A DNA stretch of 64,000 nucleotides, taken from assembly GCA_029554345.1 (NCBI GenBank), contig JAKPJF010000106.1, positions 1-64,000 of the forward strand, read 5' to 3'. The notes below the pieces were generated by a model. The model was not told the DNA's origin and searched no databases. It saw only the letters and a program-made list of their open reading frames with translations. Origin of the DNA: Spirochaetota bacterium. GTDB lineage: Bacteria; Spirochaetota; UBA4802; JAFGJZ01. The position numbers and the translations under genes are program-made. Shown piece by piece: positions 1-64,000 of the stretch (positions are counted from its first letter, which is position 1; the number at the start of each line of letters is the position of its first letter).

Positions 1-74
1 CGGCAATGGCACAAAGGGATTTTTTAGAAACACGCTGTTGAGCTGCGCCGTTTTGTCATTTTTATCTAAAATAA

Positions 75-106
75 TTGACAAAAAACGGCACTGTTGAAAC
101 TATCGT
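75..106 (+). promoter_or_regulatory. Putative promoter for tRNA-Thr and the superoperon
   Basis: A consensus -35 box TTGACA lies at 75-80. The best -10 candidates are weak: TATCGT at 101-106 with a long 20-nt spacer, or ACTATC at 99-104. The position, about 10 to 15 nt before the mature tRNA, fits a stable-RNA promoter. A similar ATTGACAAA string lies before rpsL. Bases 1-74 show no gene that can be supported. Confidence 0.4.
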
Positions 107-115
107 TAGAACTGT

Positions 116-188
116 GCCCACGTAGCTCAGTCGGTGGAGCATTTGCATGGTAAGCAAAAGGTCACCAGTTCGATTCTGGTCGTGGGCT
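116..188 (+). tRNA. tRNA-Thr (anticodon GGT)
   Basis: A full cloverleaf can be drawn. The acceptor stem is GCCCACG (116-122) with CGTGGGC (181-187). The D arm is 125-140, the anticodon stem is TTTGC/GCAAA (142-146 and 154-158), and the loop ATGGTAA places anticodon GGT at 149-151, which reads Thr ACC/ACU codons. The T arm has stem ACCAG/CTGGT around TTCGATT (164-180). The 3' CCA is not encoded, since T188 is followed by CATG. It probably shares a transcript with rpmG-secE-nusG. Many bacteria have tRNA-Trp before secE instead. Confidence 0.95.
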
Positions 189-270
189 CATGAGCCCGTT
201 GCTATGGGTTCTGTGTTATTTGGATAATATTTCCCTCGCGTGGAATAAATAAAGTTTACAGGAAGGCGTT

Positions 271-423
271 ATGAGAGAAGTAATTCTTATGAGCTGTCAG
301 GATTGCAAAAGAAAGAATTATGCGACAGAGAAGAACAAAAGAAACACTACAGGAAAGCTGGAGCGCGCAAAATTCTGCAAATTCTGCGGAAAACACACGC
401 TTCACAAAGAAACTAAAGCTTAA
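271..423 (+). CDS. rpmG: 50S ribosomal protein L33, zinc-binding form
   Basis: A 50-codon frame encodes L33, a small protein of the large subunit near the E site. It begins [12 protein letters not shown] and has two Cys pairs (C9/C12 and C36/C39 in FCKFCGK), so it is the zinc-ribbon (C+) version. The start is ATG at 271, preceded by the Shine-Dalgarno sequence AGGAAGG at 260-266. It sits between the tRNA and secE, a frequent place for rpmG. The identification is secure from length, Cys pattern and context. Confidence 0.95.
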
Positions 424-437
424 TAAGCAGGTATATT

Positions 438-629
438 GTGAAACTTTTTAAAAACACAAAAGAATTTCTTGCCGGTTCGAAAGAAGAGCTTTCAAAAGTA
501 GCATGGCCTTCTAAAGAAGAAGTGTCTCGTTTTACTATGGTTGCGATTATCCTCACTATTATTATGTCTATCTTTCTGTGGGGTGTCGACATGGTTTTCA
601 CTAAAATAATTCAGACGGTGATGCGTTAA
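438..629 (+). CDS. secE: Preprotein translocase subunit SecE
   Basis: This 63-residue protein is the short, single-span form of SecE, the small essential subunit of the SecYEG inner-membrane channel. The conserved amphipathic stretch ELSKVAWPSKEEV (about residues 18-30) precedes one hydrophobic helix (about 34-58). The start is GTG at 438 with an AGCAGG-like ribosome site 7 nt before it. Its stop is two bases from nusG, the near-universal secE-nusG pairing. E. coli SecE has three spans, so this is the minimal version common outside gammaproteobacteria. Confidence 0.95.
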   Translation: MKLFKNTKEFLAGSKEELSKVAWPSKEEVSRFTMVAIILTIIMSIFLWGVDMVFTKIIQTVMR

Positions 630-631
630 AA

Positions 632-1183
632 ATGGCAAAACAATGGTATGTAATTCATACTTATTCCGGCAAGGAAAATGAAGTAAAACGGTCGATTGAA
701 ACCAAGTTCAAGAACCTCAAGCTTGAGGACAGACTCGGTGAAGTTCTCGTTCCTACTTATGACGATCCGTATCTTGCGAAAGACGGAAAGAAGAAGATGA
801 GAAAGAGAAAGACTTTGCCAGGCTACGTGCTTGTTAATGTCGATCTTGATGACGCGATCTGGGCGGCTATCAAAACTGTAACCTATGTTACAAATTTTGT
901 AGGCGCTTTCGGTACAGGAAAGCCTAAGCCTCTTTCTGACCGCGAAGTCAGCGAGCTTATTTTTGAGAATGCGGACAGAAGTGAAAAATCGAAAGAAAAG
1001 ACTCCTGCGCAGATCAATTTTCTTATCGGAGAGCATGTCAAGGTTATCGACGGGCCTTTCAGCAATTTCAGCGGTGTTATCGAGGAAGTTTTTCCCGAGA
1101 AAGGCAGGGTGAGAGTAAAAGTCGAGATATTCGGCCGCGGTACTCCTGTTGAGCTTGATTATCTTCAGGTTGGAAAGATTTAA
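632..1183 (+). CDS. nusG: Transcription elongation/antitermination factor NusG
   Basis: NusG binds the RNA polymerase clamp and couples it to Rho or to ribosomal protein S10. The 183-residue product has the N-terminal NGN domain starting KQWYVIHTYSGKENEVK and a C-terminal KOW domain (about residues 125-183), seen in VKVIDGPFSNFSGVIEEV. The length matches the E. coli protein (181). A Lys/Arg-rich stretch near residues 50-65 is in the usual linker of the NGN domain. It follows secE by 2 nt, and rplK begins 36 nt later. Confidence 0.97.
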   Translation: MAKQWYVIHTYSGKENEVKRSIETKFKNLKLEDRLGEVLVPTYDDPYLAKDGKKKMRKRKTLPGYVLVNVDLDDAIWAAIKTVTYVTNFVGAFGTGKPKPLSDREVSELIFENADRSEKSKEKTPAQINFLIGEHVKVIDGPFSNFSGVIEEVFPEKGRVRVKVEIFGRGTPVELDYLQVGKI

Positions 1184-1219
1184 TTCGAAAATCAGTTATT
1201 ATAGAATAAGGAAACAGTT

Positions 1220-1657
1220 ATGGCACCTAAAAAAAAGAAAAAACTTGCTACGCAAATTAAGCTTCAGATTAAAGGAGCTCAGGCGAATCCGGCACCTCCA
1301 GTAGGTCCTGCTCTTGGTCAGCACGGACTCAATATTATGGAGTTCTGTAAAGCGTTCAATGAAAGAACCAAGGATAAGCCGGGTCTTGTGCTTCCGGTTG
1401 TAATTTCGGTTTATGAGGACAGAACTTATGATTTCATCATAAAGACTCCTCCTGCAGCGGTTCTTATTAAAAAAGCAATCGGTATCGAAAGCGGTTCCGG
1501 CGAGCCAAACAAGACTAAAGCAGGCAAGATTACCCGCAAACAGCTTGAAGATATCGCAAACATGAAAATGCCGGATCTCAATGCTGATACTCTTGACGCC
1601 GCAGTTAAAATTATTGCAGGTACTGCCCGTTCAATGGGCGTTGATGTCGTAAGATAA
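1220..1657 (+). CDS. rplK: 50S ribosomal protein L11
   Basis: L11 forms the GTPase-associated stalk base with 23S rRNA and is the site of RelA and thiostrepton action. The 145 residues include the N-terminal signature [20 protein letters not shown] with the conserved proline helix, and the C-terminal RNA-binding domain ending in [10 protein letters not shown]. The N terminus carries a run of Lys ([12 protein letters not shown]), longer than usual. An AAGGAAA ribosome site is at 1208-1214. It is the first gene of the rplKAJL group. Confidence 0.97.
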
Positions 1658-1683
1658 GCGATCTATTCAATCAGGAGATATAG

Positions 1684-2370
1684 ATGAAACACGGTAAAAA
1701 ACTCATTAGTGCGAGACAAAAAGTCGACAAAACAAAGCTTCTTTCTCCTGAAGAAGCCGTAGCACTCATGAGACAGGTAAAATTTGCCAAGTTTGACGAA
1801 ACAGTGGAACTCAGCATTAAGGTAATTTGCAAAAGTTATCAGAATGTCCGCGGTTTTGTAACACTTCCTGCCGGAAACGGAAAACAGGTTAAGGTTCTTG
1901 TTCTTTGTAAAGGGGACAAGCAGGCAGAAGCGAAGGATGCAGGAGCTGATTTTGTAGGCGGCGATGAGCTGATCGACAAAATTCAGAATGAAAAGTGGAC
2001 TGACTATGATGCTGTAGTTGCCACACCGGATATGATGACCAAAGTGGGTAAGCTTGGTCCCATTCTCGGTAAAAAAGGTTTAATGCCTAAACCAAAAGCC
2101 GGAACAGTTACGAATGATGTTAAAGGCATCATAAAAGAACTTAAAAGCGGAAAAGTTGAGTACCGTTCGGATAAAACCGGAGTTATTCACCTTGGAATCG
2201 GAAAAGCTTCTTTTGCTGATGATGCGATTATTTCCAACATCAAAGCTCTATTTGTTCAGGTGATGAAAGACAAACCGTCGGAAGCAAAAGGCAATTACGT
2301 TAAATCGCTTGTTGTTTGTACTACGATGGGTCCCGGCATCAAAATCAACTTTAAGGGGATAGACAGATAA
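1684..2370 (+). CDS. rplA: 50S ribosomal protein L1
   Basis: L1 binds the L1 stalk of 23S rRNA, helps release E-site tRNA, and in many bacteria represses its own rplKA mRNA. The 228 residues show the conserved GKLGPILGKKGLMPKPKAGT segment and the C-terminal TTMGPGIKIN. The start ATG at 1684 follows AGGAGATAT. The stop codon overlaps the rplJ start by one base (TAATG at 2368-2372), so L1 and L10 translation are likely coupled. That leaves no room for a separate L10 leader. Confidence 0.97.
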   Translation: MKHGKKLISARQKVDKTKLLSPEEAVALMRQVKFAKFDETVELSIKVICKSYQNVRGFVTLPAGNGKQVKVLVLCKGDKQAEAKDAGADFVGGDELIDKIQNEKWTDYDAVVATPDMMTKVGKLGPILGKKGLMPKPKAGTVTNDVKGIIKELKSGKVEYRSDKTGVIHLGIGKASFADDAIISNIKALFVQVMKDKPSEAKGNYVKSLVVCTTMGPGIKINFKGIDR

Positions 2371-2891
2371 TGGTAAAGCAGTACAAAATTGATGAAGTTG
2401 CACAGCTTACAGAAAAGCTGAACGGAAACAAGAACGTAATCCTTACTAACTATTCCGGAATCAAAGTTTCAGCTCTTACCCAGCTTAGAAACGATGTGAA
2501 AAAAACCGGCGCGAAGTTCCAGGTTGTAAAAAACAACTACTTCAGAAAAGCGCTTAAGGACTGCGGATATGATTCTTCACTTGAAGATTATCTCAAAGGT
2601 CCGGTTGCTGTTGCTTTTGCAGGCGACCAGGTCGGTGAAGTAGCAAAACTTTTCAAAGACTTTCAGAAAGAACAGGAAAAGTTTGAGCTTGTAGCCGGTG
2701 TTATCGAAGGTGTCGTTTACGGTGCCGACGGTATAAAAAGAATTGCCGATCTTCCTTCAAAAGAAGTTCTGCTTTCAAAGGTTCTTTATCTTGTCAACGC
2801 TCCAACATCGAAGATTGCTATCGGCATGAATCAGATTATGGCATCCGTTGCGAGAGGAATCAATGCTGTTGCGGAGAAAAACGCTCAGTAA
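2370..2891 (+). CDS. rplJ: 50S ribosomal protein L10
   Basis: L10 anchors L7/L12 dimers to the ribosome. The 173 residues contain the rRNA-binding N-terminal domain with ILTNYSGIKVSALTQLR and FQVVKNNYFRKAL, and a C-terminal helix that would carry L7/L12 dimers. Its start overlaps the rplA stop by one base. In E. coli an L10 leader controls rplJL; here the only structured stretch is downstream, between rplJ and rplL (2909-2947). Confidence 0.96.
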   Translation: MVKQYKIDEVAQLTEKLNGNKNVILTNYSGIKVSALTQLRNDVKKTGAKFQVVKNNYFRKALKDCGYDSSLEDYLKGPVAVAFAGDQVGEVAKLFKDFQKEQEKFELVAGVIEGVVYGADGIKRIADLPSKEVLLSKVLYLVNAPTSKIAIGMNQIMASVARGINAVAEKNAQ

Positions 2892-2908
2892 AGCATTCTA
2901 AAATAGGC

Positions 2909-2947
2909 GTAAAATCAGATCCTTTATATAAAGGTAACTTATTTTAC
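2909..2947 (+). promoter_or_regulatory. Two-tier hairpin between rplJ and rplL
   Basis: An outer inverted repeat GTAAAAT (2909-2915) / ATTTTAC (2941-2947) encloses an inner perfect palindrome CCTTTATATAAAGG (2921-2934), separated by internal loops of 5 and 6 nt. It is not followed by a T tract, so it is less likely a terminator than an RNA processing or stability element. It lies at the joint where L12 output must exceed L10 several-fold. Function is inferred. Confidence 0.5.
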
Positions 2948-3013
2948 CCTTATAGGTTTTGCGGAAAAGCCGCTTAACTTGAAGTAATTCACTAAGTATA
3001 AGGAGTTAAAAAA

Positions 3014-3391
3014 ATGGCTAAATTGTCAATTGATGAACTACTCGAGGCTATTGGTAGCCTTACTCTTCTCGAAGCTTCTGAGCTTGTAAAAGCAATGGAA
3101 GATAAATTCGGAATTTCAGCTGCGGCTCCAACTGCTGTAGCTGTTGCAGCGGGCCCTGCGGCTGAAGCTGCTGAAGAAAAAACTGAATTCGACGTAATTC
3201 TTAAGAGCCACGGCGAAAAGAAAATCGACGTTATTAAAGTTGTTAGAGAAATCACAAGTCTTGGTCTTAAAGAAGCGAAAGAACTTGTTGAAGCTAACGG
3301 CAAAGCTGTTAAAGAAAAAGTTTCTAAGCAGGAAGCTGCTGATATCAAAGCTAAACTTGAAGCAGTCGGTGCGGCTGTTGAAGTTAAGTAA
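3014..3391 (+). CDS. rplL: 50S ribosomal protein L7/L12
   Basis: L7/L12 is the multi-copy stalk protein that recruits and stimulates translational GTPases. The 125 residues show the N-terminal dimerisation helices (1-30), an Ala/Pro-rich hinge (about 33-54, with [18 protein letters not shown]), and the globular C-terminal domain with [18 protein letters not shown]. An AAGGAG ribosome site is at 3000-3005. It is flanked upstream by a two-tier hairpin and downstream by an attenuator-like terminator, so its mRNA level is probably set separately from rplJ and rpoB. Confidence 0.97.
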
Positions 3392-3404
3392 TTTCTTGCC
3401 TTCA

Positions 3405-3424
3405 GCCGGGATTCTAATCCCGGC
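3405..3424 (+). other. Perfect hairpin after rplL
   Basis: GCCGGGATT (3405-3413) and AATCCCGGC (3416-3424) form a 9-bp inverted repeat around CT; a realistic fold is 7 bp with a 6-nt loop. There is no T tract. It lies 14 nt after the rplL stop and could protect the rplL 3' end or pause polymerase just before the terminator-like hairpin that follows. Confidence 0.5.
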
Positions 3425-3434
3425 GCAATGATTT

Positions 3435-3475
3435 AATCAATAGACTGGGTTACCGGTCTATTGATTTTGTTTTTT
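3435..3475 (+). terminator. Intrinsic terminator/attenuator between rplL and rpoB
   Basis: AATCAATAGAC (3435-3445) pairs perfectly with GTCTATTGATT (3456-3466). The stem can extend by GG/CC to leave a GTTA loop, and is followed by TTTTGTTTTTT (to 3475). This is a textbook Rho-independent terminator shape inside the operon. In E. coli an attenuator at the same joint lets only part of the transcription reach rpoBC; the same role is inferred here. Confidence 0.8.
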
Positions 3476-3487
3476 GATGCTGTTTTA

Positions 3488-3502
3488 GCGCGTGAGACGC
3501 GC
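3488..3502 (+). other. Short GC hairpin before rpoB
   Basis: GCGCGT (3488-3493) / ACGCGC (3497-3502) with a GAG loop lies 32 nt before the rpoB start. It could be a processing site, as RNase III cleaves the rplL-rpoB spacer in E. coli, but nothing in the sequence proves cleavage. Confidence 0.35.
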
Positions 3503-3534
3503 AATAATTCGAAAGAAACACACTGGGGTTAAAG

Positions 3535-7059
<3,525 letters not shown>

Positions 7060-7085
7060 AAAAATCTAAATATGGGGATCCCTGA

Positions 7086-10000
7086 ATGAGAGATTTTAAC
7101 GATTTCAGTTCAATGAAAATACAGCTTGCCTCTCCTGATACGATCCGTGAGTGGTCGTACGGCGAGGTTAAGAAACCTGAAACGATAAATTACCGTACGC
7201 TTAAACCAGAGCGTGACGGACTTTTCTGTGAAAAAATATTCGGTACAACTAAAGAGTACGAATGTTATTGCGGAAAATTTAAATCAATCCGCTACAAGGG
7301 CGTAATTTGCGACCGTTGCGGTGTTGAAGTAACGCACTATAAAGTAAGAAGAGAGCGCGGCGGACATATTGAGCTTGCCGCTCCGATAGCACACATCTGG
7401 TATTACAGATCTGTTCCTTCCCGTCTCGGACTTCTTCTTGATATGTCCGCGATGGATCTCAAAAAGATTCTTTATTACGAAAAATATGTTGTACTTGAAC
7501 CGGGTGAAGCTTCTGAAGAGAATATTTCGCGCGGAAGCCTTCTGGAAGAAGATGAATATTATGATCTTTATGAGAAATTCGGCGACAGCTTTGTCGCAGA
7601 AATGGGAGCTTCCGCAATTAAGGAACTTCTTCTCAGTATTGATCTTGATGATGAATCACAGAGACTCAGAGCTCATATAGTTGATCTTCAGCAGAACAAC
7701 AAGACTATTGATAAGAAACTCATCAAACGTCTTGAAGTAATTGAAGCATTCAGAGATTCAGAAAACAAACCTGAATGGATGGTAATGGATGCGATTCCGG
7801 TAATTCCGCCTGAATTACGGCCTATGGTTCAGCTTGACGGCGGACGTTTTGCGACCAGTGACCTTAACGATCTATATAGACGTGTAATAAACAGAAATAA
7901 CCGTCTCAAGAGGCTTCTTGTCCTCAGAGCTCCTGATATTATTGTAAAAAACGAGAAGCGTATGCTTCAGGAAGCTGTTGATGCTCTTTTTGACAACTCA
8001 AGAAGAAAGAAAGCAGTTAAAGGAAAGGGTAATCGTCCGCTAAAATCTATTTCGGATATGCTTAAAGGTAAGCAGGGACGTTTCCGCCAGAATCTTCTTG
8101 GTAAGCGTGTTGACTACTCCGGTCGTTCGGTAATTGTAATCGGACCTGAGCTTAAACTTTATCAGTGCGGTCTTCCTAAGAAAATGGCAATTGAACTTTT
8201 CAAGCCGTTCATCATGAGAAGACTTGTTGATGAAGGATATTGTCAGAATATAAAAAGCGCGAAACGTAAGGTTGAAAACGAAGAAGGCGCAGTATGGGAA
8301 GTTCTCGAGCAGGTAATCGCTGAGCATCCGGTTCTTCTTAACCGTGCTCCGACTCTTCACCGTCTCGGAATCCAGGCGTTTGAACCTGTTCTCGTAGAAG
8401 GAAAAGCGATCAGACTGCATCCGCTCGTTTGTCATGCGTATAATGCGGACTTTGACGGTGACCAGATGGCAGTTCACGTTCCGCTATCTCCTCGTGCACA
8501 GCTTGAGTGCTGGACACTCATGCTTTCTGCAAACAATCTTCTTTCGCCTGCGAACGGTGAACCGGTTGTAACGCCTTCACAGGATATAATTCTCGGTATT
8601 TATTATCTTACCAGTCAGCTCCCTCATAAAGAAGGAGATCCTGTTAAGAGTTTTGATTCACTTGATGACATTGAACGCGCCGTAGACAGAGGAACTTTTG
8701 ATTATAGAAACAAAATCAAATTCTATCCTGCTGAAGGCGAGCCTTTTGAAACAACAGGCGGAAGACTTATTTTTAATCAGATTATGCCTGAAGGATATAA
8801 GTTTGTTAACTACGTTTGCGGAAAAAAAGAAATTTCAAAGATCATCGCTGATATTTTTGATAAATTCGGTTCTGCCGTAACGGTTAAGATGCTTGATGAC
8901 ATCAAGAGTCTCGGTTACAGATACGGAACTTATTTCGCACCTACAATTGCGGTTTCTGATATTATCGTTCCAAAAGAAAAATATGAAATGGTTGAAAAAG
9001 CCAATAAGGAAATCGAAAAGGTTGAGGAAGAATACCGTTTCGGTATGAGAACCAATGAAGAAAGATTCAACCTTGTCGTAAATAAATGGACTTCGGTCAA
9101 TGACCAGATTACTAAAGTAATGATGGAGAATATTGCAAAAGACCAGGAAGGTTTTAACAATATTTACATCATGGCACAGTCGGGAGCGCGTGGATCCAGC
9201 CAGCAGATCAAACAGCTTGCGGGTATGCGCGGATTGATGTCAAAACCGAGCGGTGATATCATCGATATTCCGATCCGTTCAAACTTTAAAGACGGTCTTA
9301 ACGTTCTTGAGTACTTTATCTCAACAAACGGTGCGAGAAAAGGTCTTGCCGATACCGCTCTTAAAACTGCGGATGCCGGTTATCTTACCCGCCGTCTTGT
9401 AGATATTTCTCAGGATGTTGTTGTAACTGAAGACGATTGCGGAACTACAGTCGGTATCGACATCTCCGCGATCAAAGAAGGTGATGAAGTTGTTGAAACT
9501 CTCGGTTCACGTGTAATCGGAAGAACTCTTCTCTATGATTTGTATCATCCGGTAACAAATGAGATTATTGCAAACGCAGATCAGATTATAACAAAGGATC
9601 TTGCAGAAAAAATTGACGAACTTCATATTGATACTATTGAAATACGTTCGGTATTGACTTGCGAATCGCGTCATGGAACATGCGCAAAATGTTATGGTCA
9701 GAACCTCGGTACTTCTATGGCTGTTAATATCGGTGAAGCGGTCGGAACAATTGCCGCTCAGTCAATCGGTCAGCCGGGAACTCAGCTTACCATGAGAACT
9801 TTCCATATCGGAGGTATCGCATCAGGTAAGGTAGAAGAAGGTGAAATCCGTTTCGGTTACCCTGTTTTCGTTAAGAACATGACTTTCAGAACTATTCTTA
9901 CTGATGATAAAAAAATAATATCCGTAAGAAGAGGTTATCTCGAGGTTCAGCGTGTTGTTGCCGAATACAGTCTTGATAACGGAGAAAAGATTACAGCAAA

Positions 10001-11429
10001 AGAAGGCGATAAAATATATCCGGGTTCAAAAATCGCTACAAAAGATAAAGAAGCAGTTCTTTCTAAAACATCAGGTTTTGTTAAACTTGACGGAAACAAA
10101 CTCTATGTGCTTGGCGACATCAATCTTAAGCCGATCAATGTAGGTACAGAAATTCTTTGTCAGATAGATAAATTCTATGACAGAAATTCAGTTATTGCGG
10201 CATTTGACCCGCTTCTCGAGCCTATCGTAACAGAAATTGACGGTACTGTAGAATTTGTTGATGTTGAACTCAACAAGAGTATGATTGAAGAGCTTGACCC
10301 TGTAACCAATCAGAAAAAGAGATTTATAGTAGAGTATAAAACTGAAAAGCTTCAGCCGCGCATAAACGTTTATGCATCTCCTGATGCTGAACCTACTACA
10401 TATCTTCTTCCTAAGGGTGCGCATCTTGTTGTTGAAGATAAGATGAAGGTTAGAGCAGGATCTATTCTTTCAAAGATCCCTAAAGAAGCTGAAAAAACTA
10501 AGGATATCACGGGCGGTCTTCCGCGTGTTGCCGAACTTTTTGAAGCAAGAGTACCGAAAGATAAAACCACTCTTTCAGAAATTGACGGAAAAGTTGTTAT
10601 CGGTGACACTGTTAAGAATAAACGTAAGATTAAAGTTGTTAACGATGAAGAAGAAAGAGAATATTCTATTCCGGCATCAAAATTCCTACGTGTTCAGGAC
10701 GGGGATATAATCCGCAAGGGTGAAAAAATTGATGACGGTCCGGTTGATCCGCATGATATTCTTAAAATCATGGGTATCCGTGAACTTCAGAAATTCCTTG
10801 TTAATGAAGTACAGGCGGTTTACAGACTTCAGGGTGTAGGAATTAACGATAAACATATTGAAATTATCGTTCGTCAGATGCTCCGTAAAGTTAGAATTAC
10901 TGAACCGGGTGATACATCATTTGTAATTGAACAGATTGCTGATAAGTTTGAATTCAAAGATGAAAACGAACGAGTTACAAATGAGGGCGGTTCGCCTTGC
11001 GGTGCAGAGCCGGTTCTTATGGGTATTACTAAAGCCGCTTTGAATACAGAATCGTTTATTTCTGCGGCATCTTTCCAGGAAACAACCCGAGTCCTTACAG
11101 ACGCGGCTATAAAAGGAAAGGTCGATCATCTTCGCGGATTGAAGGAAAACGTAATTATCGGACATCTTATCCCTGCGGGAACAGGTATGCCGGATTACAG
11201 AAATTGTGATGTTTATCAGCATGAAACAGGAGATATGGATTTCACAGAAGAAGAACTTAAGATGATGGAAACTGAGGATGAGTATCCTCGCATGGATGAC
11301 GAAAATCAGCCTCAGCCTGTTCCGGTTCCTTTGATGAAAGATCCGATTCCTCTGGATGAACTTCAGGATGAAGACGAAGAAGATGATGATGAGGATTTCG
11401 CAGAAGAAACTATTTCAGACGAAGAGTAA
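7086..11429 (+). CDS. rpoC: RNA polymerase subunit beta'
   Basis: RpoC carries the catalytic magnesium. The 1447-residue product has the N-terminal zinc ribbon (C60, C62, C75, C78), the active-site motif [12 protein letters not shown] with Asp455/457/459, and the second zinc site (C785, C859, C866, C869). [20 protein letters not shown] and the trigger-loop segment [15 protein letters not shown] are present. The last 65 or so residues are a strongly acidic tail (runs of Asp/Glu) with a Pro-rich linker, longer than in E. coli. The start ATG at 7086 lies after GGGGATCCCTGA. Confidence 0.98.
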
Positions 11430-11436
11430 AATATAC

Positions 11437-11463
11437 AGTTCCGGGAATAAATTTCCCGGAACT
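11437..11463 (+). terminator. Hairpin terminator-like element after rpoC
   Basis: AGTTCCGGGAA (11437-11447) pairs perfectly over 11 bp with TTCCCGGAACT (11453-11463) around TAAAT. The following TGATTAATTTTATTG is only loosely T-rich, so termination may be partial. A TTGACA box begins 13 nt later, suggesting partial separation of rpoBC from the str genes. Confidence 0.55.
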
Positions 11464-11475
11464 TGATTAATTTTA

Positions 11476-11504
11476 TTGACAAAGAACTGCCGTAAAGTGA
11501 GATT
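11476..11504 (+). promoter_or_regulatory. Possible promoter before rpsL
   Basis: TTGACA at 11476-11481 matches the -35 consensus. No convincing -10 lies 16-18 nt downstream (GAGATT at 11499-11504 is the nearest). It follows the rpoC hairpin and precedes rpsL by about 50 nt, which is the right place for an str-operon promoter, but the -10 weakness keeps confidence low. Confidence 0.35.
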
Positions 11505-11554
11505 GCAAAAACTAACGGTGAAATTATCTTTTTATATAGGTTTAAGGAGCAAAA

Positions 11555-11929
11555 ATGCCTACTATTAATCAGTTGATAAGAAAAGGGCGTGAGTCAAAAA
11601 ACAGAGGAACTAAATCCCCTGCTTTGAAGTCTTGTCCGCAGAAAAGAGGAGTTTGTACACGTGTAATGACTGTAACTCCTAAAAAACCGAATTCGGCTCT
11701 TAGAAAAGTTGCCCGTGTTCGTCTTACAAACGGTATCGAAGTTACAGCATACATTCCGGGTGTTGGTCACAATCTTCAGGAGCACTCTGCAGTTCTTGTC
11801 AAAGGCGGAAGAGTAAAGGATTTGCCGGGTGTGCGTTATCATATAGTGAGAGGAGCTCTTGATACTCTCGGTGTTGACGGCCGTAAAAAATCGCGTTCTA
11901 AATACGGCGCAAAGAGACCTAAAGCGTAA
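11555..11929 (+). CDS. rpsL: 30S ribosomal protein S12
   Basis: S12 sits at the decoding centre. The 124 residues include [16 protein letters not shown] and [17 protein letters not shown], keeping the lysines where streptomycin-resistance changes usually occur (the K43 and K88 equivalents). The Asp in KDLPGV that is methylthiolated in some bacteria is also present. An AAGGAG ribosome site at 11545-11550 supports ATG at 11555. It opens the rpsL-rpsG-fusA-tuf group, 19 nt before rpsG. Confidence 0.97.
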
Positions 11930-11936
11930 ACGATAA

Positions 11937-12419
<483 letters not shown>

Positions 12420-12442
12420 TTTGTCTTAGATTAAATATATAG

Positions 12443-12468
12443 TGCCAGGTGTCTGCCTGGCATTTTTT
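12443..12468 (+). terminator. Intrinsic terminator between rpsG and fusA
   Basis: TGCCAGG (12443-12449) / CCTGGCA (12456-12462) with a 6-nt loop is followed by TTTTTT (12463-12468). The fusA start is only 17 nt further on, so the element probably attenuates rather than ends the operon, lowering EF-G mRNA relative to S12/S7, or fusA depends on read-through. Confidence 0.7.
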
Positions 12469-12485
12469 GTTGAAGCGGGTGAAAA

Positions 12486-14570
12486 ATGGGAAGGGATCTG
12501 CCTTTACATCGTACAAGAAATATCGGAATAATGGCTCATATAGATGCCGGAAAGACGACACTTTCTGAGCGTATTCTTTTCTATACAGGTAAAACTCATA
12601 AAATCGGTGAAGTTCATGAAGGCAGTGCCGAGATGGACTGGATGATTCAGGAGAAAGAACGCGGAATTACCATTACTGCGGCTGCTACAACATGTTTCTG
12701 GAAAAACACACGAATTAATTTAATAGATACTCCCGGTCACGTTGACTTTACTGTTGAAGTAGAGCGTTCCCTTCGTGTCCTTGATTCAGCGATAGCAGTT
12801 TTTGACGCAGTTCACGGTGTTGAACCTCAATCTGAGACGGTTTGGCGTCAGGCTGATAAATATCATATTCCGCGTCTTTGTTTTGTGAATAAAATGGATA
12901 GAATCGGTGCTGATTTCAACAACACCGTTCAAATGATCATAAAAAAACTTAACGCTCTACCTGTGGTTGTTCAGTTTCCTTGCGGTGCGGAGGATAATTT
13001 TTCAGGAGCTATAGATGTTATTTCCGGAAAAATGATAGTTAATTCCTGTGATAAAGGTGAAGAAATCGTTGAATCTGATATTCCTTCAGAGTATATGGAT
13101 GAATACCGCCGCAGACATGAGGAAATGATTGATTTGCTGACCGGTTTTGATGATGAACTGATGGAAAAAGTTCTGGCAGAAAATGTAACTGTTGATGATG
13201 TTAAAAAATCACTCAGGGGATTGGTGATCTCATCAAAGATTTTCCCTGTTTTTTGCGGAACTGCCCTTAAAAATAAAGGTGTTCAGCCTCTCTTGGATGC
13301 TGTTATAGATTATCTTCCTTCTCCGAAGGATGTCGGAGCTGTTAAAGGTCATGATCCGAAAAATCTTGAAAATATAATAACCCGTGAGCCGGAAGACAAA
13401 GAACCTTTGTCAGCTCTTCTTTTTAAAATACATTCAGATCCCTATGTCGGAAAACTTTCTTTCATTAGAATTTATTCAGGTGAATTAAAAGTCGGCGACA
13501 GTGTCTTGTGTGTCAATTCCGGGAAAAAAGAGCGTATTCAGAAAATTCTCCGTATGCATGCAAATGACAGGGAAGAGGTAAAAGAAGCTTTTTCCGGAGA
13601 TATCGTTGCATTGGTCGGTATGAAATTTTCAAGAACAGGTGATACATTAACTGCGGAATCTAATCCGGTAATCCTTGAAAAAATGGATTTTCCGGATCCT
13701 GTAATATCTGTTGCAATTGAGCCGAAGACTAAAGCTGATCAGGATAAGTTATTTCAGTCTCTTGACCGTTTGATGGAAGAAGATCCGACATTTCAGGTGA
13801 AAAAAGATCCTGATACCGGGCAGAATCTGATTTCGGGAATGGGAGAACTGCATCTTGAAATTATTGCCGACCGGTTAATTCGGGAGTTTTCAGTAAATGC
13901 AAATGTCGGAAAACCGCAGGTAACATATAAAGAAACTGTTTCATTTGAAGCCGTCGTTGAGAAATTGTATGAACATATAATTTCCGGAAAAAATAACAAG
14001 GCTCTTGTCAAGATTCGCGTTATTCCTAATTCGAACGGCGCAGGTATTGCGTTTACAAACACTTTGCCGCCGGAAATTTTATCACCGAATCTTGTGCAGG
14101 CTGTTTCTGAAGGCGTGAACGATGCTTCTCAGGCGGGAGTTCTTGCCGGTTTTAAAATGGATGATATTATTGTAGAGCTTGTCGGAGCAGAGTATTTTGA
14201 GAATGAGTCGACTGAGCTTTCATACAGAATTGCCGTCAATATGGCTTTAAAAGAAGCGTGTCAGAAGGCAAATCCTGTCCTTCTTGAGCCGATAATGCGT
14301 CTTGAAGTTGTTCTTCCTGATGAATATACCGGTGATGTTATAAATGATATCAGCACACGAAAAGGACGCGTTGAATCAATAGATATGCGCGGACATCTTA
14401 AAGTTGTTGATGCCTATGTACCTCTTTCGGAAATGTTCGGATATTCCACGAGTGTCCGTTCAATAAGCCAGGGAAGAGCTTCGTACACGATGCAGTTTTC
14501 CCGCTACGAAATAGTGCCGAAAAACAAGGCTGAAATGATTGTAAATAGAATAATGGGGCGCGTTTTTTAG
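12486..14570 (+). CDS. fusA: Translation elongation factor G
   Basis: EF-G is the GTPase that drives tRNA-mRNA translocation. The 694-residue product has G1 AHIDAGKT (17-24), a RGIT switch I, DTPGHVDF and NKMD, then domains II-V. After G1 the sequence reads [12 protein letters not shown], not the TTTTERILYYTG of the common EF-G I type. From memory of the families this resembles the spirochaete/planctomycete/delta (spd) EF-G1 subgroup, though only a tree would settle it. It lies in the classical rpsL-rpsG-fusA-tuf position, which argues for the housekeeping translocase. The ribosome site is modest (AAGCGGG). Confidence 0.95.
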
Positions 14571-14627
14571 GTTTTTTGGAAATATATAAAAATTTCAATT
14601 AATCGAAATTTTTTTTGGATTAATTGG

Positions 14628-14656
14628 TTGACAGTAAACGGGTATATTTTTTTAAT
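14628..14656 (+). promoter_or_regulatory. Promoter for tuf
   Basis: TTGACA (14628-14633) and TTTAAT (14651-14656) are separated by exactly 17 nt in a very T-rich stretch, about 80 nt before the tuf start. This is the best-formed promoter in the ribosomal region and would let EF-Tu be made independently of fusA. Confidence 0.65.
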
Positions 14657-14737
14657 TCATTCACCTTCGTTCATCGAAGGCTGTCTATTGTTTGCTTAAA
14701 AACGGAATAAGAAAAACAAGGAAATAGGAGAAATAAA

Positions 14738-15952
14738 ATGGCTAAAGAAAAATTCGACAGGTCGAAACCACACGTAAACGTGGGAACCATCGGTCACGTT
14801 GACCATGGCAAGACTACATTGACTTCTAGTATTACTAACGTATTTGCCGCTGTTTATGGCGGAGCTAACAAAGCCGTTGCATTCGAAAATATCGATAATG
14901 CTCCGGAAGAAAGAGATCGCGGTATCACTATTGCGACTTCTCATCAGGAATATCAGACTCCTGCTAGACACTATGCTCACGTTGACTGCCCTGGTCACGC
15001 TGACTATGTAAAAAACATGATCACTGGTGCCGCTCAGATGGATGTTGCAATTCTTGTTGTTGCTGCTACTGACGGTCCTATGCCTCAGACTAAAGAGCAC
15101 GTTCTTCTTGCTCGTCAGGTAAACGTACCTTATATCATCGTATTCTTGAATAAAGTTGACATGCTTGACGCTTCTGACAGAGAAGAGCTTGTTGAACTTG
15201 TAAAAGAAGAAGTTAAAGATCTTCTTGTTAAGAACGGTTTCTCTGCTGATTCTCCGATTGTTCCAGGTTCTGCTCTTAGAGCGCTTGAAGACATCGCTGC
15301 CGGAAATAAAGATACTGAGTGGGTTAAGGCAATTCTTGCTCTTGGCGAAGCTCTTGATACTTTCGTACCGACTCCTGAAAGACCAATCGACAAACCTTTC
15401 CTTATGCCTGTAGAGGACGTTTTCTCTATCACTGGCCGTGGAACAGTTGTAACTGGAAGAGTTGAAAGAGGTAAGGTTAAGGTTAACGAAGAAATCGAAA
15501 TCATCGGTTTCAAAGAAACTAAGAAAGCGGTTGTTACCGGCGTTGAAATGTTCAGAAAACTTCTTGATGAAGGTCTTGCTGGTGATAACGTTGGATGTCT
15601 TCTTCGCGGTGTAGCAAAAGAAGATGTTGAAAGAGGTCAGGTTCTTGCTAAACCGGGTTCTGTAACTCCTCATACAAAATTTGATTGTGAAGTCTATATT
15701 CTTTCTAAAGAAGAAGGCGGAAGACACACTCCATTCTTTAACAACTATCGTCCTCAGTTCTATTTCAGAACAACTGACGTAACTGGTATCATCCAGCTTC
15801 CTGAAGGTGTTGAAATGGTTATGCCTGGCGATAACATCAAAATGGTTATCGAGCTTATCACTCCGGTTGCAATGGAAGAAACTCTTCGTTTCGCGATCAG
15901 AGAAGGCGGAAGAACTGTTGGTGCCGGTGTTGTAACAAAAATCGTCGCTTAA
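14738..15952 (+). CDS. tuf: Translation elongation factor Tu
   Basis: EF-Tu delivers aminoacyl-tRNA to the ribosome. The 404-residue product has G1 GHVDHGKT (20-27), DCPGHADY and NKVD, and domains 2 and 3 with [13 protein letters not shown] and the C-terminal [12 protein letters not shown]. It is slightly longer than the usual 393-400, with the extra residues near positions 185-210. [21 protein letters not shown] is the conserved domain-3 segment. An AGGAG ribosome site precedes ATG, an own promoter lies upstream, and a 13-bp hairpin lies after the stop, so it is probably expressed partly as its own unit. Confidence 0.98.
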
Positions 15953-15989
15953 TAGTAAAAAGGTTGATTAATAACGCTTATGAAACGAT

Positions 15990-16020
15990 ATTGGTCAAGC
16001 TCACAGAGAGCTTGACCAAT
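15990..16020 (+). terminator. Long hairpin between tuf and rpsJ
   Basis: ATTGGTCAAGCTC (15990-16002) pairs perfectly over 13 bp with GAGCTTGACCAAT (16008-16020) around ACAGA. No T tract follows, so it may stabilise or process the abundant tuf mRNA, or act as a weak terminator before the S10 genes. Confidence 0.5.
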
Positions 16021-16050
16021 TCTATGTAATGTTAAATTTGAGGGAATATT

Positions 16051-16368
16051 GTGGCTAAGAATGCAACTAAAATGATACGCGTGAAGCTTAAATCTTTCGA
16101 TGTTAAGGTTCTCGACAAGTCGGCGGCTATGATTGTTGCTACGACTAATAGAATTGGTGCGAAAGTTGCGGGTCCTGTTCCTCTTCCTACAAAGGTTGAG
16201 AAATTTTGTGTTCTGAGATCGCCGCATGTTAATAAGGAATCTCGTGAGCAGTTTGAAATAAGGACTCATAAAAGACTTGTTGATATTATAGATCCTAGTA
16301 CTGATACGGTTGAAGCTTTAATGAAGCTTGAACTTCCAGCAGGTGTTTCCGTAGATATCAAATTGTAA
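16051..16368 (+). CDS. rpsJ: 30S ribosomal protein S10
   Basis: S10 (NusE) is both a head protein of the 30S subunit and the partner of NusB and NusG in antitermination and coupling. The 105 residues include [17 protein letters not shown] and the loop [20 protein letters not shown], then [12 protein letters not shown]. The start is GTG at 16051 with GAGGGA 6 nt before it; an inner ATG at 16072 is also possible and would give the more usual [10 protein letters not shown] start. It opens the S10 block. Confidence 0.95.
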
Positions 16369-16462
16369 TTCGTTTTGAATGTTCCGGCAGTTGATGCCGA
16401 AATGTAATAAAATTGTTAGAAATTGTTGAAAGAAAATAATTGGTGTTTGGCAGGATTTTGTC

Positions 16463-17083
16463 ATGAGAAAGGCGTTGATCGGAAAAAAAATCGGAATGAC
16501 TCAGCTTTTTGCTGAAGATGGTTCAATGGTTCCAGTAACAGTTGTTGAGCTTGGTCCGAATGTTGTTGTGCAGAAAAAGACTGCCGATAAAGATGGTTAC
16601 GAGTCAATAAAACTTGGTTTTGGCGATGTTAAGGAAAAAGATCTTACTAAGGCTCTTGCCGGTGAGTTTAAAAAGAGAAATGTTGCTGAGATGAAAAAAT
16701 CTCTAAGAGAAGTTGATTTGTTCGATTCTTCATTTGAAGTCGGAAGCGTTTTGACTTGTGATATTTTTTCTGAAAATGATTTTGTAGATGTTGAAGGTGT
16801 TTCTAAGGGAAAAGGTTTCCAGGGAACAATGAAGCGTCACAATTTTAAAGGCGGACGCGCTTCTCACGGTTCTTCTTTTCATCGTGCTCCGGGTTCAATG
16901 GGTTGCAGAACTTATCCGGGAGAAGTTTGGAAAGGTAAAAAGATGGCGGGACGTATGGGAACCGACACTGTTACTGTTAAGAATTTGAAAGTTATGAAAG
17001 TTTTGAAAGAGAAGAATACAATTCTTGTTTCAGGAGCTATTCCTGGCAGAAGAAATTCTCTTGTACTCGTAAAGGGAAAATAA
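16463..17083 (+). CDS. rplC: 50S ribosomal protein L3
   Basis: L3 is an early assembly protein whose long loop reaches the peptidyl transferase centre. The 206 residues begin MRKALIGKKIGMTQLFAEDG, the family's hallmark, and contain VSKGKGFQGTMKRHNFKGG and the loop segment HRAPGSMG. Start ATG at 16463 has GGCAGGATT upstream. It follows rpsJ by 94 nt, the largest spacing inside the S10 block, with no clear promoter or terminator in it. Confidence 0.97.
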   Translation: MRKALIGKKIGMTQLFAEDGSMVPVTVVELGPNVVVQKKTADKDGYESIKLGFGDVKEKDLTKALAGEFKKRNVAEMKKSLREVDLFDSSFEVGSVLTCDIFSENDFVDVEGVSKGKGFQGTMKRHNFKGGRASHGSSFHRAPGSMGCRTYPGEVWKGKKMAGRMGTDTVTVKNLKVMKVLKEKNTILVSGAIPGRRNSLVLVKGK

Positions 17084-17105
17084 AGGATACTGATAGAGGA
17101 AGACA

Positions 17106-17732
17106 ATGTTAATAGATAAGTATTCCATAGATGGGCAGAAGCTCGGACAGGTCGAATTGAATGATTCTGTTTTTGCAGCCGAAATTAATGATGTGCTTTT
17201 GTATGAATTTATAAAGGCGGCAAATGCTAATCTTCGTCAGGGAACTCATTCTACTAAAGAACGTTCTTTTGTGAGCGGCGGTGGAAAGAAGCCTTGGAAG
17301 CAGAAAGGAACAGGTCGTGCCCGTCAGGGATCGATCAGATCTCCGCAGTGGAGAGGCGGTGGAATAGTTTTTGGTCCAAGACCAAGATCATATAAAGTTG
17401 AACTTCCTAAAAGCCTTAAGTCTGCAGCATATCGTTCAATTTTTTCAGTAAAAGCGAAAGAAAGTGCGCTTAAAGTTATTGCAGACTTTGATGTTGAATC
17501 AGGTAAGACTAAGGATATGCAGAATATTCTTAACAAACTTGGCGTTGAGCGCGGTGTTCTTGTTGCGCTTGATCGTGATGTTAAAACAAGAAGAGCTATA
17601 AGAAATATTGCCGGTGTTAAGTATAATGATGCAAAACTTATCAACGGAAGAGATATTTTTTATTCAAAACAGCTTCTCATGACTGAAGGCGCTGTGAAAT
17701 ATATTAACGAAAAGTATTCGAAGGTGAAATAA
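17106..17732 (+). CDS. rplD: 50S ribosomal protein L4
   Basis: L4 lines part of the exit tunnel and, in E. coli, represses the S10 operon. The 208 residues include the tunnel loop KKPWKQKGTGRARQGSIRSP with a GGGIVFGP segment, where macrolide-resistance changes occur in other species. An AGAGGAAG ribosome site precedes ATG at 17106. No S10-leader-like structure was recognised here, so autoregulation by L4 is not claimed. Its stop is one base from rplW. Confidence 0.97.
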   Translation: MLIDKYSIDGQKLGQVELNDSVFAAEINDVLLYEFIKAANANLRQGTHSTKERSFVSGGGKKPWKQKGTGRARQGSIRSPQWRGGGIVFGPRPRSYKVELPKSLKSAAYRSIFSVKAKESALKVIADFDVESGKTKDMQNILNKLGVERGVLVALDRDVKTRRAIRNIAGVKYNDAKLINGRDIFYSKQLLMTEGAVKYINEKYSKVK

Positions 17733-17733
17733 A

Positions 17734-18018
17734 ATGAACCTCAACGATGTTATATTAAAACCTGTAATTACTGAGAAATCTACAATGCTTAATGCTGACA
17801 GAAAATATGTCTTCAAAGTAGCTATGGATTCTAATAAATCTCTTGTTAAACAGGCTGTTAAGTTGGTTTTCGGTGTTACACCGGAAGATGTGAACGTTAT
17901 TAACGTTAGAACACGTAAAAAGCGCACAAAATTCGGTATCGGAAGAAAACCGATCTGGAAGAAGGCGATTGTTACTCTTAAGAAAGACGATAAAATTGAA
18001 TTGTTTGATAATAAATAA
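17734..18018 (+). CDS. rplW: 50S ribosomal protein L23
   Basis: L23 borders the tunnel exit and docks trigger factor and SRP. The 94-residue product begins MNLNDVILKPVITEKSTML, the family signature, and has VNVINVRTRKKRTKFGIGRK in the central loop. The start ATG at 17734 is one base after the rplD stop, suggesting translational coupling. Length is normal. Confidence 0.96.
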   Translation: MNLNDVILKPVITEKSTMLNADRKYVFKVAMDSNKSLVKQAVKLVFGVTPEDVNVINVRTRKKRTKFGIGRKPIWKKAIVTLKKDDKIELFDNK

Positions 18019-18035
18019 TAATAGGGTTTTGTACG

Positions 18036-18860
18036 ATGGCATTAAAAAAGTTTAGACCAGTAACTCCTACTCTTCGATATAAGACCGTTCTTGTTTTCGA
18101 TGAGATTACAGAAGAGAAGCCTCATAAAGCACTGACTTCAGGTTATGTTCAGAAAGCAGGTCGCGGTGCTAAAGGTCAGATTTCCGTAAGAAGAAAAGGC
18201 GGCGGGCATAAGAAAAAGTACAGAGTAATTGACTTCAAAAGAGATAAATTTGATATCCCTGGTGTAGTTGAGTCTATACAGTACGATCCGAACAGAACTG
18301 CGAATATTGCTCTTGTTTGTTATAAAGACGGTGAAAGACGTTATATTATTGCCCCTAAATCTGTTAAAGTCGGTGATTCGATTCTTTCAGGAAATTCAGT
18401 TGAAGTTAAACCCGGCAATACTATGCCATTGAAGAATATCCCTGTCGGCACTAACATCTATAATATAGAACTTCATGTTGGTAAAGGCGGTCAGATCGCA
18501 AGGTCTGCAGGTTCTTTTGCGCAGATTTCCGGTCTTGAAGGCGACTATTGCTTAGTTAAGCTTCCTTCTAGCGAGCTTAGAAAGATTCATGGTGATTGTT
18601 TGGGAACAATCGGTGAAGTTGGAAATGCCGATCACATGAATGTTACTGTTGGTAAGGCTGGAAGATCGCGTTGGCTTGGTAAACGTCCTAAGGTTAGAGG
18701 TGTTGTAATGAACCCTGTTGACCATCCATTGGGCGGTGGTGAAGGTAGAACAAGCGGTGGTAGACATCCTGTTTCTCCAACTGGTGTACCAGCTAAAGGA
18801 TACAAGACAAGAAAGAAGAAAAAATATAGTAATAACATGATAATCAGCAGAAGGAAATAA
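18036..18860 (+). CDS. rplB: 50S ribosomal protein L2
   Basis: L2 is one of the most conserved large-subunit proteins and is needed for subunit joining and peptidyl transfer. The 274 residues begin [17 protein letters not shown] and hold the C-terminal [13 protein letters not shown] segment with the conserved histidine region ([18 protein letters not shown]). The start ATG at 18036 follows ATAGGGTTTT. rpsS begins 2 nt after the stop. Confidence 0.97.
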
Positions 18861-18862
18861 TT

Positions 18863-19150
18863 ATGGCTAGATCGTTAAAAAAAGGACCTTATGTCGACAT
18901 GAATCTTTTCAAGAAGGTTGAAGAGCTTAATTCTACAAATCAGAAGAAATCTCTGAAAACTTGGTCGAGAAGATCTACAATATTTCCGGAAATGCTTGGT
19001 CATACCATAATGGTTCACAACGGAAAAAACTTTATTCCTGTTTATGTTACTGAGAATATGGTTGGACACAAGCTTGGAGAATTTGCTTTGACCAGAAATT
19101 ATCGCGGTCATACAAGTAAAGACGACAAATTGGCTAAGAAGAAGAAATAA
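18863..19150 (+). CDS. rpsS: 30S ribosomal protein S19
   Basis: S19 contacts S13 and A-site tRNA in the head of the small subunit. The 95 residues begin [18 protein letters not shown] and include [22 protein letters not shown] and [15 protein letters not shown]-type sequence, matching the family end to end. Start ATG at 18863 lies 2 nt after rplB; AGGAAATAATT acts as ribosome site. Confidence 0.97.
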
Positions 19151-19173
19151 TAATCGGCTAGAAGGAATTAAAG

Positions 19174-19512
19174 ATGGAATACAGAGCGATAGCAAAAACA
19201 GTAAGAATATCTCCGTATAAGGCAAGATTAGTTGCCAATGTTGTGAGAGGATATTCTTATCCTGAAGCAATGGATATGCTTGGTTCTCTTCGCAGAAAAG
19301 CTTCTGATTTAATTAAGAAGACAGTTCATTCTGCCGGAGCAAACGCTAAAGTTGCTAATCCTGAGATTAATGATAATGACCTTTTCATAAAGAAGATTAC
19401 CGTCGACGGCGGAATTACTTTAAAGAGATTTGCGGCTCGCGCAAGAGGTCGCGGAACTAGAATCATTAAGAGGACAAGCCATATTACTGTGGTATTGTCG
19501 GACGAAAAATAA
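19174..19512 (+). CDS. rplV: 50S ribosomal protein L22
   Basis: L22 binds all 23S domains and its hairpin lines the exit tunnel. The 112 residues include RISPYKARLVANVVRG near the start and the C-terminal hairpin KRFAARARGRGTRIIKRTSH. The length is typical. An AGAAGGAATT ribosome site precedes ATG at 19174, and rpsC follows 17 nt after the stop. Confidence 0.97.
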   Translation: MEYRAIAKTVRISPYKARLVANVVRGYSYPEAMDMLGSLRRKASDLIKKTVHSAGANAKVANPEINDNDLFIKKITVDGGITLKRFAARARGRGTRIIKRTSHITVVLSDEK

Positions 19513-19529
19513 TTTTTGCAAGGTGAGTT

Positions 19530-20210
19530 ATGGGTCAGAAGGTACATCCAATAGGGTTTAGAATCGGAATTGTAAGAAATTGGGATTCCGTTTGGTATGA
19601 AGATAAAAAGAATTTTAAGGTTTGTCTTGTTGAGGATCTTAAGATCAGAGATTTTATAATGAAAAATCATAAGACTGCAGGTATAGCACGTGTTGTGATC
19701 GAGCGTCTTGCTGATAAAATCAATGTTAATATTCACACTGCAAGACCTGGTATGCTTATTGGAAAAAAAGGATCAGATATTGATACTTTGAAACTTTCTC
19801 TCCAGAAAATTGCATCAAAAAACGTTTATGTTAATATAGTTGAAGTTAAGAAGCCGGAAAAAGCGGCTCAGGTTATAGCACAGCAGATAGCACAGCAGAT
19901 CGAAGGCCGTCAGCCTTATAGAAAGGCAGTCCGTCAGGCTGTTGGAAACGCTGTAAGAAGCAATGCTCACGGCATAAAGGTAATGATTTCCGGAAGATTA
20001 AACGGTGCTGACATTGCTCGCGGTGAAACTTTCAAAGAAGGAAGAGTTCCTCTTCATACATTGAGAGCTGATATCGATTATGGTGTTGCTGAAGCTCTTA
20101 CTACTTATGGCTTGATCGGCGTTAAAGTTTGGGTTTATAATGGTGATGTTTTTGCTTCTAAAGCAGAATCTGACGAAGATAAATATACTGTAAAAAGAAA
20201 AACAAAATAA
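19530..20210 (+). CDS. rpsC: 30S ribosomal protein S3
   Basis: S3 forms the mRNA entry channel with S4 and S5. The 226 residues begin [20 protein letters not shown] and contain the KH-domain core [14 protein letters not shown] and the C-terminal [20 protein letters not shown]. An AAGGTGAG ribosome site supports ATG at 19530. It is followed by rplP after 23 nt, the standard order. Confidence 0.97.
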
Positions 20211-20233
20211 TTGACTTATAAGGGATAAAAGCC

Positions 20234-20641
20234 ATGTTAATGCCTACAAAGGTTAAACATAGAAAGATTCATCGCGGAAATCAGAAAGGTCTTGCATATC
20301 GCGGTTCAACAGTTTCTTTCGGAGAATTTGCAATTAAAGCTCTTGAGGCCGGACGCCTTGACAGCAGGCAGATAGAAGCTGCCCGTATTGCCATAAACAG
20401 AAAAGTAAAAAGAGGCGGAAAACTCTGGATCAGAATTTTCCCTGACAGACCATATACAAAGAAGCCTGCTGAAACTCGTATGGGTAAAGGTAAAGGTAAT
20501 CCTGAAGGTTTTGAAGCGATAATTCTTCCTGGCAGAATCCTTTTTGAACTGGGCGGAATTGATGAAGCTGTTGCAAGAGAAGCATTAACTGCGGCTTGTG
20601 CTAAGCTTTCTGTTAAGACAAAGATTGTGACAAAGATATAA
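20234..20641 (+). CDS. rplP: 50S ribosomal protein L16
   Basis: L16 lies near the A-site tRNA elbow. The 135 residues begin [19 protein letters not shown] and contain [20 protein letters not shown] and the following GKGNPEGF segment. Two in-frame ATGs occur at 20234 and 20240; the MLMP-type N terminus common in the family supports the first. An AAGGGATAAAAG ribosome site lies upstream. Confidence 0.97.
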
Positions 20642-20650
20642 AGGTGAACC

Positions 20651-20851
20651 ATGAAAGAGAAAATTGAAGGACTTACGGAACAGGAATTGACAAGTCAGTA
20701 TAACGCGGCGAAAGAATCTATTCGCAAGCTTCGTTTTCAGTCTGTAACCGGTAAGCTTGAAAATACAAAATCTATTAACAACCTTAAAAAAAAGATTGCT
20801 CGCATTCTTACTCTTAGAAAAGAGTATGAGCTTGGAATTAAAAAAAGATAA
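20651..20851 (+). CDS. rpmC: 50S ribosomal protein L29
   Basis: L29 borders the tunnel exit together with L23. The 66-residue, almost all-helical protein has LTEQELTSQYNAAKESIRKL followed by LRFQ and the second helix with IARILTLRKEYELG. AAGGTGAACC upstream of ATG at 20651 is the ribosome site. The small size and the position between rplP and rpsQ make the call secure. Confidence 0.95.
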   Translation: MKEKIEGLTEQELTSQYNAAKESIRKLRFQSVTGKLENTKSINNLKKKIARILTLRKEYELGIKKR

Positions 20852-20871
20852 GTTGATTTAAGGAACATAAA

Positions 20872-21126
20872 ATGGTTAAAAAACAGAGTAAACAGCTTAC
20901 AGGCAGTGTAGTCAGCGATAAAATGGACAAAACTGTTGTTGTTAAGATTGAAAAGATGGAAAAGCATCCTCTTTACAAGAAATTTGTTAAAAAAAGTAAA
21001 AAAGTAAAAGCGCATGATGAAAACAACGAATGCGGTATCGGAGACGTTGTTACAATTGAAGAAGCAAGACCTTTGTCTAAGGATAAAAGATACCGCCTTG
21101 TTTCTATAGTAGAAAAAGCGAAGTAG
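20872..21126 (+). CDS. rpsQ: 30S ribosomal protein S17
   Basis: S17 is an OB-fold primary 16S rRNA-binding protein. The 84 residues contain [40 protein letters not shown] and [20 protein letters not shown], covering the family from end to end. An AAGGAAC ribosome site precedes ATG at 20872. rplN starts 6 nt after the stop. Confidence 0.97.
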
Positions 21127-21132
21127 GTAACT

Positions 21133-21525
21133 ATGATACAGGTAGAAACAAATCTTAATGTTGCTGATAATAGCGGCGTAAAAAAAGTTAGATGCATAAA
21201 AATTCTCGGCGGAAGTAAAAGACGTTATGCTTCTGTCGGAGATATAATTATGGTTGCCGTAAAAGACTCTCATCCGTCATATGGTTTGAAAGACTCAAAC
21301 GGAAAGAAAGTTCATTCTAAAGCAGTACTTCGTGCTGTTGTAGTTAGAACTTCAAAACCGGTTAAAAGAAAAGACGGAACTTATATCAGATTTGATGATA
21401 ATGCCGTTGCGATAATCGACACTAAGAATGAACCAAAAGGTTCCCGTATATTCGGACCTGTTGCGAGAGAGCTTAGAGAAAAAGATTTTATGAAAATCGT
21501 ATCTCTTGCTCCTGAAGTTCTTTAA
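21133..21525 (+). CDS. rplN: 50S ribosomal protein L14
   Basis: L14 sits at the subunit interface and binds RsfS and L19. The product has 130 residues, about 8 more than the very constant 122. Both ends match the family ([15 protein letters not shown] at the start, [20 protein letters not shown] at the end). The extra residues fall around positions 53-66, in the segment [15 protein letters not shown] that replaces the usual short Gly-rich turn. The frame is intact on both sides, so this is an insertion in a surface loop. Confidence 0.96.
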
Positions 21526-21539
21526 TAAAGAGGATGAAA

Positions 21540-21848
21540 ATGAGACTTAAGAAGAATGATACGGTTGTTGTTATCGCCGGTAAAGATAAAGGAAAAAGAG
21601 GAAAAGTTCTTAAAGTTGATACTAAAAAAGATTCAGTTCTTGTTGAAGGTGTTAACCAAAAGAAAAAATATACACGTGCTACGCAGGAAGGCGCTCAGGG
21701 CTCCTTGGTTCATGTTGAACGTCCCATTAATCCGTCTAATGTGATGTTTTTCTGTGAAAAATGCAAAAAGGGAGTTAGACTTGGAGTTACTCAAAAAGAT
21801 GCAACCAAGTCTCGAGTTTGCAAAAAATGCGGAAAAAGCATAGACTAA
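21540..21848 (+). CDS. rplX: 50S ribosomal protein L24
   Basis: L24 is an assembly initiator with a KOW fold. The product has MRLKKNDTVVVIAGKDKGKR, then KVLKVDTKKDSVLVEGVN, and a C-terminal pair of Cys motifs (CEKC and CKKC), so it may bind zinc as some L24 proteins do. ATGs occur at 21534 and 21540; AAAGAGG at 21527-21533 is only correctly spaced for 21540, which is chosen (102 residues). Confidence 0.95.
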   Translation: MRLKKNDTVVVIAGKDKGKRGKVLKVDTKKDSVLVEGVNQKKKYTRATQEGAQGSLVHVERPINPSNVMFFCEKCKKGVRLGVTQKDATKSRVCKKCGKSID

Positions 21849-21862
21849 AAAGGTAAATAATA

Positions 21863-22405
21863 ATGGCTGCAAGATTGTATAAAACATATAACGACAGTAT
21901 AAAGGACAAGCTTAAGAAACAGTTCAATTATTCATCTGCAATGCAGATCCCTAAAATTGAAAAAGTTGTTCTTAACGTCGGAGTAGGCGACGGTCATTCT
22001 AATACTGCTAAAATGAACGCAGTTTATTCGGAAATGACTGCAATAGCTGGTCAGAAACCGGTTAAAACTGTTGCAAAAAAAGCGGTTGCGAATTTCAAAA
22101 TAAGAGAAGGATATGAACTTGGATGTAAAGTTACTCTTCGTGGTGACAGAATGTATGAGTTTCTTGACAGATTGATCAATTTTTCTCTTCCACGTGTAAG
22201 AGACTTCAAGGGAATTTCCGGAAAATCTTTTGATAATTTCGGGAACTATAATTTTTCTATAAAAGAACAGATTATTTTCCCTGAGATTGATTTTGATAAA
22301 GCTGAGAACATCTATGGTATAAATGTTACTGTTGTAACAAATGCTAAGACAAAGGAAGAGTCAAAAGCCCTTCTTGAATGTTTTGGAATGCCATTTAGAG
22401 ATTAG
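21863..22405 (+). CDS. rplE: 50S ribosomal protein L5
   Basis: L5 binds 5S rRNA and forms bridge B1b. The 180 residues contain [36 protein letters not shown] and the C-terminal [16 protein letters not shown]. The length matches the family. AAGGTAAATAAT lies upstream of ATG at 21863. rpsN follows after 10 nt. Confidence 0.97.
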
Positions 22406-22415
22406 GAGAAATATT

Positions 22416-22601
22416 GTGGCTACTACTGGCTTAATTGCAAAACACCTGCGTGGTGCAAAGTTTAAAGTAAGAGAACATAACAGATGTTCGCTATGCGGTC
22501 GTCCGCGCGGATATATGAGAAGATTTGATATGTGCAGAATTTGTTTCCGTAAGCTTGCAAGTGAAGGAAAAATTCCGGGCGTAACAAAATCATCTTGGTA
22601 A
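22416..22601 (+). CDS. rpsN: 30S ribosomal protein S14, zinc-binding (type Z)
   Basis: S14 is part of the 30S head. This is the short 61-residue zinc form: it has CSLCGRP and [10 protein letters not shown], a CxxC-x12-CxxC arrangement, and ends in PGVTKSSW. The start is GTG at 22416, 6 nt after TAGGAGAA; an upstream ATG in the same frame lies inside rplE and has no ribosome site. The 100-residue Cys-free form typical of E. coli is absent from the window. Confidence 0.96.
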
Positions 22602-22617
22602 TAATAAGAGGAATAAT

Positions 22618-23019
22618 ATGAGTGCAATATCAGATCCAATTTCAGATTTGCTTGCCAGGGTTCGTAACGCTGTAACAGCGAAACTGCCTAAGGTTGATGT
22701 TCCGTCTTCGAATATGAAGATGGAAATAGTAAAGATTCTTAAAGACGAAGGTTTTATAAAGAATTATAAGCTTGTTGAAGACAATAAACAGAATGTAATA
22801 CGTGTTTATCTTAAATACACTGAAGACAATAAACCTGCTATAGAAAAGCTTGAAAGAATAAGCAAACCGAGCAGACGTGTTTATGTCGGTGCTGAAGATT
22901 TAAAACCAATCAATAATAATCTCGGGATTACGATTCTTTCCACGCCTAAGGGTGTGATTTCAAATAAAACCGCGAAGAAAGAGAATGTCGGCGGTGAACT
23001 TCTCTGTTTAATATCATAA
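22618..23019 (+). CDS. rpsH: 30S ribosomal protein S8
   Basis: S8 is a primary 16S-binding protein and, in E. coli, the translational repressor of the spc operon. The 133 residues begin MSAISDPISDLLARVRNAV and end with the conserved GVISNKTAKKENVGGELLC. AGAGGAATAAT precedes ATG at 22618. No S8-box-like mimic was identified near rplE, so feedback is not claimed. Confidence 0.97.
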   Translation: MSAISDPISDLLARVRNAVTAKLPKVDVPSSNMKMEIVKILKDEGFIKNYKLVEDNKQNVIRVYLKYTEDNKPAIEKLERISKPSRRVYVGAEDLKPINNNLGITILSTPKGVISNKTAKKENVGGELLCLIS

Positions 23020-23034
23020 TTGAGAGAGTAGCAT

Positions 23035-23580
23035 ATGTCACGAATTGGAAAAATGCCTATAAATTTACCTTCAGGGGTAAATTGTGAAATAAACGGATCA
23101 GCAATAACCGTATCCGGACCTCTTGGAACTGATTCATGTTCAATCGTTTCAGGAATTAAAGTCGTAAAAGCGGATAACATTCTTAATGTTGAAATCGCTG
23201 ATATAACTAAGGAATCTGAGTGTAAAGCTTCTCATGGTTTGATGAGAGCTCTTATCAACAATATGGTTACTGGTGTATCGAAAGGTTTCGAACAGGATCT
23301 TGAGATTCAGGGTGTAGGTTTCAGAGTTCAGCAGTCAGGAGAAGATCTTCAGTTTCATCTTGGATTTTCACATCCTGTAATATACAAGACTCGTACCGGA
23401 ATCAAACTTAAGGCTGTTGATGCAACTCATTTAAAGATTTCAGGTTACAATAAACAGGTTGTCGGACAGGTTGCAGCGGAGATTCGCGAATTGAAGAAAC
23501 CTGAGCCTTATAAAGGTAAAGGTATTAGATATCAGGGCGAAAACGTAAGAAGAAAAGCTGGAAAATCAGGTAAGAAATAA
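23035..23580 (+). CDS. rplF: 50S ribosomal protein L6
   Basis: L6 lies near the sarcin-ricin loop. The 181 residues begin MSRIGKMPINLPSGV and hold the second-domain signature EPYKGKGIRYQGENVRRKAGK. The length matches the family. The stop codon shares one base with the rplR start (TAATG at 23578-23582), so L6 and L18 translation are likely coupled. Confidence 0.97.
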   Translation: MSRIGKMPINLPSGVNCEINGSAITVSGPLGTDSCSIVSGIKVVKADNILNVEIADITKESECKASHGLMRALINNMVTGVSKGFEQDLEIQGVGFRVQQSGEDLQFHLGFSHPVIYKTRTGIKLKAVDATHLKISGYNKQVVGQVAAEIRELKKPEPYKGKGIRYQGENVRRKAGKSGKK

Positions 23581-23948
23581 TGAATAGTCTAAAAGCAAAA
23601 TTTAACCGTCTGGTTCGCAGAAAAGTTAGAATAAAGAGCAGAATCAAAACTGATGCAAAAGGCAGATTGAGACTTTGTATCTCAAAAAGCAACAAAAGTA
23701 TGTATGCACAGATAATTGATGACGAAAAACAGGTTACTGTTGTTTCTATGTCTACTCTTAGCAAAGATTTTTCTTCACTTAAAAACAAAGTTAACAAAGA
23801 TGCTGCTAAACAGTTAGGTCAGAAATTGGCAGAAAAAGCAAAAGCAGCCGGCGTTGTTAAGGTTGTTTTTGATAGAAACGGGTTCCTTTATCATGGAAAG
23901 ATTAAGTCTTTCGCTGATTCGGCAAGAGAAAACGGACTAGAATTTTAA
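23580..23948 (+). CDS. rplR: 50S ribosomal protein L18
   Basis: L18 carries 5S rRNA into the large subunit. The 122 residues have a basic N terminus ([20 protein letters not shown]), [19 protein letters not shown] in the core, and end in [14 protein letters not shown], the typical L18 C terminus. It overlaps rplF by one base and precedes rpsE by 10 nt. Confidence 0.97.
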
Positions 23949-23958
23949 GGATAATCAA

Positions 23959-24483
23959 ATGAAGTCAATGATGTTCAAAAGCAAAAAAGTTAAACCGGCA
24001 GAGCTTGAACTCTCGGAAAAAGTTGTTTTTATTAACCGTGTCGCGAAGGTTGTTAAAGGCGGTAGAAGATTTTCTTTCAGCGCCCTTGCAGTTGTAGGTG
24101 ACGGAAACGGAAATGTCGGAATCGGATTCGGTAAAGCGAATGAAGTTCCTGATGCTATTAAGAAAAGTGTTGAAGACGGAAAAAAGAATCTTTATTCTGT
24201 CAGACTTAATAAAAACACAATTCCTCACGAAGTTGTTGGTGTTTATAAATCATCAACTGTTATCCTTAAGCCTGCTACCCCAGGTACAGGTTTGATTGCC
24301 GGTTCTAATGTAAGATCGGTAGTTGAAAAAGCCGGTGTTGCTGACATTCTTGCTAAATCTCTCGGATCAAGAAATCCGGTAAATGTAGTAAAAGCGACTC
24401 TTGACGGTCTTTTGAAGTTAAAAAGCCTAAAAGATATGGCTGATTTGAGAGAAGTCACCATAAATAAACTTTGGGAAGCGTAA
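23959..24483 (+). CDS. rpsE: 30S ribosomal protein S5
   Basis: S5 takes part in mRNA unwinding at the entry channel and in decoding fidelity. The 174 residues include [39 protein letters not shown] and the C-terminal [13 protein letters not shown]. Two possible starts lie 9 and 12 nt apart (23959 and the ATGs at 23968/23971); AAGGATAATC fits 23959. Confidence 0.97.
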
Positions 24484-24491
24484 GGTAAATT

Positions 24492-24674
24492 ATGGCTAAG
24501 AAGTTGTTAGTAAAACAGATAAAAAGTGAAATTAAAGCGAAACCTATGCAGAGAAAAACTCTTCATGCTCTCGGACTTAGAAAAATAAGTGCGGAAAGAG
24601 AACATGATGATAACGGCGTAATTCGCGGAATGATTACCAAGGTTGCACACCTTGTTCAAGTGACAGAAAAATAA
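24492..24674 (+). CDS. rpmD: 50S ribosomal protein L30
   Basis: The 60-residue protein matches bacterial L30: a single ferredoxin-like domain with [20 protein letters not shown] followed by LGLRKISA and [14 protein letters not shown]. It sits between rpsE and rplO, its standard place. TAAGGTAAAT upstream of ATG at 24492 is the ribosome site. Confidence 0.95.
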
Positions 24675-24690
24675 AAATTGGTGATTTAAT

Positions 24691-25131
24691 ATGGAAAGAT
24701 ATCAGATAGCAAAACCTGATTCGGTTAAAAATAGAAAGCGTGTCGGAAGAGGTCCGGGAAGCGGACACGGTAAGACTTGCTGTAGAGGGCAGAACGGTCA
24801 GTTGTCAAGAGCCGGTAGCGGACATCGCGCGTGGTTTGAAGGCGGACAGATGCCTATTCAGAGAAGAATCCCGAAAAGGGGTTTTACTAATTATCCTTTC
24901 AAAGTTGAATTTCAGGTTGTTAATCTGGCTGACCTTGAAGGCTTATCAGGTGATGTAACTGTTGATACATTATATCAGAAATCAATTGTTTCTTCAAAAG
25001 ATATGCCGGTTAAAATTCTTGGCGGCGGCGAGATTAAAGTTTCTTTGAATATAACAGCGGATGCTTTTTCTGCTTCGGCAAAAGAGAAAATCGAAAAGGC
25101 CGGCGGAAAAGTTCAGATCAACAAAAAATAA
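24691..25131 (+). CDS. rplO: 50S ribosomal protein L15
   Basis: L15 is a late assembly protein with a long Gly/Arg-rich N-terminal extension. The 146 residues show RKRVGRGPGSGHGKTCCRGQ followed by GGQMPIQRRIPKRGFTN, and the globular C terminus with KAGGKVQINKK. The CC pair in the basic arm is a family feature in many bacteria. It precedes secY by 15 nt. Confidence 0.97.
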   Translation: MERYQIAKPDSVKNRKRVGRGPGSGHGKTCCRGQNGQLSRAGSGHRAWFEGGQMPIQRRIPKRGFTNYPFKVEFQVVNLADLEGLSGDVTVDTLYQKSIVSSKDMPVKILGGGEIKVSLNITADAFSASAKEKIEKAGGKVQINKK

Positions 25132-25146
25132 TAGGCGAGTATATCA

Positions 25147-26493
25147 ATGGCAAATGTAATCACTAACATATTCAAAGCGAAAGATATTCGAAACAGAGTT
25201 CTATTTACGCTTTGGGTACTCGTTGTTTACAGACTTGGAGCTCATATTCCGATTCCGGGGATTGACGTTGAAGCGCTTAATCAGGTTTTTGATTCATTTA
25301 AAGGTGCGGCTGGAACTGTAGTCAATTATTTTGACTTATTCGCAGGCGGTGCCTTTAAACGTTTTACCGTTTTTTCTTTAGGAATCATGCCTTATATATC
25401 TGCATCTATTATAATGCAGCTCCTTACAATTGTTTTTCCTTATTTTGAAAAATTAAAGAAAGAAGGCAGTGAAGGTCAGAAAAAAATTCAGAAGTACACC
25501 AAGTATTTTACTGTTGTTCTTTGTCTTTTTCAGTCTGTTTTTATTGCACGGATGCTTCAGGGACTTGGCCATGATCAGGGAATTGAAATCGTTTCGGGCG
25601 GAAGTACCGTATTTTTCTTCATTCTTTGTTCTATAACAATTACAACCGGAACCATGGTCCTCATGTGGCTTGGTGAACAGATTACTGAAAAAGGTATCGG
25701 AAACGGTATCTCGATGATCATATATGCCGGTATTATTGTGCGTTTTCCTGCGGCTATAGCTCAGACAATGCAGAAGATTTTCAGCAAAGGTGAGCCTATT
25801 GTAGCTATGATACTTGTAGTTATGTTTTTCGGTGTAGTAGCGGCTTCGATTCTACTCACTCTAGGAAGAAGAAATATTCCTGTTCAGTATGGTGCACGTC
25901 AGATACAGGGTCGTTCCGTTTCTGCGGCTGCCCAGAATCTGCCTATTCCAGTTAATGCTGCCGGAGTTATTCCAATCATCTTTGCTGTGGCAATAATGCA
26001 GTTTCCTTCTCAGTTGTCTCAGATGTTTTCTGTTGATAAATCGGGGATATTGAGCACAATTCTGTTTTATCTATCTCCTGGACAGATTCCTTATTATCTG
26101 ACTTATACAGCGTTATTGGTATTTTTCTGTTTCTTTTATGCTCCAATAACATTTAATCCGGCGGATGTTGCTGATGCCTTGAAAAAACGTCAGGGTTTTA
26201 TACCAGGACTAAGACCTGGAAGTTCAACAACTGAATATCTTTCTAACGTTCTTTACAGATTGACTTTGTCCGGATCTCTTTTCCTTGCATTTATTGCATT
26301 GATTCCGGATTTCATTCTTAAAATGTGGCCGGATGAAATATCTGCAGAAATGGCTTTTATGTTCGGCGGTACTTCATTGTTGATCATTGTAGGAGTTGCG
26401 CTTGATACTTTAAAGAATCTTGAATCGCATCTTATCATGAGACACTATGATGGATTTTTTAAGAATATGAAAATAAAGAGTAGAAGACAGTAA
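25147..26493 (+). CDS. secY: Protein translocase channel SecY
   Basis: SecY is the protein-conducting channel of the inner membrane. The 448 residues contain ten predicted hydrophobic spans, the first within RVLFTLWVLVVYRLGAHIPI, the conserved GIMPYISASIIMQLL, and the cytosolic loop QYGARQIQGRSVSAAAQNLP. The C terminus ends in a basic KNMKIKSRRQ tail. Together with secE at 438 it supplies both essential Sec subunits from the same superoperon. Confidence 0.97.
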   Translation: MANVITNIFKAKDIRNRVLFTLWVLVVYRLGAHIPIPGIDVEALNQVFDSFKGAAGTVVNYFDLFAGGAFKRFTVFSLGIMPYISASIIMQLLTIVFPYFEKLKKEGSEGQKKIQKYTKYFTVVLCLFQSVFIARMLQGLGHDQGIEIVSGGSTVFFFILCSITITTGTMVLMWLGEQITEKGIGNGISMIIYAGIIVRFPAAIAQTMQKIFSKGEPIVAMILVVMFFGVVAASILLTLGRRNIPVQYGARQIQGRSVSAAAQNLPIPVNAAGVIPIIFAVAIMQFPSQLSQMFSVDKSGILSTILFYLSPGQIPYYLTYTALLVFFCFFYAPITFNPADVADALKKRQGFIPGLRPGSSTTEYLSNVLYRLTLSGSLFLAFIALIPDFILKMWPDEISAEMAFMFGGTSLLIIVGVALDTLKNLESHLIMRHYDGFFKNMKIKSRRQ

Positions 26494-26494
26494 T

Positions 26495-27259
26495 TTGGGT
26501 ATTCATCTGTATAATGAGCCGGAGATTGAAAAAATATCGAAAGCTTGCGGGATAACGGCAAATATTCTTGACGAGATAGAGTATATAATAAAAGAAGGTA
26601 TATCAACCGCTGAAATTGACGATTTTACACAGAAATTGTGTAAAAAGTTTTCAGCGGAACCTGCTTTTCTTGGTTATAGAGGGTATCCTGGCGCTATTTG
26701 TACTTCTGTGAACGATGTTGTAGTTCATGGAATACCTTCGAAAAACTGTGTTTTAAAAACCGGTGATATAATCGGTCTTGATTTTGGTGTTTTATACGAA
26801 GGCTACTATGGAGATTCTGCTAGAACTCTGGTAGTAGGTAATGTTGATGATAAAACAGCTTTACTTGTTGATAAAACTCGTGAAGCCTTATATAAGGGAA
26901 TAGCGGCAGCTGTTGTTGGTAACCGTGTTTCTGATATATCGTATGCAGTAGAATCTCATGTTTCTGAATTCGGCTTCACTGCAGTAAGAGAATATACCGG
27001 TCACGGAATTGGAAGAAATCTTCACGAAGAACCTTCAATTCCTAATTATGGCAGCCCTGGATCGGGACCCAAGATTAGAAACGGCATGGTTTTTGCAATC
27101 GAGCCGATGATAAATGCGGGAACTCATAGAGTTAAGCTTGAACGTGACGGTTGGACTGTAAGAACTTCAGATAATTTGTATTCCGCTCATTTTGAGCATA
27201 CTGTTGCAATAGTTGACGGAAAAGCGAAAGTATTAACACGGGGAAAAAGTTTTAATTAA
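26495..27259 (+). CDS. map: Methionine aminopeptidase, type I
   Basis: MetAP removes the initiator Met from new proteins. The 254 residues contain the metal ligands of the pita-bread fold: the two Asp in [17 protein letters not shown], the His in [16 protein letters not shown], the Glu in FAIEPM, and the Glu in [10 protein letters not shown]. The start is a rare TTG at 26495, one base after the secY stop, with no strong ribosome site, implying translational coupling to secY. adk, often between secY and map, is missing here. Confidence 0.95.
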
Positions 27260-27477
27260 TGTCAAAAGAAGAAGCAATTGAGGTAGAAGGAATAGTTATT
27301 GATACATTGCCGAACGCAATGTTTAAGGTAAAGCTGGAAAACGATCATGTCGTTCTGGCTCATATATCGGGAAAGATGAGAATGCATTATATTCGTATTT
27401 TACCCGGCGACAAAGTAACTGTAGCGTTATCGCCCTATGATCTCACACGCGGCAGAATAACTTACAGGTCAAAATAA
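27259..27477 (+). CDS. infA: Translation initiation factor IF-1
   Basis: IF-1 occupies the A site during initiation. The 72-residue OB-fold protein has [20 protein letters not shown] and [18 protein letters not shown], and ends at ITYRSK. Its ATG overlaps the map stop by one base (TAATG at 27257-27261). IF-1 beside map and rpmJ is a common arrangement. Confidence 0.97.
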
Positions 27478-27495
27478 ATATATAGGATTTGTTCA

Positions 27496-27627
27496 ATGAA
27501 AGTTAGAGTATCTGTGAAAAAGATTTGTACCGATTGTAAAATCATCAAAAGACATGGTGTTCTTCGCGTTATTTGCGAGAATCCAAGACATAAGCAAAGA
27601 CAGAAATTAAGGTCACCTGGGAAATAA
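27496..27627 (+). CDS. rpmJ: 50S ribosomal protein L36, zinc form
   Basis: This short gene encodes 43 residues beginning [20 protein letters not shown]. The zinc ligands C11, C14, C27 and H32 are all present, so it is the C+ form. It is about five residues longer than the usual 37-38, ending KLRSPGK. A TAGGATTTG ribosome site precedes ATG at 27496. Its place between infA and rpsM is universal. Confidence 0.93.
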
Positions 27628-27638
27628 GGAGTAATAAA

Positions 27639-28016
27639 ATGGCGAGAATAGCGGGTGTTGATTTACCTAATAATAAGAGAATTGAAGTTGCATTGACTTA
27701 TATTTACGGAGTAGGAAATTCTACTGCGAAAAAAGTTCTTTCTGCCCTTAAAATTGATTCTAATGTGCGTGCAAAAGATCTTTCTGAAGAAGATGTAAAT
27801 AATTTAAGAAAAGAAATTGAGAAGACAACTAAAGTCGAGGGTGATCTCAGAACTGAAGTTTCTCTCAACATTAAGCGCTTAATGGATATTAACTGCTACA
27901 GAGGCCTTCGTCATAAAAGAGGTCTTCCTGTAAGAGGACAGAATACCAAAAATAACGCACGTACAAGAAAGAAAAACAGAAAAGCAGCTTTTGCACCTAA
28001 ATCGGCTGTAAAATAA
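27639..28016 (+). CDS. rpsM: 30S ribosomal protein S13
   Basis: S13 bridges to L5 and contacts P-site tRNA. The 125 residues begin [20 protein letters not shown] and include the helix-two-turn-helix core and the C-terminal [20 protein letters not shown] followed by [21 protein letters not shown] gives a strong ribosome site. It opens the alpha block. Confidence 0.97.
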
Positions 28017-28039
28017 GCTTTATCACATAGGAGACTGAA

Positions 28040-28423
28040 GTGAATCAGAAGGTTAAAAAGAAAGATAAAAAAAATTCCCCTATAGGGAAAGCTTTTATTC
28101 AGGCGACTTATAATAATACTATAATTTCTATAACTGATATGCAGGGAAATGTTGTTGCTTGGGCATCAGCCGGCGGAGAAGGGTTTAAAGGATCTAGAAA
28201 ATCTACTCCTTTTGCTGCTCAGATGGCTGCTAAGACCGCTGCTCAGAAAGCAATTGATAATGCTCATGTAAAATCAGTTGAAGTTTATGTTAAAGGTCCC
28301 GGTATCGGAAGAGAATCTGCTATAAGATCATTGATGCAGACTGGTATCGAAGTTTCAAGAATAATTGATATTACACCTATACCTCATAATGGTTGCAGAC
28401 CAAGAAAAAGAAGAAGAGTCTAG
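28040..28423 (+). CDS. rpsK: 30S ribosomal protein S11
   Basis: S11 forms the platform with S18 and contacts mRNA near the Shine-Dalgarno helix. The 127 residues have [20 protein letters not shown], the Ser/Thr segment [15 protein letters not shown] and the C-terminal [17 protein letters not shown]. The start is GTG at 28040 after TAGGAGAC. No inner start matches the family better. Confidence 0.97.
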
Positions 28424-28435
28424 TCGGAGAATAAT

Positions 28436-29065
28436 ATGGCTAAATATACCGGTCCAGTTTGTAAAATATGCAGAAGAGAAGGAACTCCTTTGATGTTGAA
28501 AGGTCAGAGATGTCTGACTGAAAAATGTTCCATCAAAAGAAAGAAAAGTGCTCCAGGTCCACAGCGTAAAAAGAAAGGAAAAGTTTCTGATTACTGTGAA
28601 CACTTGAGAGAAAAACAGAAAATCAGAAAGAGTTACGGCGTTCTTGAAAAACAGTTCAGACTAACTTATGACGAAGCTCAGAAAATGTCGGGAAAGACTG
28701 GTGAAAATCTTCTATCCCTTCTTGAAAGACGTCTTGATAATGTAGTTTACCGTATGGGTTTTGCTTCATCAAGAATGCAGGCTCGTCAGCTTGTTCAGCA
28801 TGGTCATGTTATGGTAAATGGTAAGAAAGTTGACATATCATCGTATCGCACAAAGGAAAACACTGTTATTTCTTTGGCGGGGGATTTTAGCAATAATGCA
28901 CATCTTGCTGAGGCAATTAAATTGTCTAAAGCTACTAATTCTAAGCCGGAATGGCTTGAAGTAGATTATGATGCTAAATCCGGAAAAGTAGTACGTGTTC
29001 CTAAGCGGGAAGATATTACTCTTTCTTGCAACGAACAGTTGGTTGTAGAGCTTTATTCTAAGTAA
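28436..29065 (+). CDS. rpsD: 30S ribosomal protein S4, zinc-binding
   Basis: S4 nucleates assembly of the 5' domain of 16S rRNA, can act in rRNA antitermination, and represses the alpha operon in E. coli. The 209 residues contain an N-terminal Cys4 cluster (C9, C12, C26, C31), as in Thermus and Bacillus-type zinc S4, then the S4 RNA-binding fold with LERRLDNVVYRMGFASSRMQ and ARQLVQHGHVMVNGK. AGAATAATATG precedes the start. Confidence 0.97.
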   Translation: MAKYTGPVCKICRREGTPLMLKGQRCLTEKCSIKRKKSAPGPQRKKKGKVSDYCEHLREKQKIRKSYGVLEKQFRLTYDEAQKMSGKTGENLLSLLERRLDNVVYRMGFASSRMQARQLVQHGHVMVNGKKVDISSYRTKENTVISLAGDFSNNAHLAEAIKLSKATNSKPEWLEVDYDAKSGKVVRVPKREDITLSCNEQLVVELYSK

Positions 29066-29104
29066 AATTGGAATCATTGATCTCAAAATTTTCTGGAGGA
29101 AATG

Positions 29105-30064
29105 ATGAAAAGCCTATTAAAAGGTTTTAAACGCCCTAATAAAATTGAATTCCAGCATGATGAAGTAAATGCTAATTATGGTAAGTTCATAGCTGAGCCG
29201 TTTGAAAAAGGTTACGGTATTACTGTTGGAAATTCACTTCGCAGAGTTCTTCTGTCTTCAATTGAAGGAACAGCTATAACTGCTGTAAAAATTGAAGGTG
29301 TATCTCACGAATTCGCGACGATTCCGGGTGTTTTTGAAGATGTAACTCGTATAATTCTTAATTTAAAGAAAGTACGTTTTAAATATGAAGGTGAACTTCA
29401 CAAAGTTCTTCATGTAATTAAAGAAGGTCCTGGACAGCTTACTGCCGCTGATTTTGATGTTGATTCTGAAATATCAGTTCTTAACCCTGATTTGGTTATA
29501 GCTAATCTTGATGCTGATGGTAAAATTGATATTGAAGTTCAGGTAGAGAAAGGCCGTGGTTATATACCTAGTGAAATCAGCAAGAATTCCATTGACGTTA
29601 TCGGTGTAATTGCAATTGATGCAATATTCACTCCGATTCAGAAAGTAAATGTCAGTGTTGTCGATACTCGTGTTGGTCAGAGAACAGATTATGATAAACT
29701 CATTCTTGAAATATGGACTGACGGATCGATAAAACCAGATGATGCGCTGGCTCAGGCTGCGAAAATGATAAAAGATCATATGACTCTTTTTATCAACTTC
29801 GAAGAACAGGTTGAGGATGCTGAAGAAGTAATTGATGAGAATTATGAGAAACTAAAAGTAACTCTTAGCAAATCGATTGATGATCTTGAGTTTTCCGTTC
29901 GCTCATATAATATGCTCAAGTCTCTTGATGTTCATACTCTTGAGCATTTGGTTCGTAAAACTGAAGATGAGCTTAGAAAATCAAAGCATTACAGCGACCA
30001 GGTTCTAAAAGAAGTTAAAGGTAAACTCGAAAATATGCATTTGAGTCTTGGTTTGAAGGATTAA
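29105..30064 (+). CDS. rpoA: RNA polymerase subunit alpha
   Basis: Alpha dimers nucleate polymerase assembly and contact upstream promoter DNA and activators. The N-terminal domain has EPFEKGYGITVGNSLRRVLL and HEFATIPGVFEDV; the C-terminal domain has LEFSVRSYNMLKSLDVHTLE, near residues 255-319. Two adjacent ATGs (29102, 29105) follow GGAGGA at 29095-29100; the second has the better spacing. Length (319) is slightly shorter than E. coli (329). Confidence 0.97.
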   Translation: MKSLLKGFKRPNKIEFQHDEVNANYGKFIAEPFEKGYGITVGNSLRRVLLSSIEGTAITAVKIEGVSHEFATIPGVFEDVTRIILNLKKVRFKYEGELHKVLHVIKEGPGQLTAADFDVDSEISVLNPDLVIANLDADGKIDIEVQVEKGRGYIPSEISKNSIDVIGVIAIDAIFTPIQKVNVSVVDTRVGQRTDYDKLILEIWTDGSIKPDDALAQAAKMIKDHMTLFINFEEQVEDAEEVIDENYEKLKVTLSKSIDDLEFSVRSYNMLKSLDVHTLEHLVRKTEDELRKSKHYSDQVLKEVKGKLENMHLSLGLKD

Positions 30065-30079
30065 TCGAAAGAGGAAAAT

Positions 30080-30466
30080 ATGAGACATCAGAATAAAACT
30101 AAACAGCTCAGTAAAACACATTCGCATAGAAAAGCTATGTTTTCAAATATGGCAACATCCCTTTTTATGAATGAATCAATTGTTACGACAAAAGATAAGG
30201 CAAAAGTTTTAAAAAGTTTCTCCGAGAAACTTATTACTAAAGCAAAAAAAGCCGGAGAAGAGAAATCTACTCCTGAGATGAAACTTCATAAAAGAAGAAC
30301 TGTAATGAAATTCATCAAAGATGAAGATGCGGTTTCAAAATTATTTGATGATATCGCTGTTAGAAATAAAGACCGTAAAGGCGGATATACAAGAATTTAT
30401 CTAATTGGTAAACGTCCAGGTGATGCTGCAGAAAAAGCGATAGTTGAATTGGTTGAAAAAAAGTAA
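30080..30466 (+). CDS. rplQ: 50S ribosomal protein L17
   Basis: L17 borders the tunnel exit. The 128 residues contain KQLSKTHSHRKAMFSNMATS, then LFMNESIVTTKDKAKVL, and GGYTRIYLIGKRPGDAAEKA, matching the short bacterial form. It is the last gene of the superoperon; a strong terminator follows 23 nt after the stop. Confidence 0.96.
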   Translation: MRHQNKTKQLSKTHSHRKAMFSNMATSLFMNESIVTTKDKAKVLKSFSEKLITKAKKAGEEKSTPEMKLHKRRTVMKFIKDEDAVSKLFDDIAVRNKDRKGGYTRIYLIGKRPGDAAEKAIVELVEKK

Positions 30467-30489
30467 TTTTTAATAATACTGTTAAAAAT

Positions 30490-30518
30490 AAGACCGGATT
30501 TTCCGGTCTTTTTTTTTG
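30490..30518 (+). terminator. Terminator of the ribosomal superoperon
   Basis: AAGACCGG (30490-30497) pairs with CCGGTCTT (30503-30510), adjacent bases allowing an extra A-T pair, followed by an uninterrupted T run to 30518. This is the strongest intrinsic terminator of the + strand series and marks the end of the r-protein block. Confidence 0.9.
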
Positions 30519-30789
30519 TTGATTGGAATATTATTTTAAAAATGACTATTTCTGTAAGTGATCCAACTTCAAGAAATCGTTTGCATTAAATCTATACATC
30601 TATTTTGAAAATATAATTGATATTCAATCCATTAAATATTAATAATTACTTTTTATTTTAGATTTATTAATCTATATTTTATTAATATTTTTGACTTTTT
30701 TGTTAACACAGTATAAAATTGTTTAGGAGATTTTAAAGATTATTTGTAAAAGTAAATATTTAATAAATTTAAAATCCGGGGGGATGATG
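30519..30789 (+). promoter_or_regulatory. AT-rich spacer with a promoter for the TetR gene
   Basis: This stretch is extremely AT-rich and holds no supportable gene. Near its end, TTGACT (30691-30696) and TATAAA (30712-30717) form a promoter-like pair with a short 15-nt spacer (or TTTGAC with 16). GGGGGG at 30778-30783 is the ribosome site for the following gene. TGTTAACA at 30701-30708 is a small palindrome between the two boxes and could be an operator, though it is too short to be conclusive. Confidence 0.4.
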
Positions 30790-31416
30790 ATGAAAGATAC
30801 AAAAGGAAATATAAAAAATGCGGCTCTGAAACTTTTTAATGATAAAGGGGTTTGTTCTATTACAACAAACCATATATCTGAAGAAATGGGCATTTCCCCT
30901 GGAAATCTTTACTACCACTATAAAAATAAAGAATCTATAATTAGAGAAATACACCGCGATATGATTGGTGATTTCCGGGATACTTTTTCTTTTTCATCCG
31001 AAAAGAATATTGCCGATGCATTTGTCAATATGCTGCTTGCTCACGCAGAAATATATTATAAGTATCGTTTTTTTTATCTTGATCTTCCTGCGCTTTTGCG
31101 CCGCGATAAAGCTCTTGCAACTATGCATGCCCGAAACATTTCGACACTGATTCCTCTTATTGACGGAATGGCAGAATCTATAATAAAATCATCGAAACCA
31201 TCATATAAATATGATTCTAAGGATTTAAAAAATGTTCTTCAGAGCGGAATTGTTCTAACTGAATTCTGGTTGTGTCACTTGTTTTCTGCAGGCATAGAAG
31301 TTAATGAAAAGACGGTAAAAGGATTTATTCATAACTACTTTACTATGATCAAGCCATATTTGTCTTCTTCAACTTCTGATGAAATAGAAAAAAGAATTAA
31401 GAAAGAATTAAAGTAA
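30790..31416 (+). CDS. TetR/AcrR-family transcriptional regulator
   Basis: The N terminus is a TetR-type helix-turn-helix: NIKNAALKLFNDKG, TNHISEEMGISPGNLYYHY and KNKESI are aligned as in the family. The remaining 150 residues would be the ligand-binding and dimer domain; its ligand cannot be read. ATGs at 30784, 30787 and 30790 are all in frame, and GGGGGG ending at 30783 is best spaced for 30790 (208 residues). Its stop abuts the stop of the convergent acyltransferase gene with no gap. The regulated genes are not evident; autoregulation is the usual default for the family. Confidence 0.85.
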   Translation: MKDTKGNIKNAALKLFNDKGVCSITTNHISEEMGISPGNLYYHYKNKESIIREIHRDMIGDFRDTFSFSSEKNIADAFVNMLLAHAEIYYKYRFFYLDLPALLRRDKALATMHARNISTLIPLIDGMAESIIKSSKPSYKYDSKDLKNVLQSGIVLTEFWLCHLFSAGIEVNEKTVKGFIHNYFTMIKPYLSSSTSDEIEKRIKKELK

Positions 31417-31956
31417 CTATTTTTTCTTTTTTAACTTTTTGAGAGATTTGATTTTTTTCGCCGGGATACCTCCCCATAATTCATGAGGCGGAATGTCTTT
31501 GTTTACGAATGAACACATTGCAACTTGTGCTCCTTCTCCGATAGTAACTCCGGAACGGATAGTGCAAAATGCACTGATAAGTGCACCTTTGCATATTTTT
31601 ACCCGGGCAAAGCGGAATGCGCCTTGAAGAAATTCATGAGTCAGAATATAAGAGTCCATTCCAATTACAGCATTATCCTCAATTTCTATTAGTTCAGGAT
31701 AAAAGGGATCAATTTCGGCTTCAGGCGCAAGAGCTACATTTTTTCCGATTTTGACACCTAGAATGTGGCGCATTGTAAATATTTTCAGCCAAAGCGGTGC
31801 TATTTTATTAAACTTTATTATTAAATAATTAAGAGTTATCCGCATCGGAAAACGAACTTTCGGCCAATCGTAAAGAATATTGTTTTTCTTTTTGTGTTCG
31901 ATGATCAGTATCTTGTTTTTTTTGTCTTTGAAATAATCGCAAATCACATTCTTCAT
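31417..31956 (-). CDS. Hexapeptide-repeat (left-handed beta-helix) acyltransferase
   Basis: The 179-residue product has a basic, partly hydrophobic N-terminal third and then hexapeptide turns from about residue 70: VKIGKNVALAPEAEID, IEIEDNAVIGMDSYILTHEF, GALISAFCTIRSGVTIGEGA and the closing GGIPAKKIKSL. This is the fold of acetyl- or acyl-transferases acting on sugars or lipids, often in envelope polysaccharide modification. The catalytic His is probably in THEF. The acceptor is unknown. The C-terminal tail is almost all Lys. It is monocistronic and convergent with the TetR gene. Confidence 0.85.
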   Translation of the reverse strand: MKNVICDYFKDKKNKILIIEHKKKNNILYDWPKVRFPMRITLNYLIIKFNKIAPLWLKIFTMRHILGVKIGKNVALAPEAEIDPFYPELIEIEDNAVIGMDSYILTHEFLQGAFRFARVKICKGALISAFCTIRSGVTIGEGAQVAMCSFVNKDIPPHELWGGIPAKKIKSLKKLKKKK

Positions 31957-32015
31957 TATGAATTATCCTGTCAAATTTCAGGTTATTTTTGGTGTTTATA
32001 TTGTAAATAAAAAAA

Positions 32016-32044
32016 TTGACTGCGGATTCATCAAGAGTTAAATT
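32016..32044 (+). promoter_or_regulatory. Promoter for the DUF4404-def-fmt-HNH operon
   Basis: TTGACT (32016-32021) and TAAATT (32039-32044) are separated by 17 nt, with transcription expected to start about 10 nt before the ATG at 32060. This would give a very short 5' leader that still includes AAAGAGG. Confidence 0.6.
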
Positions 32045-32059
32045 GATAAAGAGGTGCTT

Positions 32060-32392
32060 ATGCTGAATAATACTGTGGAAAAAATTGAAAAGACTTTAGC
32101 TTCTTCTAAATCTCTTTCGGATAAACAAAAAACCGATTTAATAAAACTTGTCGGAGATTTAAAGAAAGAACTTGCACTGATATATGACAAGGAAAAAGAT
32201 GATACCGAGAGCGTAATTCATTTTGCAGCTGTAAGCGCTCATGAAGCTGCAAAAATAAACAAAAACTCCGAGTTGGCGGAAATATCAAGAAAAGGACTTT
32301 TTGAGTCAGCAAGAAAATTTGAGGTTTCGCACCCTAAAATATTTGAGACTGTCAATGCAGTCTGTGATTATCTGGCGAAACTAGGTATATAA
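32060..32392 (+). CDS. DUF4404-like small helical protein
   Basis: The 110-residue product is helical and soluble, with VEKIEKTLASSKSLSDKQKT near the start and the C-terminal ARKFEVSHPKIFETVNAVCD followed by YLAKLGI. The pattern F-x-x-S-H-P then L-x-x-L-G-I at the end resembles DUF4404 proteins, whose function I do not know. ATG at 32060 lies 5 nt after AAAGAGG; an upstream in-frame GTG at 32054 overlaps the ribosome site. It leads the def-fmt operon, 17 nt before def. Confidence 0.6.
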   Translation: MLNNTVEKIEKTLASSKSLSDKQKTDLIKLVGDLKKELALIYDKEKDDTESVIHFAAVSAHEAAKINKNSELAEISRKGLFESARKFEVSHPKIFETVNAVCDYLAKLGI

Positions 32393-32409
32393 TTTAGATG
32401 AAGAGGAAC

Positions 32410-32919
32410 ATGAGTCATTCACTGGTTTATTATGGAAGCGACATTCTTAAAAAAAACTCAGAAGATATTACAAATGTAGATTCTGAAGTTGTTGATCTTA
32501 TTAACGAGATGTTTATCATAATGAAAAAATCTAATGGGGTAGGACTGGCAGCACCTCAAATAGGAATAAATAAAAATATAATTACGATAGATATTTCCCA
32601 TACAGAGCAAAAAATGAAAATTGCTCTAATTAATCCGAAGATAGAACTCGCATCTTCAGATGTTGTTCTATATGAAGAAGGTTGTCTTTCCGTGCCCGGC
32701 ATCTGGGCGGAAGTTCAGAGACCGTCCAAAATAAAAGTCAAAGCTGTTGATGTTAAGGGCAACCAAATTGAATTTGACGCTGATTCATTTTATGCAAGGG
32801 TTCTTCAGCATGAAATTGACCATCTAAGAGGCGTTCTTTTCATTGACCGCATTGAAGATTATATCAGAAAAGAATTTACTAAAGAACTCAAAAAGATTAA
32901 GAAGTTGAACAAAGCATGA
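32410..32919 (+). CDS. def: Peptide deformylase
   Basis: Deformylase removes the formyl group from initiator Met. All three family motifs are visible: GVGLAAPQIG, EEGCLSVPG with the metal-binding Cys, and QHEIDHLRGVLFID with the HExxH metal site and catalytic Glu. ATGs lie at 32398 and 32410. The second follows AAGAGGA and gives the family-like start MSHSLVYYGSDILKK; spacing is tight, so the first is not excluded. The 3' end overlaps fmt by 4 bases (ATGA). Confidence 0.95.
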   Translation: MSHSLVYYGSDILKKNSEDITNVDSEVVDLINEMFIIMKKSNGVGLAAPQIGINKNIITIDISHTEQKMKIALINPKIELASSDVVLYEEGCLSVPGIWAEVQRPSKIKVKAVDVKGNQIEFDADSFYARVLQHEIDHLRGVLFIDRIEDYIRKEFTKELKKIKKLNKA

Positions 32920-33851
32920 TAAAAGTCGGATTTTTCGGTACACCTGATATTGCCAGACAATGTCTTTCAAGCATTTGCGGCAAGTATGAAACAGTTTTTA
33001 CTGTAACAAGTTCGGATAAGGCTCAGGGGAGAAACCTGAAAGTATGTTGTACGCCTGTCAAAGAATGTGCAGAAGAAGAATGTATTGATGTATTTCAACC
33101 GGATAATTTAAAAGATCCTGAGTTTGAAAAAACACTGATAAAATACAATGCAGATATTTTTGTTGTTGTTGCGTACGGTCATCTCATTCCCCGGAATATT
33201 TTTTCCATGCCGCGTCTAGGGACAATCAATATGCACCCGTCTCTTCTTCCAAAATACCGCGGTGCCGCTCCGGTTCAATGGGCGCTTATAAACGGAGAAA
33301 CGGAATCCGGAATATCTGTTCAGCTGATTGATGAAAAACTGGATTCTGGAGATCTCGTTATTCAGAAGAAATTTGCAATTGATGAAAATATAACAGCAGG
33401 AGAACTGTATTCAAAAATAATTCCGTTTGCCTGCGAATGTGTATCTGAAGCTATAGATCTTCTTGATTCAGGTAAAGCCGTACCGCTTAAGCAGGATCAT
33501 TCTGCAGCGACTTATTGCGGAAAAATAACGAAAGAAATTGCAAAAATTGATTTTTCTAATAAATCTGAGGAAATTCATAATCTTGTAAGAGCGCTAAATC
33601 CGAAACCGGGTGCATGGTGTACTTTTCGCGAAAAACATATTAAAATATGGAAGACTGCACTTTGTAAAGAGATTGAAATACCCGATCTTTCAGCAGGAGA
33701 GATTTTTCGTGTCGGGAAAAAGCGGCTTTTTGTAAAAACTGTAAATTCTGCAGTTGAAATTATCGAAATTCAACCTGAAAATAAAAAAGTTATGACTGCA
33801 GTGGAATTTATAAACGGAATGAGGCTTATTGAAGGGGATGTTTTCAGCTGA
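32916..33851 (+). CDS. fmt: Methionyl-tRNA formyltransferase
   Basis: Fmt formylates Met on initiator tRNA using 10-formyl-tetrahydrofolate, the reaction undone later by Def. The 311 residues have an N-terminal Rossmann-type formyltransferase domain with VGFFGTPDIAR, the catalytic and folate region NMHPSLLPKYRGAAPVQWAL, and the C-terminal OB domain beginning near residue 205 (RALNPKPGAWC). It overlaps def at 32916 and the HNH gene at 33851, so all three are probably co-translated. Confidence 0.96.
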   Translation: MIKVGFFGTPDIARQCLSSICGKYETVFTVTSSDKAQGRNLKVCCTPVKECAEEECIDVFQPDNLKDPEFEKTLIKYNADIFVVVAYGHLIPRNIFSMPRLGTINMHPSLLPKYRGAAPVQWALINGETESGISVQLIDEKLDSGDLVIQKKFAIDENITAGELYSKIIPFACECVSEAIDLLDSGKAVPLKQDHSAATYCGKITKEIAKIDFSNKSEEIHNLVRALNPKPGAWCTFREKHIKIWKTALCKEIEIPDLSAGEIFRVGKKRLFVKTVNSAVEIIEIQPENKKVMTAVEFINGMRLIEGDVFS

Positions 33852-34198
33852 TGGGCCGAAAGGATGAAAAGCGCTGGAGCCGGGAAAAGCCTGTTTACTC
33901 ATTCAGTGTGGAAGAAAAAAGTCATGAAAAATCAAAAGCCAGAGAACTTAGATCTACTGCATGGTGGCGTAAAAAGATATCTATCGGAAAATGCCACTAT
34001 TGCGGGGGTGTTTTTAAGCCGGATGAGCTTACCATGGATCATGTAATCCCTTTATCACGCGGAGGAAAAACCGAACGTATAAATATTGTACCCGCTTGTA
34101 AGGAATGCAACAATAAAAAGAACTATCTATTGCCGACTGAATGGGAAGAATTTCTCGAAAAAATAAAAACTGGAGGCAATTCTTCCGATAATAATTAG
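33851..34198 (+). CDS. HNH endonuclease-domain protein
   Basis: The 115-residue product has an HNH fold over residues 46-100: CHYCGGVFKPDELTMDHVIP, then LSRGGKTERINIVPACKECN and NKKNYLL. The DH pair, the Asn and the closing Cys pair (CKEC) make a zinc-supported HNH site. The first 40 residues are highly charged with no known domain. Its ATG shares bases with the fmt stop (TGATG), so it is coupled to housekeeping genes, not placed beside a methylase, integrase or intron. Its substrate is unknown; repair or a domesticated homing-type nuclease are both possible. Confidence 0.8.
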   Translation: MGRKDEKRWSREKPVYSFSVEEKSHEKSKARELRSTAWWRKKISIGKCHYCGGVFKPDELTMDHVIPLSRGGKTERINIVPACKECNNKKNYLLPTEWEEFLEKIKTGGNSSDNN

Positions 34199-34263
34199 AG
34201 AAACTGTTTTTGCGTCATTATATAATCTAATCGCGGAATTCATCCGCTAACCGGCAGGGAAAG

Positions 34264-36723
34264 ATGGCTGTATCTGGAAGTGAGAAAATCGAATCAGGCG
34301 GAATCATATTTCTGCAGGGTGAAAAATACAATTATAATGCATATCTTGAATCCGGAACTGTGGAAATTCTTGCCGCTGGAAGTGAATATAACGGTCTTGA
34401 TAAAACTATAATTCTTTCTCATTCAAGAAGAGTAAGTCTTATTTCTGAATCTACTATTTTGATGCCTTATCCCGGTAAAACAGTAAGAGCTTTGACACAA
34501 TGCTCCATACAGAGAAGACAGCTTCCGGCTGGAGGATTTGCTGAACTTTCTTCTAAAGATCAGGGTGAAAGTATAAATATGCTTGTCTGCATGTTTAAAA
34601 GAATGGAAGTCGCATATGCGGATATGGCAAAGTATCTGAAGCATTATCAGGCATTAAGCCGTTTTGTAGATAATATGACAGCTTTGCACTGTGAATTATC
34701 AGCAAGACCATTGCCGCGCGAGCTTCAGCAGAGAGCTGATGATATTGTTGAAAATCTGCGTTCGTCCGGAGGATTCCCGCCTTCGATATCACCGAATTGG
34801 ATGATTACCGATAATGCCGAAAAATTTCAGGTTTCTTATGATGCTCCGGGAGAATCGGTAGATGTTCTTCTTAACAAAGATCTTTATTCTTTTCTCAAGC
34901 GTTTTCTTAAGATAAATAAAACGGTTTTTGCTCATGTGATTAAATGCGATCCTGGAATCCCTTCTTTTATGTTTGATACAGTTCAGAAGATAATGCTTTC
35001 GATTCTTGATAGAAATTATGAAATTGCCGGGTTGATTGATGCAAAGATGAAAGCTGTTTTTTTCGATAAAGATTCGCTTTCTTCTGTTATGGAAGAGGGA
35101 AGCCTTAAGGATTGGGCGACATCGGGACGTCTTTCTCCTGATTTTTTGAAGCAGTTTAATTCCGTATGTCAGAAATTTTATTCTATGTATGATGAACTTA
35201 CCGGAAAAAAATCCCAAGAAATTTATTCTGGAATCGTTAAAATTAAAAAAGCATTCGAACAGTTGTCAAAATCTAACATTTCCCAGCCTGCTCAGGTTGT
35301 GACTGCAGAAGTTCCGCGTCAATCCGCGCAGCCGCAAGTTACACGTCAGATGGATTCAAATATTATTAAATTATATGATAATTCACTCCAGCAAATTCTT
35401 GAATTCGGAGTAATCGGATATGAACAGCAGCAGAATTTTATAAAGGCATGGAATGAGTTTAAAAGGCTTCCTGATCCGATGAGCGGAGAAGATCAGCCGC
35501 GTAAAGTCAGACGTTCTGTTTCAAGATTATATTGGGATATTTTCACTACAGTTTTTGTCCGTGCAAAAAGTACTAAGAATATTCCTGCGCCTGTTAAGCT
35601 TATGTTCAGGTACGGTTTTATCGACGAGAATGTTGCTGATCCTGATCAGATTATGACTATGCATCAATATGCTGTTGAAAATTTTAATTCGGGTGATCTT
35701 TCGATTTTAACAGAGGAAGAGTTTTTAACGAAGATATGGAACAAGGAAGAACCGCCTTCAATGACGGAAATGGGCCAGAGTTATGAAGCGTACCTTCGCG
35801 AGTTATCAAAGACTTCGTCCAGGAAAGGTCCTGATCCGATGGATGATTTAAATGATCCTATTAAACAGGTAACTTTCGAAATTTCTAACAGAATATTTCA
35901 AACTTCCATTGTATGTTCGGGTTCAATTTCAACAGCTTTTCCAATATTCAACAATTTTCTCGTAAAGGGAAATATCGAAAATTGCATCATGACTAAGGCT
36001 AAAATAGAAGCGGTTATCAAAGAATTGATAGATACTGATTATTCGGCATTTTTCAGAGAAACTGTTTTGAAACTCGGTGATGCACGTGAAGTAATTGAAG
36101 AAGAAGTTCTTCCTCATATTATCATACTTCCGGTTTTCGGAATGAAAACGATGATGTGGCAGGAGCTTGTCGGCATCAATAAAAGAAGCCGTGCACGTAT
36201 TGTTGTGCCAGCAATGTTCGTCGGTGATATTGTAAAATCACTAGCTCATTCAATTGCTGTATTCAGATGGGAAATTCTAAGGACTATGAAAGGCGGGATG
36301 TGGGCGGACCCTGTTGAGGGCGGCCTTACCGGAGCTTATCAGGACTATGTTCAGTTTTATAAAAAGAACAGCAAACTCTCGGTTGAATCCAAAGAAAAGA
36401 TTCTTGAAAGGCTTAGAAGTCATAGAAATAATATAAGAGAATTGTTTGCTGAAGATTATATTCTCTGGGTTCGTTTTGAAAAGAACGGAATAATGAAAAT
36501 GAATAATGTCAGCCGTGATCTTTTTTATAGATATGTGCCGTTTAAGAAAGACATTCGTGAACGTTTGGAAAGAATGCCTGCTTTTATGGAATCCGCCAAT
36601 AGGTTTAAGAATATAAGAAAAAGAACATTTGATACTTTTGAGCGTAAGTTCAGAAAGTATACTGACGAGAACGGAAATATGCCCGATGAAATTCGCAAGT
36701 ACATGAATTATCTTCAAATGTGA
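34264..36723 (+). CDS. Large protein with N-terminal cNMP-binding-like domain, otherwise unknown
   Basis: This 819-residue soluble protein starts with a segment resembling a cyclic-nucleotide-binding (CAP/Crp effector) domain: SGGIIFLQGEKYNYNAYLES, then SGTVEIL, and an LSHSRRVSLISESTILMPYP segment where the phosphate-binding cassette would be. The usual Arg-Thr-Ala cassette is degenerate, so ligand binding is uncertain. Residues 130-819 have no domain I recognise: mixed helices, a Pro/Gln-rich linker near 340-365, and a very basic C-terminal 50 residues. There is no helix-turn-helix, membrane span or signal peptide. It starts 65 nt after the HNH gene and is followed by a GHKL ATPase-like gene, a likely partner. 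Confidence 0.75.
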   Translation: MAVSGSEKIESGGIIFLQGEKYNYNAYLESGTVEILAAGSEYNGLDKTIILSHSRRVSLISESTILMPYPGKTVRALTQCSIQRRQLPAGGFAELSSKDQGESINMLVCMFKRMEVAYADMAKYLKHYQALSRFVDNMTALHCELSARPLPRELQQRADDIVENLRSSGGFPPSISPNWMITDNAEKFQVSYDAPGESVDVLLNKDLYSFLKRFLKINKTVFAHVIKCDPGIPSFMFDTVQKIMLSILDRNYEIAGLIDAKMKAVFFDKDSLSSVMEEGSLKDWATSGRLSPDFLKQFNSVCQKFYSMYDELTGKKSQEIYSGIVKIKKAFEQLSKSNISQPAQVVTAEVPRQSAQPQVTRQMDSNIIKLYDNSLQQILEFGVIGYEQQQNFIKAWNEFKRLPDPMSGEDQPRKVRRSVSRLYWDIFTTVFVRAKSTKNIPAPVKLMFRYGFIDENVADPDQIMTMHQYAVENFNSGDLSILTEEEFLTKIWNKEEPPSMTEMGQSYEAYLRELSKTSSRKGPDPMDDLNDPIKQVTFEISNRIFQTSIVCSGSISTAFPIFNNFLVKGNIENCIMTKAKIEAVIKELIDTDYSAFFRETVLKLGDAREVIEEEVLPHIIILPVFGMKTMMWQELVGINKRSRARIVVPAMFVGDIVKSLAHSIAVFRWEILRTMKGGMWADPVEGGLTGAYQDYVQFYKKNSKLSVESKEKILERLRSHRNNIRELFAEDYILWVRFEKNGIMKMNNVSRDLFYRYVPFKKDIRERLERMPAFMESANRFKNIRKRTFDTFERKFRKYTDENGNMPDEIRKYMNYLQM

Positions 36724-36807
36724 TTTTGAATTTTTCTTGCATAATTTCTACGCGTAAATAGCTTAGATTTAACATATTGCATAATCAAGAATAGATCGCG
36801 GAGACTT

Positions 36808-37626
36808 ATGGAACGCAAGAAAATCACCGGACAGGTTCAGGCATATTCCAAAAGAACAAGAGAAGATCTCCTTAAAATCGGTGAATATCTTTTTGAGACG
36901 GCAGGAATTAAAAGTGTGTTCCGCGAGGTTTATTCATGTGTTGACGAGCTTATTAAAAATGCAGTAAAGGCTAATTATAAATATCTTCTCATTATTGATC
37001 AACTTGAAAAGAAACTCAAAAAAGAAAATCCTGATTTTTCTGATGAAAAAATCAAAGATATGGTTGAGCTTATCGTTAAGAATAAATCAGAATATGACCG
37101 TGAAGCCGAAAAGATTCTAAAAATTGAAAAGATATCTAATTTTGTCCGCGAAGTTTTAAATGAAGAAGCAATTCAGATTCGTATCAAGAATAAAATATAT
37201 GATCAGAAGCGCGATTATACTGATGAAGAATTCAATACCTTGAAAGGTCTTAAAAAAATCAATATGATCCGTCACGAAATGAAAAAACGAAATATTGACG
37301 TATTGGTGAAATACGATCTGGACGAAGATTATATTTATATTGAAGTTACAAATACTTCACCGATTCTTGAAACGGATTTGAGAAGAATTTACGCGAAACG
37401 TGATGAATTCAAATTATGTGTAGAAGAAAACAGACAGCAGGAATTTTTTCTTAATAATCTCGATACAAGCGAGTCGGGTTTCGGACTAGGTTACGCAACA
37501 ATAGACAGTTATCTTTCTGATATCGGCCTCATTCCTTATAACACTATTCAGATTATTGCCGCAATGGATACGACAGTCATTCTTTCTCTGCCGATTGAGA
37601 AACTTAAGGAAAGAGCATCGGCTTAA
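36808..37626 (+). CDS. GHKL (HATPase-like) protein, orphan
   Basis: The 272-residue product has an ATPase N-box in REVYSCVDELIKNAVKANYK (about residues 39-58) and a Gly-rich G2-like box TSESGFGLGYATID (about 224-237), the layout of GHKL ATP-binding domains such as those of histidine kinases. A long charged insertion (about residues 65-160, Lys/Glu-rich, predicted coiled) separates them. No dimerisation/His box, receiver or membrane segment is present. The classical G1 motif (DxGxG) is not seen. ATP binding is plausible, phosphotransfer is not shown. Its stop abuts the convergent NamZ gene with no gap. Confidence 0.7.
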   Translation: MERKKITGQVQAYSKRTREDLLKIGEYLFETAGIKSVFREVYSCVDELIKNAVKANYKYLLIIDQLEKKLKKENPDFSDEKIKDMVELIVKNKSEYDREAEKILKIEKISNFVREVLNEEAIQIRIKNKIYDQKRDYTDEEFNTLKGLKKINMIRHEMKKRNIDVLVKYDLDEDYIYIEVTNTSPILETDLRRIYAKRDEFKLCVEENRQQEFFLNNLDTSESGFGLGYATIDSYLSDIGLIPYNTIQIIAAMDTTVILSLPIEKLKERASA

Positions 37627-38856
37627 TCAGTAAAGCAGATACTTTCTCATAGACGAGTAAAAACCTTTTTGAGAAATTTCCATCTCTCTGCGAAGCTGTT
37701 TGAATGAGCTTTTTTTATCTACATTTTTCCTGAAAAGATCATTACCTGCAAGATGATCGACATGATAACGTTCATTGTAAGATAACCATCTCATATTATT
37801 AGGATAAAGTTCAAAAAGAGCTTTTAATATTTCAAATGAAATCTCATTGGGATCAAAATAGCCGCCTTTATAAATAACATGAACTCCTCCGCAAACCTGG
37901 TTTTTGTTTACGAGATACTTCGGTTCAAAGTAAACCGGTTTGAAAATAAAGTTTTCAAAGTTCAATGAATTAAGTTTTTCCGCAAGTTGATCCGGATTGA
38001 TCCACGGAGCGCCGATATATTCAAAAGGTTTGGTTGTTCCGCGCCCGACGGAGATGTTTGTTGCCTCGAGATAAATTAATGCAGCATAATTAACAGCTGA
38101 ACGGTATGAAGGCAGATTCGGCGAGGGAGGTATCCAGGCAATGTTCATGGAATCAAAAAACATCTGTTTCCTGTAATTTTTCATTTTTACTACAAAGATA
38201 TCGGTCGATAGATTTCTTTTTGCCTTATAATACAGAGCGGCTTCTCCAATTGTAAGGGAATAGAATAGCGGTGCCGGAAACGAAGCCACGTGCCTTGATT
38301 TAAATTTTTCATCAAGATCAAAGCCGGATACACCGAAAGGCGCGAGCGGATTAGGCCTGTCTAGAACAACAAGTCTAGTATTTGAACCGTTTAGAGCTTC
38401 TATTATTTCCCTAAGATTTGATATGTAGGTATAACAACGCATTCCCAGATCCTGAATATCGAAAATGACGGTATCAAATCCGGTAAGCAGAATTTTAAGT
38501 TCTTCAGCGTTGTAGTTGTGCATATTATGAATGGTTAATTTAAGTTTGTCCTCATGATAGGATTTTTGAGAAGAGTAGTCCTCATCAAAACCTGAGAGGC
38601 CATGCTCTGGAGCAAGAATTTCGGAAATAACAAGACCGCATTTTCTGAGGCTTTCAAGATTGCGCTTCATCGAAGAATCAAAACCCGAATGATTTGTAAC
38701 CAGACATATGTTTTTATTCCTATATCCGGATGCGTAAAATGCCGTGAACATGTCTATGCCTAATCTTACATTGCCGGGAGATTCGGACGGTAAAACTGTC
38801 GGTGTTCCGCTGCAGGCTGAAATTAAAATAATTAAAATGAGAATTGCTTTTTTCAT
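37627..38856 (-). CDS. NamZ-type exo-beta-N-acetylmuramidase lipoprotein (DUF1343)
   Basis: The 409-residue product begins with a lipoprotein signal (LILIILISACSG, lipid Cys in the ISAC box). The DUF1343/NamZ core is clear: LGIDMF near the start, APEHGLSGF, VIFDIQDLGMRCYTYISNLR, VVLDRPNPL, and SVGRGTTKPFEYIGAPWI. In characterised members this family removes N-acetylmuramic acid from the non-reducing end of peptidoglycan fragments. The lipid anchor suggests periplasmic or outer-membrane-facing action in wall turnover or MurNAc salvage. No NagZ, MurQ or MurNAc transporter gene is adjacent. Confidence 0.88.
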   Translation of the reverse strand: MKKAILILIILISACSGTPTVLPSESPGNVRLGIDMFTAFYASGYRNKNICLVTNHSGFDSSMKRNLESLRKCGLVISEILAPEHGLSGFDEDYSSQKSYHEDKLKLTIHNMHNYNAEELKILLTGFDTVIFDIQDLGMRCYTYISNLREIIEALNGSNTRLVVLDRPNPLAPFGVSGFDLDEKFKSRHVASFPAPLFYSLTIGEAALYYKAKRNLSTDIFVVKMKNYRKQMFFDSMNIAWIPPSPNLPSYRSAVNYAALIYLEATNISVGRGTTKPFEYIGAPWINPDQLAEKLNSLNFENFIFKPVYFEPKYLVNKNQVCGGVHVIYKGGYFDPNEISFEILKALFELYPNNMRWLSYNERYHVDHLAGNDLFRKNVDKKSSFKQLRREMEISQKGFYSSMRKYLLY

Positions 38857-38975
38857 AATTTCAGATAATAATAAACTCAGTATGCAGGCAATTTCATTTT
38901 TCTTAAATTTAAAAAAATTGTTTGCAAGTGCCGGGTAGGGCAGTAGGAGTATATATGAGTTATTCGGAGGTTTTT

Positions 38976-39596
38976 ATGAAAATCAGAAGTCTTGTTTTTA
39001 TCATATCGGCTGTTTTGCTCGCCATGTGTGCGTCAAGCCCGAGTACGAAAACAAATCTGACAAATTACGCCCCCGACAATGAAATCAATTATGATAAATA
39101 TCTTGTTGATGTTTTAAGCTATACTTCATCCGGAAAAATCTATCACACTAAATATGCTAAAGTCCTAAAAGGTTTTTCGAAATATGCGGTTGTTGATCAT
39201 AAGCTTGAACTTGCTGAAAGATCCGTCGGATTTTATTTTGATAAAAAACTCTCGGATAGAGAAGATCTGTATTTTGGTTTTGATTTTTATCCGGATTCTG
39301 CAATCGCTTCATCTGCGAATTCTTATGAGGATAACGCCCGTCTTATGATTCAGCGGTACTATGAAAATATTCTTTCTTTCTACGGATTGCTTGAAGATGT
39401 CATGAGTGAAAAAGCCGTTAAGGGAATTGTTATAGGAATGAAGTGGAAATCCGGCGGAAGAAATGAATCAATGACTCTATGGGTAAGAAAGCAGGATGCA
39501 GCGGATTTTGCAAACAAGATGCTTACATTTAAGAATCTTGTCTACAAAACGACTGTTACTAATTCTGAAGGTAAAATAGTCAGAATAGCGCTATAA
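38976..39596 (+). CDS. Putative lipoprotein, unknown function
   Basis: The 206-residue product starts MKIRSLVFIISAVLLAMCAS, a lipoprotein-like signal with Cys at 18, then a short Ser/Thr linker and a mixed alpha/beta domain (YFGFDFYPDS, GIVIGMKWKSGGRNESMTLW). I do not recognise a family. ATG at 38976 follows CGGAGG at 38965-38970. It is divergent from the NamZ gene, sharing a 119-nt spacer, and convergent with the fibre-like gene 8 nt downstream with no terminator between them. Confidence 0.65.
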   Translation: MKIRSLVFIISAVLLAMCASSPSTKTNLTNYAPDNEINYDKYLVDVLSYTSSGKIYHTKYAKVLKGFSKYAVVDHKLELAERSVGFYFDKKLSDREDLYFGFDFYPDSAIASSANSYEDNARLMIQRYYENILSFYGLLEDVMSEKAVKGIVIGMKWKSGGRNESMTLWVRKQDAADFANKMLTFKNLVYKTTVTNSEGKIVRIAL

Positions 39597-39604
39597 TTAC
39601 ATTA

Positions 39605-42600
39605 TCAGAAACGTGCGATAATCATTTTTATAGTGCCTACACCGCCATCAAGACCGGTAAGAGCTTTACCTATTACACTTCCTGTTTTTTCAAACGAATC
39701 AACGGTTCCCTTCATTCCGCAGCCGGGAGTAGGTGATGTAACGATAAAATCTCCAGGTTTGACCGGTGAAATTCTCGCGTCGATTTTGACTAAAACTGTT
39801 CCATAGAGTGCAACCGGATAAGCTGATTTATCTGCACCTGAATCATTCATTATTACAGAAGGGTTTCCGGAAACAATTCCGACTACCGATTTATTATACG
39901 GGATGTGAGATTTCGCAAGCGTTCCGCCGTTTTCGGAAATTACCAAAATATCTCCCGCCGATACGAATTCTTCCTGATCTACAATGTGCATTTCTGTTAT
40001 ATTCGAAGGAGCCTCATTCTCTGAATCAACTGAATTTATTTTAATCTGTCCGCTGAATTCGGATTTACCTTTCGCGTGAAAAGCTTTTCCTTCTCCTTTC
40101 AGCTTGAGAGATGAATCGTAAGAATCTATAGTTCCGAAGCCGTCGGCTACAATCGCGAAATCGTGTTCGCTTGAAAATACTCCGCCGGCGCCGAATCTTG
40201 ATACTCCGAGAACACCGCATCCTTTTTCATTGTTGTTTCCTGTTGACTGACCGCGCACTCCGATAAACTGGCTGTGTCCGGTGACGCCGTAAGAACTTTT
40301 TCCTGAAATGTTTTTTCCAGCTACACCTGTTATCGCACTTGCGGAAGATTCAGATGAAGAATTTTCCGCGTATATTACAGAAGAAGACTCAGGCGGAGGA
40401 GTGATGCCCGTATATTTTTCTGCTCTATCGGCTTTTATTGAGATAGTGCCTGAATGAGAATTGAATTCATGAACTTTGGATGCGTAATCGTGATCATGCG
40501 GGAGAGGATGGCGTTTGTCTGAAAGACGTTTGTCATCTGACTGAACCGCGTGTAACTTTTTGCTTTCGCCGTCATCGGCAAAGCGCATTATGCCGTAGTT
40601 TTCAACATCGGCTTTTTTCAGCCTCTTATCTGAACCTTGAACCGCAACATTAGGAGAATCTTCGCCGTCTTCAGCGAGTTCTACTATTCCCTTGTTTAGA
40701 GTCGTTGCAGTTCTGAGTCTGTCGTCATTGGACTGAACCGCGGCGAAAGATGCGGTTTCTCCGTTTGATGCAAAGCGTACGATTCCATGATTTAAATTAT
40801 CTGCATGACGCAGTCTCTTGTCCGAACCCTGAACAACGGTTCCGGGAGTTTCTTCTCCGTCAGGACAAAGAGCGGATATCCCTTTTCTTCCCACTGCGGC
40901 AGGTTTAAGCCTGTCATCGTTCGACTGAACTGCCGACATTGGAGCCGATTCGCCGTTTGCTGAAAAGCGAAGTATTCCTTTCTCTTTCTCATTTGCATCG
41001 CGGAGTCGGCGGTCGCTCGACTGAAGCGCGGCCATCGGAGATACCTCACCGTCATCCGCGAAACGCATAATTCCTTTTGATAATATTGTTGCGTCTTTTA
41101 TTCTCTTGTCCGAACCCTGAACCGCAACATTAGGAGCATCTTCTCCGTCTTCAGCTAGTTCTACGATTCCCTTTGAAAGAGTAGTGGCGTCTTTGAGTCT
41201 TTTGTCCGATCCCTGAACGGCTTTCAGTTGAGAGCTTTCACCGTCGGATGCAAAAATCATTATCCCTTTATTTTTTTCGGAAGCATCAAGTAATCTTTTG
41301 TCGTCGGATTGAACAGCTGTGCCGGGTTTTGTTTCTCCGTTTTCCGCTAGTTCAACGATTCCCTTCGAAGCGGTTGTAGCAGGTTTTAATCTTGAGTCGT
41401 TTGCCTGAACTGCTGTGTCAGGTTCGCTTGCTCCGTCTTCCGAAAGCATCACGATACCCTTGGATTTGGTTGTTGCATCCTTGAGTCTTCTGTCATCGGC
41501 AGAAACCGCTTTATCTGCTTCACTTGCTCCGTTCGCTGCGAATTGAACAATACCTTTAGAAAAAACAGAAGCGTCTTTAAGTCTCTTATCATTTCCCTGT
41601 ACGACAAGACCGCGTTCGGCAGAACCGTCTTCTGCGAGTCTTGTTATACCGTATGTTTTTTCAGTTGCGAGTTTGAGTCTTTTGTCATTGCCTCTTACAA
41701 CTCCAAGGTCTGCCGCCTCGCCGTCGGGGCAAATTCTAACAATACCGAAACTTTGTTCGGTGGCCTCTCTAAGTCTTGAGTCGGAACCCTGAACCGCGCA
41801 TTTCGGATTCTGTTCCCTGTCATAAGCGAGACGTACGGTTCCGTTTGAGGATTCTGTTGCGGGCTTGAGCCTGTTGTCGCTTGCCTGAACCGCGGTGAAA
41901 TCTTTTGATTCGCCGTTGTTGGCAAAAATCACTATGCCCTTGAAAAGATTGGATGCGTCTTTCAGACGGCGGTCATCGGATCTTACAACCGCGGAGTCGG
42001 AAACTTCGCCGTCCTTTGCCATCCGCACAACACCCGGAAGAAAAACCGAAGCATAGGGCGGTGTGAGACCCGCATGTGAATGTGTTCTTTCCATCGGAGA
42101 CGCGAAAAAATTCATTTCTGCAATTCTAATAGCGAAATCCTTACCGCCGAGACTGACCGCTTCGGTTTCAAATCTGATATATCTCGCATTTAATGTGTCG
42201 AAAGAAAAAGAATAACTTCCGCCGGCTTCGGCTGAAAAATGTTTTTGTCCGCAGGCATATGTAAATAGTTTTTTGTCCGGGCTTACTTCGATTGAAAAAT
42301 CAGATGGAAATCCTAGAGCATTTTCAGGTACTTTTAATGATATTGCCGAGAGCGGATAACAAAATCCGAGATCGAATGTCATAAGAATTTTTTCGGCTGA
42401 TTGAAAATGTTCTGATTCAAAAAAGGTATCAGCTTTGCCGTCAAAGAGGAATTCCTTTCTTCTTTCGTGCGAAAGATCTTTACATCCTCCGGAATGATTA
42501 ATGCCGGATATTCCGAAAAGAACGCGTTCGAATTCGGCAAAAAAGCTGGAATCAGTCTGACGGCATTTTGTTATAAAAATTCTTGCGAAACGGGCGCTTA

Positions 42601-42928
42601 CAAGCGGCAGATTAATCGCAAAAACATCCGACTGAGAGACATAGGCTGTTTCAGAATGAAGGACTGACCATTCTTTTCCGTCAGAGCTTATGTCAATTCT
42701 GAAATCTTCAGGAAACGCGACTTTACGAGCCGGATTGGAACTTATTTCGATATAGCTGAAAAACAGTTCTGATTCAAATTCGAAAAGGAGAAATTCGTTT
42801 TCGGATTTTGAAAGAGATGCCGATTTCCATTTTCCTGTTTTAATTGACGATGAATAAGCCGGGTCGCACGATGACGCTGAAATAGATTTAGGCGTTATGA
42901 ATCGTTTTCGGGATATATTAATCAGCAT
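39605..42928 (-). CDS. Discoidin / tail-fibre-like repeat protein
   Basis: The 1107-residue product has four parts. Residues 1-140 and 150-280 look like two F5/8 type C (discoidin) carbohydrate-binding domains, with FPEDFRIDISSDGKEWSVL and FPSDFSIEVSPDKKLFTYA as the matching strands. Residues 298-809 are sixteen tandem 32-residue repeats (consensus KGIVxLAxDGExxPxxAVQG then SDKRLKDAT). Next comes the fibre linker LSDKRHPLPHDHDY, then Gly-rich turns (GVTGHSQFIGVRGQ). Residues about 970-1107 form a C-terminal module (KPGDFIVTSPTPGCGMKG, VIGKALTGLDGGVGTIKMI) common in fibre and S-layer-like proteins. There is no signal peptide. GGAG precedes ATG. Related repeats occur in phage tail fibres, but no other tail gene is present. 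Confidence 0.85.
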   Translation of the reverse strand: MLINISRKRFITPKSISASSCDPAYSSSIKTGKWKSASLSKSENEFLLFEFESELFFSYIEISSNPARKVAFPEDFRIDISSDGKEWSVLHSETAYVSQSDVFAINLPLVSARFARIFITKCRQTDSSFFAEFERVLFGISGINHSGGCKDLSHERRKEFLFDGKADTFFESEHFQSAEKILMTFDLGFCYPLSAISLKVPENALGFPSDFSIEVSPDKKLFTYACGQKHFSAEAGGSYSFSFDTLNARYIRFETEAVSLGGKDFAIRIAEMNFFASPMERTHSHAGLTPPYASVFLPGVVRMAKDGEVSDSAVVRSDDRRLKDASNLFKGIVIFANNGESKDFTAVQASDNRLKPATESSNGTVRLAYDREQNPKCAVQGSDSRLREATEQSFGIVRICPDGEAADLGVVRGNDKRLKLATEKTYGITRLAEDGSAERGLVVQGNDKRLKDASVFSKGIVQFAANGASEADKAVSADDRRLKDATTKSKGIVMLSEDGASEPDTAVQANDSRLKPATTASKGIVELAENGETKPGTAVQSDDKRLLDASEKNKGIMIFASDGESSQLKAVQGSDKRLKDATTLSKGIVELAEDGEDAPNVAVQGSDKRIKDATILSKGIMRFADDGEVSPMAALQSSDRRLRDANEKEKGILRFSANGESAPMSAVQSNDDRLKPAAVGRKGISALCPDGEETPGTVVQGSDKRLRHADNLNHGIVRFASNGETASFAAVQSNDDRLRTATTLNKGIVELAEDGEDSPNVAVQGSDKRLKKADVENYGIMRFADDGESKKLHAVQSDDKRLSDKRHPLPHDHDYASKVHEFNSHSGTISIKADRAEKYTGITPPPESSSVIYAENSSSESSASAITGVAGKNISGKSSYGVTGHSQFIGVRGQSTGNNNEKGCGVLGVSRFGAGGVFSSEHDFAIVADGFGTIDSYDSSLKLKGEGKAFHAKGKSEFSGQIKINSVDSENEAPSNITEMHIVDQEEFVSAGDILVISENGGTLAKSHIPYNKSVVGIVSGNPSVIMNDSGADKSAYPVALYGTVLVKIDARISPVKPGDFIVTSPTPGCGMKGTVDSFEKTGSVIGKALTGLDGGVGTIKMIIARF
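40502..42037 (-). repeat. Sixteen 96-bp tandem coding repeats
   Basis: Reading the - strand, residues 298-809 split into 16 units of exactly 32 codons with no spacer. G2, the Gly/Asn-Gly turn near positions 9-10, the V/A-V/L-Q/R core near 17-19 and D22-x-R-L/I are conserved, while positions 4-8 and 11-16 vary. Units 10 and 15 are nearly identical (ELAEDGED.PNVAVQGSDKR), which points to recent duplication or conversion inside the array. Units are diverged enough at the DNA level not to look like a young minisatellite. Confidence 0.9.
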
Positions 42929-42951
42929 TATTTTCTCCAGTTAGAATGAAT

Positions 42952-42985
42952 CATATTTAATTAACTTAAATATGCTGACTGTCAA
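42952..42985 (-). promoter_or_regulatory. Promoter of the fibre gene overlapped by an inverted repeat
   Basis: On the - strand TTGACA (42985-42980) is followed after 16 nt by TAATTA (42963-42958). The inverted repeat CATATTTAA (42952-42960) / TTAAATATG (42966-42974), 9 bp with a 5-nt centre, lies across the spacer and -10. A dimeric repressor site is the natural reading. The fibre start codon is 24 nt downstream of the repeat. Confidence 0.5.
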
Positions 42986-43035
42986 GATTTTTATCAATGA
43001 TGCGGTTTTTTGACGCATAACAAAGTCAAAATCGT

Positions 43036-43064
43036 TTGACTTGCAAAGACAAAAGAGTGATTAT
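43036..43064 (+). promoter_or_regulatory. Promoter for the coiled-coil/phospholipase-D-like operon
   Basis: TTGACT (43036-43041) and GATTAT (43059-43064) are 17 nt apart, 18-24 nt before the proposed start at 43082. It fires away from the fibre gene, so the two operons are divergent from a 153-nt spacer. Confidence 0.45.
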
Positions 43065-43081
43065 GAAAACGGAGGACGGTG

Positions 43082-44041
43082 TTGATAGTAAATTATCTTG
43101 AGGAAAGGACTCCCAAGGGTTTTACCCTGAAAATAGTTCAGAAAAAGCTCAATTTTCTGGTTTTTGACCAGAAGGGTTCATCTGTTTATTCCGACAAGCA
43201 GTCTGCCCAGGTCGTTCACCGTATTCCGGTAGTGGCTTTTTTCGGAAATGAGTTTTCTGTCAAGTCCCGCGCACTCGGTGAATATAATCTGTATAAAGTA
43301 TCACGCGGAAAGATAATCATTCCGTATACCGTCTATGGTCAGGATGAAAACCGTTATCTGATGATAGATACGGATGAGGAAATTGATATCATGCCCGTGA
43401 AGGCTGTTTTTCATGAACAGCTGATTACTCTCGTAAAAGAAATAGATTCGGGATTGAAACCCGATTATATCGTAATAGATAATAATGTGCCCGAAAACGA
43501 TTTGGTAGTCGCAAAAAACCGGTGTCCTTCGTCTGCGATAATCAATATTATGGATGTGCCTCAGAAAATTGAGGTCGAAGAAAATCCGGAAGACAAACGC
43601 CGTCTTGCAGATGAGTTTTCTGATATTAATTTAAACATGCTTTCGCAGAATCCGGTTTTTTTAGCCCGCATACATCTTAGAAATTCGGCTGTTGCAAGAG
43701 TAAAACAGCTGCTTCTTGATTTTGATCTTTCGAGCATCGACGCCGGATATATTCTGACTTTTATCCGCACAATGCTCAAGAATTCAAGCGATGAACTTTC
43801 AAAGATAAAAAATCAGCTTGCCGATCTTGAGAATGATTTTGCTTTTTACGTAAGCGTTGTGGACAAGAATCTCGAAGAGGTTCAGGGCCGCATTTCGACA
43901 GCTGAAAATTCCCAAGCCTTGTCGTCGTACAAGACTCTTCTTGCCAAGGCGCGCAGTGTTTATGATGAAAACGGAACAGACGAGAAGATGGACGAAATAG
44001 AACAGATGATTATTGACCGCAGAGAGGAAATTTCTAAATGA
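43082..44041 (+). CDS. Unknown cytosolic protein with C-terminal coiled coil
   Basis: The product (about 319 residues) has a beta-rich N-terminal half (TLKIVQKKLNFLVFDQKGSS, RGKIIIPYTVYGQDENRYLM) and a helical C-terminal part (about 225-319) whose heptads SKIKNQLADLENDF and EVQGRISTAE predict a coiled coil. I do not recognise a family. No ATG start fits: GGAGGA at 43071-43076 is 5 nt from a TTG at 43082 and 2 nt from a GTG at 43079, so TTG is preferred. It overlaps the next gene by 4 bases (ATGA), so the pair is co-translated. Confidence 0.65.
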   Translation: MIVNYLEERTPKGFTLKIVQKKLNFLVFDQKGSSVYSDKQSAQVVHRIPVVAFFGNEFSVKSRALGEYNLYKVSRGKIIIPYTVYGQDENRYLMIDTDEEIDIMPVKAVFHEQLITLVKEIDSGLKPDYIVIDNNVPENDLVVAKNRCPSSAIINIMDVPQKIEVEENPEDKRRLADEFSDINLNMLSQNPVFLARIHLRNSAVARVKQLLLDFDLSSIDAGYILTFIRTMLKNSSDELSKIKNQLADLENDFAFYVSVVDKNLEEVQGRISTAENSQALSSYKTLLAKARSVYDENGTDEKMDEIEQMIIDRREEISK

Positions 44042-45042
44042 GATCATTCGTTTTATTTTTAACAATATTATTTTCAAACGCGCTATTTTCTTCGGATATT
44101 AATATATTTTTTACAACTCCAGAAAAAAAAGAATCCGTTATATTGAACGCTCTTTGCGATTTTATTAAATCGAGCGAAAAGACAATTGATGTTGCCGTGT
44201 TTGATCTTGATAATATGAAAGTTGCGGAAGCTCTTTTATTCGCCAAAAAAAATGGAGCGCGCGTCCGAATAGTAACAGACCATGATAATTTATCGTCAAA
44301 CGCGGTCAAAAAGCTTGCTGCGGAAGGAATTGAAATAGTGTCAGACAGGCGCAAGCCTTTCATGCACAATAAGTTTGCCGTATCGGATTCGAAGCGCGTC
44401 TGGACGGGTTCTTATAATTTCACTGATAACTGCACGTTCAAAAACAACAATAATGCTGTGATGTTCGAATCCGGGAATCTGGCTGCGGTTTATGCCGAAG
44501 AATTTGAAGAAATGTTTGCTGACGGAATTTTCGGAAACAGAAAAGACAGTTCTATTTTCGGAATAAAAGGAAAGGACAGATATTATTCGAAAATCGGAAA
44601 CACCGATGTAAATGTTTTTTTCTCTCCTGAAGATAATGCCGAGCATATCATAGTGAAAATGATTGAAAAGGCAGAAAGCCGCATTGATTTTCTGTCGTTT
44701 GTTTTTACTTCATCTCCGATAGCGGAGGCTCTTATCAAAAAAATGAAAAGCGGCGTCAAGGTTAGGGGAGTCTTTGACGGAAGCGGAGCCAAGGGCACTG
44801 GAAGCCAGTATGTGAAGCTTGTTCTTGAAGGCGCTGATATAAGAATACGCAAGGGCGCGGGAGTGATGCATGACAAGGTCTTCATTATCGACGGCAAACG
44901 CGTCATAACGGGTTCGTATAATTTCACTAAAGCCGCTTCAATGAAAAACGACGAAAACATCGTCGTCATCGGTAGTTATGATGCCGCAGAAATATTCACT
45001 GCCGAATTTGATAAGATATATTCGAAATCATCAAAGAAATAA
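44038..45042 (+). CDS. Exported phospholipase D-superfamily protein
   Basis: The 334-residue product starts with a signal peptide (MRSFVLFLTILFSNALFSSD) and contains two PLD catalytic motifs: MHNKFAVSDSKRVWTGSYNF (about residues 108-127) and MHDKVFIIDGKRVITGSYNF (about 280-299). Both have H-x-K-x4-D, so the enzyme should form its active site from both halves, as in PLD nucleases (Nuc type) or phosphatidyl transferases. The secretion signal suggests a periplasmic or surface nuclease or lipase. It is translationally coupled to the unknown coiled-coil gene. Confidence 0.88.
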   Translation: MRSFVLFLTILFSNALFSSDINIFFTTPEKKESVILNALCDFIKSSEKTIDVAVFDLDNMKVAEALLFAKKNGARVRIVTDHDNLSSNAVKKLAAEGIEIVSDRRKPFMHNKFAVSDSKRVWTGSYNFTDNCTFKNNNNAVMFESGNLAAVYAEEFEEMFADGIFGNRKDSSIFGIKGKDRYYSKIGNTDVNVFFSPEDNAEHIIVKMIEKAESRIDFLSFVFTSSPIAEALIKKMKSGVKVRGVFDGSGAKGTGSQYVKLVLEGADIRIRKGAGVMHDKVFIIDGKRVITGSYNFTKAASMKNDENIVVIGSYDAAEIFTAEFDKIYSKSSKK

Positions 45043-45075
45043 TCTGTTTGATAGTATTTATTTAATTCAAACTTA

Positions 45076-45900
45076 TCACTTAGGTTTCCATTTGACGCAA
45101 GGCTTACTATAGCCACTGTCGGTTGTCAAAGGTTCGGATTTTAAGATGTCAATATTAATCCTAAAAATATTGTCTCCTGATACATAGATAATTGTCTTTC
45201 CGTCGGGTGTCCAGCAAGGACTATGTCCTGACGGTACAATTTCTCTCGAACTTCCTGTATCTAAATGATATAAGCAAACACCGGCTCCAGTATAATATGC
45301 AATGCGCTTTCCATCTGGTGAAAGAGAGCCATGATCCAGAATATAAGTAGTATGAATATCTTCATCTCCGGTGGTGAGATCCAATCGATAAGAATCGCTT
45401 AATTTTAGATAGTATATATATTTCCCATCCGGTGATGCGCTCAAAGCGTTTGCTTGAGCGCCAATATTATATCTTCGTATAATCGTTCCGTCAGGTTTTG
45501 CGGAGACTATATTGTAGATAGAACCGTTTTCTTCGTAATAGTAAATCTTTTCACCGTCCGCAGACCATGTCGCAGAACTGGACTCAATAGTCGACAAAGG
45601 CTTTAAGTCTGTTCTGTCAGAATTAATTATATGAACATAAGGAGTATTCGCAAGACCTCTTTGAAAAAGTATTCTTTTGCCGTCGGGCGACCATGAAAGC
45701 ATGTTATCTTCTCCGCTGTCTGTTATTTGTCTTTGATTTGAACCGTCGAAATTCATTATATATATGTTGCCGTCTCTGACAAAACATATCTCAAGCTCCT
45801 CATGAATCTCGCGTTCATAATAGCACGAATTGATTGCTGTTAGCAGAAGAATGATGGCAGAAAGTTTTACGGTGGTTTTTTTAATCATAAAAGTAACCAT
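45076..45900 (-). CDS. Beta-propeller (TolB/WD40-like) lipoprotein, copy 2
   Basis: The product has a lipoprotein signal (LSAIILLLTAINSCYYERE, lipid Cys in INSC) and repeated propeller blades with SWSPDGKRILF, TWSADGEKIYYY, SASPDGKYIYYL and SLSPDGKRIAYY, ending CWTPDGKTIIYVSG. These are PD40/TolB-type blades; the function is probably binding rather than catalysis. In-frame starts are 45900 and 45888; 45900 lies 5 nt after the previous stop. It is a tandem paralogue of the next gene upstream, sharing the signal region almost exactly. Confidence 0.8.
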   Translation of the reverse strand: MVTFMIKKTTVKLSAIILLLTAINSCYYEREIHEELEICFVRDGNIYIMNFDGSNQRQITDSGEDNMLSWSPDGKRILFQRGLANTPYVHIINSDRTDLKPLSTIESSSATWSADGEKIYYYEENGSIYNIVSAKPDGTIIRRYNIGAQANALSASPDGKYIYYLKLSDSYRLDLTTGDEDIHTTYILDHGSLSPDGKRIAYYTGAGVCLYHLDTGSSREIVPSGHSPCWTPDGKTIIYVSGDNIFRINIDILKSEPLTTDSGYSKPCVKWKPK

Positions 45901-46709
45901 TTGATTTATTTCGGTTTTCCCTGCACGCAAGGTGAAGAACATCCACCCTCGGTTGTCAGCGGTTTATTATTAGTTCCATCTATATTTATTCTGTAAATAT
46001 CACCAGCTGAAATATAGACAATTGTTTTTCCATCTGGTGTCCAGCAAGGGTCATATGCATTTGGTAAAAAATCAATGTATGATGTTTCGTTCCATAAATG
46101 AATATGACTTACTAGTGTATATGTTGCTGCAATCGTCTTTCCGTCAGGGGAAATGGATATTGATGTATAACCTGCATTAGTTTCATATATGTCATTAGTA
46201 TTATTGGTTAAGAGATTTATTCTTCTGAAAGGATAAGGAGCGCCGGTGTTTTCAGTTAGATATAAATAATTATCATCCGGTGATAAAGTTGGATATGCTA
46301 ATGACTTAATGAAATTATAACTTTTGATAATATTCGCGTTTGTTGTTGCGATGAAAACATAGGAAGTTGGGGTTCTTGTTCCTGCAAATACTATTCTTTT
46401 TCCGTCAGAAGACCATGTCGGACATATGTTGGTATCTGGAATAGAAGTGTGAGTTAATTGCTTGAGTCCGCTTCCATCTGCGTTAATTACAAATATTTCA
46501 CTATTGCCATCTCTGTCACTGTGAAAAAGAATTTTTCTTCCGTCGGGGGACCATGATGGTGCATTATCGTAAGCACTTACGGGAGGATAAGTAATCTGTG
46601 TTTGTTCAGAGCCGTCAATATTCATAGTCCAGATTGAGCCGCTTCTAACATAGCAGACTTTCAGTTGATCGGATTCTCTTTCATAATAGCACGAATTGAT
46701 TGCTGTTAG
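45814..46709. repeat. 30-bp direct repeat in the lipoprotein signal regions
   Basis: An identical 30-bp stretch occurs at 45814-45843 and 46680-46709 (beginning TTCATAATAGCACGAATTG), covering codons of the lipobox and the residues just after it in the two propeller genes. The rest of the genes has diverged, so the signal region is either under stronger constraint or was exchanged recently. Confidence 0.85.
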
Positions 46710-46754
46710 TAGAAGACTGATGACTGCAATTTTAAAGGCGAACTTTTTACTCAT
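45906..46754 (-). CDS. Beta-propeller (TolB/WD40-like) lipoprotein, copy 1
   Basis: This paralogue carries the same signal (ISLLLTAINSCYYERE) and blades such as SWSPDGRKILFHSDRDGNSE, TWSSDGKRIVFAGTR, TLSPDDNYLYLT and CWTPDGKTIVYISAG. The ATG at 46754 overlaps the stop region of the barrel gene (TATGAGTAA), so the two are co-translated; a TTG two codons earlier is less likely. With the barrel gene and copy 2 it forms a three-gene - strand operon. Members resemble TolB-like lipoproteins of unknown partner. Confidence 0.82.
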   Translation of the reverse strand: MSKKFAFKIAVISLLLTAINSCYYERESDQLKVCYVRSGSIWTMNIDGSEQTQITYPPVSAYDNAPSWSPDGRKILFHSDRDGNSEIFVINADGSGLKQLTHTSIPDTNICPTWSSDGKRIVFAGTRTPTSYVFIATTNANIIKSYNFIKSLAYPTLSPDDNYLYLTENTGAPYPFRRINLLTNNTNDIYETNAGYTSISISPDGKTIAATYTLVSHIHLWNETSYIDFLPNAYDPCWTPDGKTIVYISAGDIYRINIDGTNNKPLTTEGGCSSPCVQGKPK

Positions 46755-47385
46755 ACCCAACGCCTCTGTTTATTCCTGAGAAATTGTAGCCGATTGACGC
46801 CGTGAACATAAAGCCTTTCAGGCCTTTTGCCTTGCTCGAAAACATCGGGCTTTCGTATCCGGCAGAAATTGAAAACATATATTTCTGTGACGCGATCCAG
46901 AGAATAGAAGCGTTTGCCGCCGCATAAGGGGCTATGCCTGTTTGCGTTTCGGTCTGCGAATAGTCGTAGAAGTAACCGAATTTCTTCGGCTTCATTATTT
47001 TAAAATAAGCTAATCCGGCTGAAAGCGAAGGCACTATATAGAAATTTGTTCTGAACAGTTGAAAGCGGTATTCAAGCCCGACTGAAAGCGGCGCGTAGAA
47101 ACGTGTTATTTCATCGTGTTCGCCCTTGTTTTCTCTGTTTGCCGCCGCAAACAGATCTGCGGTTATGAATGTGTTTCTGAGGCCGAATTTTTTCGGAAAA
47201 TCATTTCTGATATTTATTCCGCCGCCGTACAAAGTTCCTTCATCTTTCGTTAGAAGCTGGTTTCCGATAAGAGAACCGGAATATCCCGCGTTGAGATCAA
47301 ATGACAGAATGCAGAGAAAAGTAATTGTTAACGCAAAGAGTATTTTCGAAAATAAACCGTTTTTGCCGGGGCAGTGAACTCTCAT
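46747..47385 (-). CDS. Outer-membrane beta-barrel-like protein
   Basis: The 212-residue product has an N-terminal signal (hydrophobic run ILFALTITFLCILSF, cleavage near LNAG) followed by amphipathic beta strands rich in Tyr/Phe and Gly (LSVGLEYRFQLFRTNFYIVP, SISAGYESPMF, MFTASIGYNFSG). It lacks a C-terminal Phe but has the alternating pattern of small 8-10-strand barrels. It is the first gene of a three-gene operon with two propeller lipoproteins, suggesting an envelope complex. The first Met could also be an inner one; the position of the signal supports the region chosen. Confidence 0.7.
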   Translation of the reverse strand: MRVHCPGKNGLFSKILFALTITFLCILSFDLNAGYSGSLIGNQLLTKDEGTLYGGGINIRNDFPKKFGLRNTFITADLFAAANRENKGEHDEITRFYAPLSVGLEYRFQLFRTNFYIVPSLSAGLAYFKIMKPKKFGYFYDYSQTETQTGIAPYAAANASILWIASQKYMFSISAGYESPMFSSKAKGLKGFMFTASIGYNFSGINRGVGYE

Positions 47386-47883
47386 CGATAAACCTCACGG
47401 CATTTGCCAGATATAGAACCGGAAAATGCTTATGTTAATTATATAATTATATAAAACTGTATAATAATAAATAGAAATGATGAATGGTCAATAACAATTT
47501 CTCCCTCTAGCCGGGAGGGCTTCAAAGGCTTCTTGCGATGCCTTTTATTACAACCTCCTGTTGCATATTGAAGGCATCACTTTGCAGGGATCGTTCCTGC
47601 TGCCTTTGAGATTCTTTCTTTGCATGGATCATGCAATAATACCAAAGGGCATTTCATGCCCTTTACCCGGTTTTGGTACTTTCTTTTTTCCGGCAAAAAG
47701 AAAGTACCGCAAAGAAAAGCCGCTGGGGATATCCCCAGACCTCTTAAATTATTTTACTCTCATTCAATTTTTGCCGAAGTGCTTAGCGCACTTTTGTGAT
47801 TTTGGGAACCATTTATCATGTAATATTATTACGCGTTTATTCGCTCCGCTCTGTATACGCTAAATTTCTGCTGTGGGGTGATT
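47386..47883. repeat. Hairpin-rich noncoding element
   Basis: This 498-nt spacer has no supportable gene but several close inverted repeats: AAAGGGCAT/ATGCCCTTT (47644-47664), GGTACTTTCTTTTT/AAAAAGAAAGTACC (47675-47708, perfect 14 bp with a 6-nt loop), and the 16-bp palindrome CTGGGGATATCCCCAG (47723-47738). Smaller ones lie at 47509-47575 (CTCCC/GGGAG and GCAGG/CCTGC). The density suggests an interspersed palindromic element or a structured RNA. Confidence 0.6.
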
Positions 47884-48393
47884 CTATCTTGCGAAAATTG
47901 TCAGAAGTGTTATTACAGTCGCGATGACTGTAAAGCCTGCGCTTGTCATCCACATCATCATGGAAAACTTTTTGTTTACATCATCGAAGCGCGAGTCCAT
48001 GTTTTTCTGCATCATTTCAAAACGAACATCCATCTGTTTCTGCGTTGATTCGAAGCGTTTATCCATATTTTTCTGCATTATATCAAAGCGAACGTCCATC
48101 TGCTTTTGCATAGATTCAAAGCGTTTGTCCATTAGCTCAAAGCGCTTATCGATTTGTTCAAAGCGTTTATCCATCTGATTGAAGCCGAACTGCATCGTTT
48201 CGTTCTGTTTTAGAAATAATTCCCGCTGGGTCTTCAGTTCTTCTTCGATGCGGGTCATACGTTCGATGAGCTGAATGTCGTATGGGCGCAGTTGTACCAC
48301 ATTGCTTTTCGCGCCGAATCGGTCGAAGTTTGATTCGATGTACGAACCTATCTGTTCAAGTTGTTCTTTTGTGAATTCCATTGCAACGCTCAT
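47884..48393 (-). CDS. Hendecad coiled-coil protein with C-terminal membrane anchor
   Basis: The 169-residue product has an N-terminal helical region (1-70), then about 75 residues of coiled coil with MDKRFEQ, IDKRFEL and MDKRFES, changing to 11-residue units (MQKQ + MDVRFDI, MQKN + MDKRFES, TQKQ + MDVRFEM). One hydrophobic segment (SAGFTVIATVITLLTIFA) ends the protein. Bdr-like proteins of Borrelia and similar spirochaete proteins share this layout of repeats plus C-terminal anchor; function is unknown even there. GAGGTG precedes ATG. Hairpin-rich spacers flank the gene on both sides. Confidence 0.7.
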   Translation of the reverse strand: MSVAMEFTKEQLEQIGSYIESNFDRFGAKSNVVQLRPYDIQLIERMTRIEEELKTQRELFLKQNETMQFGFNQMDKRFEQIDKRFELMDKRFESMQKQMDVRFDIMQKNMDKRFESTQKQMDVRFEMMQKNMDSRFDDVNKKFSMMMWMTSAGFTVIATVITLLTIFAR

Positions 48394-48758
48394 TCTTCAC
48401 CTCAAAATATCTGAAAATCATATACATGTCAATTATATATACGATTTGAAGAATGATATTTTCGTAAAATATCAAAAAAACTTTGAAATTATGATGATTT
48501 ATTATCAGTTTTTAGGGGGAATACAATGGGGGTAGTTTCCGCATGGAGGCGGAAACATTGCCCGCGAGGAAGACGAAGTCTTCTGCGGGATACCGCAAAA
48601 GTCACCTTAGAGAAGTGTGCAAATGTATTCTTGCGAGTTAAAATCGAAACGGTCATGGATGATCGTTGAGACAAAGCAATGTTTATCTGGTATCAATGGT
48701 GAATTCATGCTAGGTAAGGGCTCAGTTTATGAGTCTAATCATATATACTTTGTACTGA
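48394..48758. repeat. Second hairpin-rich spacer
   Basis: No gene is supportable here. Nested inverted repeats are GTTTCCGC/GCGGAAAC (48535-48556) and, immediately after, CCCGC...GCGGG enclosing GAAGAC/GTCTTC (48561-48589). Together with 47386-47883 it brackets the coiled-coil gene. A short open frame at 48617-48820 lacks features of a real gene. Confidence 0.5.
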
Positions 48759-48800
48759 GAAAGATAAAGCCAAGCTTGCTGGTGCTTGGCTTTATCTTTC
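48759..48800. terminator. Perfect 17-bp hairpin, probable terminator of the nitroreductase gene
   Basis: GAAAGATAAAGCCAAGC (48759-48775) pairs without mismatch with GCTTGGCTTTATCTTTC (48784-48800) around an 8-nt loop. It lies 31 nt past the 3' end of the nitroreductase gene (- strand). There is no external T tract, though the stem arms end in T-rich sequence. Confidence 0.5.
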
Positions 48801-48831
48801 AGGCATTTATTGGTTGCTAAGTATCCCGTAT

Positions 48832-49431
48832 TTACCCAAACACCAAACTTCGTTTGGATATATCTTCGAAACTCTTTTCGCCCGGTTCTACAGTTGGTTT
48901 TCCGAAAGGCATCTGCGCTATCAGTTTCCATTCCGGTGCGATTTTCCATTCGGTTTTTACAGCGTCCTCTATCAATTCGCCGTAATGCTGTAACGACGCG
49001 CCGAGTCCTTCTGTTTCGAGTCCTGTCCAGACTACAAATTGCAGCATTGCCGAAGACTGGCTTGACCATACCGGAAAGTTCGCCGCGTATAGCGGAAACT
49101 GTTCCTGAAGTGATTTTACAATATTCTGATCTTCAAAAAACAAAACTGTTCCGTGTCCGGCTCTGAAGCTTTGCATTTTATCCGCAGTCTGCTGAAACTG
49201 ATCTGCCGGAACGAATCCGCGCAGAACATCTTCCGTCATGTTCCAGAGTTTTTCGTGATGTTTGGCAAGAAGCAAAACGGTTCTTCCGCTCTGCGAGTTG
49301 AATGCCGAGGGTGAATGCTTTACCGCGTATTCAACAATTTCGCGTAATCTCTCATCCGTTACCGGAGAATCCGCGCTTATATTATAATATGTTCTTCTGT
49401 TTTTTACCGCATCAAAAAAATTGTTTGTCAT
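48832..49431 (-). CDS. Nitroreductase-family protein (Frm2/YdgI-like)
   Basis: The 199-residue product has the FMN-binding N terminus FFDAVKNRRTYYNISADSPV, SPSAFNSQSGRTVLL, and the later LGASLQHYGELIEDAV and AQMPFGKP, matching the small fatty-acid-repressible/Frm2 branch. Such enzymes are FMN-dependent oxidoreductases using NAD(P)H; natural substrates are uncertain. An AAGGAGG ribosome site is partly paired in a possible leader hairpin (49440-49490). Monocistronic on the - strand. Confidence 0.88.
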   Translation of the reverse strand: MTNNFFDAVKNRRTYYNISADSPVTDERLREIVEYAVKHSPSAFNSQSGRTVLLLAKHHEKLWNMTEDVLRGFVPADQFQQTADKMQSFRAGHGTVLFFEDQNIVKSLQEQFPLYAANFPVWSSQSSAMLQFVVWTGLETEGLGASLQHYGELIEDAVKTEWKIAPEWKLIAQMPFGKPTVEPGEKSFEDISKRSLVFG

Positions 49432-49432
49432 A

Positions 49433-49490
49433 ATTCCTCCTTCAGCAAGCAGAAATAGCTGCTTGTTAAATATAGCATAAACTGCTGAAG
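49433..49490 (-). promoter_or_regulatory. Leader hairpin overlapping the nitroreductase ribosome site
   Basis: In the - strand mRNA, CTTCAGCA pairs with TGCTGAAG (plus-strand 49440-49447 and 49483-49490). The second arm runs into the AAGGAGG ribosome site. A competing internal hairpin CAAGCAG/CTGCTTG (49446-49465) shares two bases with the outer stem, so the two folds exclude each other in part. A switch-like control is possible but unproven. Confidence 0.35.
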
Positions 49491-49520
49491 GATCAAATTA
49501 ATAATTTATTTTGTTTAATC

Positions 49521-49667
49521 TCAGTGTCCGATGAATCTTCTGAAAATATACTCTCTTTGGACGCTGTTCAGGTTGAACATCTCGGAAGCTTCAAGTAGAA
49601 GTTTTTCGGTTTCGCCGCTCGGTACCTTGTTGATTTTTGAAAGAATATATCTTATTGCCTTAGTCAT
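49521..49667 (-). CDS. 48-residue small protein coupled to the radical SAM gene
   Basis: A short gene reading MTKAIRYILSKINKVPSGET, then a helical second half ending REYIFRRFIGH. Its ATG overlaps the stop of the radical SAM gene by 8 bases (ATGACTAA), and the stop TGA is at 49521-49523. It has no Cys, signal peptide or leader-core boundary typical of RiPPs. It could be a small partner of the radical SAM enzyme, a short substrate peptide, or a detached domain of it. I do not recognise it. Confidence 0.6.
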   Translation of the reverse strand: MTKAIRYILSKINKVPSGETEKLLLEASEMFNLNSVQREYIFRRFIGH

Positions 49668-50448
49668 TTGAAACTCCGTAAAATTGATTTATGTAGACGC
49701 CGCTTCCGTGCATTGTTTCGAATAAAAATGCCGAGAAGTAGTTTTTCTGCTCAGGAAACTTGAATCTGAACTCGCCGCTTGAAAAATATCCGTTTTCAAG
49801 ATTGAGAGACTCTGTGATTGATTTTATCTCTTCAAGCGAATCGAGAGGGTTTGTTCCGTAAGCTGTGCTGATAACTTCTCCGGGCTGCATCGCGTTTAGA
49901 TGCTTTGCAGTGAGAATTGCGGATAAAACATGAGTGTTCATGTGTTTCTTTGCAAGTCCCGTGTATATGATCTGTGAAAGTTCAATTCCGGCTTTTTTTA
50001 CTGCTTCTGCGGCTTCGATCTGTTCATCAAGATTTTCGTCTGCAAGATTTTCGTCAAGGACTGACTGATCGCCTGAAATTACTTTATGATAAATTTTGGT
50101 AAGTCCGTTTTCGCGGAGAAGCATGAGCTCTTCTGCCGGTTTCATGAGTATTGCCTGAGTCTTGGCGAAGATAGAGAATTCCTTAATCTGAGGTTTTTTT
50201 TCTTTCACGTAATTCATCACTTCAATAATGAAATTTGTCGGAAAAGCGATCGAATCTTCGCACGAAAATACAGCCTGTGAAACGAAGCTTTCGGCATTAA
50301 TTGAATCGATATTTTCTTTAATTTCCGCAAGGCTGAATACTCTGAAATTTTTTTCGCAGTCCGTGCAGAAACGGCATCTTCCCTTACAGCATCCGCTTGC
50401 GAGTTCGATGTTAATGCTCTGGTTGTTGAAAATAATATCCTTATTCAT
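49660..50448 (-). CDS. Radical SAM-type protein
   Basis: The 262-residue product has a CxxxCxxC cluster in ELASGCCKGRCRFCTDCEKN (about residues 16-35), the iron-sulfur signature of radical SAM enzymes, then a partial TIM-barrel with FSIFAKTQAILMKPAEEL, YHKVISGDQSVL and AGIELSQIIYTGL. The reaction is not identifiable. An extra Cys just before and one after the cluster (CC, TDC) are unusual. It is short, lacking a SPASM or B12 domain. GAGGCG precedes ATG. A 48-codon gene overlaps its 3' end. Confidence 0.78.
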   Translation of the reverse strand: MNKDIIFNNQSINIELASGCCKGRCRFCTDCEKNFRVFSLAEIKENIDSINAESFVSQAVFSCEDSIAFPTNFIIEVMNYVKEKKPQIKEFSIFAKTQAILMKPAEELMLLRENGLTKIYHKVISGDQSVLDENLADENLDEQIEAAEAVKKAGIELSQIIYTGLAKKHMNTHVLSAILTAKHLNAMQPGEVISTAYGTNPLDSLEEIKSITESLNLENGYFSSGEFRFKFPEQKNYFSAFLFETMHGSGVYINQFYGVSND

Positions 50449-50620
50449 ATACGCCTCTTTTCGGCAAATTGGCGGTGGGCAGTGATCTCATGGGATTATC
50501 GGCAGATATAAAAAAAGAATTAGCGATTAACGGAAAAAAACTGAAAAAACAATGCGGGTTTTTCGGTAAATATTCCTTATTTTTCTTGATTGATTGATGC
50601 AGATGGACTATCATAATGGT

Positions 50621-50989
50621 ATGAAAAGATTATTTATTTTATTACTGCTTCCGTTTGGATGTTTTTCGTCGGCATCGTATAAAACGATTGATATCGATGA
50701 GGCATATGAAATATATACCTCAAAAAAAGCCGTGTTCATAGATGTTCGAACCGCGCAGGAATACGATGCGGGTCATATTCCGGGTGCACTCCTTATTGAT
50801 ATCAATTCCGACTCGTTCGATGAAATGATTCAGAAGCTTGATAAGAACGCGGTTTACGTGGTCTATTGCAGAAGCGGTGTCAGAAGCGCGAGGGCTTCCG
50901 GAAGAATGATCTCATTCGGCTTCAAAAAAGTTTATAATGTTTCCGGCGGCTTCAATGCCTGGCAGAAAAAATATACCTTCGACAAATAA
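50621..50989 (+). CDS. Exported rhodanese-domain protein
   Basis: The 122-residue product starts MKRLFILLLLPFGCFSSASY, a signal-like segment with a Cys (possible relaxed lipobox) or cleavage after SSA, then a single rhodanese domain with VFIDVRTAQEYDAGHIPGAL and the active-site loop YCRSGVRSARASG (catalytic Cys). It could transfer or sense sulfur species in the periplasm. In-frame starts at 50597 and 50606 would remove the signal character of the N terminus; 50621 is preferred. It precedes the histidine kinase gene by 17 nt. Confidence 0.85.
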   Translation: MKRLFILLLLPFGCFSSASYKTIDIDEAYEIYTSKKAVFIDVRTAQEYDAGHIPGALLIDINSDSFDEMIQKLDKNAVYVVYCRSGVRSARASGRMISFGFKKVYNVSGGFNAWQKKYTFDK

Positions 50990-51006
50990 AGTTTTCCGAG
51001 GATCTT

Positions 51007-53052
51007 ATGAAAAAACGCACAATGTTTGTCCAAGTAGCATTTTATCTGCCGGATATTGTGTTTCTATACATGCTTTATCTCTCATATAAAAAAAATATTC
51101 CGCTGAATGATTTTGAATTTCTGATTGGACTTATAATATGTGCCGTTATAAAACTGTTTCTTCACTTTTCGGGCTTCTATTATTTTTTTGTCAGAAGAAT
51201 TCATAATCTTTCCAAAAATATTCAAAACCTCAAGCAGGGAAAATTCGTTCTTCCGGATATGGAATTTTTCGGAGGCGGATATCTTTCCGACATTCATGAT
51301 GAAATTGTCGATCTCGGAAAACATCTTCTCAAGATGACGAATTCGCAGAAGGACGAAATAGATAAATACCGCGAAGTCTACAATAACATCATATATTCTT
51401 CAAACTCTTACTTTCTTGTAGTCAATGCACAGTATGAAGTTCTTTTTGTTAACAAAACATTCTGCTCGGAATTTGAATTCAGTCAGCAGGCTTTAAGCGG
51501 GCGGAAAATTAAGGAAGTTTTTCTCGGACAGAATGATGTATTGTGGAATTCTGTTGAGTCCGTTAAAAAAACCGGAAATGAAATTATTCTTCAGAAGATA
51601 ACACTTTTTGCAAACTGCAGATCAATGGTTTTCGATATAAAGATTTCGCGTGTTGTTGTGCAGGGCGAATCCCAAATCGTAATGGTTATGGAAAACATAA
51701 CTGACAGAATCCGCAAAGAATATCAGATATCGCTGATAAACCAGATTACTGAATCCATTCAGCGCGATGAAGAAATAGACAGAATTCTTTTTTCAATTCT
51801 GACAGCCGTTACAAGCGGAAGCGGACTTGGTTTTAACAGAGCAATGCTTTTTACTTATAATGATGAGCTTGGAGAAATTTCCGGAAAAATGGCTGTCGGT
51901 CCGGATTCGTTTGAAGAAGCAATTCAGATATGGGGAGCCGTTCAGAATGAAAACGTCGACATGGTTACCAGGGTTTCTTCTTATAAAGTAACCAGCGGAA
52001 TAAGGGGAGGAAGATTTTATTCGGATGTCGTATCGTCGCGTTTTCCTGTTTCTTCCGGCAACATTCTTGTAAAATGCATGACGGAGCTTCACCCCAAGCA
52101 TGTTTATGATTCATGGAATGATCCCGAAGTTGATGAAGAATTCCGAAAATTTATCGATGTTCGTGAATTCGTCGCGGTTCCTCTGGTTGCCGGAAACAAG
52201 GCTCTCGGTGTAATTGTTGCCGATAACCGTTTCAACAACACTCCGATATCCCGCGAAAATATTGAACTGCTTTCAATATTTGCCATGCAGGCCGCTTTTT
52301 CGATGGAATCGTTTACGCATCTTTCTTCTCTCAAAGAACAGATGGAAAAAATAAAATCGCGCCAGAGCGCCATTGTCGAATCAGAAAAGATGGCGGCAGT
52401 CGGACGCATTGCAGCGCATATAGCGCATGAGATACGCAATCCTCTTGCCACAATGGGGCTTTACGCGAAACGCATTCTTCAGACAATCGCTAAAGGGCAG
52501 AAGAATATTGATTCTATCAAGCACGGCGCCGACGTCATAAAGCTCGAGGTTGAACGTCTTGAAAAAATTCTTTCAAATGTCATGGATTTCACACGTCTCG
52601 ACACCTATATAAAAGAATATCATTCTATCAATGATGTTGCGGAAGATACCTACAATCTTCTTAAAAATCTTTTTCAGGAAAGAAAAATTACGGCAGACAT
52701 CCGGCTTGCGGAAGATCTTCCTCTTGTAAAATCAGATTTCAATCAGCTCAAGCAGGTTATGCTCAATCTCATCCAGAACGCGATGGATGCTTCGGGTGAA
52801 AACGGTCTCGTGCAGATTGAAACAGGGCTTAAGGATTCAAAAGTTTATTTCGCAGTCAAAGATACCGGCAAGGGAATTTCGCCGGAAAATCTTTCAAAAC
52901 TGTTTGAACCGTTTTTTACAACAAAGACTAACGGAGTCGGGCTTGGTCTTGCTGTCTGCAAGAAGATAGTGACTGATCATGGGGGTGAAATTCTCGCCCG
53001 AAATAAAGAGTACGGCGGAGCTGAATTTATTGTCGAGTTTCCTGTAACATGA
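51007..53052 (+). CDS. PAS-GAF sensor histidine kinase
   Basis: The 681-residue membrane protein has two N-terminal spans (about 8-26 and 36-60) with a short basic linker, a PAS domain (about 120-235, with NSYFLVVNAQYEVLFVNKTF), a GAF domain (about 245-440, with LVAGNKALGVIVADNRFNN), a HisKA box with phospho-His at H474 (AHIAHEIRNPLATM), and a HATPase domain with N-box MLNLIQNAMDASGENG, G1 DTGKGISPENL and GVGLGLAVCKKI. It probably senses an intracellular or membrane cue. The stand-alone receiver 61 nt downstream is the likely partner. Confidence 0.93.
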   Translation: MKKRTMFVQVAFYLPDIVFLYMLYLSYKKNIPLNDFEFLIGLIICAVIKLFLHFSGFYYFFVRRIHNLSKNIQNLKQGKFVLPDMEFFGGGYLSDIHDEIVDLGKHLLKMTNSQKDEIDKYREVYNNIIYSSNSYFLVVNAQYEVLFVNKTFCSEFEFSQQALSGRKIKEVFLGQNDVLWNSVESVKKTGNEIILQKITLFANCRSMVFDIKISRVVVQGESQIVMVMENITDRIRKEYQISLINQITESIQRDEEIDRILFSILTAVTSGSGLGFNRAMLFTYNDELGEISGKMAVGPDSFEEAIQIWGAVQNENVDMVTRVSSYKVTSGIRGGRFYSDVVSSRFPVSSGNILVKCMTELHPKHVYDSWNDPEVDEEFRKFIDVREFVAVPLVAGNKALGVIVADNRFNNTPISRENIELLSIFAMQAAFSMESFTHLSSLKEQMEKIKSRQSAIVESEKMAAVGRIAAHIAHEIRNPLATMGLYAKRILQTIAKGQKNIDSIKHGADVIKLEVERLEKILSNVMDFTRLDTYIKEYHSINDVAEDTYNLLKNLFQERKITADIRLAEDLPLVKSDFNQLKQVMLNLIQNAMDASGENGLVQIETGLKDSKVYFAVKDTGKGISPENLSKLFEPFFTTKTNGVGLGLAVCKKIVTDHGGEILARNKEYGGAEFIVEFPVT

Positions 53053-53113
53053 ATGATGAAATTTTCTTGAATTATATCGCTTAAAATGTATTAATGTATG
53101 AGGGGAGAACGCT

Positions 53114-53482
53114 ATGACAAAGATTTTGGTTGTTGAAGACGAGCAGTATCAGAGAGAGCTTTACGCGCTTGAGTTAAAAGACGAAGGCTATGATGTTGAT
53201 CAGGCCGCGAACGGAAAAGATGCCGTAGAATTGGTAAAGACCAATAAGTACGATCTTGTGATTCTGGATATAAGAATGCCGGAGATGGACGGAATAGAAG
53301 CTCTTGGAAAGATTCTTTCCCGCGACAAAAAAATTCCTATTATCATTTATACCGCTTATTCAAATTACAAAAGTAATTTTATGACATGGACTGCGGATGC
53401 CTACGTAACTAAATCATCGAATCTTGATGAATTGAAAAATAAAATCAAAGAAGTTCTCGAAAACAGATCAAAAAGCAAATAA
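53114..53482 (+). CDS. Single-domain response regulator (CheY-like)
   Basis: The 122-residue product is a receiver only: acidic pocket E8/D9, phospho-Asp D52 in LVILDIRMPEMDG, T80 and K100. There is no output domain, so it must act by protein contact or pass the phosphate on. It is the apparent cognate of the histidine kinase upstream; a spacer of 61 nt with AGGGGAGAA before ATG allows separate translation. A strong terminator overlaps its stop codon. Confidence 0.92.
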   Translation: MTKILVVEDEQYQRELYALELKDEGYDVDQAANGKDAVELVKTNKYDLVILDIRMPEMDGIEALGKILSRDKKIPIIIYTAYSNYKSNFMTWTADAYVTKSSNLDELKNKIKEVLENRSKSK

Positions 53483-53503
53483 GCGCCGGAAGGCGCTTTT
53501 TTT
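53482..53503 (+). terminator. Terminator after the response regulator
   Basis: AGCGCC (53482-53487) / GGCGCT (53492-53497) with a GGAA tetraloop is followed by a T run to 53503. It overlaps the last base of the receiver stop and the end of the convergent queD gene. Confidence 0.85.
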
Positions 53504-53879
53504 ATTCCGAATACTCGGCCATTGCCTTATCAGTTTCATAAACGCAGACTTTATCCACACTGATTTCTTTTAAGTTTTTCATGTCGAGCATAGCGCGGGT
53601 TCTGTGAAATATATAGTAGGCGATGTTTTCGCTTGTCGGGTTGATGTGCAGAAAATACAGTACTTCGTTTATATTCGTGTGGTCTATTTCCGAAAGAACG
53701 TTTGAAAGAATTTCTTTGAGCTCGTGAAAATCTATAAGCATTCCCGCTGAATCAAGTTTCTCGCCTTTTACTGTCAATATAACTTTCCAGTTGTGTCCGT
53801 GAAGCTTCTCGCATTTCCCCTTATAGCCTCTAAGCTGGTGCGCCGATGATATTTTGTCTTCGACCGATACTCTGTACAT
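53502..53879 (-). CDS. queD: 6-carboxytetrahydropterin synthase-type protein
   Basis: The 125-residue product is a QueD/6-pyruvoyl-tetrahydropterin synthase-fold protein. The zinc His are in ISSAHQLRG and in KCEKLHGHNWKV, where the Cys is the catalytic one, and the C-terminal VCVYETDKAMAEY supplies the Glu. QueD makes a precursor of queuosine and archaeosine-type bases. No queC, queE or queF gene is adjacent. GGAGG precedes ATG. It lies 12 nt after the DegT-like gene in the same direction, so both share a transcript. Confidence 0.9.
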   Translation of the reverse strand: MYRVSVEDKISSAHQLRGYKGKCEKLHGHNWKVILTVKGEKLDSAGMLIDFHELKEILSNVLSEIDHTNINEVLYFLHINPTSENIAYYIFHRTRAMLDMKNLKEISVDKVCVYETDKAMAEYSE

Positions 53880-53891
53880 GGCCGCCTCCGT

Positions 53892-54926
53892 TTAAATGAA
53901 TTTTGCCAGCGAACGGCTGATTTTTTCTATTTCTTTGCGCGTCAGTGTCGGATATATCGGCAGAGAATATAGTTTTTTAGAATAACGGTCGCTCTGAGGA
54001 TAGTCCATTGATTTCAGTCCGAGATGCTCATGGATAGTTTTTGGGAAAGGCTTATAAAGCTGAATGGAATTTGTTTTCCAATATTTGAGAACTTTATCTT
54101 CCGAGGCGTCAAAGATAACAGGAAACGACTGATATGATGAGTTCGGATTGAACGGAAAAAGCGACTTGTGAGGAGTCAGTCTCAGTCTGTCATAATATAC
54201 CTGGGCTATTTCTCTTCTGATGCGCAAAAAGTCCTGAAGGCGTGTGAGCTGTGAAAGCCCCATTGCTGCCTGAAACTCCGTCATCGTGCAGTCCAGTGAA
54301 ACAGCTTCGTCGTCGCCGCCGCGCAGAGACCGCATGAGCGAAAAATGGCGGGTGTTTTTGGTGAATACTGCAGCCCCGTTGCCTGTTGTGATTATGTCTG
54401 TCGGAGTGAAACCAGCCACTGCGAATGAACCTTCACTGCCGGGTATTTTTTCTTCGAATTCAAGCCCTAGTGCGTGGGATACGTCTTCTATAACAGGAAT
54501 TCCGCAGTCAGAAAATCTCGAAATCTGAGCGTCGATGCCGAAGGTGTGACCGATTATGACTGCTTTTGTTTTTTCATTTATCAGTTTTTTTACAGATTCC
54601 GCTGAAGGCGAAAAATGAGATTCTTCGATATCAACCGGAACAGCTTTTGCGCCGAGAAGCGTCATAGCTCCGAGAGGAGCGGATGAAAAATATGAAGGCA
54701 GAATTATTTCATCACCAGGCTGAATGTCGAGTGCTTTGAATATAAGAAGATATGCCGATGTAAGCGAGTTTACCGCAAGAGAGAGTTTTATCTGCAGAAG
54801 TTCGGAAAGCGATGATTCAAATGTTTTGACGCTGTTTCCGCCGGTAAGTTCTTCCTTTATAAGCGAATCTAGTACGTTTTCAAGTTCGCTTCTTGTAATT
54901 GTGGGTCTGCTCGATACAATGCTCAT
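53892..54926 (-). CDS. DegT/DnrJ-fold protein lacking the PLP lysine
   Basis: The product (344 residues from ATG 54926, which has AAAGAGG upstream) has the DegT/DnrJ/EryC1 aminotransferase layout: TGGNSVKTFESSLSELLQIK, LAVNSLTSAYLLIFKALDI, GDEIILPSYF, and the PLP-ring Asp in IEDVSHALG. At the usual catalytic lysine (S-F-x-x-T-K-x-x-T-T-G-E-G-G) it reads GFTPTDIITTGNGA, so the Lys is Asp (codon GAC at 54396-54398 on the - strand). Normal transamination is unlikely. GDP-colitose-pathway ColD also lacks Lys but has His there. A dehydratase-like, regulatory or non-enzymatic role is possible. Confidence 0.85.
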   Translation of the reverse strand: MSIVSSRPTITRSELENVLDSLIKEELTGGNSVKTFESSLSELLQIKLSLAVNSLTSAYLLIFKALDIQPGDEIILPSYFSSAPLGAMTLLGAKAVPVDIEESHFSPSAESVKKLINEKTKAVIIGHTFGIDAQISRFSDCGIPVIEDVSHALGLEFEEKIPGSEGSFAVAGFTPTDIITTGNGAAVFTKNTRHFSLMRSLRGGDDEAVSLDCTMTEFQAAMGLSQLTRLQDFLRIRREIAQVYYDRLRLTPHKSLFPFNPNSSYQSFPVIFDASEDKVLKYWKTNSIQLYKPFPKTIHEHLGLKSMDYPQSDRYSKKLYSLPIYPTLTRKEIEKISRSLAKFI

Positions 54927-55050
54927 TTTTGCCTCTTTAGCAGGATTATTTTTCAAAGACGCTTTCAGTCAAGAATCTTTTCGGGAAGATATTTAAGTCT
55001 TTTGGGGGAACTTCCGAAAATATAACAGAGCATGATAGAAGAGGTATTTT

Positions 55051-55977
55051 ATGTCTATATTTGGCAGGCTTATTAGCGTTTCGGTTTTTATTGCTGCGGC
55101 GTTTGTTGTTTTCTCAACCGATGTGAACGCGAAAACAAGAGGCAGCGGACTTTTTGATTCAAAACCGTCATCAAAGGAGAAAACTCAGGATTTTTCGGAT
55201 GATGAAATAATTTTCGAAGAAGATGATAGTCAGGATCCGGATTATACCAAGGAAAGAAAATTTTCCGATGATTCAGTAAGCGCTAAAATGCGTGAAAAGG
55301 ATTATTCTCTGCGCGAAAGCGATACTGAAGAAGTTGCTGAAGAGTTCGACCAGAAGGGTTACGCTTCATGGTACGGGCGTGAGTTTCACGGCAGAAAAAC
55401 AGCAAGCGGCGGAAAATTTGACATGTATGACATGACTGCCGCGCACAAAACTCTTCCTTTCGGAACAGTTTTGAAAGTAACTAATCTTTCAAGCGGCAAA
55501 TCCATACAAGTTGTCATCAATGACAGAGGTCCTTATAAAAAGAACAGAATAATTGATCTATCATACGCCGCAGGAAGAGAGCTCGGAATTCTTGCCAAGG
55601 GTGAAGAGATGGTCGGAGTATCGATTGTCAAACTCGGAAACGGCAAAGCTGAAAAGAATGCGACTCAGGTTAAGGCTGTATCAGGGGAAGAAGAATTTTT
55701 GATTGAAGAAGATGATTCCGATGTAAACGCCGATATTCCTGAAGAAAGAATTGTTTCCGGAAACTTTGAAATTCAGGCCGGCGCTTTTTATTCCATGAAA
55801 AACGCAGAAAAAATCAAGCAGAGAATTGAATCATCAGTCGGCGGAAAAGTTGTGATTACCGAAGACGGCGATCTTTATAAAGTAAAAATGATAAATGTCA
55901 GAAACAAAAATGAAGCAGAAAGAATAATGCGCAGTCTTGAAAAAGACGACATTAAGACTCTGCTTCTGCAGAAATAA
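55051..55977 (+). CDS. rlpA: RlpA-family protein with DPBB and SPOR domains
   Basis: The 308-residue product has a signal peptide (to about DVNA, residue 26), a long acidic linker, a double-psi beta-barrel from about residue 103 (YASWYGREFHGRKTASGGKF, HKTLPFGTVLKVTNLSSGK, INDRGPYKKNRIIDLSYAA), and a C-terminal SPOR domain from about 240 (FEIQAGAFYSMKNAEKIKQR). RlpA cleaves denuded glycan strands or binds them at division sites. No lipobox Cys is seen, so it is probably periplasmic rather than a lipoprotein. A strong terminator follows. Confidence 0.9.
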   Translation: MSIFGRLISVSVFIAAAFVVFSTDVNAKTRGSGLFDSKPSSKEKTQDFSDDEIIFEEDDSQDPDYTKERKFSDDSVSAKMREKDYSLRESDTEEVAEEFDQKGYASWYGREFHGRKTASGGKFDMYDMTAAHKTLPFGTVLKVTNLSSGKSIQVVINDRGPYKKNRIIDLSYAAGRELGILAKGEEMVGVSIVKLGNGKAEKNATQVKAVSGEEEFLIEEDDSDVNADIPEERIVSGNFEIQAGAFYSMKNAEKIKQRIESSVGGKVVITEDGDLYKVKMINVRNKNEAERIMRSLEKDDIKTLLLQK

Positions 55978-56003
55978 GATTTACTTATAGAGATTAAAAA
56001 AAT

Positions 56004-56026
56004 GGCGGGGCAACCCGCCTTTTTTG
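56004..56026 (+). terminator. Terminator after rlpA
   Basis: GGCGGG (56004-56009) / CCCGCC (56014-56019) with a GCAA tetraloop and a T run to 56026. Very strong intrinsic terminator. Confidence 0.92.
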
Positions 56027-56144
56027 TTTAAGTATTGAATCAAACAGGTTTGTGAATTTTACGTGCAAATCTTCTTCTGAATTTTAAGAATTGATAATTG
56101 CGAATTAAAAATAGAAATATCGTTTTAATAATTTGGGGGAGATA

Positions 56145-56648
56145 ATGAATAAAATTCTTTTTCTTTTTACAGCATGTTCGCTAATTTTTTCATTCGGTTA
56201 CTCGAAACCGGATGAAGCGCACCCAAAAGAACAAGTTTCAGAAAAGTCTAATGAAGAAAACCCAACTTCAGTTGAAAAATATGATTTAAATACGCCGGAT
56301 GGTCTTGCCAAAAAGATATTGAGCGACATGACGGCTGCTTTTGAGACTTCGTATAATAATCTGCATGATTCGGCTAACGGCGAGGATGCGGCAAAAGCAC
56401 TTGCGGATTTAATTAATGAAATGATAAAGCTTTCTGAGGAAGGTAAAGCATTTGAATCAAAATATCCTGATTTTATTTTTTCTGATAAAAATGAAAATTT
56501 AAAGGAAGAATATAGTCGACTTAACAAAGCGGCTGATACATGGTTAAGAATATTAATGAGAGCTAAATTTGAATATCACGATTCCGAGGTTTTCAAAAAA
56601 GCACTTGAAGAATTAGACGCTTCCATTTCTTCTGCGGATGATGAATAA
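56145..56648 (+). CDS. Small secreted helical protein, paralogue A
   Basis: The product (167 residues from ATG 56145, GGGGGAG upstream) has a signal peptide (KILFLFTACSLIFSFGYSKP) and a Lys/Glu-rich helical body with SEKSNEENPTSVEKYDLNTP, YPDFIFSDKNENLKEEYSRL and the C-terminal HDSEVFKKALEELDASISSA. Cys at residue 11 lies inside the signal and is not a convincing lipobox. I do not recognise a family. A tandem, clearly related gene follows at 56851. Confidence 0.7.
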   Translation: MNKILFLFTACSLIFSFGYSKPDEAHPKEQVSEKSNEENPTSVEKYDLNTPDGLAKKILSDMTAAFETSYNNLHDSANGEDAAKALADLINEMIKLSEEGKAFESKYPDFIFSDKNENLKEEYSRLNKAADTWLRILMRAKFEYHDSEVFKKALEELDASISSADDE

Positions 56649-56850
56649 AAAAAGTAGTCGGCACATTATTCATAAGAATGTTTGATCCGGACTACTTATT
56701 GTTAGCGGTGAAGCCTTTTAATAATTCATGAAGCGTTTATTTTCTCAGTGAGTGACTATTTATTATTTCAAAGCTTATCTTGCCAATAGAATCATAAATA
56801 TAACATTGACTTTTCATCTGATTAATAGCATCAATAAATTGAGGATCATT

Positions 56851-57354
56851 ATGAAAAAATTAATTGTTTTTGTTTTTCTCTGTTTAATCTCAATCGTTTA
56901 CGCGAAGACTCAGGATGTTCAGGATAAAAAACAAGTTTCAGAAAAGTCTGCAGATGAAAACAAGGATTCAGCTGGAAAAAATTTAGATGTAGAAACTCCA
57001 GAAATAAAAGTAAAAAAAATGTCGAATGAAATGACTGCAGTTTTTAAAAAATTAACGATAAAACTTAAGAACACTGATTCAGATACCGCCGCAGCTGCTG
57101 TCATTAATGAATTTAATGCTGTAATGAGGAGTTATGATAAAAAGGCAAAAGCCATTAAAGCTGAATATCCCGATTACAATTTCAGTCAACAAAATGAAAA
57201 ATTTGAAGAAGAAAATAAAAGAATGGAAGAGGCAATGTTTCAACTTTTAGAAGTTATTGCTAAATTAGTCGATAAATATGAAGATTCCGAAGTTTTCAAA
57301 AAAGCTATTGAAGAAATCGGATCTTCAGTCTCTTCTGCTGAAACGCAGGAATAA
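56851..57354 (+). CDS. Small secreted helical protein, paralogue B
   Basis: The 167-residue product starts MKKLIVFVFLCLISIVYAKT (GAGGA at 56841-56845), with a cleavable signal, and parallels paralogue A throughout: QVSEKSADENK, MSNEMTAVF, YPDYNFSQQNEKFEEENKRM and EDSEVFKKAIEEIGSSVSSA. The pair arose by tandem duplication. They may be cofactors of a periplasmic complex, but no partner is evident. The region between the genes is 202 nt with an imperfect hairpin (56653-56699) that may terminate paralogue A. Confidence 0.72.
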   Translation: MKKLIVFVFLCLISIVYAKTQDVQDKKQVSEKSADENKDSAGKNLDVETPEIKVKKMSNEMTAVFKKLTIKLKNTDSDTAAAAVINEFNAVMRSYDKKAKAIKAEYPDYNFSQQNEKFEEENKRMEEAMFQLLEVIAKLVDKYEDSEVFKKAIEEIGSSVSSAETQE

Positions 57355-57375
57355 AAATAACCTATTTTTTATTTA

Positions 57376-57399
57376 TTAAGCCGGTTAAAGCCGGCTTAA
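57376..57399. terminator. Bidirectional terminator between convergent genes
   Basis: TTAAGCCGG (57376-57384) / CCGGCTTAA (57391-57399) form a perfect 9-bp stem with loop TTAAAG, flanked by AT-rich sequence (ATTTTTTATTTAT before it, ATTTATATAC after it) on both sides. It sits between the 3' ends of paralogue B (+) and the acyl-CoA ligase gene (-). Confidence 0.65.
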
Positions 57400-57427
57400 A
57401 TTTATATACAGCAATAGTATTTTTAAA

Positions 57428-59065
57428 CTATGCTGAATATTTTTCTCTCAGAGCCAGTTTGTTTATTTTTCCGACGCTTGTCTTGTCAATTGAATCAATA
57501 AATTTTACTTTAAGAAGAACTGCTTCTTTTGTTAAAACTCCTTTATCAATATATCCTTTCACAAAATTATATATTTCTTTTTCGTTTACCTGAACGTTCG
57601 GTTTCAAAACGACAAGTGCAAGCGGAATTTCTCCCCAGCGCGGATCAGTTTGGCCTATCAGAGCGGCTTCGCTTACGGCATGATGATGCATAACGATATC
57701 TTCCATCTCGAGCGATGATACCCATTCGCCGCCGATTTTGATTACGTCCTTGAGTCTGTCAACTATGCGCAGGCTTGACTTCGGATTTGTGCACGCAACA
57801 TCGTTTGTATGTAGCCATCCGCCGTGCCAGAGTTTTTCGCTGTTGACCGTGTCTTTGAGATAACCCTGGGTCAGCCATGGTGTTCTGACTGTAATTTCCC
57901 CCGGTGATTTATCATCCGGTTGAACTTCATTGCCTTTATCATCTACCACTTTGATTTCGGCAAGCGCGATAGGTACACCTGTTCTGCAACGTATTTCAGC
58001 CTGCTTCTCATCGCTAAGAAGAAGTTCTTCGGGCGTCAAATGAGAAAGAGACAGGATCGGACATGTTTCGCTCATTCCGTATCCGGCTACGATATCTATG
58101 CCGAGACTCATCGCTTCGAGGCATAGTGCACGCGGAAGCGCAGCTCCGCCGATCAGAGCTTTCCAGCCCTTGAAGTTGACTTTTCCGGCGTCCTTATCTT
58201 TTAGAAGCATGTGAAGAATAGTCGGAACGCAATGCGAGAATGTGACTTTTTCTTCCGACATGAGTTTTATGAGAATGTCCGCAGAATATCTTCCAGGATA
58301 GACCTGTTTAACTCCGAGCATCGTTGCGATATACGGAATGCCCCATGCGTGCACATGAAACATCGGTGTTATCGGCATATAAATATCTTCACGGTTGAAG
58401 CTTGCGTGAGGTGCGGTTGCAAGTGTAGCAAGAGTTGCCAGAGAATGAAGAACAAGCTGACGGTGGCTGAAATAAACTCCCTTTGGAAGACCTGTTGTAC
58501 CTGTTGTATAAAATGTAGTCGCGCGTGTATTTTCGTCGAAGACGGGATATTCTTTTACGGGTTCTGCTTTAGATAGAAGATCTTCATATTCGCCGTCAAA
58601 CTGGATGTGTGAAGTGCCCTTGTATTCGGTATCGCTCAATAAAATTATTTTTTTGACTGTATCGAGTTTTCCGCGAATCTGTTCGAGAAGGGGAATGAGA
58701 TCGGCATTGATGAAAATGATATCGTCTTCGGCGTGGTTGATAGTGTAGATCATCTGTTCTGCGGATAGGCGCACGTTTACGGTGTGCAGAACCGCACCCA
58801 TCATGGGAACTGCATAAAAAGCCTCGAGATAGCGGTGGCTGTCAAAATCCATGAATGCGACAGTGTCTCCTTTTTTTACTCCGAGATTTATGAGTGCACC
58901 CGAAAGTTTTGCTATCCTCTCGCGAAGTGTGCTGTATGTTATCCGGCAGACGTCTTTGTAGACTATTTCCTGATCGGGATTGTAGGCTATCGGCTGAAAA
59001 AGCAGATTTTTTATCAGAAGGGGATAAGAATATGCCGAATCTGTTTTATGAATTAGACTTTCCAT
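57428..59065 (-). CDS. Acyl-CoA synthetase (fatty-acid--CoA ligase type)
   Basis: The 545-residue product is an ANL-superfamily adenylating enzyme: P-loop TFYTTGTTGLPKGVYFSH, VAGYGMSETCPILS, GGWLHTNDVACTNP, and the C-terminal RLKDVIKIGGEWVSSLEMED and KTSVGKINKLALRE with the catalytic Lys. It resembles AlkK/DmdB-like medium- or short-chain acyl-CoA ligases; the acid is unknown. ATG at 59065 with AAGGAAAGG upstream is preferred to earlier in-frame starts that lack a ribosome site. No beta-oxidation gene is adjacent. Confidence 0.9.
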   Translation of the reverse strand: MESLIHKTDSAYSYPLLIKNLLFQPIAYNPDQEIVYKDVCRITYSTLRERIAKLSGALINLGVKKGDTVAFMDFDSHRYLEAFYAVPMMGAVLHTVNVRLSAEQMIYTINHAEDDIIFINADLIPLLEQIRGKLDTVKKIILLSDTEYKGTSHIQFDGEYEDLLSKAEPVKEYPVFDENTRATTFYTTGTTGLPKGVYFSHRQLVLHSLATLATLATAPHASFNREDIYMPITPMFHVHAWGIPYIATMLGVKQVYPGRYSADILIKLMSEEKVTFSHCVPTILHMLLKDKDAGKVNFKGWKALIGGAALPRALCLEAMSLGIDIVAGYGMSETCPILSLSHLTPEELLLSDEKQAEIRCRTGVPIALAEIKVVDDKGNEVQPDDKSPGEITVRTPWLTQGYLKDTVNSEKLWHGGWLHTNDVACTNPKSSLRIVDRLKDVIKIGGEWVSSLEMEDIVMHHHAVSEAALIGQTDPRWGEIPLALVVLKPNVQVNEKEIYNFVKGYIDKGVLTKEAVLLKVKFIDSIDKTSVGKINKLALREKYSA

Positions 59066-59251
59066 TTTTCTGAACCTTTCCTTATATGTACAATTTCGGG
59101 CAATGATTAGTATTATTTGAATGAGGTCAATCATATTATTTGACTATTTTTACCGTTTTAAACGTCATTTAAAAAAGCTTTTCGGATTACCCTTGCGTAA
59201 AATACTTGTCAAACTTTGTTAATTTGTTTTTTTGTAGCTATGAGGATTACT

Positions 59252-60256
59252 ATGAAAAAGTTAGCCATAATCGGCGCCATTATTGCATTTATGCTTGTTT
59301 CGGCGTCGAGCGTATCATATTTTTTTGCGGCTTCTCCGATGGAAGAGGAGTCAAAGACTTTTGTTGTTGAAAAGGGTTCTTCCATGTCAAAGGTCGCGAA
59401 GGATCTTGAGGATGCCGGAATAATCCGTTCGGCGAAGTTTTTCATCATGATATATAAGGCGCGCGGAGAAAAAATGATTAAAGCCGGGAAATACCGCGCC
59501 TATAGTAATGATACCTCTTTCAAGCTGATTAAAAAAATTGAAGCCGGAGAAGTCGTTACCGCAAAGGTTACGATTCCTGAAGGCTATAATATAAAACAGA
59601 TGGCAGAAGTATTTGAAACTGCCGGAATCTGTTCCGCTTCGGATTTTATCAAGTATTCAAAAGATAAGGCTTTTTTAAAACGCATCGGAATCGATTATCC
59701 GACTGCGGAAGGCTATCTTTTTCCGGAAACTTATGTAATTGCCGAAGGTCTTGATGCGCGTGATGTCATTTCTATTCTAAAAAGAAAAACTGATTCTGTT
59801 CTAAAGGAGCTTAACTGGAAGCCGAAGAAAGATTTCTCGACGCATGAGATGCTGACTCTTGCTTCTATTATTGAAAAAGAAGCAAAGGTAAAAACCGAAC
59901 AGGCCGTGGTCTCGAGCGTTTTTCATAACAGATTAAAAATCGGAATGCCTCTTCAAAGCTGTGCAACAGTTCTCTATGCTCTTGATAAGACTATTCCACA
60001 TCTTTTGCTGAAAGATCTTGAAGTTGATTCTCCTTATAATACTTACAGGCATAAGGGTCTGACTCCGACTCCGATCGCCTCAAGCGGGCTTGGAGCAATA
60101 AAGGCTGCAATTAAACCTGCAAAGACCGACTATTTGTTTTTTGTGGCAAGAAATGACGGAAGTCATTATTTTTCAAAATCTTACGGGTCTCATCTGAAGG
60201 CGCAGGAGCATTATATTCACGGTGAAAAAAACGGATTCAATGATGACCAGAAATAG
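59252..60256 (+). CDS. mltG: Endolytic peptidoglycan transglycosylase MltG
   Basis: The 334-residue product has one N-terminal membrane helix (LAIIGAIIAFMLVSASSVSY), a LysM-like region (FVVEKGSSMSKVAKDLEDAG) and the YceG catalytic domain with IPEGYNIKQMAEVFE, LASIIEKEAKVKTEQ (catalytic Glu) and SPYNTYRHKGLTPTPIASSG. It cuts nascent glycan strands to end their synthesis. ATG at 59252 follows GAGG. Its 3' end overlaps the U32 gene, so the products are co-translated. Confidence 0.93.
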   Translation: MKKLAIIGAIIAFMLVSASSVSYFFAASPMEEESKTFVVEKGSSMSKVAKDLEDAGIIRSAKFFIMIYKARGEKMIKAGKYRAYSNDTSFKLIKKIEAGEVVTAKVTIPEGYNIKQMAEVFETAGICSASDFIKYSKDKAFLKRIGIDYPTAEGYLFPETYVIAEGLDARDVISILKRKTDSVLKELNWKPKKDFSTHEMLTLASIIEKEAKVKTEQAVVSSVFHNRLKIGMPLQSCATVLYALDKTIPHLLLKDLEVDSPYNTYRHKGLTPTPIASSGLGAIKAAIKPAKTDYLFFVARNDGSHYFSKSYGSHLKAQEHYIHGEKNGFNDDQK

Positions 60257-61475
60257 AGCAGAAATAGTTTCTCCCGGCGGGAATTTTGAAAAGATGCGTT
60301 TTGCCCTGATGTACGGAGCTGATGCAGTGTATTTCGGCGGTGAAGAATTTAATCTGCGCGACAAGGCCGGAAACTTTTCATTTGATGAAATTAAAAAGGG
60401 AGTGGAGCTTTGTCATTCGTACGGAGCTAAGGCTTTTTTTCTGCTGAATGCCTTTCTTCATGAAGCGGATGTTCTTTCCGCTGAAAGTTACGTTAAAAGC
60501 CTTGCAGGAATTGATTTCGACGCAGTAATTGTTTCAGATCCCGGAATGCTCGTTCTTGTAAGGGAGCATCTCAACTGCAAAGTTCATATTTCAACGCAAC
60601 AGTCAACGCTGAATCACCTTTCAGTCAAGTTCTGGCAATCGCAGGGAGCTTCCCGAATAGTTTTGGCGCGCGAAACCACTCTGCCTGAAATTAAAATGAT
60701 CAAAGATTATTCGGATGCAGAAATTGAAATATTTGCGCATGGTGCTGTCTGTGTTTCGTATTCCGGAAGATGTCTGTTGTCGAGATATTTTACCGGAAAA
60801 GACGCGAATTCCGGCGTATGCACTCAGCCGTGCAGATGGAAATATAAGATAATTGAAGAGAAACGTCTCGGTGATCACTTTGAAGTAATTGAACATCAAA
60901 ACTCTACGGAGATTCTTTCTTCAAAAGATTTGTGTCTCATCGGTAATCTCGGCGAATATATCGAAGCCGGAGTTGATGCGTTTAAAATCGAAGGACGCAT
61001 GAAATCGGCATATTATGCCGCCGGAGTTACGCGTATTTACAAGGATGCGCTCAATGAATACTATTCGTCAGGCACTTATTCATCAAAACTTCCGAAGTAT
61101 AATGAAGAGCTTGATTTAATCAGTCACAGACCGTATACCGATGATCTTTTTCATGAATTTGAAAAAGGTTATGAGTCCATTCCGTATATTCAGAAAACAG
61201 ATTTTCTCGGTGTTTCTTTGAGTTCATCAGCTTCATCAGAAATTGTTTTTAAGGCATATAATCCGGTTTATGCGGGAACTGAGTTTGAATTTATAGCACC
61301 TCTTGAAGACGGTAAATTTATTGACGGATATTGCACCCTGAAAGAAATTATCGATATTAACAATGAAACTCTGAAATACGAGATGGCAAGACCTAATGCG
61401 GTATACAAGGCCGTTTTTGACAGGGAGATGCCGATCGGTTCTGTTTTCAGGATGCGCGTTAAGGAGAAAGAATGA
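60240..61475 (+). CDS. Peptidase U32-family protein (TrhP-like)
   Basis: The product (about 412 residues) begins near AEIVSPGGNFEKMRFALMYG and has the U32 signature EIFAHGAVCVSYSGRCLLSR followed by a CxxxCRW cluster (GVCTQPCRW), then FKIEGRMKSAYYAAGVTRIY. Related proteins (TrhP/YegQ) take part in tRNA hydroxylation or RNA modification rather than proteolysis. ATGs at 60240 and 60243 lie inside the mltG end. It ends overlapping hisS by 4 bases (ATGA), a fit for RNA-related function. Confidence 0.87.
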   Translation: MMTRNRAEIVSPGGNFEKMRFALMYGADAVYFGGEEFNLRDKAGNFSFDEIKKGVELCHSYGAKAFFLLNAFLHEADVLSAESYVKSLAGIDFDAVIVSDPGMLVLVREHLNCKVHISTQQSTLNHLSVKFWQSQGASRIVLARETTLPEIKMIKDYSDAEIEIFAHGAVCVSYSGRCLLSRYFTGKDANSGVCTQPCRWKYKIIEEKRLGDHFEVIEHQNSTEILSSKDLCLIGNLGEYIEAGVDAFKIEGRMKSAYYAAGVTRIYKDALNEYYSSGTYSSKLPKYNEELDLISHRPYTDDLFHEFEKGYESIPYIQKTDFLGVSLSSSASSEIVFKAYNPVYAGTEFEFIAPLEDGKFIDGYCTLKEIIDINNETLKYEMARPNAVYKAVFDREMPIGSVFRMRVKEKE

Positions 61476-62725
61476 GTTTTACTAAAGCACCCGGTGTTGA
61501 AGATATTTTTCCTGACAGAATTCCCGTATGGAACAGAATAACCGCGTCGGCTAGGAGAAATTTTGAACTGTTTAATTTCAGGGAAGTAATCATTCCGGTG
61601 ATGGAGTATACTGAACTTTTTTCGCGCGGCATAGGAGACGAGACGGATATAGTATCAAAAGAAATGTTTACTTTCGAAGACAGAGGCGGCCGATCGCTGA
61701 CTCTGCGCCCCGAGGGAACCGCTTCGGTTGTAAGGGCCTACAACGAGAACGGCGAATATAACAGACTTTCTGTCTGCAAACTTTTTTATATAGGTTCCAT
61801 GTTCCGTGCTGAGCGTCCGCAGAAAGGAAGACTCCGTCAGTTTAATCAGTTCGGAGCCGAGCTTTTCGGTGATGATTCGCCTTTTTATGATTATGAAGTA
61901 ATTTCCATGATGAATTCGATTGCAATAGATCTTGGAATTTTGAATTATGAATTATTGATAAATTCTATCGGCTGTGAAGAATGCCGTCCGGCGTATCTGG
62001 AAAAGCTTAAAGAATATTATCAGTCGAACAAATCTGTTTTATGTGAAGACTGCGTCAAACGTCTTGAAAAAAATCCATTGCGCATTCTTGATTGCAAAAA
62101 GGATGGATGCAAAGCCCTTAAGGATGCAGCACCTGTTCTTCCTGAATTTCTTTGTTCTTCATGCGCCGATCATCATTCGTCTGTGAAGTCTTATCTTTCC
62201 GGCGCAGGTATCGCTTTCAGGGAAGATCCTTTTCTCGTACGCGGACTTGACTATTACGCTAAAACAACATTTGAGTTTGTTACTACGGCCCTCGGCGGTC
62301 AGAACGCTTTTGCGGCCGGAGGAAGATATAACAAGCTTGTTGAAATTCTCGGTGGAAAACCGACTCCTGCGGTAGGTTTTGCGGCCGGCATAGAAAGACT
62401 TATGATTCTTACGGAAACGAATCCGCCGGCGCCTTTGTCTTTGGATGCTTTTATTATATATTCCGATGAAAAATATTTTCAGCATTCGGCTGAACTTTTG
62501 AGAAAACTCCGAATGGAAGGAATATCTGCCGACATTGATCCCAGCGGCAAATCGATGAAATCTCAGATGAAAAAAATGGATAGAGAAAATGCGCGTTTTG
62601 CGCTTATCATAGGGGATGAAGAGATAAATGAAAAAACTGTCACGGTAAAAGACACCGCGACGCGCGAACAGCAGAAAATAAGTGAAGGGGAAGTTTCAGC
62701 CTTTATAAAAAACAATAAACGGTGA
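61472..62725 (+). CDS. hisS: Histidine--tRNA ligase
   Basis: The 417-residue class II synthetase has motif 1 near FREVIIPVMEYTELFSRGIG, motif 2 YIGSMFRAERPQKGRLRQFN, the His-specific LVRGLDYYAKTTFEF, and motif 3 GFAAGIERLMIL, then the anticodon-binding C-terminal domain. Catalytic and His-recognition elements are intact, so it is HisS rather than the paralogue HisZ. It contains two CxxC pairs (CEEC...CEDC and CSSC) in the insertion domain. Overlaps the U32 gene upstream by 4 bases. Confidence 0.95.
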   Translation: MSFTKAPGVEDIFPDRIPVWNRITASARRNFELFNFREVIIPVMEYTELFSRGIGDETDIVSKEMFTFEDRGGRSLTLRPEGTASVVRAYNENGEYNRLSVCKLFYIGSMFRAERPQKGRLRQFNQFGAELFGDDSPFYDYEVISMMNSIAIDLGILNYELLINSIGCEECRPAYLEKLKEYYQSNKSVLCEDCVKRLEKNPLRILDCKKDGCKALKDAAPVLPEFLCSSCADHHSSVKSYLSGAGIAFREDPFLVRGLDYYAKTTFEFVTTALGGQNAFAAGGRYNKLVEILGGKPTPAVGFAAGIERLMILTETNPPAPLSLDAFIIYSDEKYFQHSAELLRKLRMEGISADIDPSGKSMKSQMKKMDRENARFALIIGDEEINEKTVTVKDTATREQQKISEGEVSAFIKNNKR

Positions 62726-62729
62726 AAAA

Positions 62730-64000
62730 ATGATTAATCTTGCCGGAAAAAATCCCAGGGACGTTTTTCCCTTTCTTGACGAGAGAAGCGCGATAGAGCC
62801 TTTTCTTTTCGAAACTCTGCTAGAGATCGATCAGATTCAGCGTGCTTTTATTGCCGGAAAATCTTCAACCCTTGCTACAAAGGAGCACATCAAGCTTTCC
62901 AGAAATATAAAAATTCCGTTCACTATTGCCCGCGATAAGAATATAGATTACATTCTCGAGATGCTGCTTCACCGTTTTCCGATGAATATCGGAAGGGTTA
63001 TTTCATTTGATTTTAAATTCGACGATGCACAGAAGAAACTATTGATAAAAGAAACTGAAGAATATTCAGTTAATCTTCCGCGAGAACGTTTTGACAAACT
63101 TTGCATTCAGCGTAATCAAAGTTCACTCGATTCTCTGAATACTCTTATTGCCCGTTTCAGAATGTTCAATCTTTCCAAACTTGTTTCTCAGGCGGCAAAC
63201 AAGCAGGAACTCGGCAAGATTATCAATTCGTCGCTTGATAAAACAATATTTACTTTTAAGAATTTCTCAATTGTGAGAAATCAGGTGCAGGCAACTGAAG
63301 AATTCTGTTTTCATTCGTCCAATTATGAGCATATAAAGCGTACTCTTGATATCAGAAAAATAATACCTGTAATCGGTGTACGCATCGACGTCATAAAGCA
63401 AAAGCTCAAATCTTTCGGAATAACAAGTACGGATGTTTCGGATTACCGCGATACCAAAATTGATTATATACTGAATATTCTCATGGAAGGAATAGCCTCT
63501 ACTCTCGCGCCGAAAGAAATGTGCGAAGTTAAGAATTTTCATTCGCTTAGAGAATGTATTATGAAAGTTGATAAGCTGCTTGATCCGGCCCGTATTTACA
63601 GCGGCGATATTGTAAAGATAATCCGTGAAAACGGTGCTATTCCGGCGCATGATATATTTTCGACGTTCCCTAATATCACTGCTGATGTTCTTTCTTCATG
63701 GGCATCAAAGGAAAATCTGAACAAGGAATCCATTTTTCTTTTTTCTGATTCTGCGGGCGCTGAATGGTTGTTTGATCTTCGTAATTTCGTTAAGCTTTTT
63801 GAGTCAAGCTTTGACTATATGCGGAATGATCCCGTGCGTTTTGCTTCTCTTCCTGATTTTGAAAAAGACATGGTTATGAAGAAGCTTTCCGCATTTTACG
63901 GTGCCTCAGGAGTAATTCTTAATGATAAAAATGCTCCGGCTCAGATACGCAGCAATCCTGATGAAATGACTCATCTCAAGTATGTTTCTGAAGAATATGA
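62730..64000 (+). CDS. Unknown soluble protein, 3' end outside the window
   Basis: An open frame runs from ATG 62730, four bases after the hisS stop, to the window end without a stop (423 codons). It begins MINLAGKNPRDVFPFLDERS and is a charged alpha/beta protein without signal, membrane span or a motif I know. Two segments repeat a theme (NIKIPFTIARDKNIDYILEM and ITSTDVSDYRDTKIDYILNI), hinting at an internal duplication. AACGGTGAAAAA before ATG is a modest ribosome site; translation is probably coupled to hisS. Function unknown. Confidence 0.75.
   Translation, partial: MINLAGKNPRDVFPFLDERSAIEPFLFETLLEIDQIQRAFIAGKSSTLATKEHIKLSRNIKIPFTIARDKNIDYILEMLLHRFPMNIGRVISFDFKFDDAQKKLLIKETEEYSVNLPRERFDKLCIQRNQSSLDSLNTLIARFRMFNLSKLVSQAANKQELGKIINSSLDKTIFTFKNFSIVRNQVQATEEFCFHSSNYEHIKRTLDIRKIIPVIGVRIDVIKQKLKSFGITSTDVSDYRDTKIDYILNILMEGIASTLAPKEMCEVKNFHSLRECIMKVDKLLDPARIYSGDIVKIIRENGAIPAHDIFSTFPNITADVLSSWASKENLNKESIFLFSDSAGAEWLFDLRNFVKLFESSFDYMRNDPVRFASLPDFEKDMVMKKLSAFYGASGVILNDKNAPAQIRSNPDEMTHLKYVSEEY

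Follow-up and report, generated by a model that had tools for sequence, protein, structure and literature searches.

Why does a spirochaete keep a long gene for a tail-fibre-like protein when no tail genes stand beside it? The gene lies in a 64,000-nt stretch of contig JAKPJF010000106.1 from a Spirochaetota bacterium (the window; Table 1). A first-pass annotation had described it as a solitary gene without tail machinery, encoding either a glycan-binding fibre, of the cell surface or of an injection system located elsewhere, or a released adhesin with an unknown export route. The solitary arrangement and the lack of tail genes nearby both held: the gene is monocistronic, without an operon partner, and ends 8 bp from the end of a convergent neighbour and starts 150 bp from the start of a divergent one.

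Architecture of the fibre-like protein

Table 1 Features of the fibre-like gene and its surroundings (window coordinates), with plasmid-borne proteins that share its C-terminal head (locus:coordinates).
Feature	Position	Strand	Basis or remark
Fibre-like gene	39605..42928	-	Intact ORF, 1107 aa
Discoidin domain 1 (F5_F8_type_C)	42560..42883	-	PF00754 above curated cut-off
Discoidin domain 2 (F5_F8_type_C / NedA-like galactose-binding)	42158..42460	-	PF00754 and PF22633, residues 157-257
Shaft, sixteen 32-residue tail-fibre-type repeats	40499..42034	-	Residues 299-810, zero indels
Pro/His neck (HDHDY...HEFNSHSG)	40439..40498	-	His and Tyr columns invariant in alignment A1
Gly-rich (GV-G-type) stretch	39995..40402	-	Gly spacing conserved in alignments A1/A2
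C-terminal head, Peptidase_G2 / phi29 gp12 intramolecular-chaperone-like	39608..39994	-	3gqh, PF11962, motif comparison
Candidate operator, AT-rich 9-bp inverted repeat CATATTTAA-N5-TTAAATATG	42952..42974	.	Perfect in window
TTGACA box, likely own promoter	42980..42985	-	By-eye recurrence upstream in several relatives
Divergent neighbour, 320-aa spirochaete protein	43079..44041	+	Linked to fibre gene in both classes
Plasmid KPGD-head proteins	L093:3096-3953, L095:2472-3905, L096:2886-3887, L097:3339-4283, L098:3111-3911

Pfam searches recovered the two proposed discoidin-like domains (PF00754, E 5e-15, 56 bits against a cut-off of 28.2, in two stretches), and the same profile was above cut-off in 25/25 family members. 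By sequence similarity only, these modules match CBM32-type carbohydrate-binding structures, consistent with the glycan-binding type suggested by the annotation. XRCC1_N matches, seen in 11 of the 25 members, were taken as the common galactose-binding-like fold, not as DNA binding.

The shaft is indeed made up of sixteen repeats of one fixed length (GIVxLAxDGE....AVQxxDxRLxxAT), in which the DxRL-type motif is never off register in any relative scored. Their tail-fibre type was corroborated by a match of the array to PHROG_910 (tail collar fibre; E 1.2e-10, three stretches); solved structures of gp12 short tail fibres matched weakly (E 0.76). The Pfam phage fibre profile Phage_fiber_2 (PF03406) left the window protein unmatched and hit only one of 25 members, below the Pfam cut-off (E 0.019); of the profile searches proposed in the annotation, F5_F8_type_C and fibre repeats of the PHROG_910 type were thus found and the Pfam phage fibre domain was not. 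BURRH and Fibrinogen_BP matches were set aside as repeat or low-complexity. The repeats are thus of the type found in T4-type tail collar/short tail fibres; in contrast to these, the spirochaete gene lacks accompanying phage particle genes, encodes an N-terminal discoidin pair and behaves as a cellular core gene. A fibre architecture is likely, and family resemblance suggests a trimeric rod. Three repeats modelled from their mutual alignment (pLDDT 53) hinted at a beta-beta-alpha arrangement, while residues 777-1107 modelled alone as a monomer reached pLDDT 30.

Both C-terminal elements named in the annotation, a Pro/His linker (HPLPHDHDY) and a KPGD...GKAL module, are present and conserved. 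By inspection, the Gly-rich stretch between them may adopt a beta-solenoid-like fold. For the head, a profile that took in six plasmid-borne proteins from other phyla had one plausible PDB match, a weak one, to the phi29 pre-neck appendage fragment 3gqh (E 0.022). Peptidase_G2 (PF11962) also matched weakly: 6/14 head sequences gave a match, the best at 1e-4, as did 3/25 full-length members, the best at 0.0065, and the order of head motifs is the same as in the C-terminal chaperone of phi29 gp12. Weakly but consistently, these sequence comparisons suggest that the head is related to that intramolecular-chaperone domain. 3gqh starts with D-F-A-E, and D-x-A-E was found in 6/6 other-phylum homologues. 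Motif comparison shows that the Asp with which the cleaved phi29 gp12 fragment begins is missing from the aligned spirochaete heads; the Glu is retained in the order of the window and gone in Leptospirae. Asp 692 and Glu 695 of gp12 are, we assume, required for autocleavage, in which case the missing Asp implies that the spirochaete head is probably retained as a permanent cap.

Other-phylum proteins with the KPGD...GKAL head (for example Paraburkholderia WP_338943791, Streptomyces WP_329391821, Runella WP_114070692) keep a D-x-A-E-x-F motif and often have no signal peptide by inspection, but are short and lack discoidin domains and 32-residue repeats. Proteobacterial, cyanobacterial and actinobacterial plasmids carry stand-alone genes for KPGD-head proteins with no obvious signal peptide, two of these genes (L093 and L095) adjoining a metalloprotease-like gene.

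Upstream, the annotation had proposed a separate promoter with an operator-like repeat. The repeat exists, but its counterpart in the sister species is imperfect, at 8 bp, and none was seen upstream in other relatives; a promoter consensus scan gave 2 matches against 1.2 expected from shuffles, not above chance. In the order of the window the fibre gene often faces the divergent 320-aa protein, for which domain and structure-database searches found no recognisable domain and no solved relative. In the order, many loci (L026, L033, L038, L042) encode a convergent, probably secreted protein family of ~200-250 aa 3′ of the fibre gene. No member is recognisable in the window itself, which carries, at 45076-46760, a paralogous pair of adjoining secreted proteins with TolB-like WSPDGK repeats.

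Distribution, selection and repeat number

In the order of the window, 44/47 genomes, its own among them, gave a homologue in whole-genome searches. The three genomes without a match are 71-76% complete, and every tested genome above 76% completeness has one. The gene is single-copy where the contig is whole and split over pieces in fragmented assemblies. A second class, Leptospirae, carries homologues in 39/48 genomes, with several of the absences within the Turneriella genus, and a draw of 393 genomes across the phylum gave 85 matches, largely from the window's order and Leptospirae. A related-locus search of genome contigs recovered the sister species alone. Compared with this species, the gene shows 72.5 nonsynonymous and 384.5 synonymous differences (dN/dS 0.034), with no domain reaching 0.08, which argues for a working gene and not a prophage relic. 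Taken from these sequence data, the fibre gene is a vertically inherited core gene under purifying selection.

The annotation had asked for a genome-wide search for sheath and baseplate genes: the contractile sheath (Phage_sheath_1, PF04984) was found in none of the carriers tested, and Baseplate_J (PF04865) is absent from the window's genome and sporadic among relatives, although either HMM used singly could miss a divergent system. Across 59 related genomes the sheath occurred once, in a genome without the fibre gene (G044:C29:12969-15643, represented by L024 and L025; 73% complete). No phage or viral relative was found in 50,697 phage records, IMG/VR or viral contigs. Repeats of tail-fibre type and a head of phage type are what would be expected of an orphan fibre from a contractile injection system or prophage, or of a decaying prophage remnant. 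Together with vertical inheritance, however, the sheath and Baseplate_J results make an orphan injection fibre unlikely, and with strong purifying selection and no homologue among phage records, we regard this whole class of explanation as very improbable. The suggestion that the gene supplies a fibre to an injection system encoded elsewhere was therefore not upheld: it behaves as a core and not a mobile gene.

The repeat period is 32 in all proteins scored from both classes, and the number of repeats is constrained too. Leptospirae have eight in 16/16 proteins scored, a count that excludes two mis-scored by the neck pattern and three without a recognised neck. In the order of the window, 16 is both the maximum and the mode (16/26), with 14-15 in six proteins and 7-10 in four; MAG assembly can collapse identical repeats, which is suspected for these last four. 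For repeats 1-5 and 16, positional counterparts in different species are more alike than different repeats within one protein. Among repeats 6-15, likeness within a protein is almost as high as between positional counterparts, and in one species these repeats are up to 92% mutually identical with the number still at 16. Near-identity of these central repeats is a sign of concerted evolution. Recombination that homogenises repeats should also alter their number; that the number holds suggests that length is under selection.

Linkage to parAB in Leptospirae

Leptospirae loci typically run from the 320-aa protein through a Fis/sigma54-like regulator to parA, parB and an HTH gene, with the fibre gene last. 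The fibre gene is co-directional with parA-parB-HTH and often overlaps the HTH gene by 4 nt; one family has a gene for a small membrane protein inserted in the parA-parB-HTH-fibre order. Annotations of L. interrogans and Turneriella parva give the same parA-parB-HTH-fibre order. The L. interrogans orthologue, LIC20001/LB001 (‘discoidin domain-containing protein’, A6J42_RS01265), was assigned its gene number by domain annotation and a mass match, and lies on the 350-394-kb replicon of that species, chromosome II. T. parva DSM 21527 carries its copy (TURPA_RS21035) on the 25,287-bp plasmid pTURPA.01, where parA, parB, HTH, membrane protein and fibre genes are followed by methionine-salvage genes (L090, NC_018021.1, 7491-15290). 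Both proteins belong to the same family as the window protein (discoidin N-terminus, 32-residue repeats, neck, head, no signal peptide), eight repeats being counted in LIC20001 against 16 in the window protein; both genes, unlike that of the window, stand just after parA-parB-HTH.

A fibre that segregates or anchors a replicon together with ParA, ParB and the HTH protein would account for this position. L. interrogans chromosome II has the fibre gene directly 3′ of parA-parB-HTH, the T. parva plasmid has it a little further on, and most of the remaining Leptospirae loci examined share the arrangement, several with the 4-nt overlap. We nevertheless consider a part in replicon maintenance quite unlikely, as the fibre gene does not adjoin parAB in the order of the window, the linkage may merely mirror conserved gene order near an origin, and the fibre is missing from two relatives in the Turneriella genus whose genomes are at least 93% complete (G176 and G107, 93% and 99%). 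A domesticated phage tail-fibre protein that acts inside the cell as a ruler or tether and is passed on along with the ParAB/replication locus of a secondary replicon, serving cell or replicon architecture, is a doubtful reading.

Cellular location and possible role

As the annotation noted, the protein lacks a signal peptide, and it has no transmembrane segment either. A signal peptide or lipobox was found in 0/22 homologues: averaged over 15 residues, hydropathy within the first 60 aa peaks at 1.1 or less in these 22, as against 2.0-2.7 in exported neighbours. Proteins of the window's order also contain 5-12 cysteines each. In L. interrogans, LIC20001 was identified by mass spectrometry from heat-stressed cell lysate on a ClpB trap (5 peptides, 9% coverage; listed mass 91.0 kDa; PMC5979558), and the mass computed here for the orthologue is 90.97 kDa. 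Recovery from lysate is no proof of a cytosolic location, because the pull-down also recovered a lipoprotein (PMC5979558). The gene served as one of unchanged expression in RT-PCR on host-adapted cells (PMC3953431), and LB001 is a candidate outer-membrane or extracellular protein in two bioinformatic papers (PMC2387172, PMC5348505). LIC20001/LB001 is expressed and is so far known as a hypothetical protein, no functional study of the family having been found in the open-access literature.

The missing signal peptide, the cysteines, the position beside parAB and capture by a cytosolic chaperone lean towards the inside of the cell, none of them as proof, and the fibre is more likely intracellular than a surface structure. 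Discoidin domains are mostly extracellular, which counts against this reading. The same fibre could instead be a surface or released adhesin, reaching the outside along an unrecognised path (flagellar type III export, lysis or vesicles), whose discoidin modules would bind host, sediment or partner-cell glycans. Their resemblance to CBM32-type carbohydrate binders and the predicted outer-membrane or extracellular location of LB001 fit such an adhesin, as does a flagellar export apparatus in nearly all of these genomes (FlhA in all complete genomes searched), but flagella are equally common in spirochaetes without the fibre, so the apparatus is not specific. Surface adhesins usually diversify, yet both discoidin domains have a dN/dS of ~0.03, and an exported role sits poorly with 0/22 signal peptides and the many cysteines in the order. 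An adhesin is a possibility that we hold only tentatively.

The reading that we prefer, at a probability of roughly 0.5, is a vertically inherited trimeric fibre of fixed length, built from domesticated phage tail-fibre modules, that serves as a spirochaete core protein, a ruler or tether, probably inside the cell. Domain order, repeat number, vertical inheritance, purifying selection, the lack of an export signal and sheath-free carriers are what sequence provides for it. The protein would fold in the cytosol into a rod of fixed length, probably a trimer. Its N-terminal discoidin pair would bind a ligand, which may be a glycan, a lipid head-group or a protein, and the shaft of 16 × 32 residues would set a distance. 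Neck, Gly-rich stretch and G2-like head would seal the C-terminal end and hold it together. The head of phage relatives drives trimer formation before being cleaved off; that of spirochaetes is probably kept as the cap. The fibre may in this way span two sites as a ruler or tether.

The family, previously undescribed, is a fibre-like core protein of fixed length shared by two spirochaete classes. It includes a copy in the agent of leptospirosis, beside the partition genes of its chromosome II. Repeats known mainly from phages and injection systems occur here in a conserved cellular gene with a constrained repeat number, and the protein is probably a rod of fixed length with an everyday cellular job. 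As length is kept despite homogenisation of the repeats, a role as ruler or tether would be directly testable.
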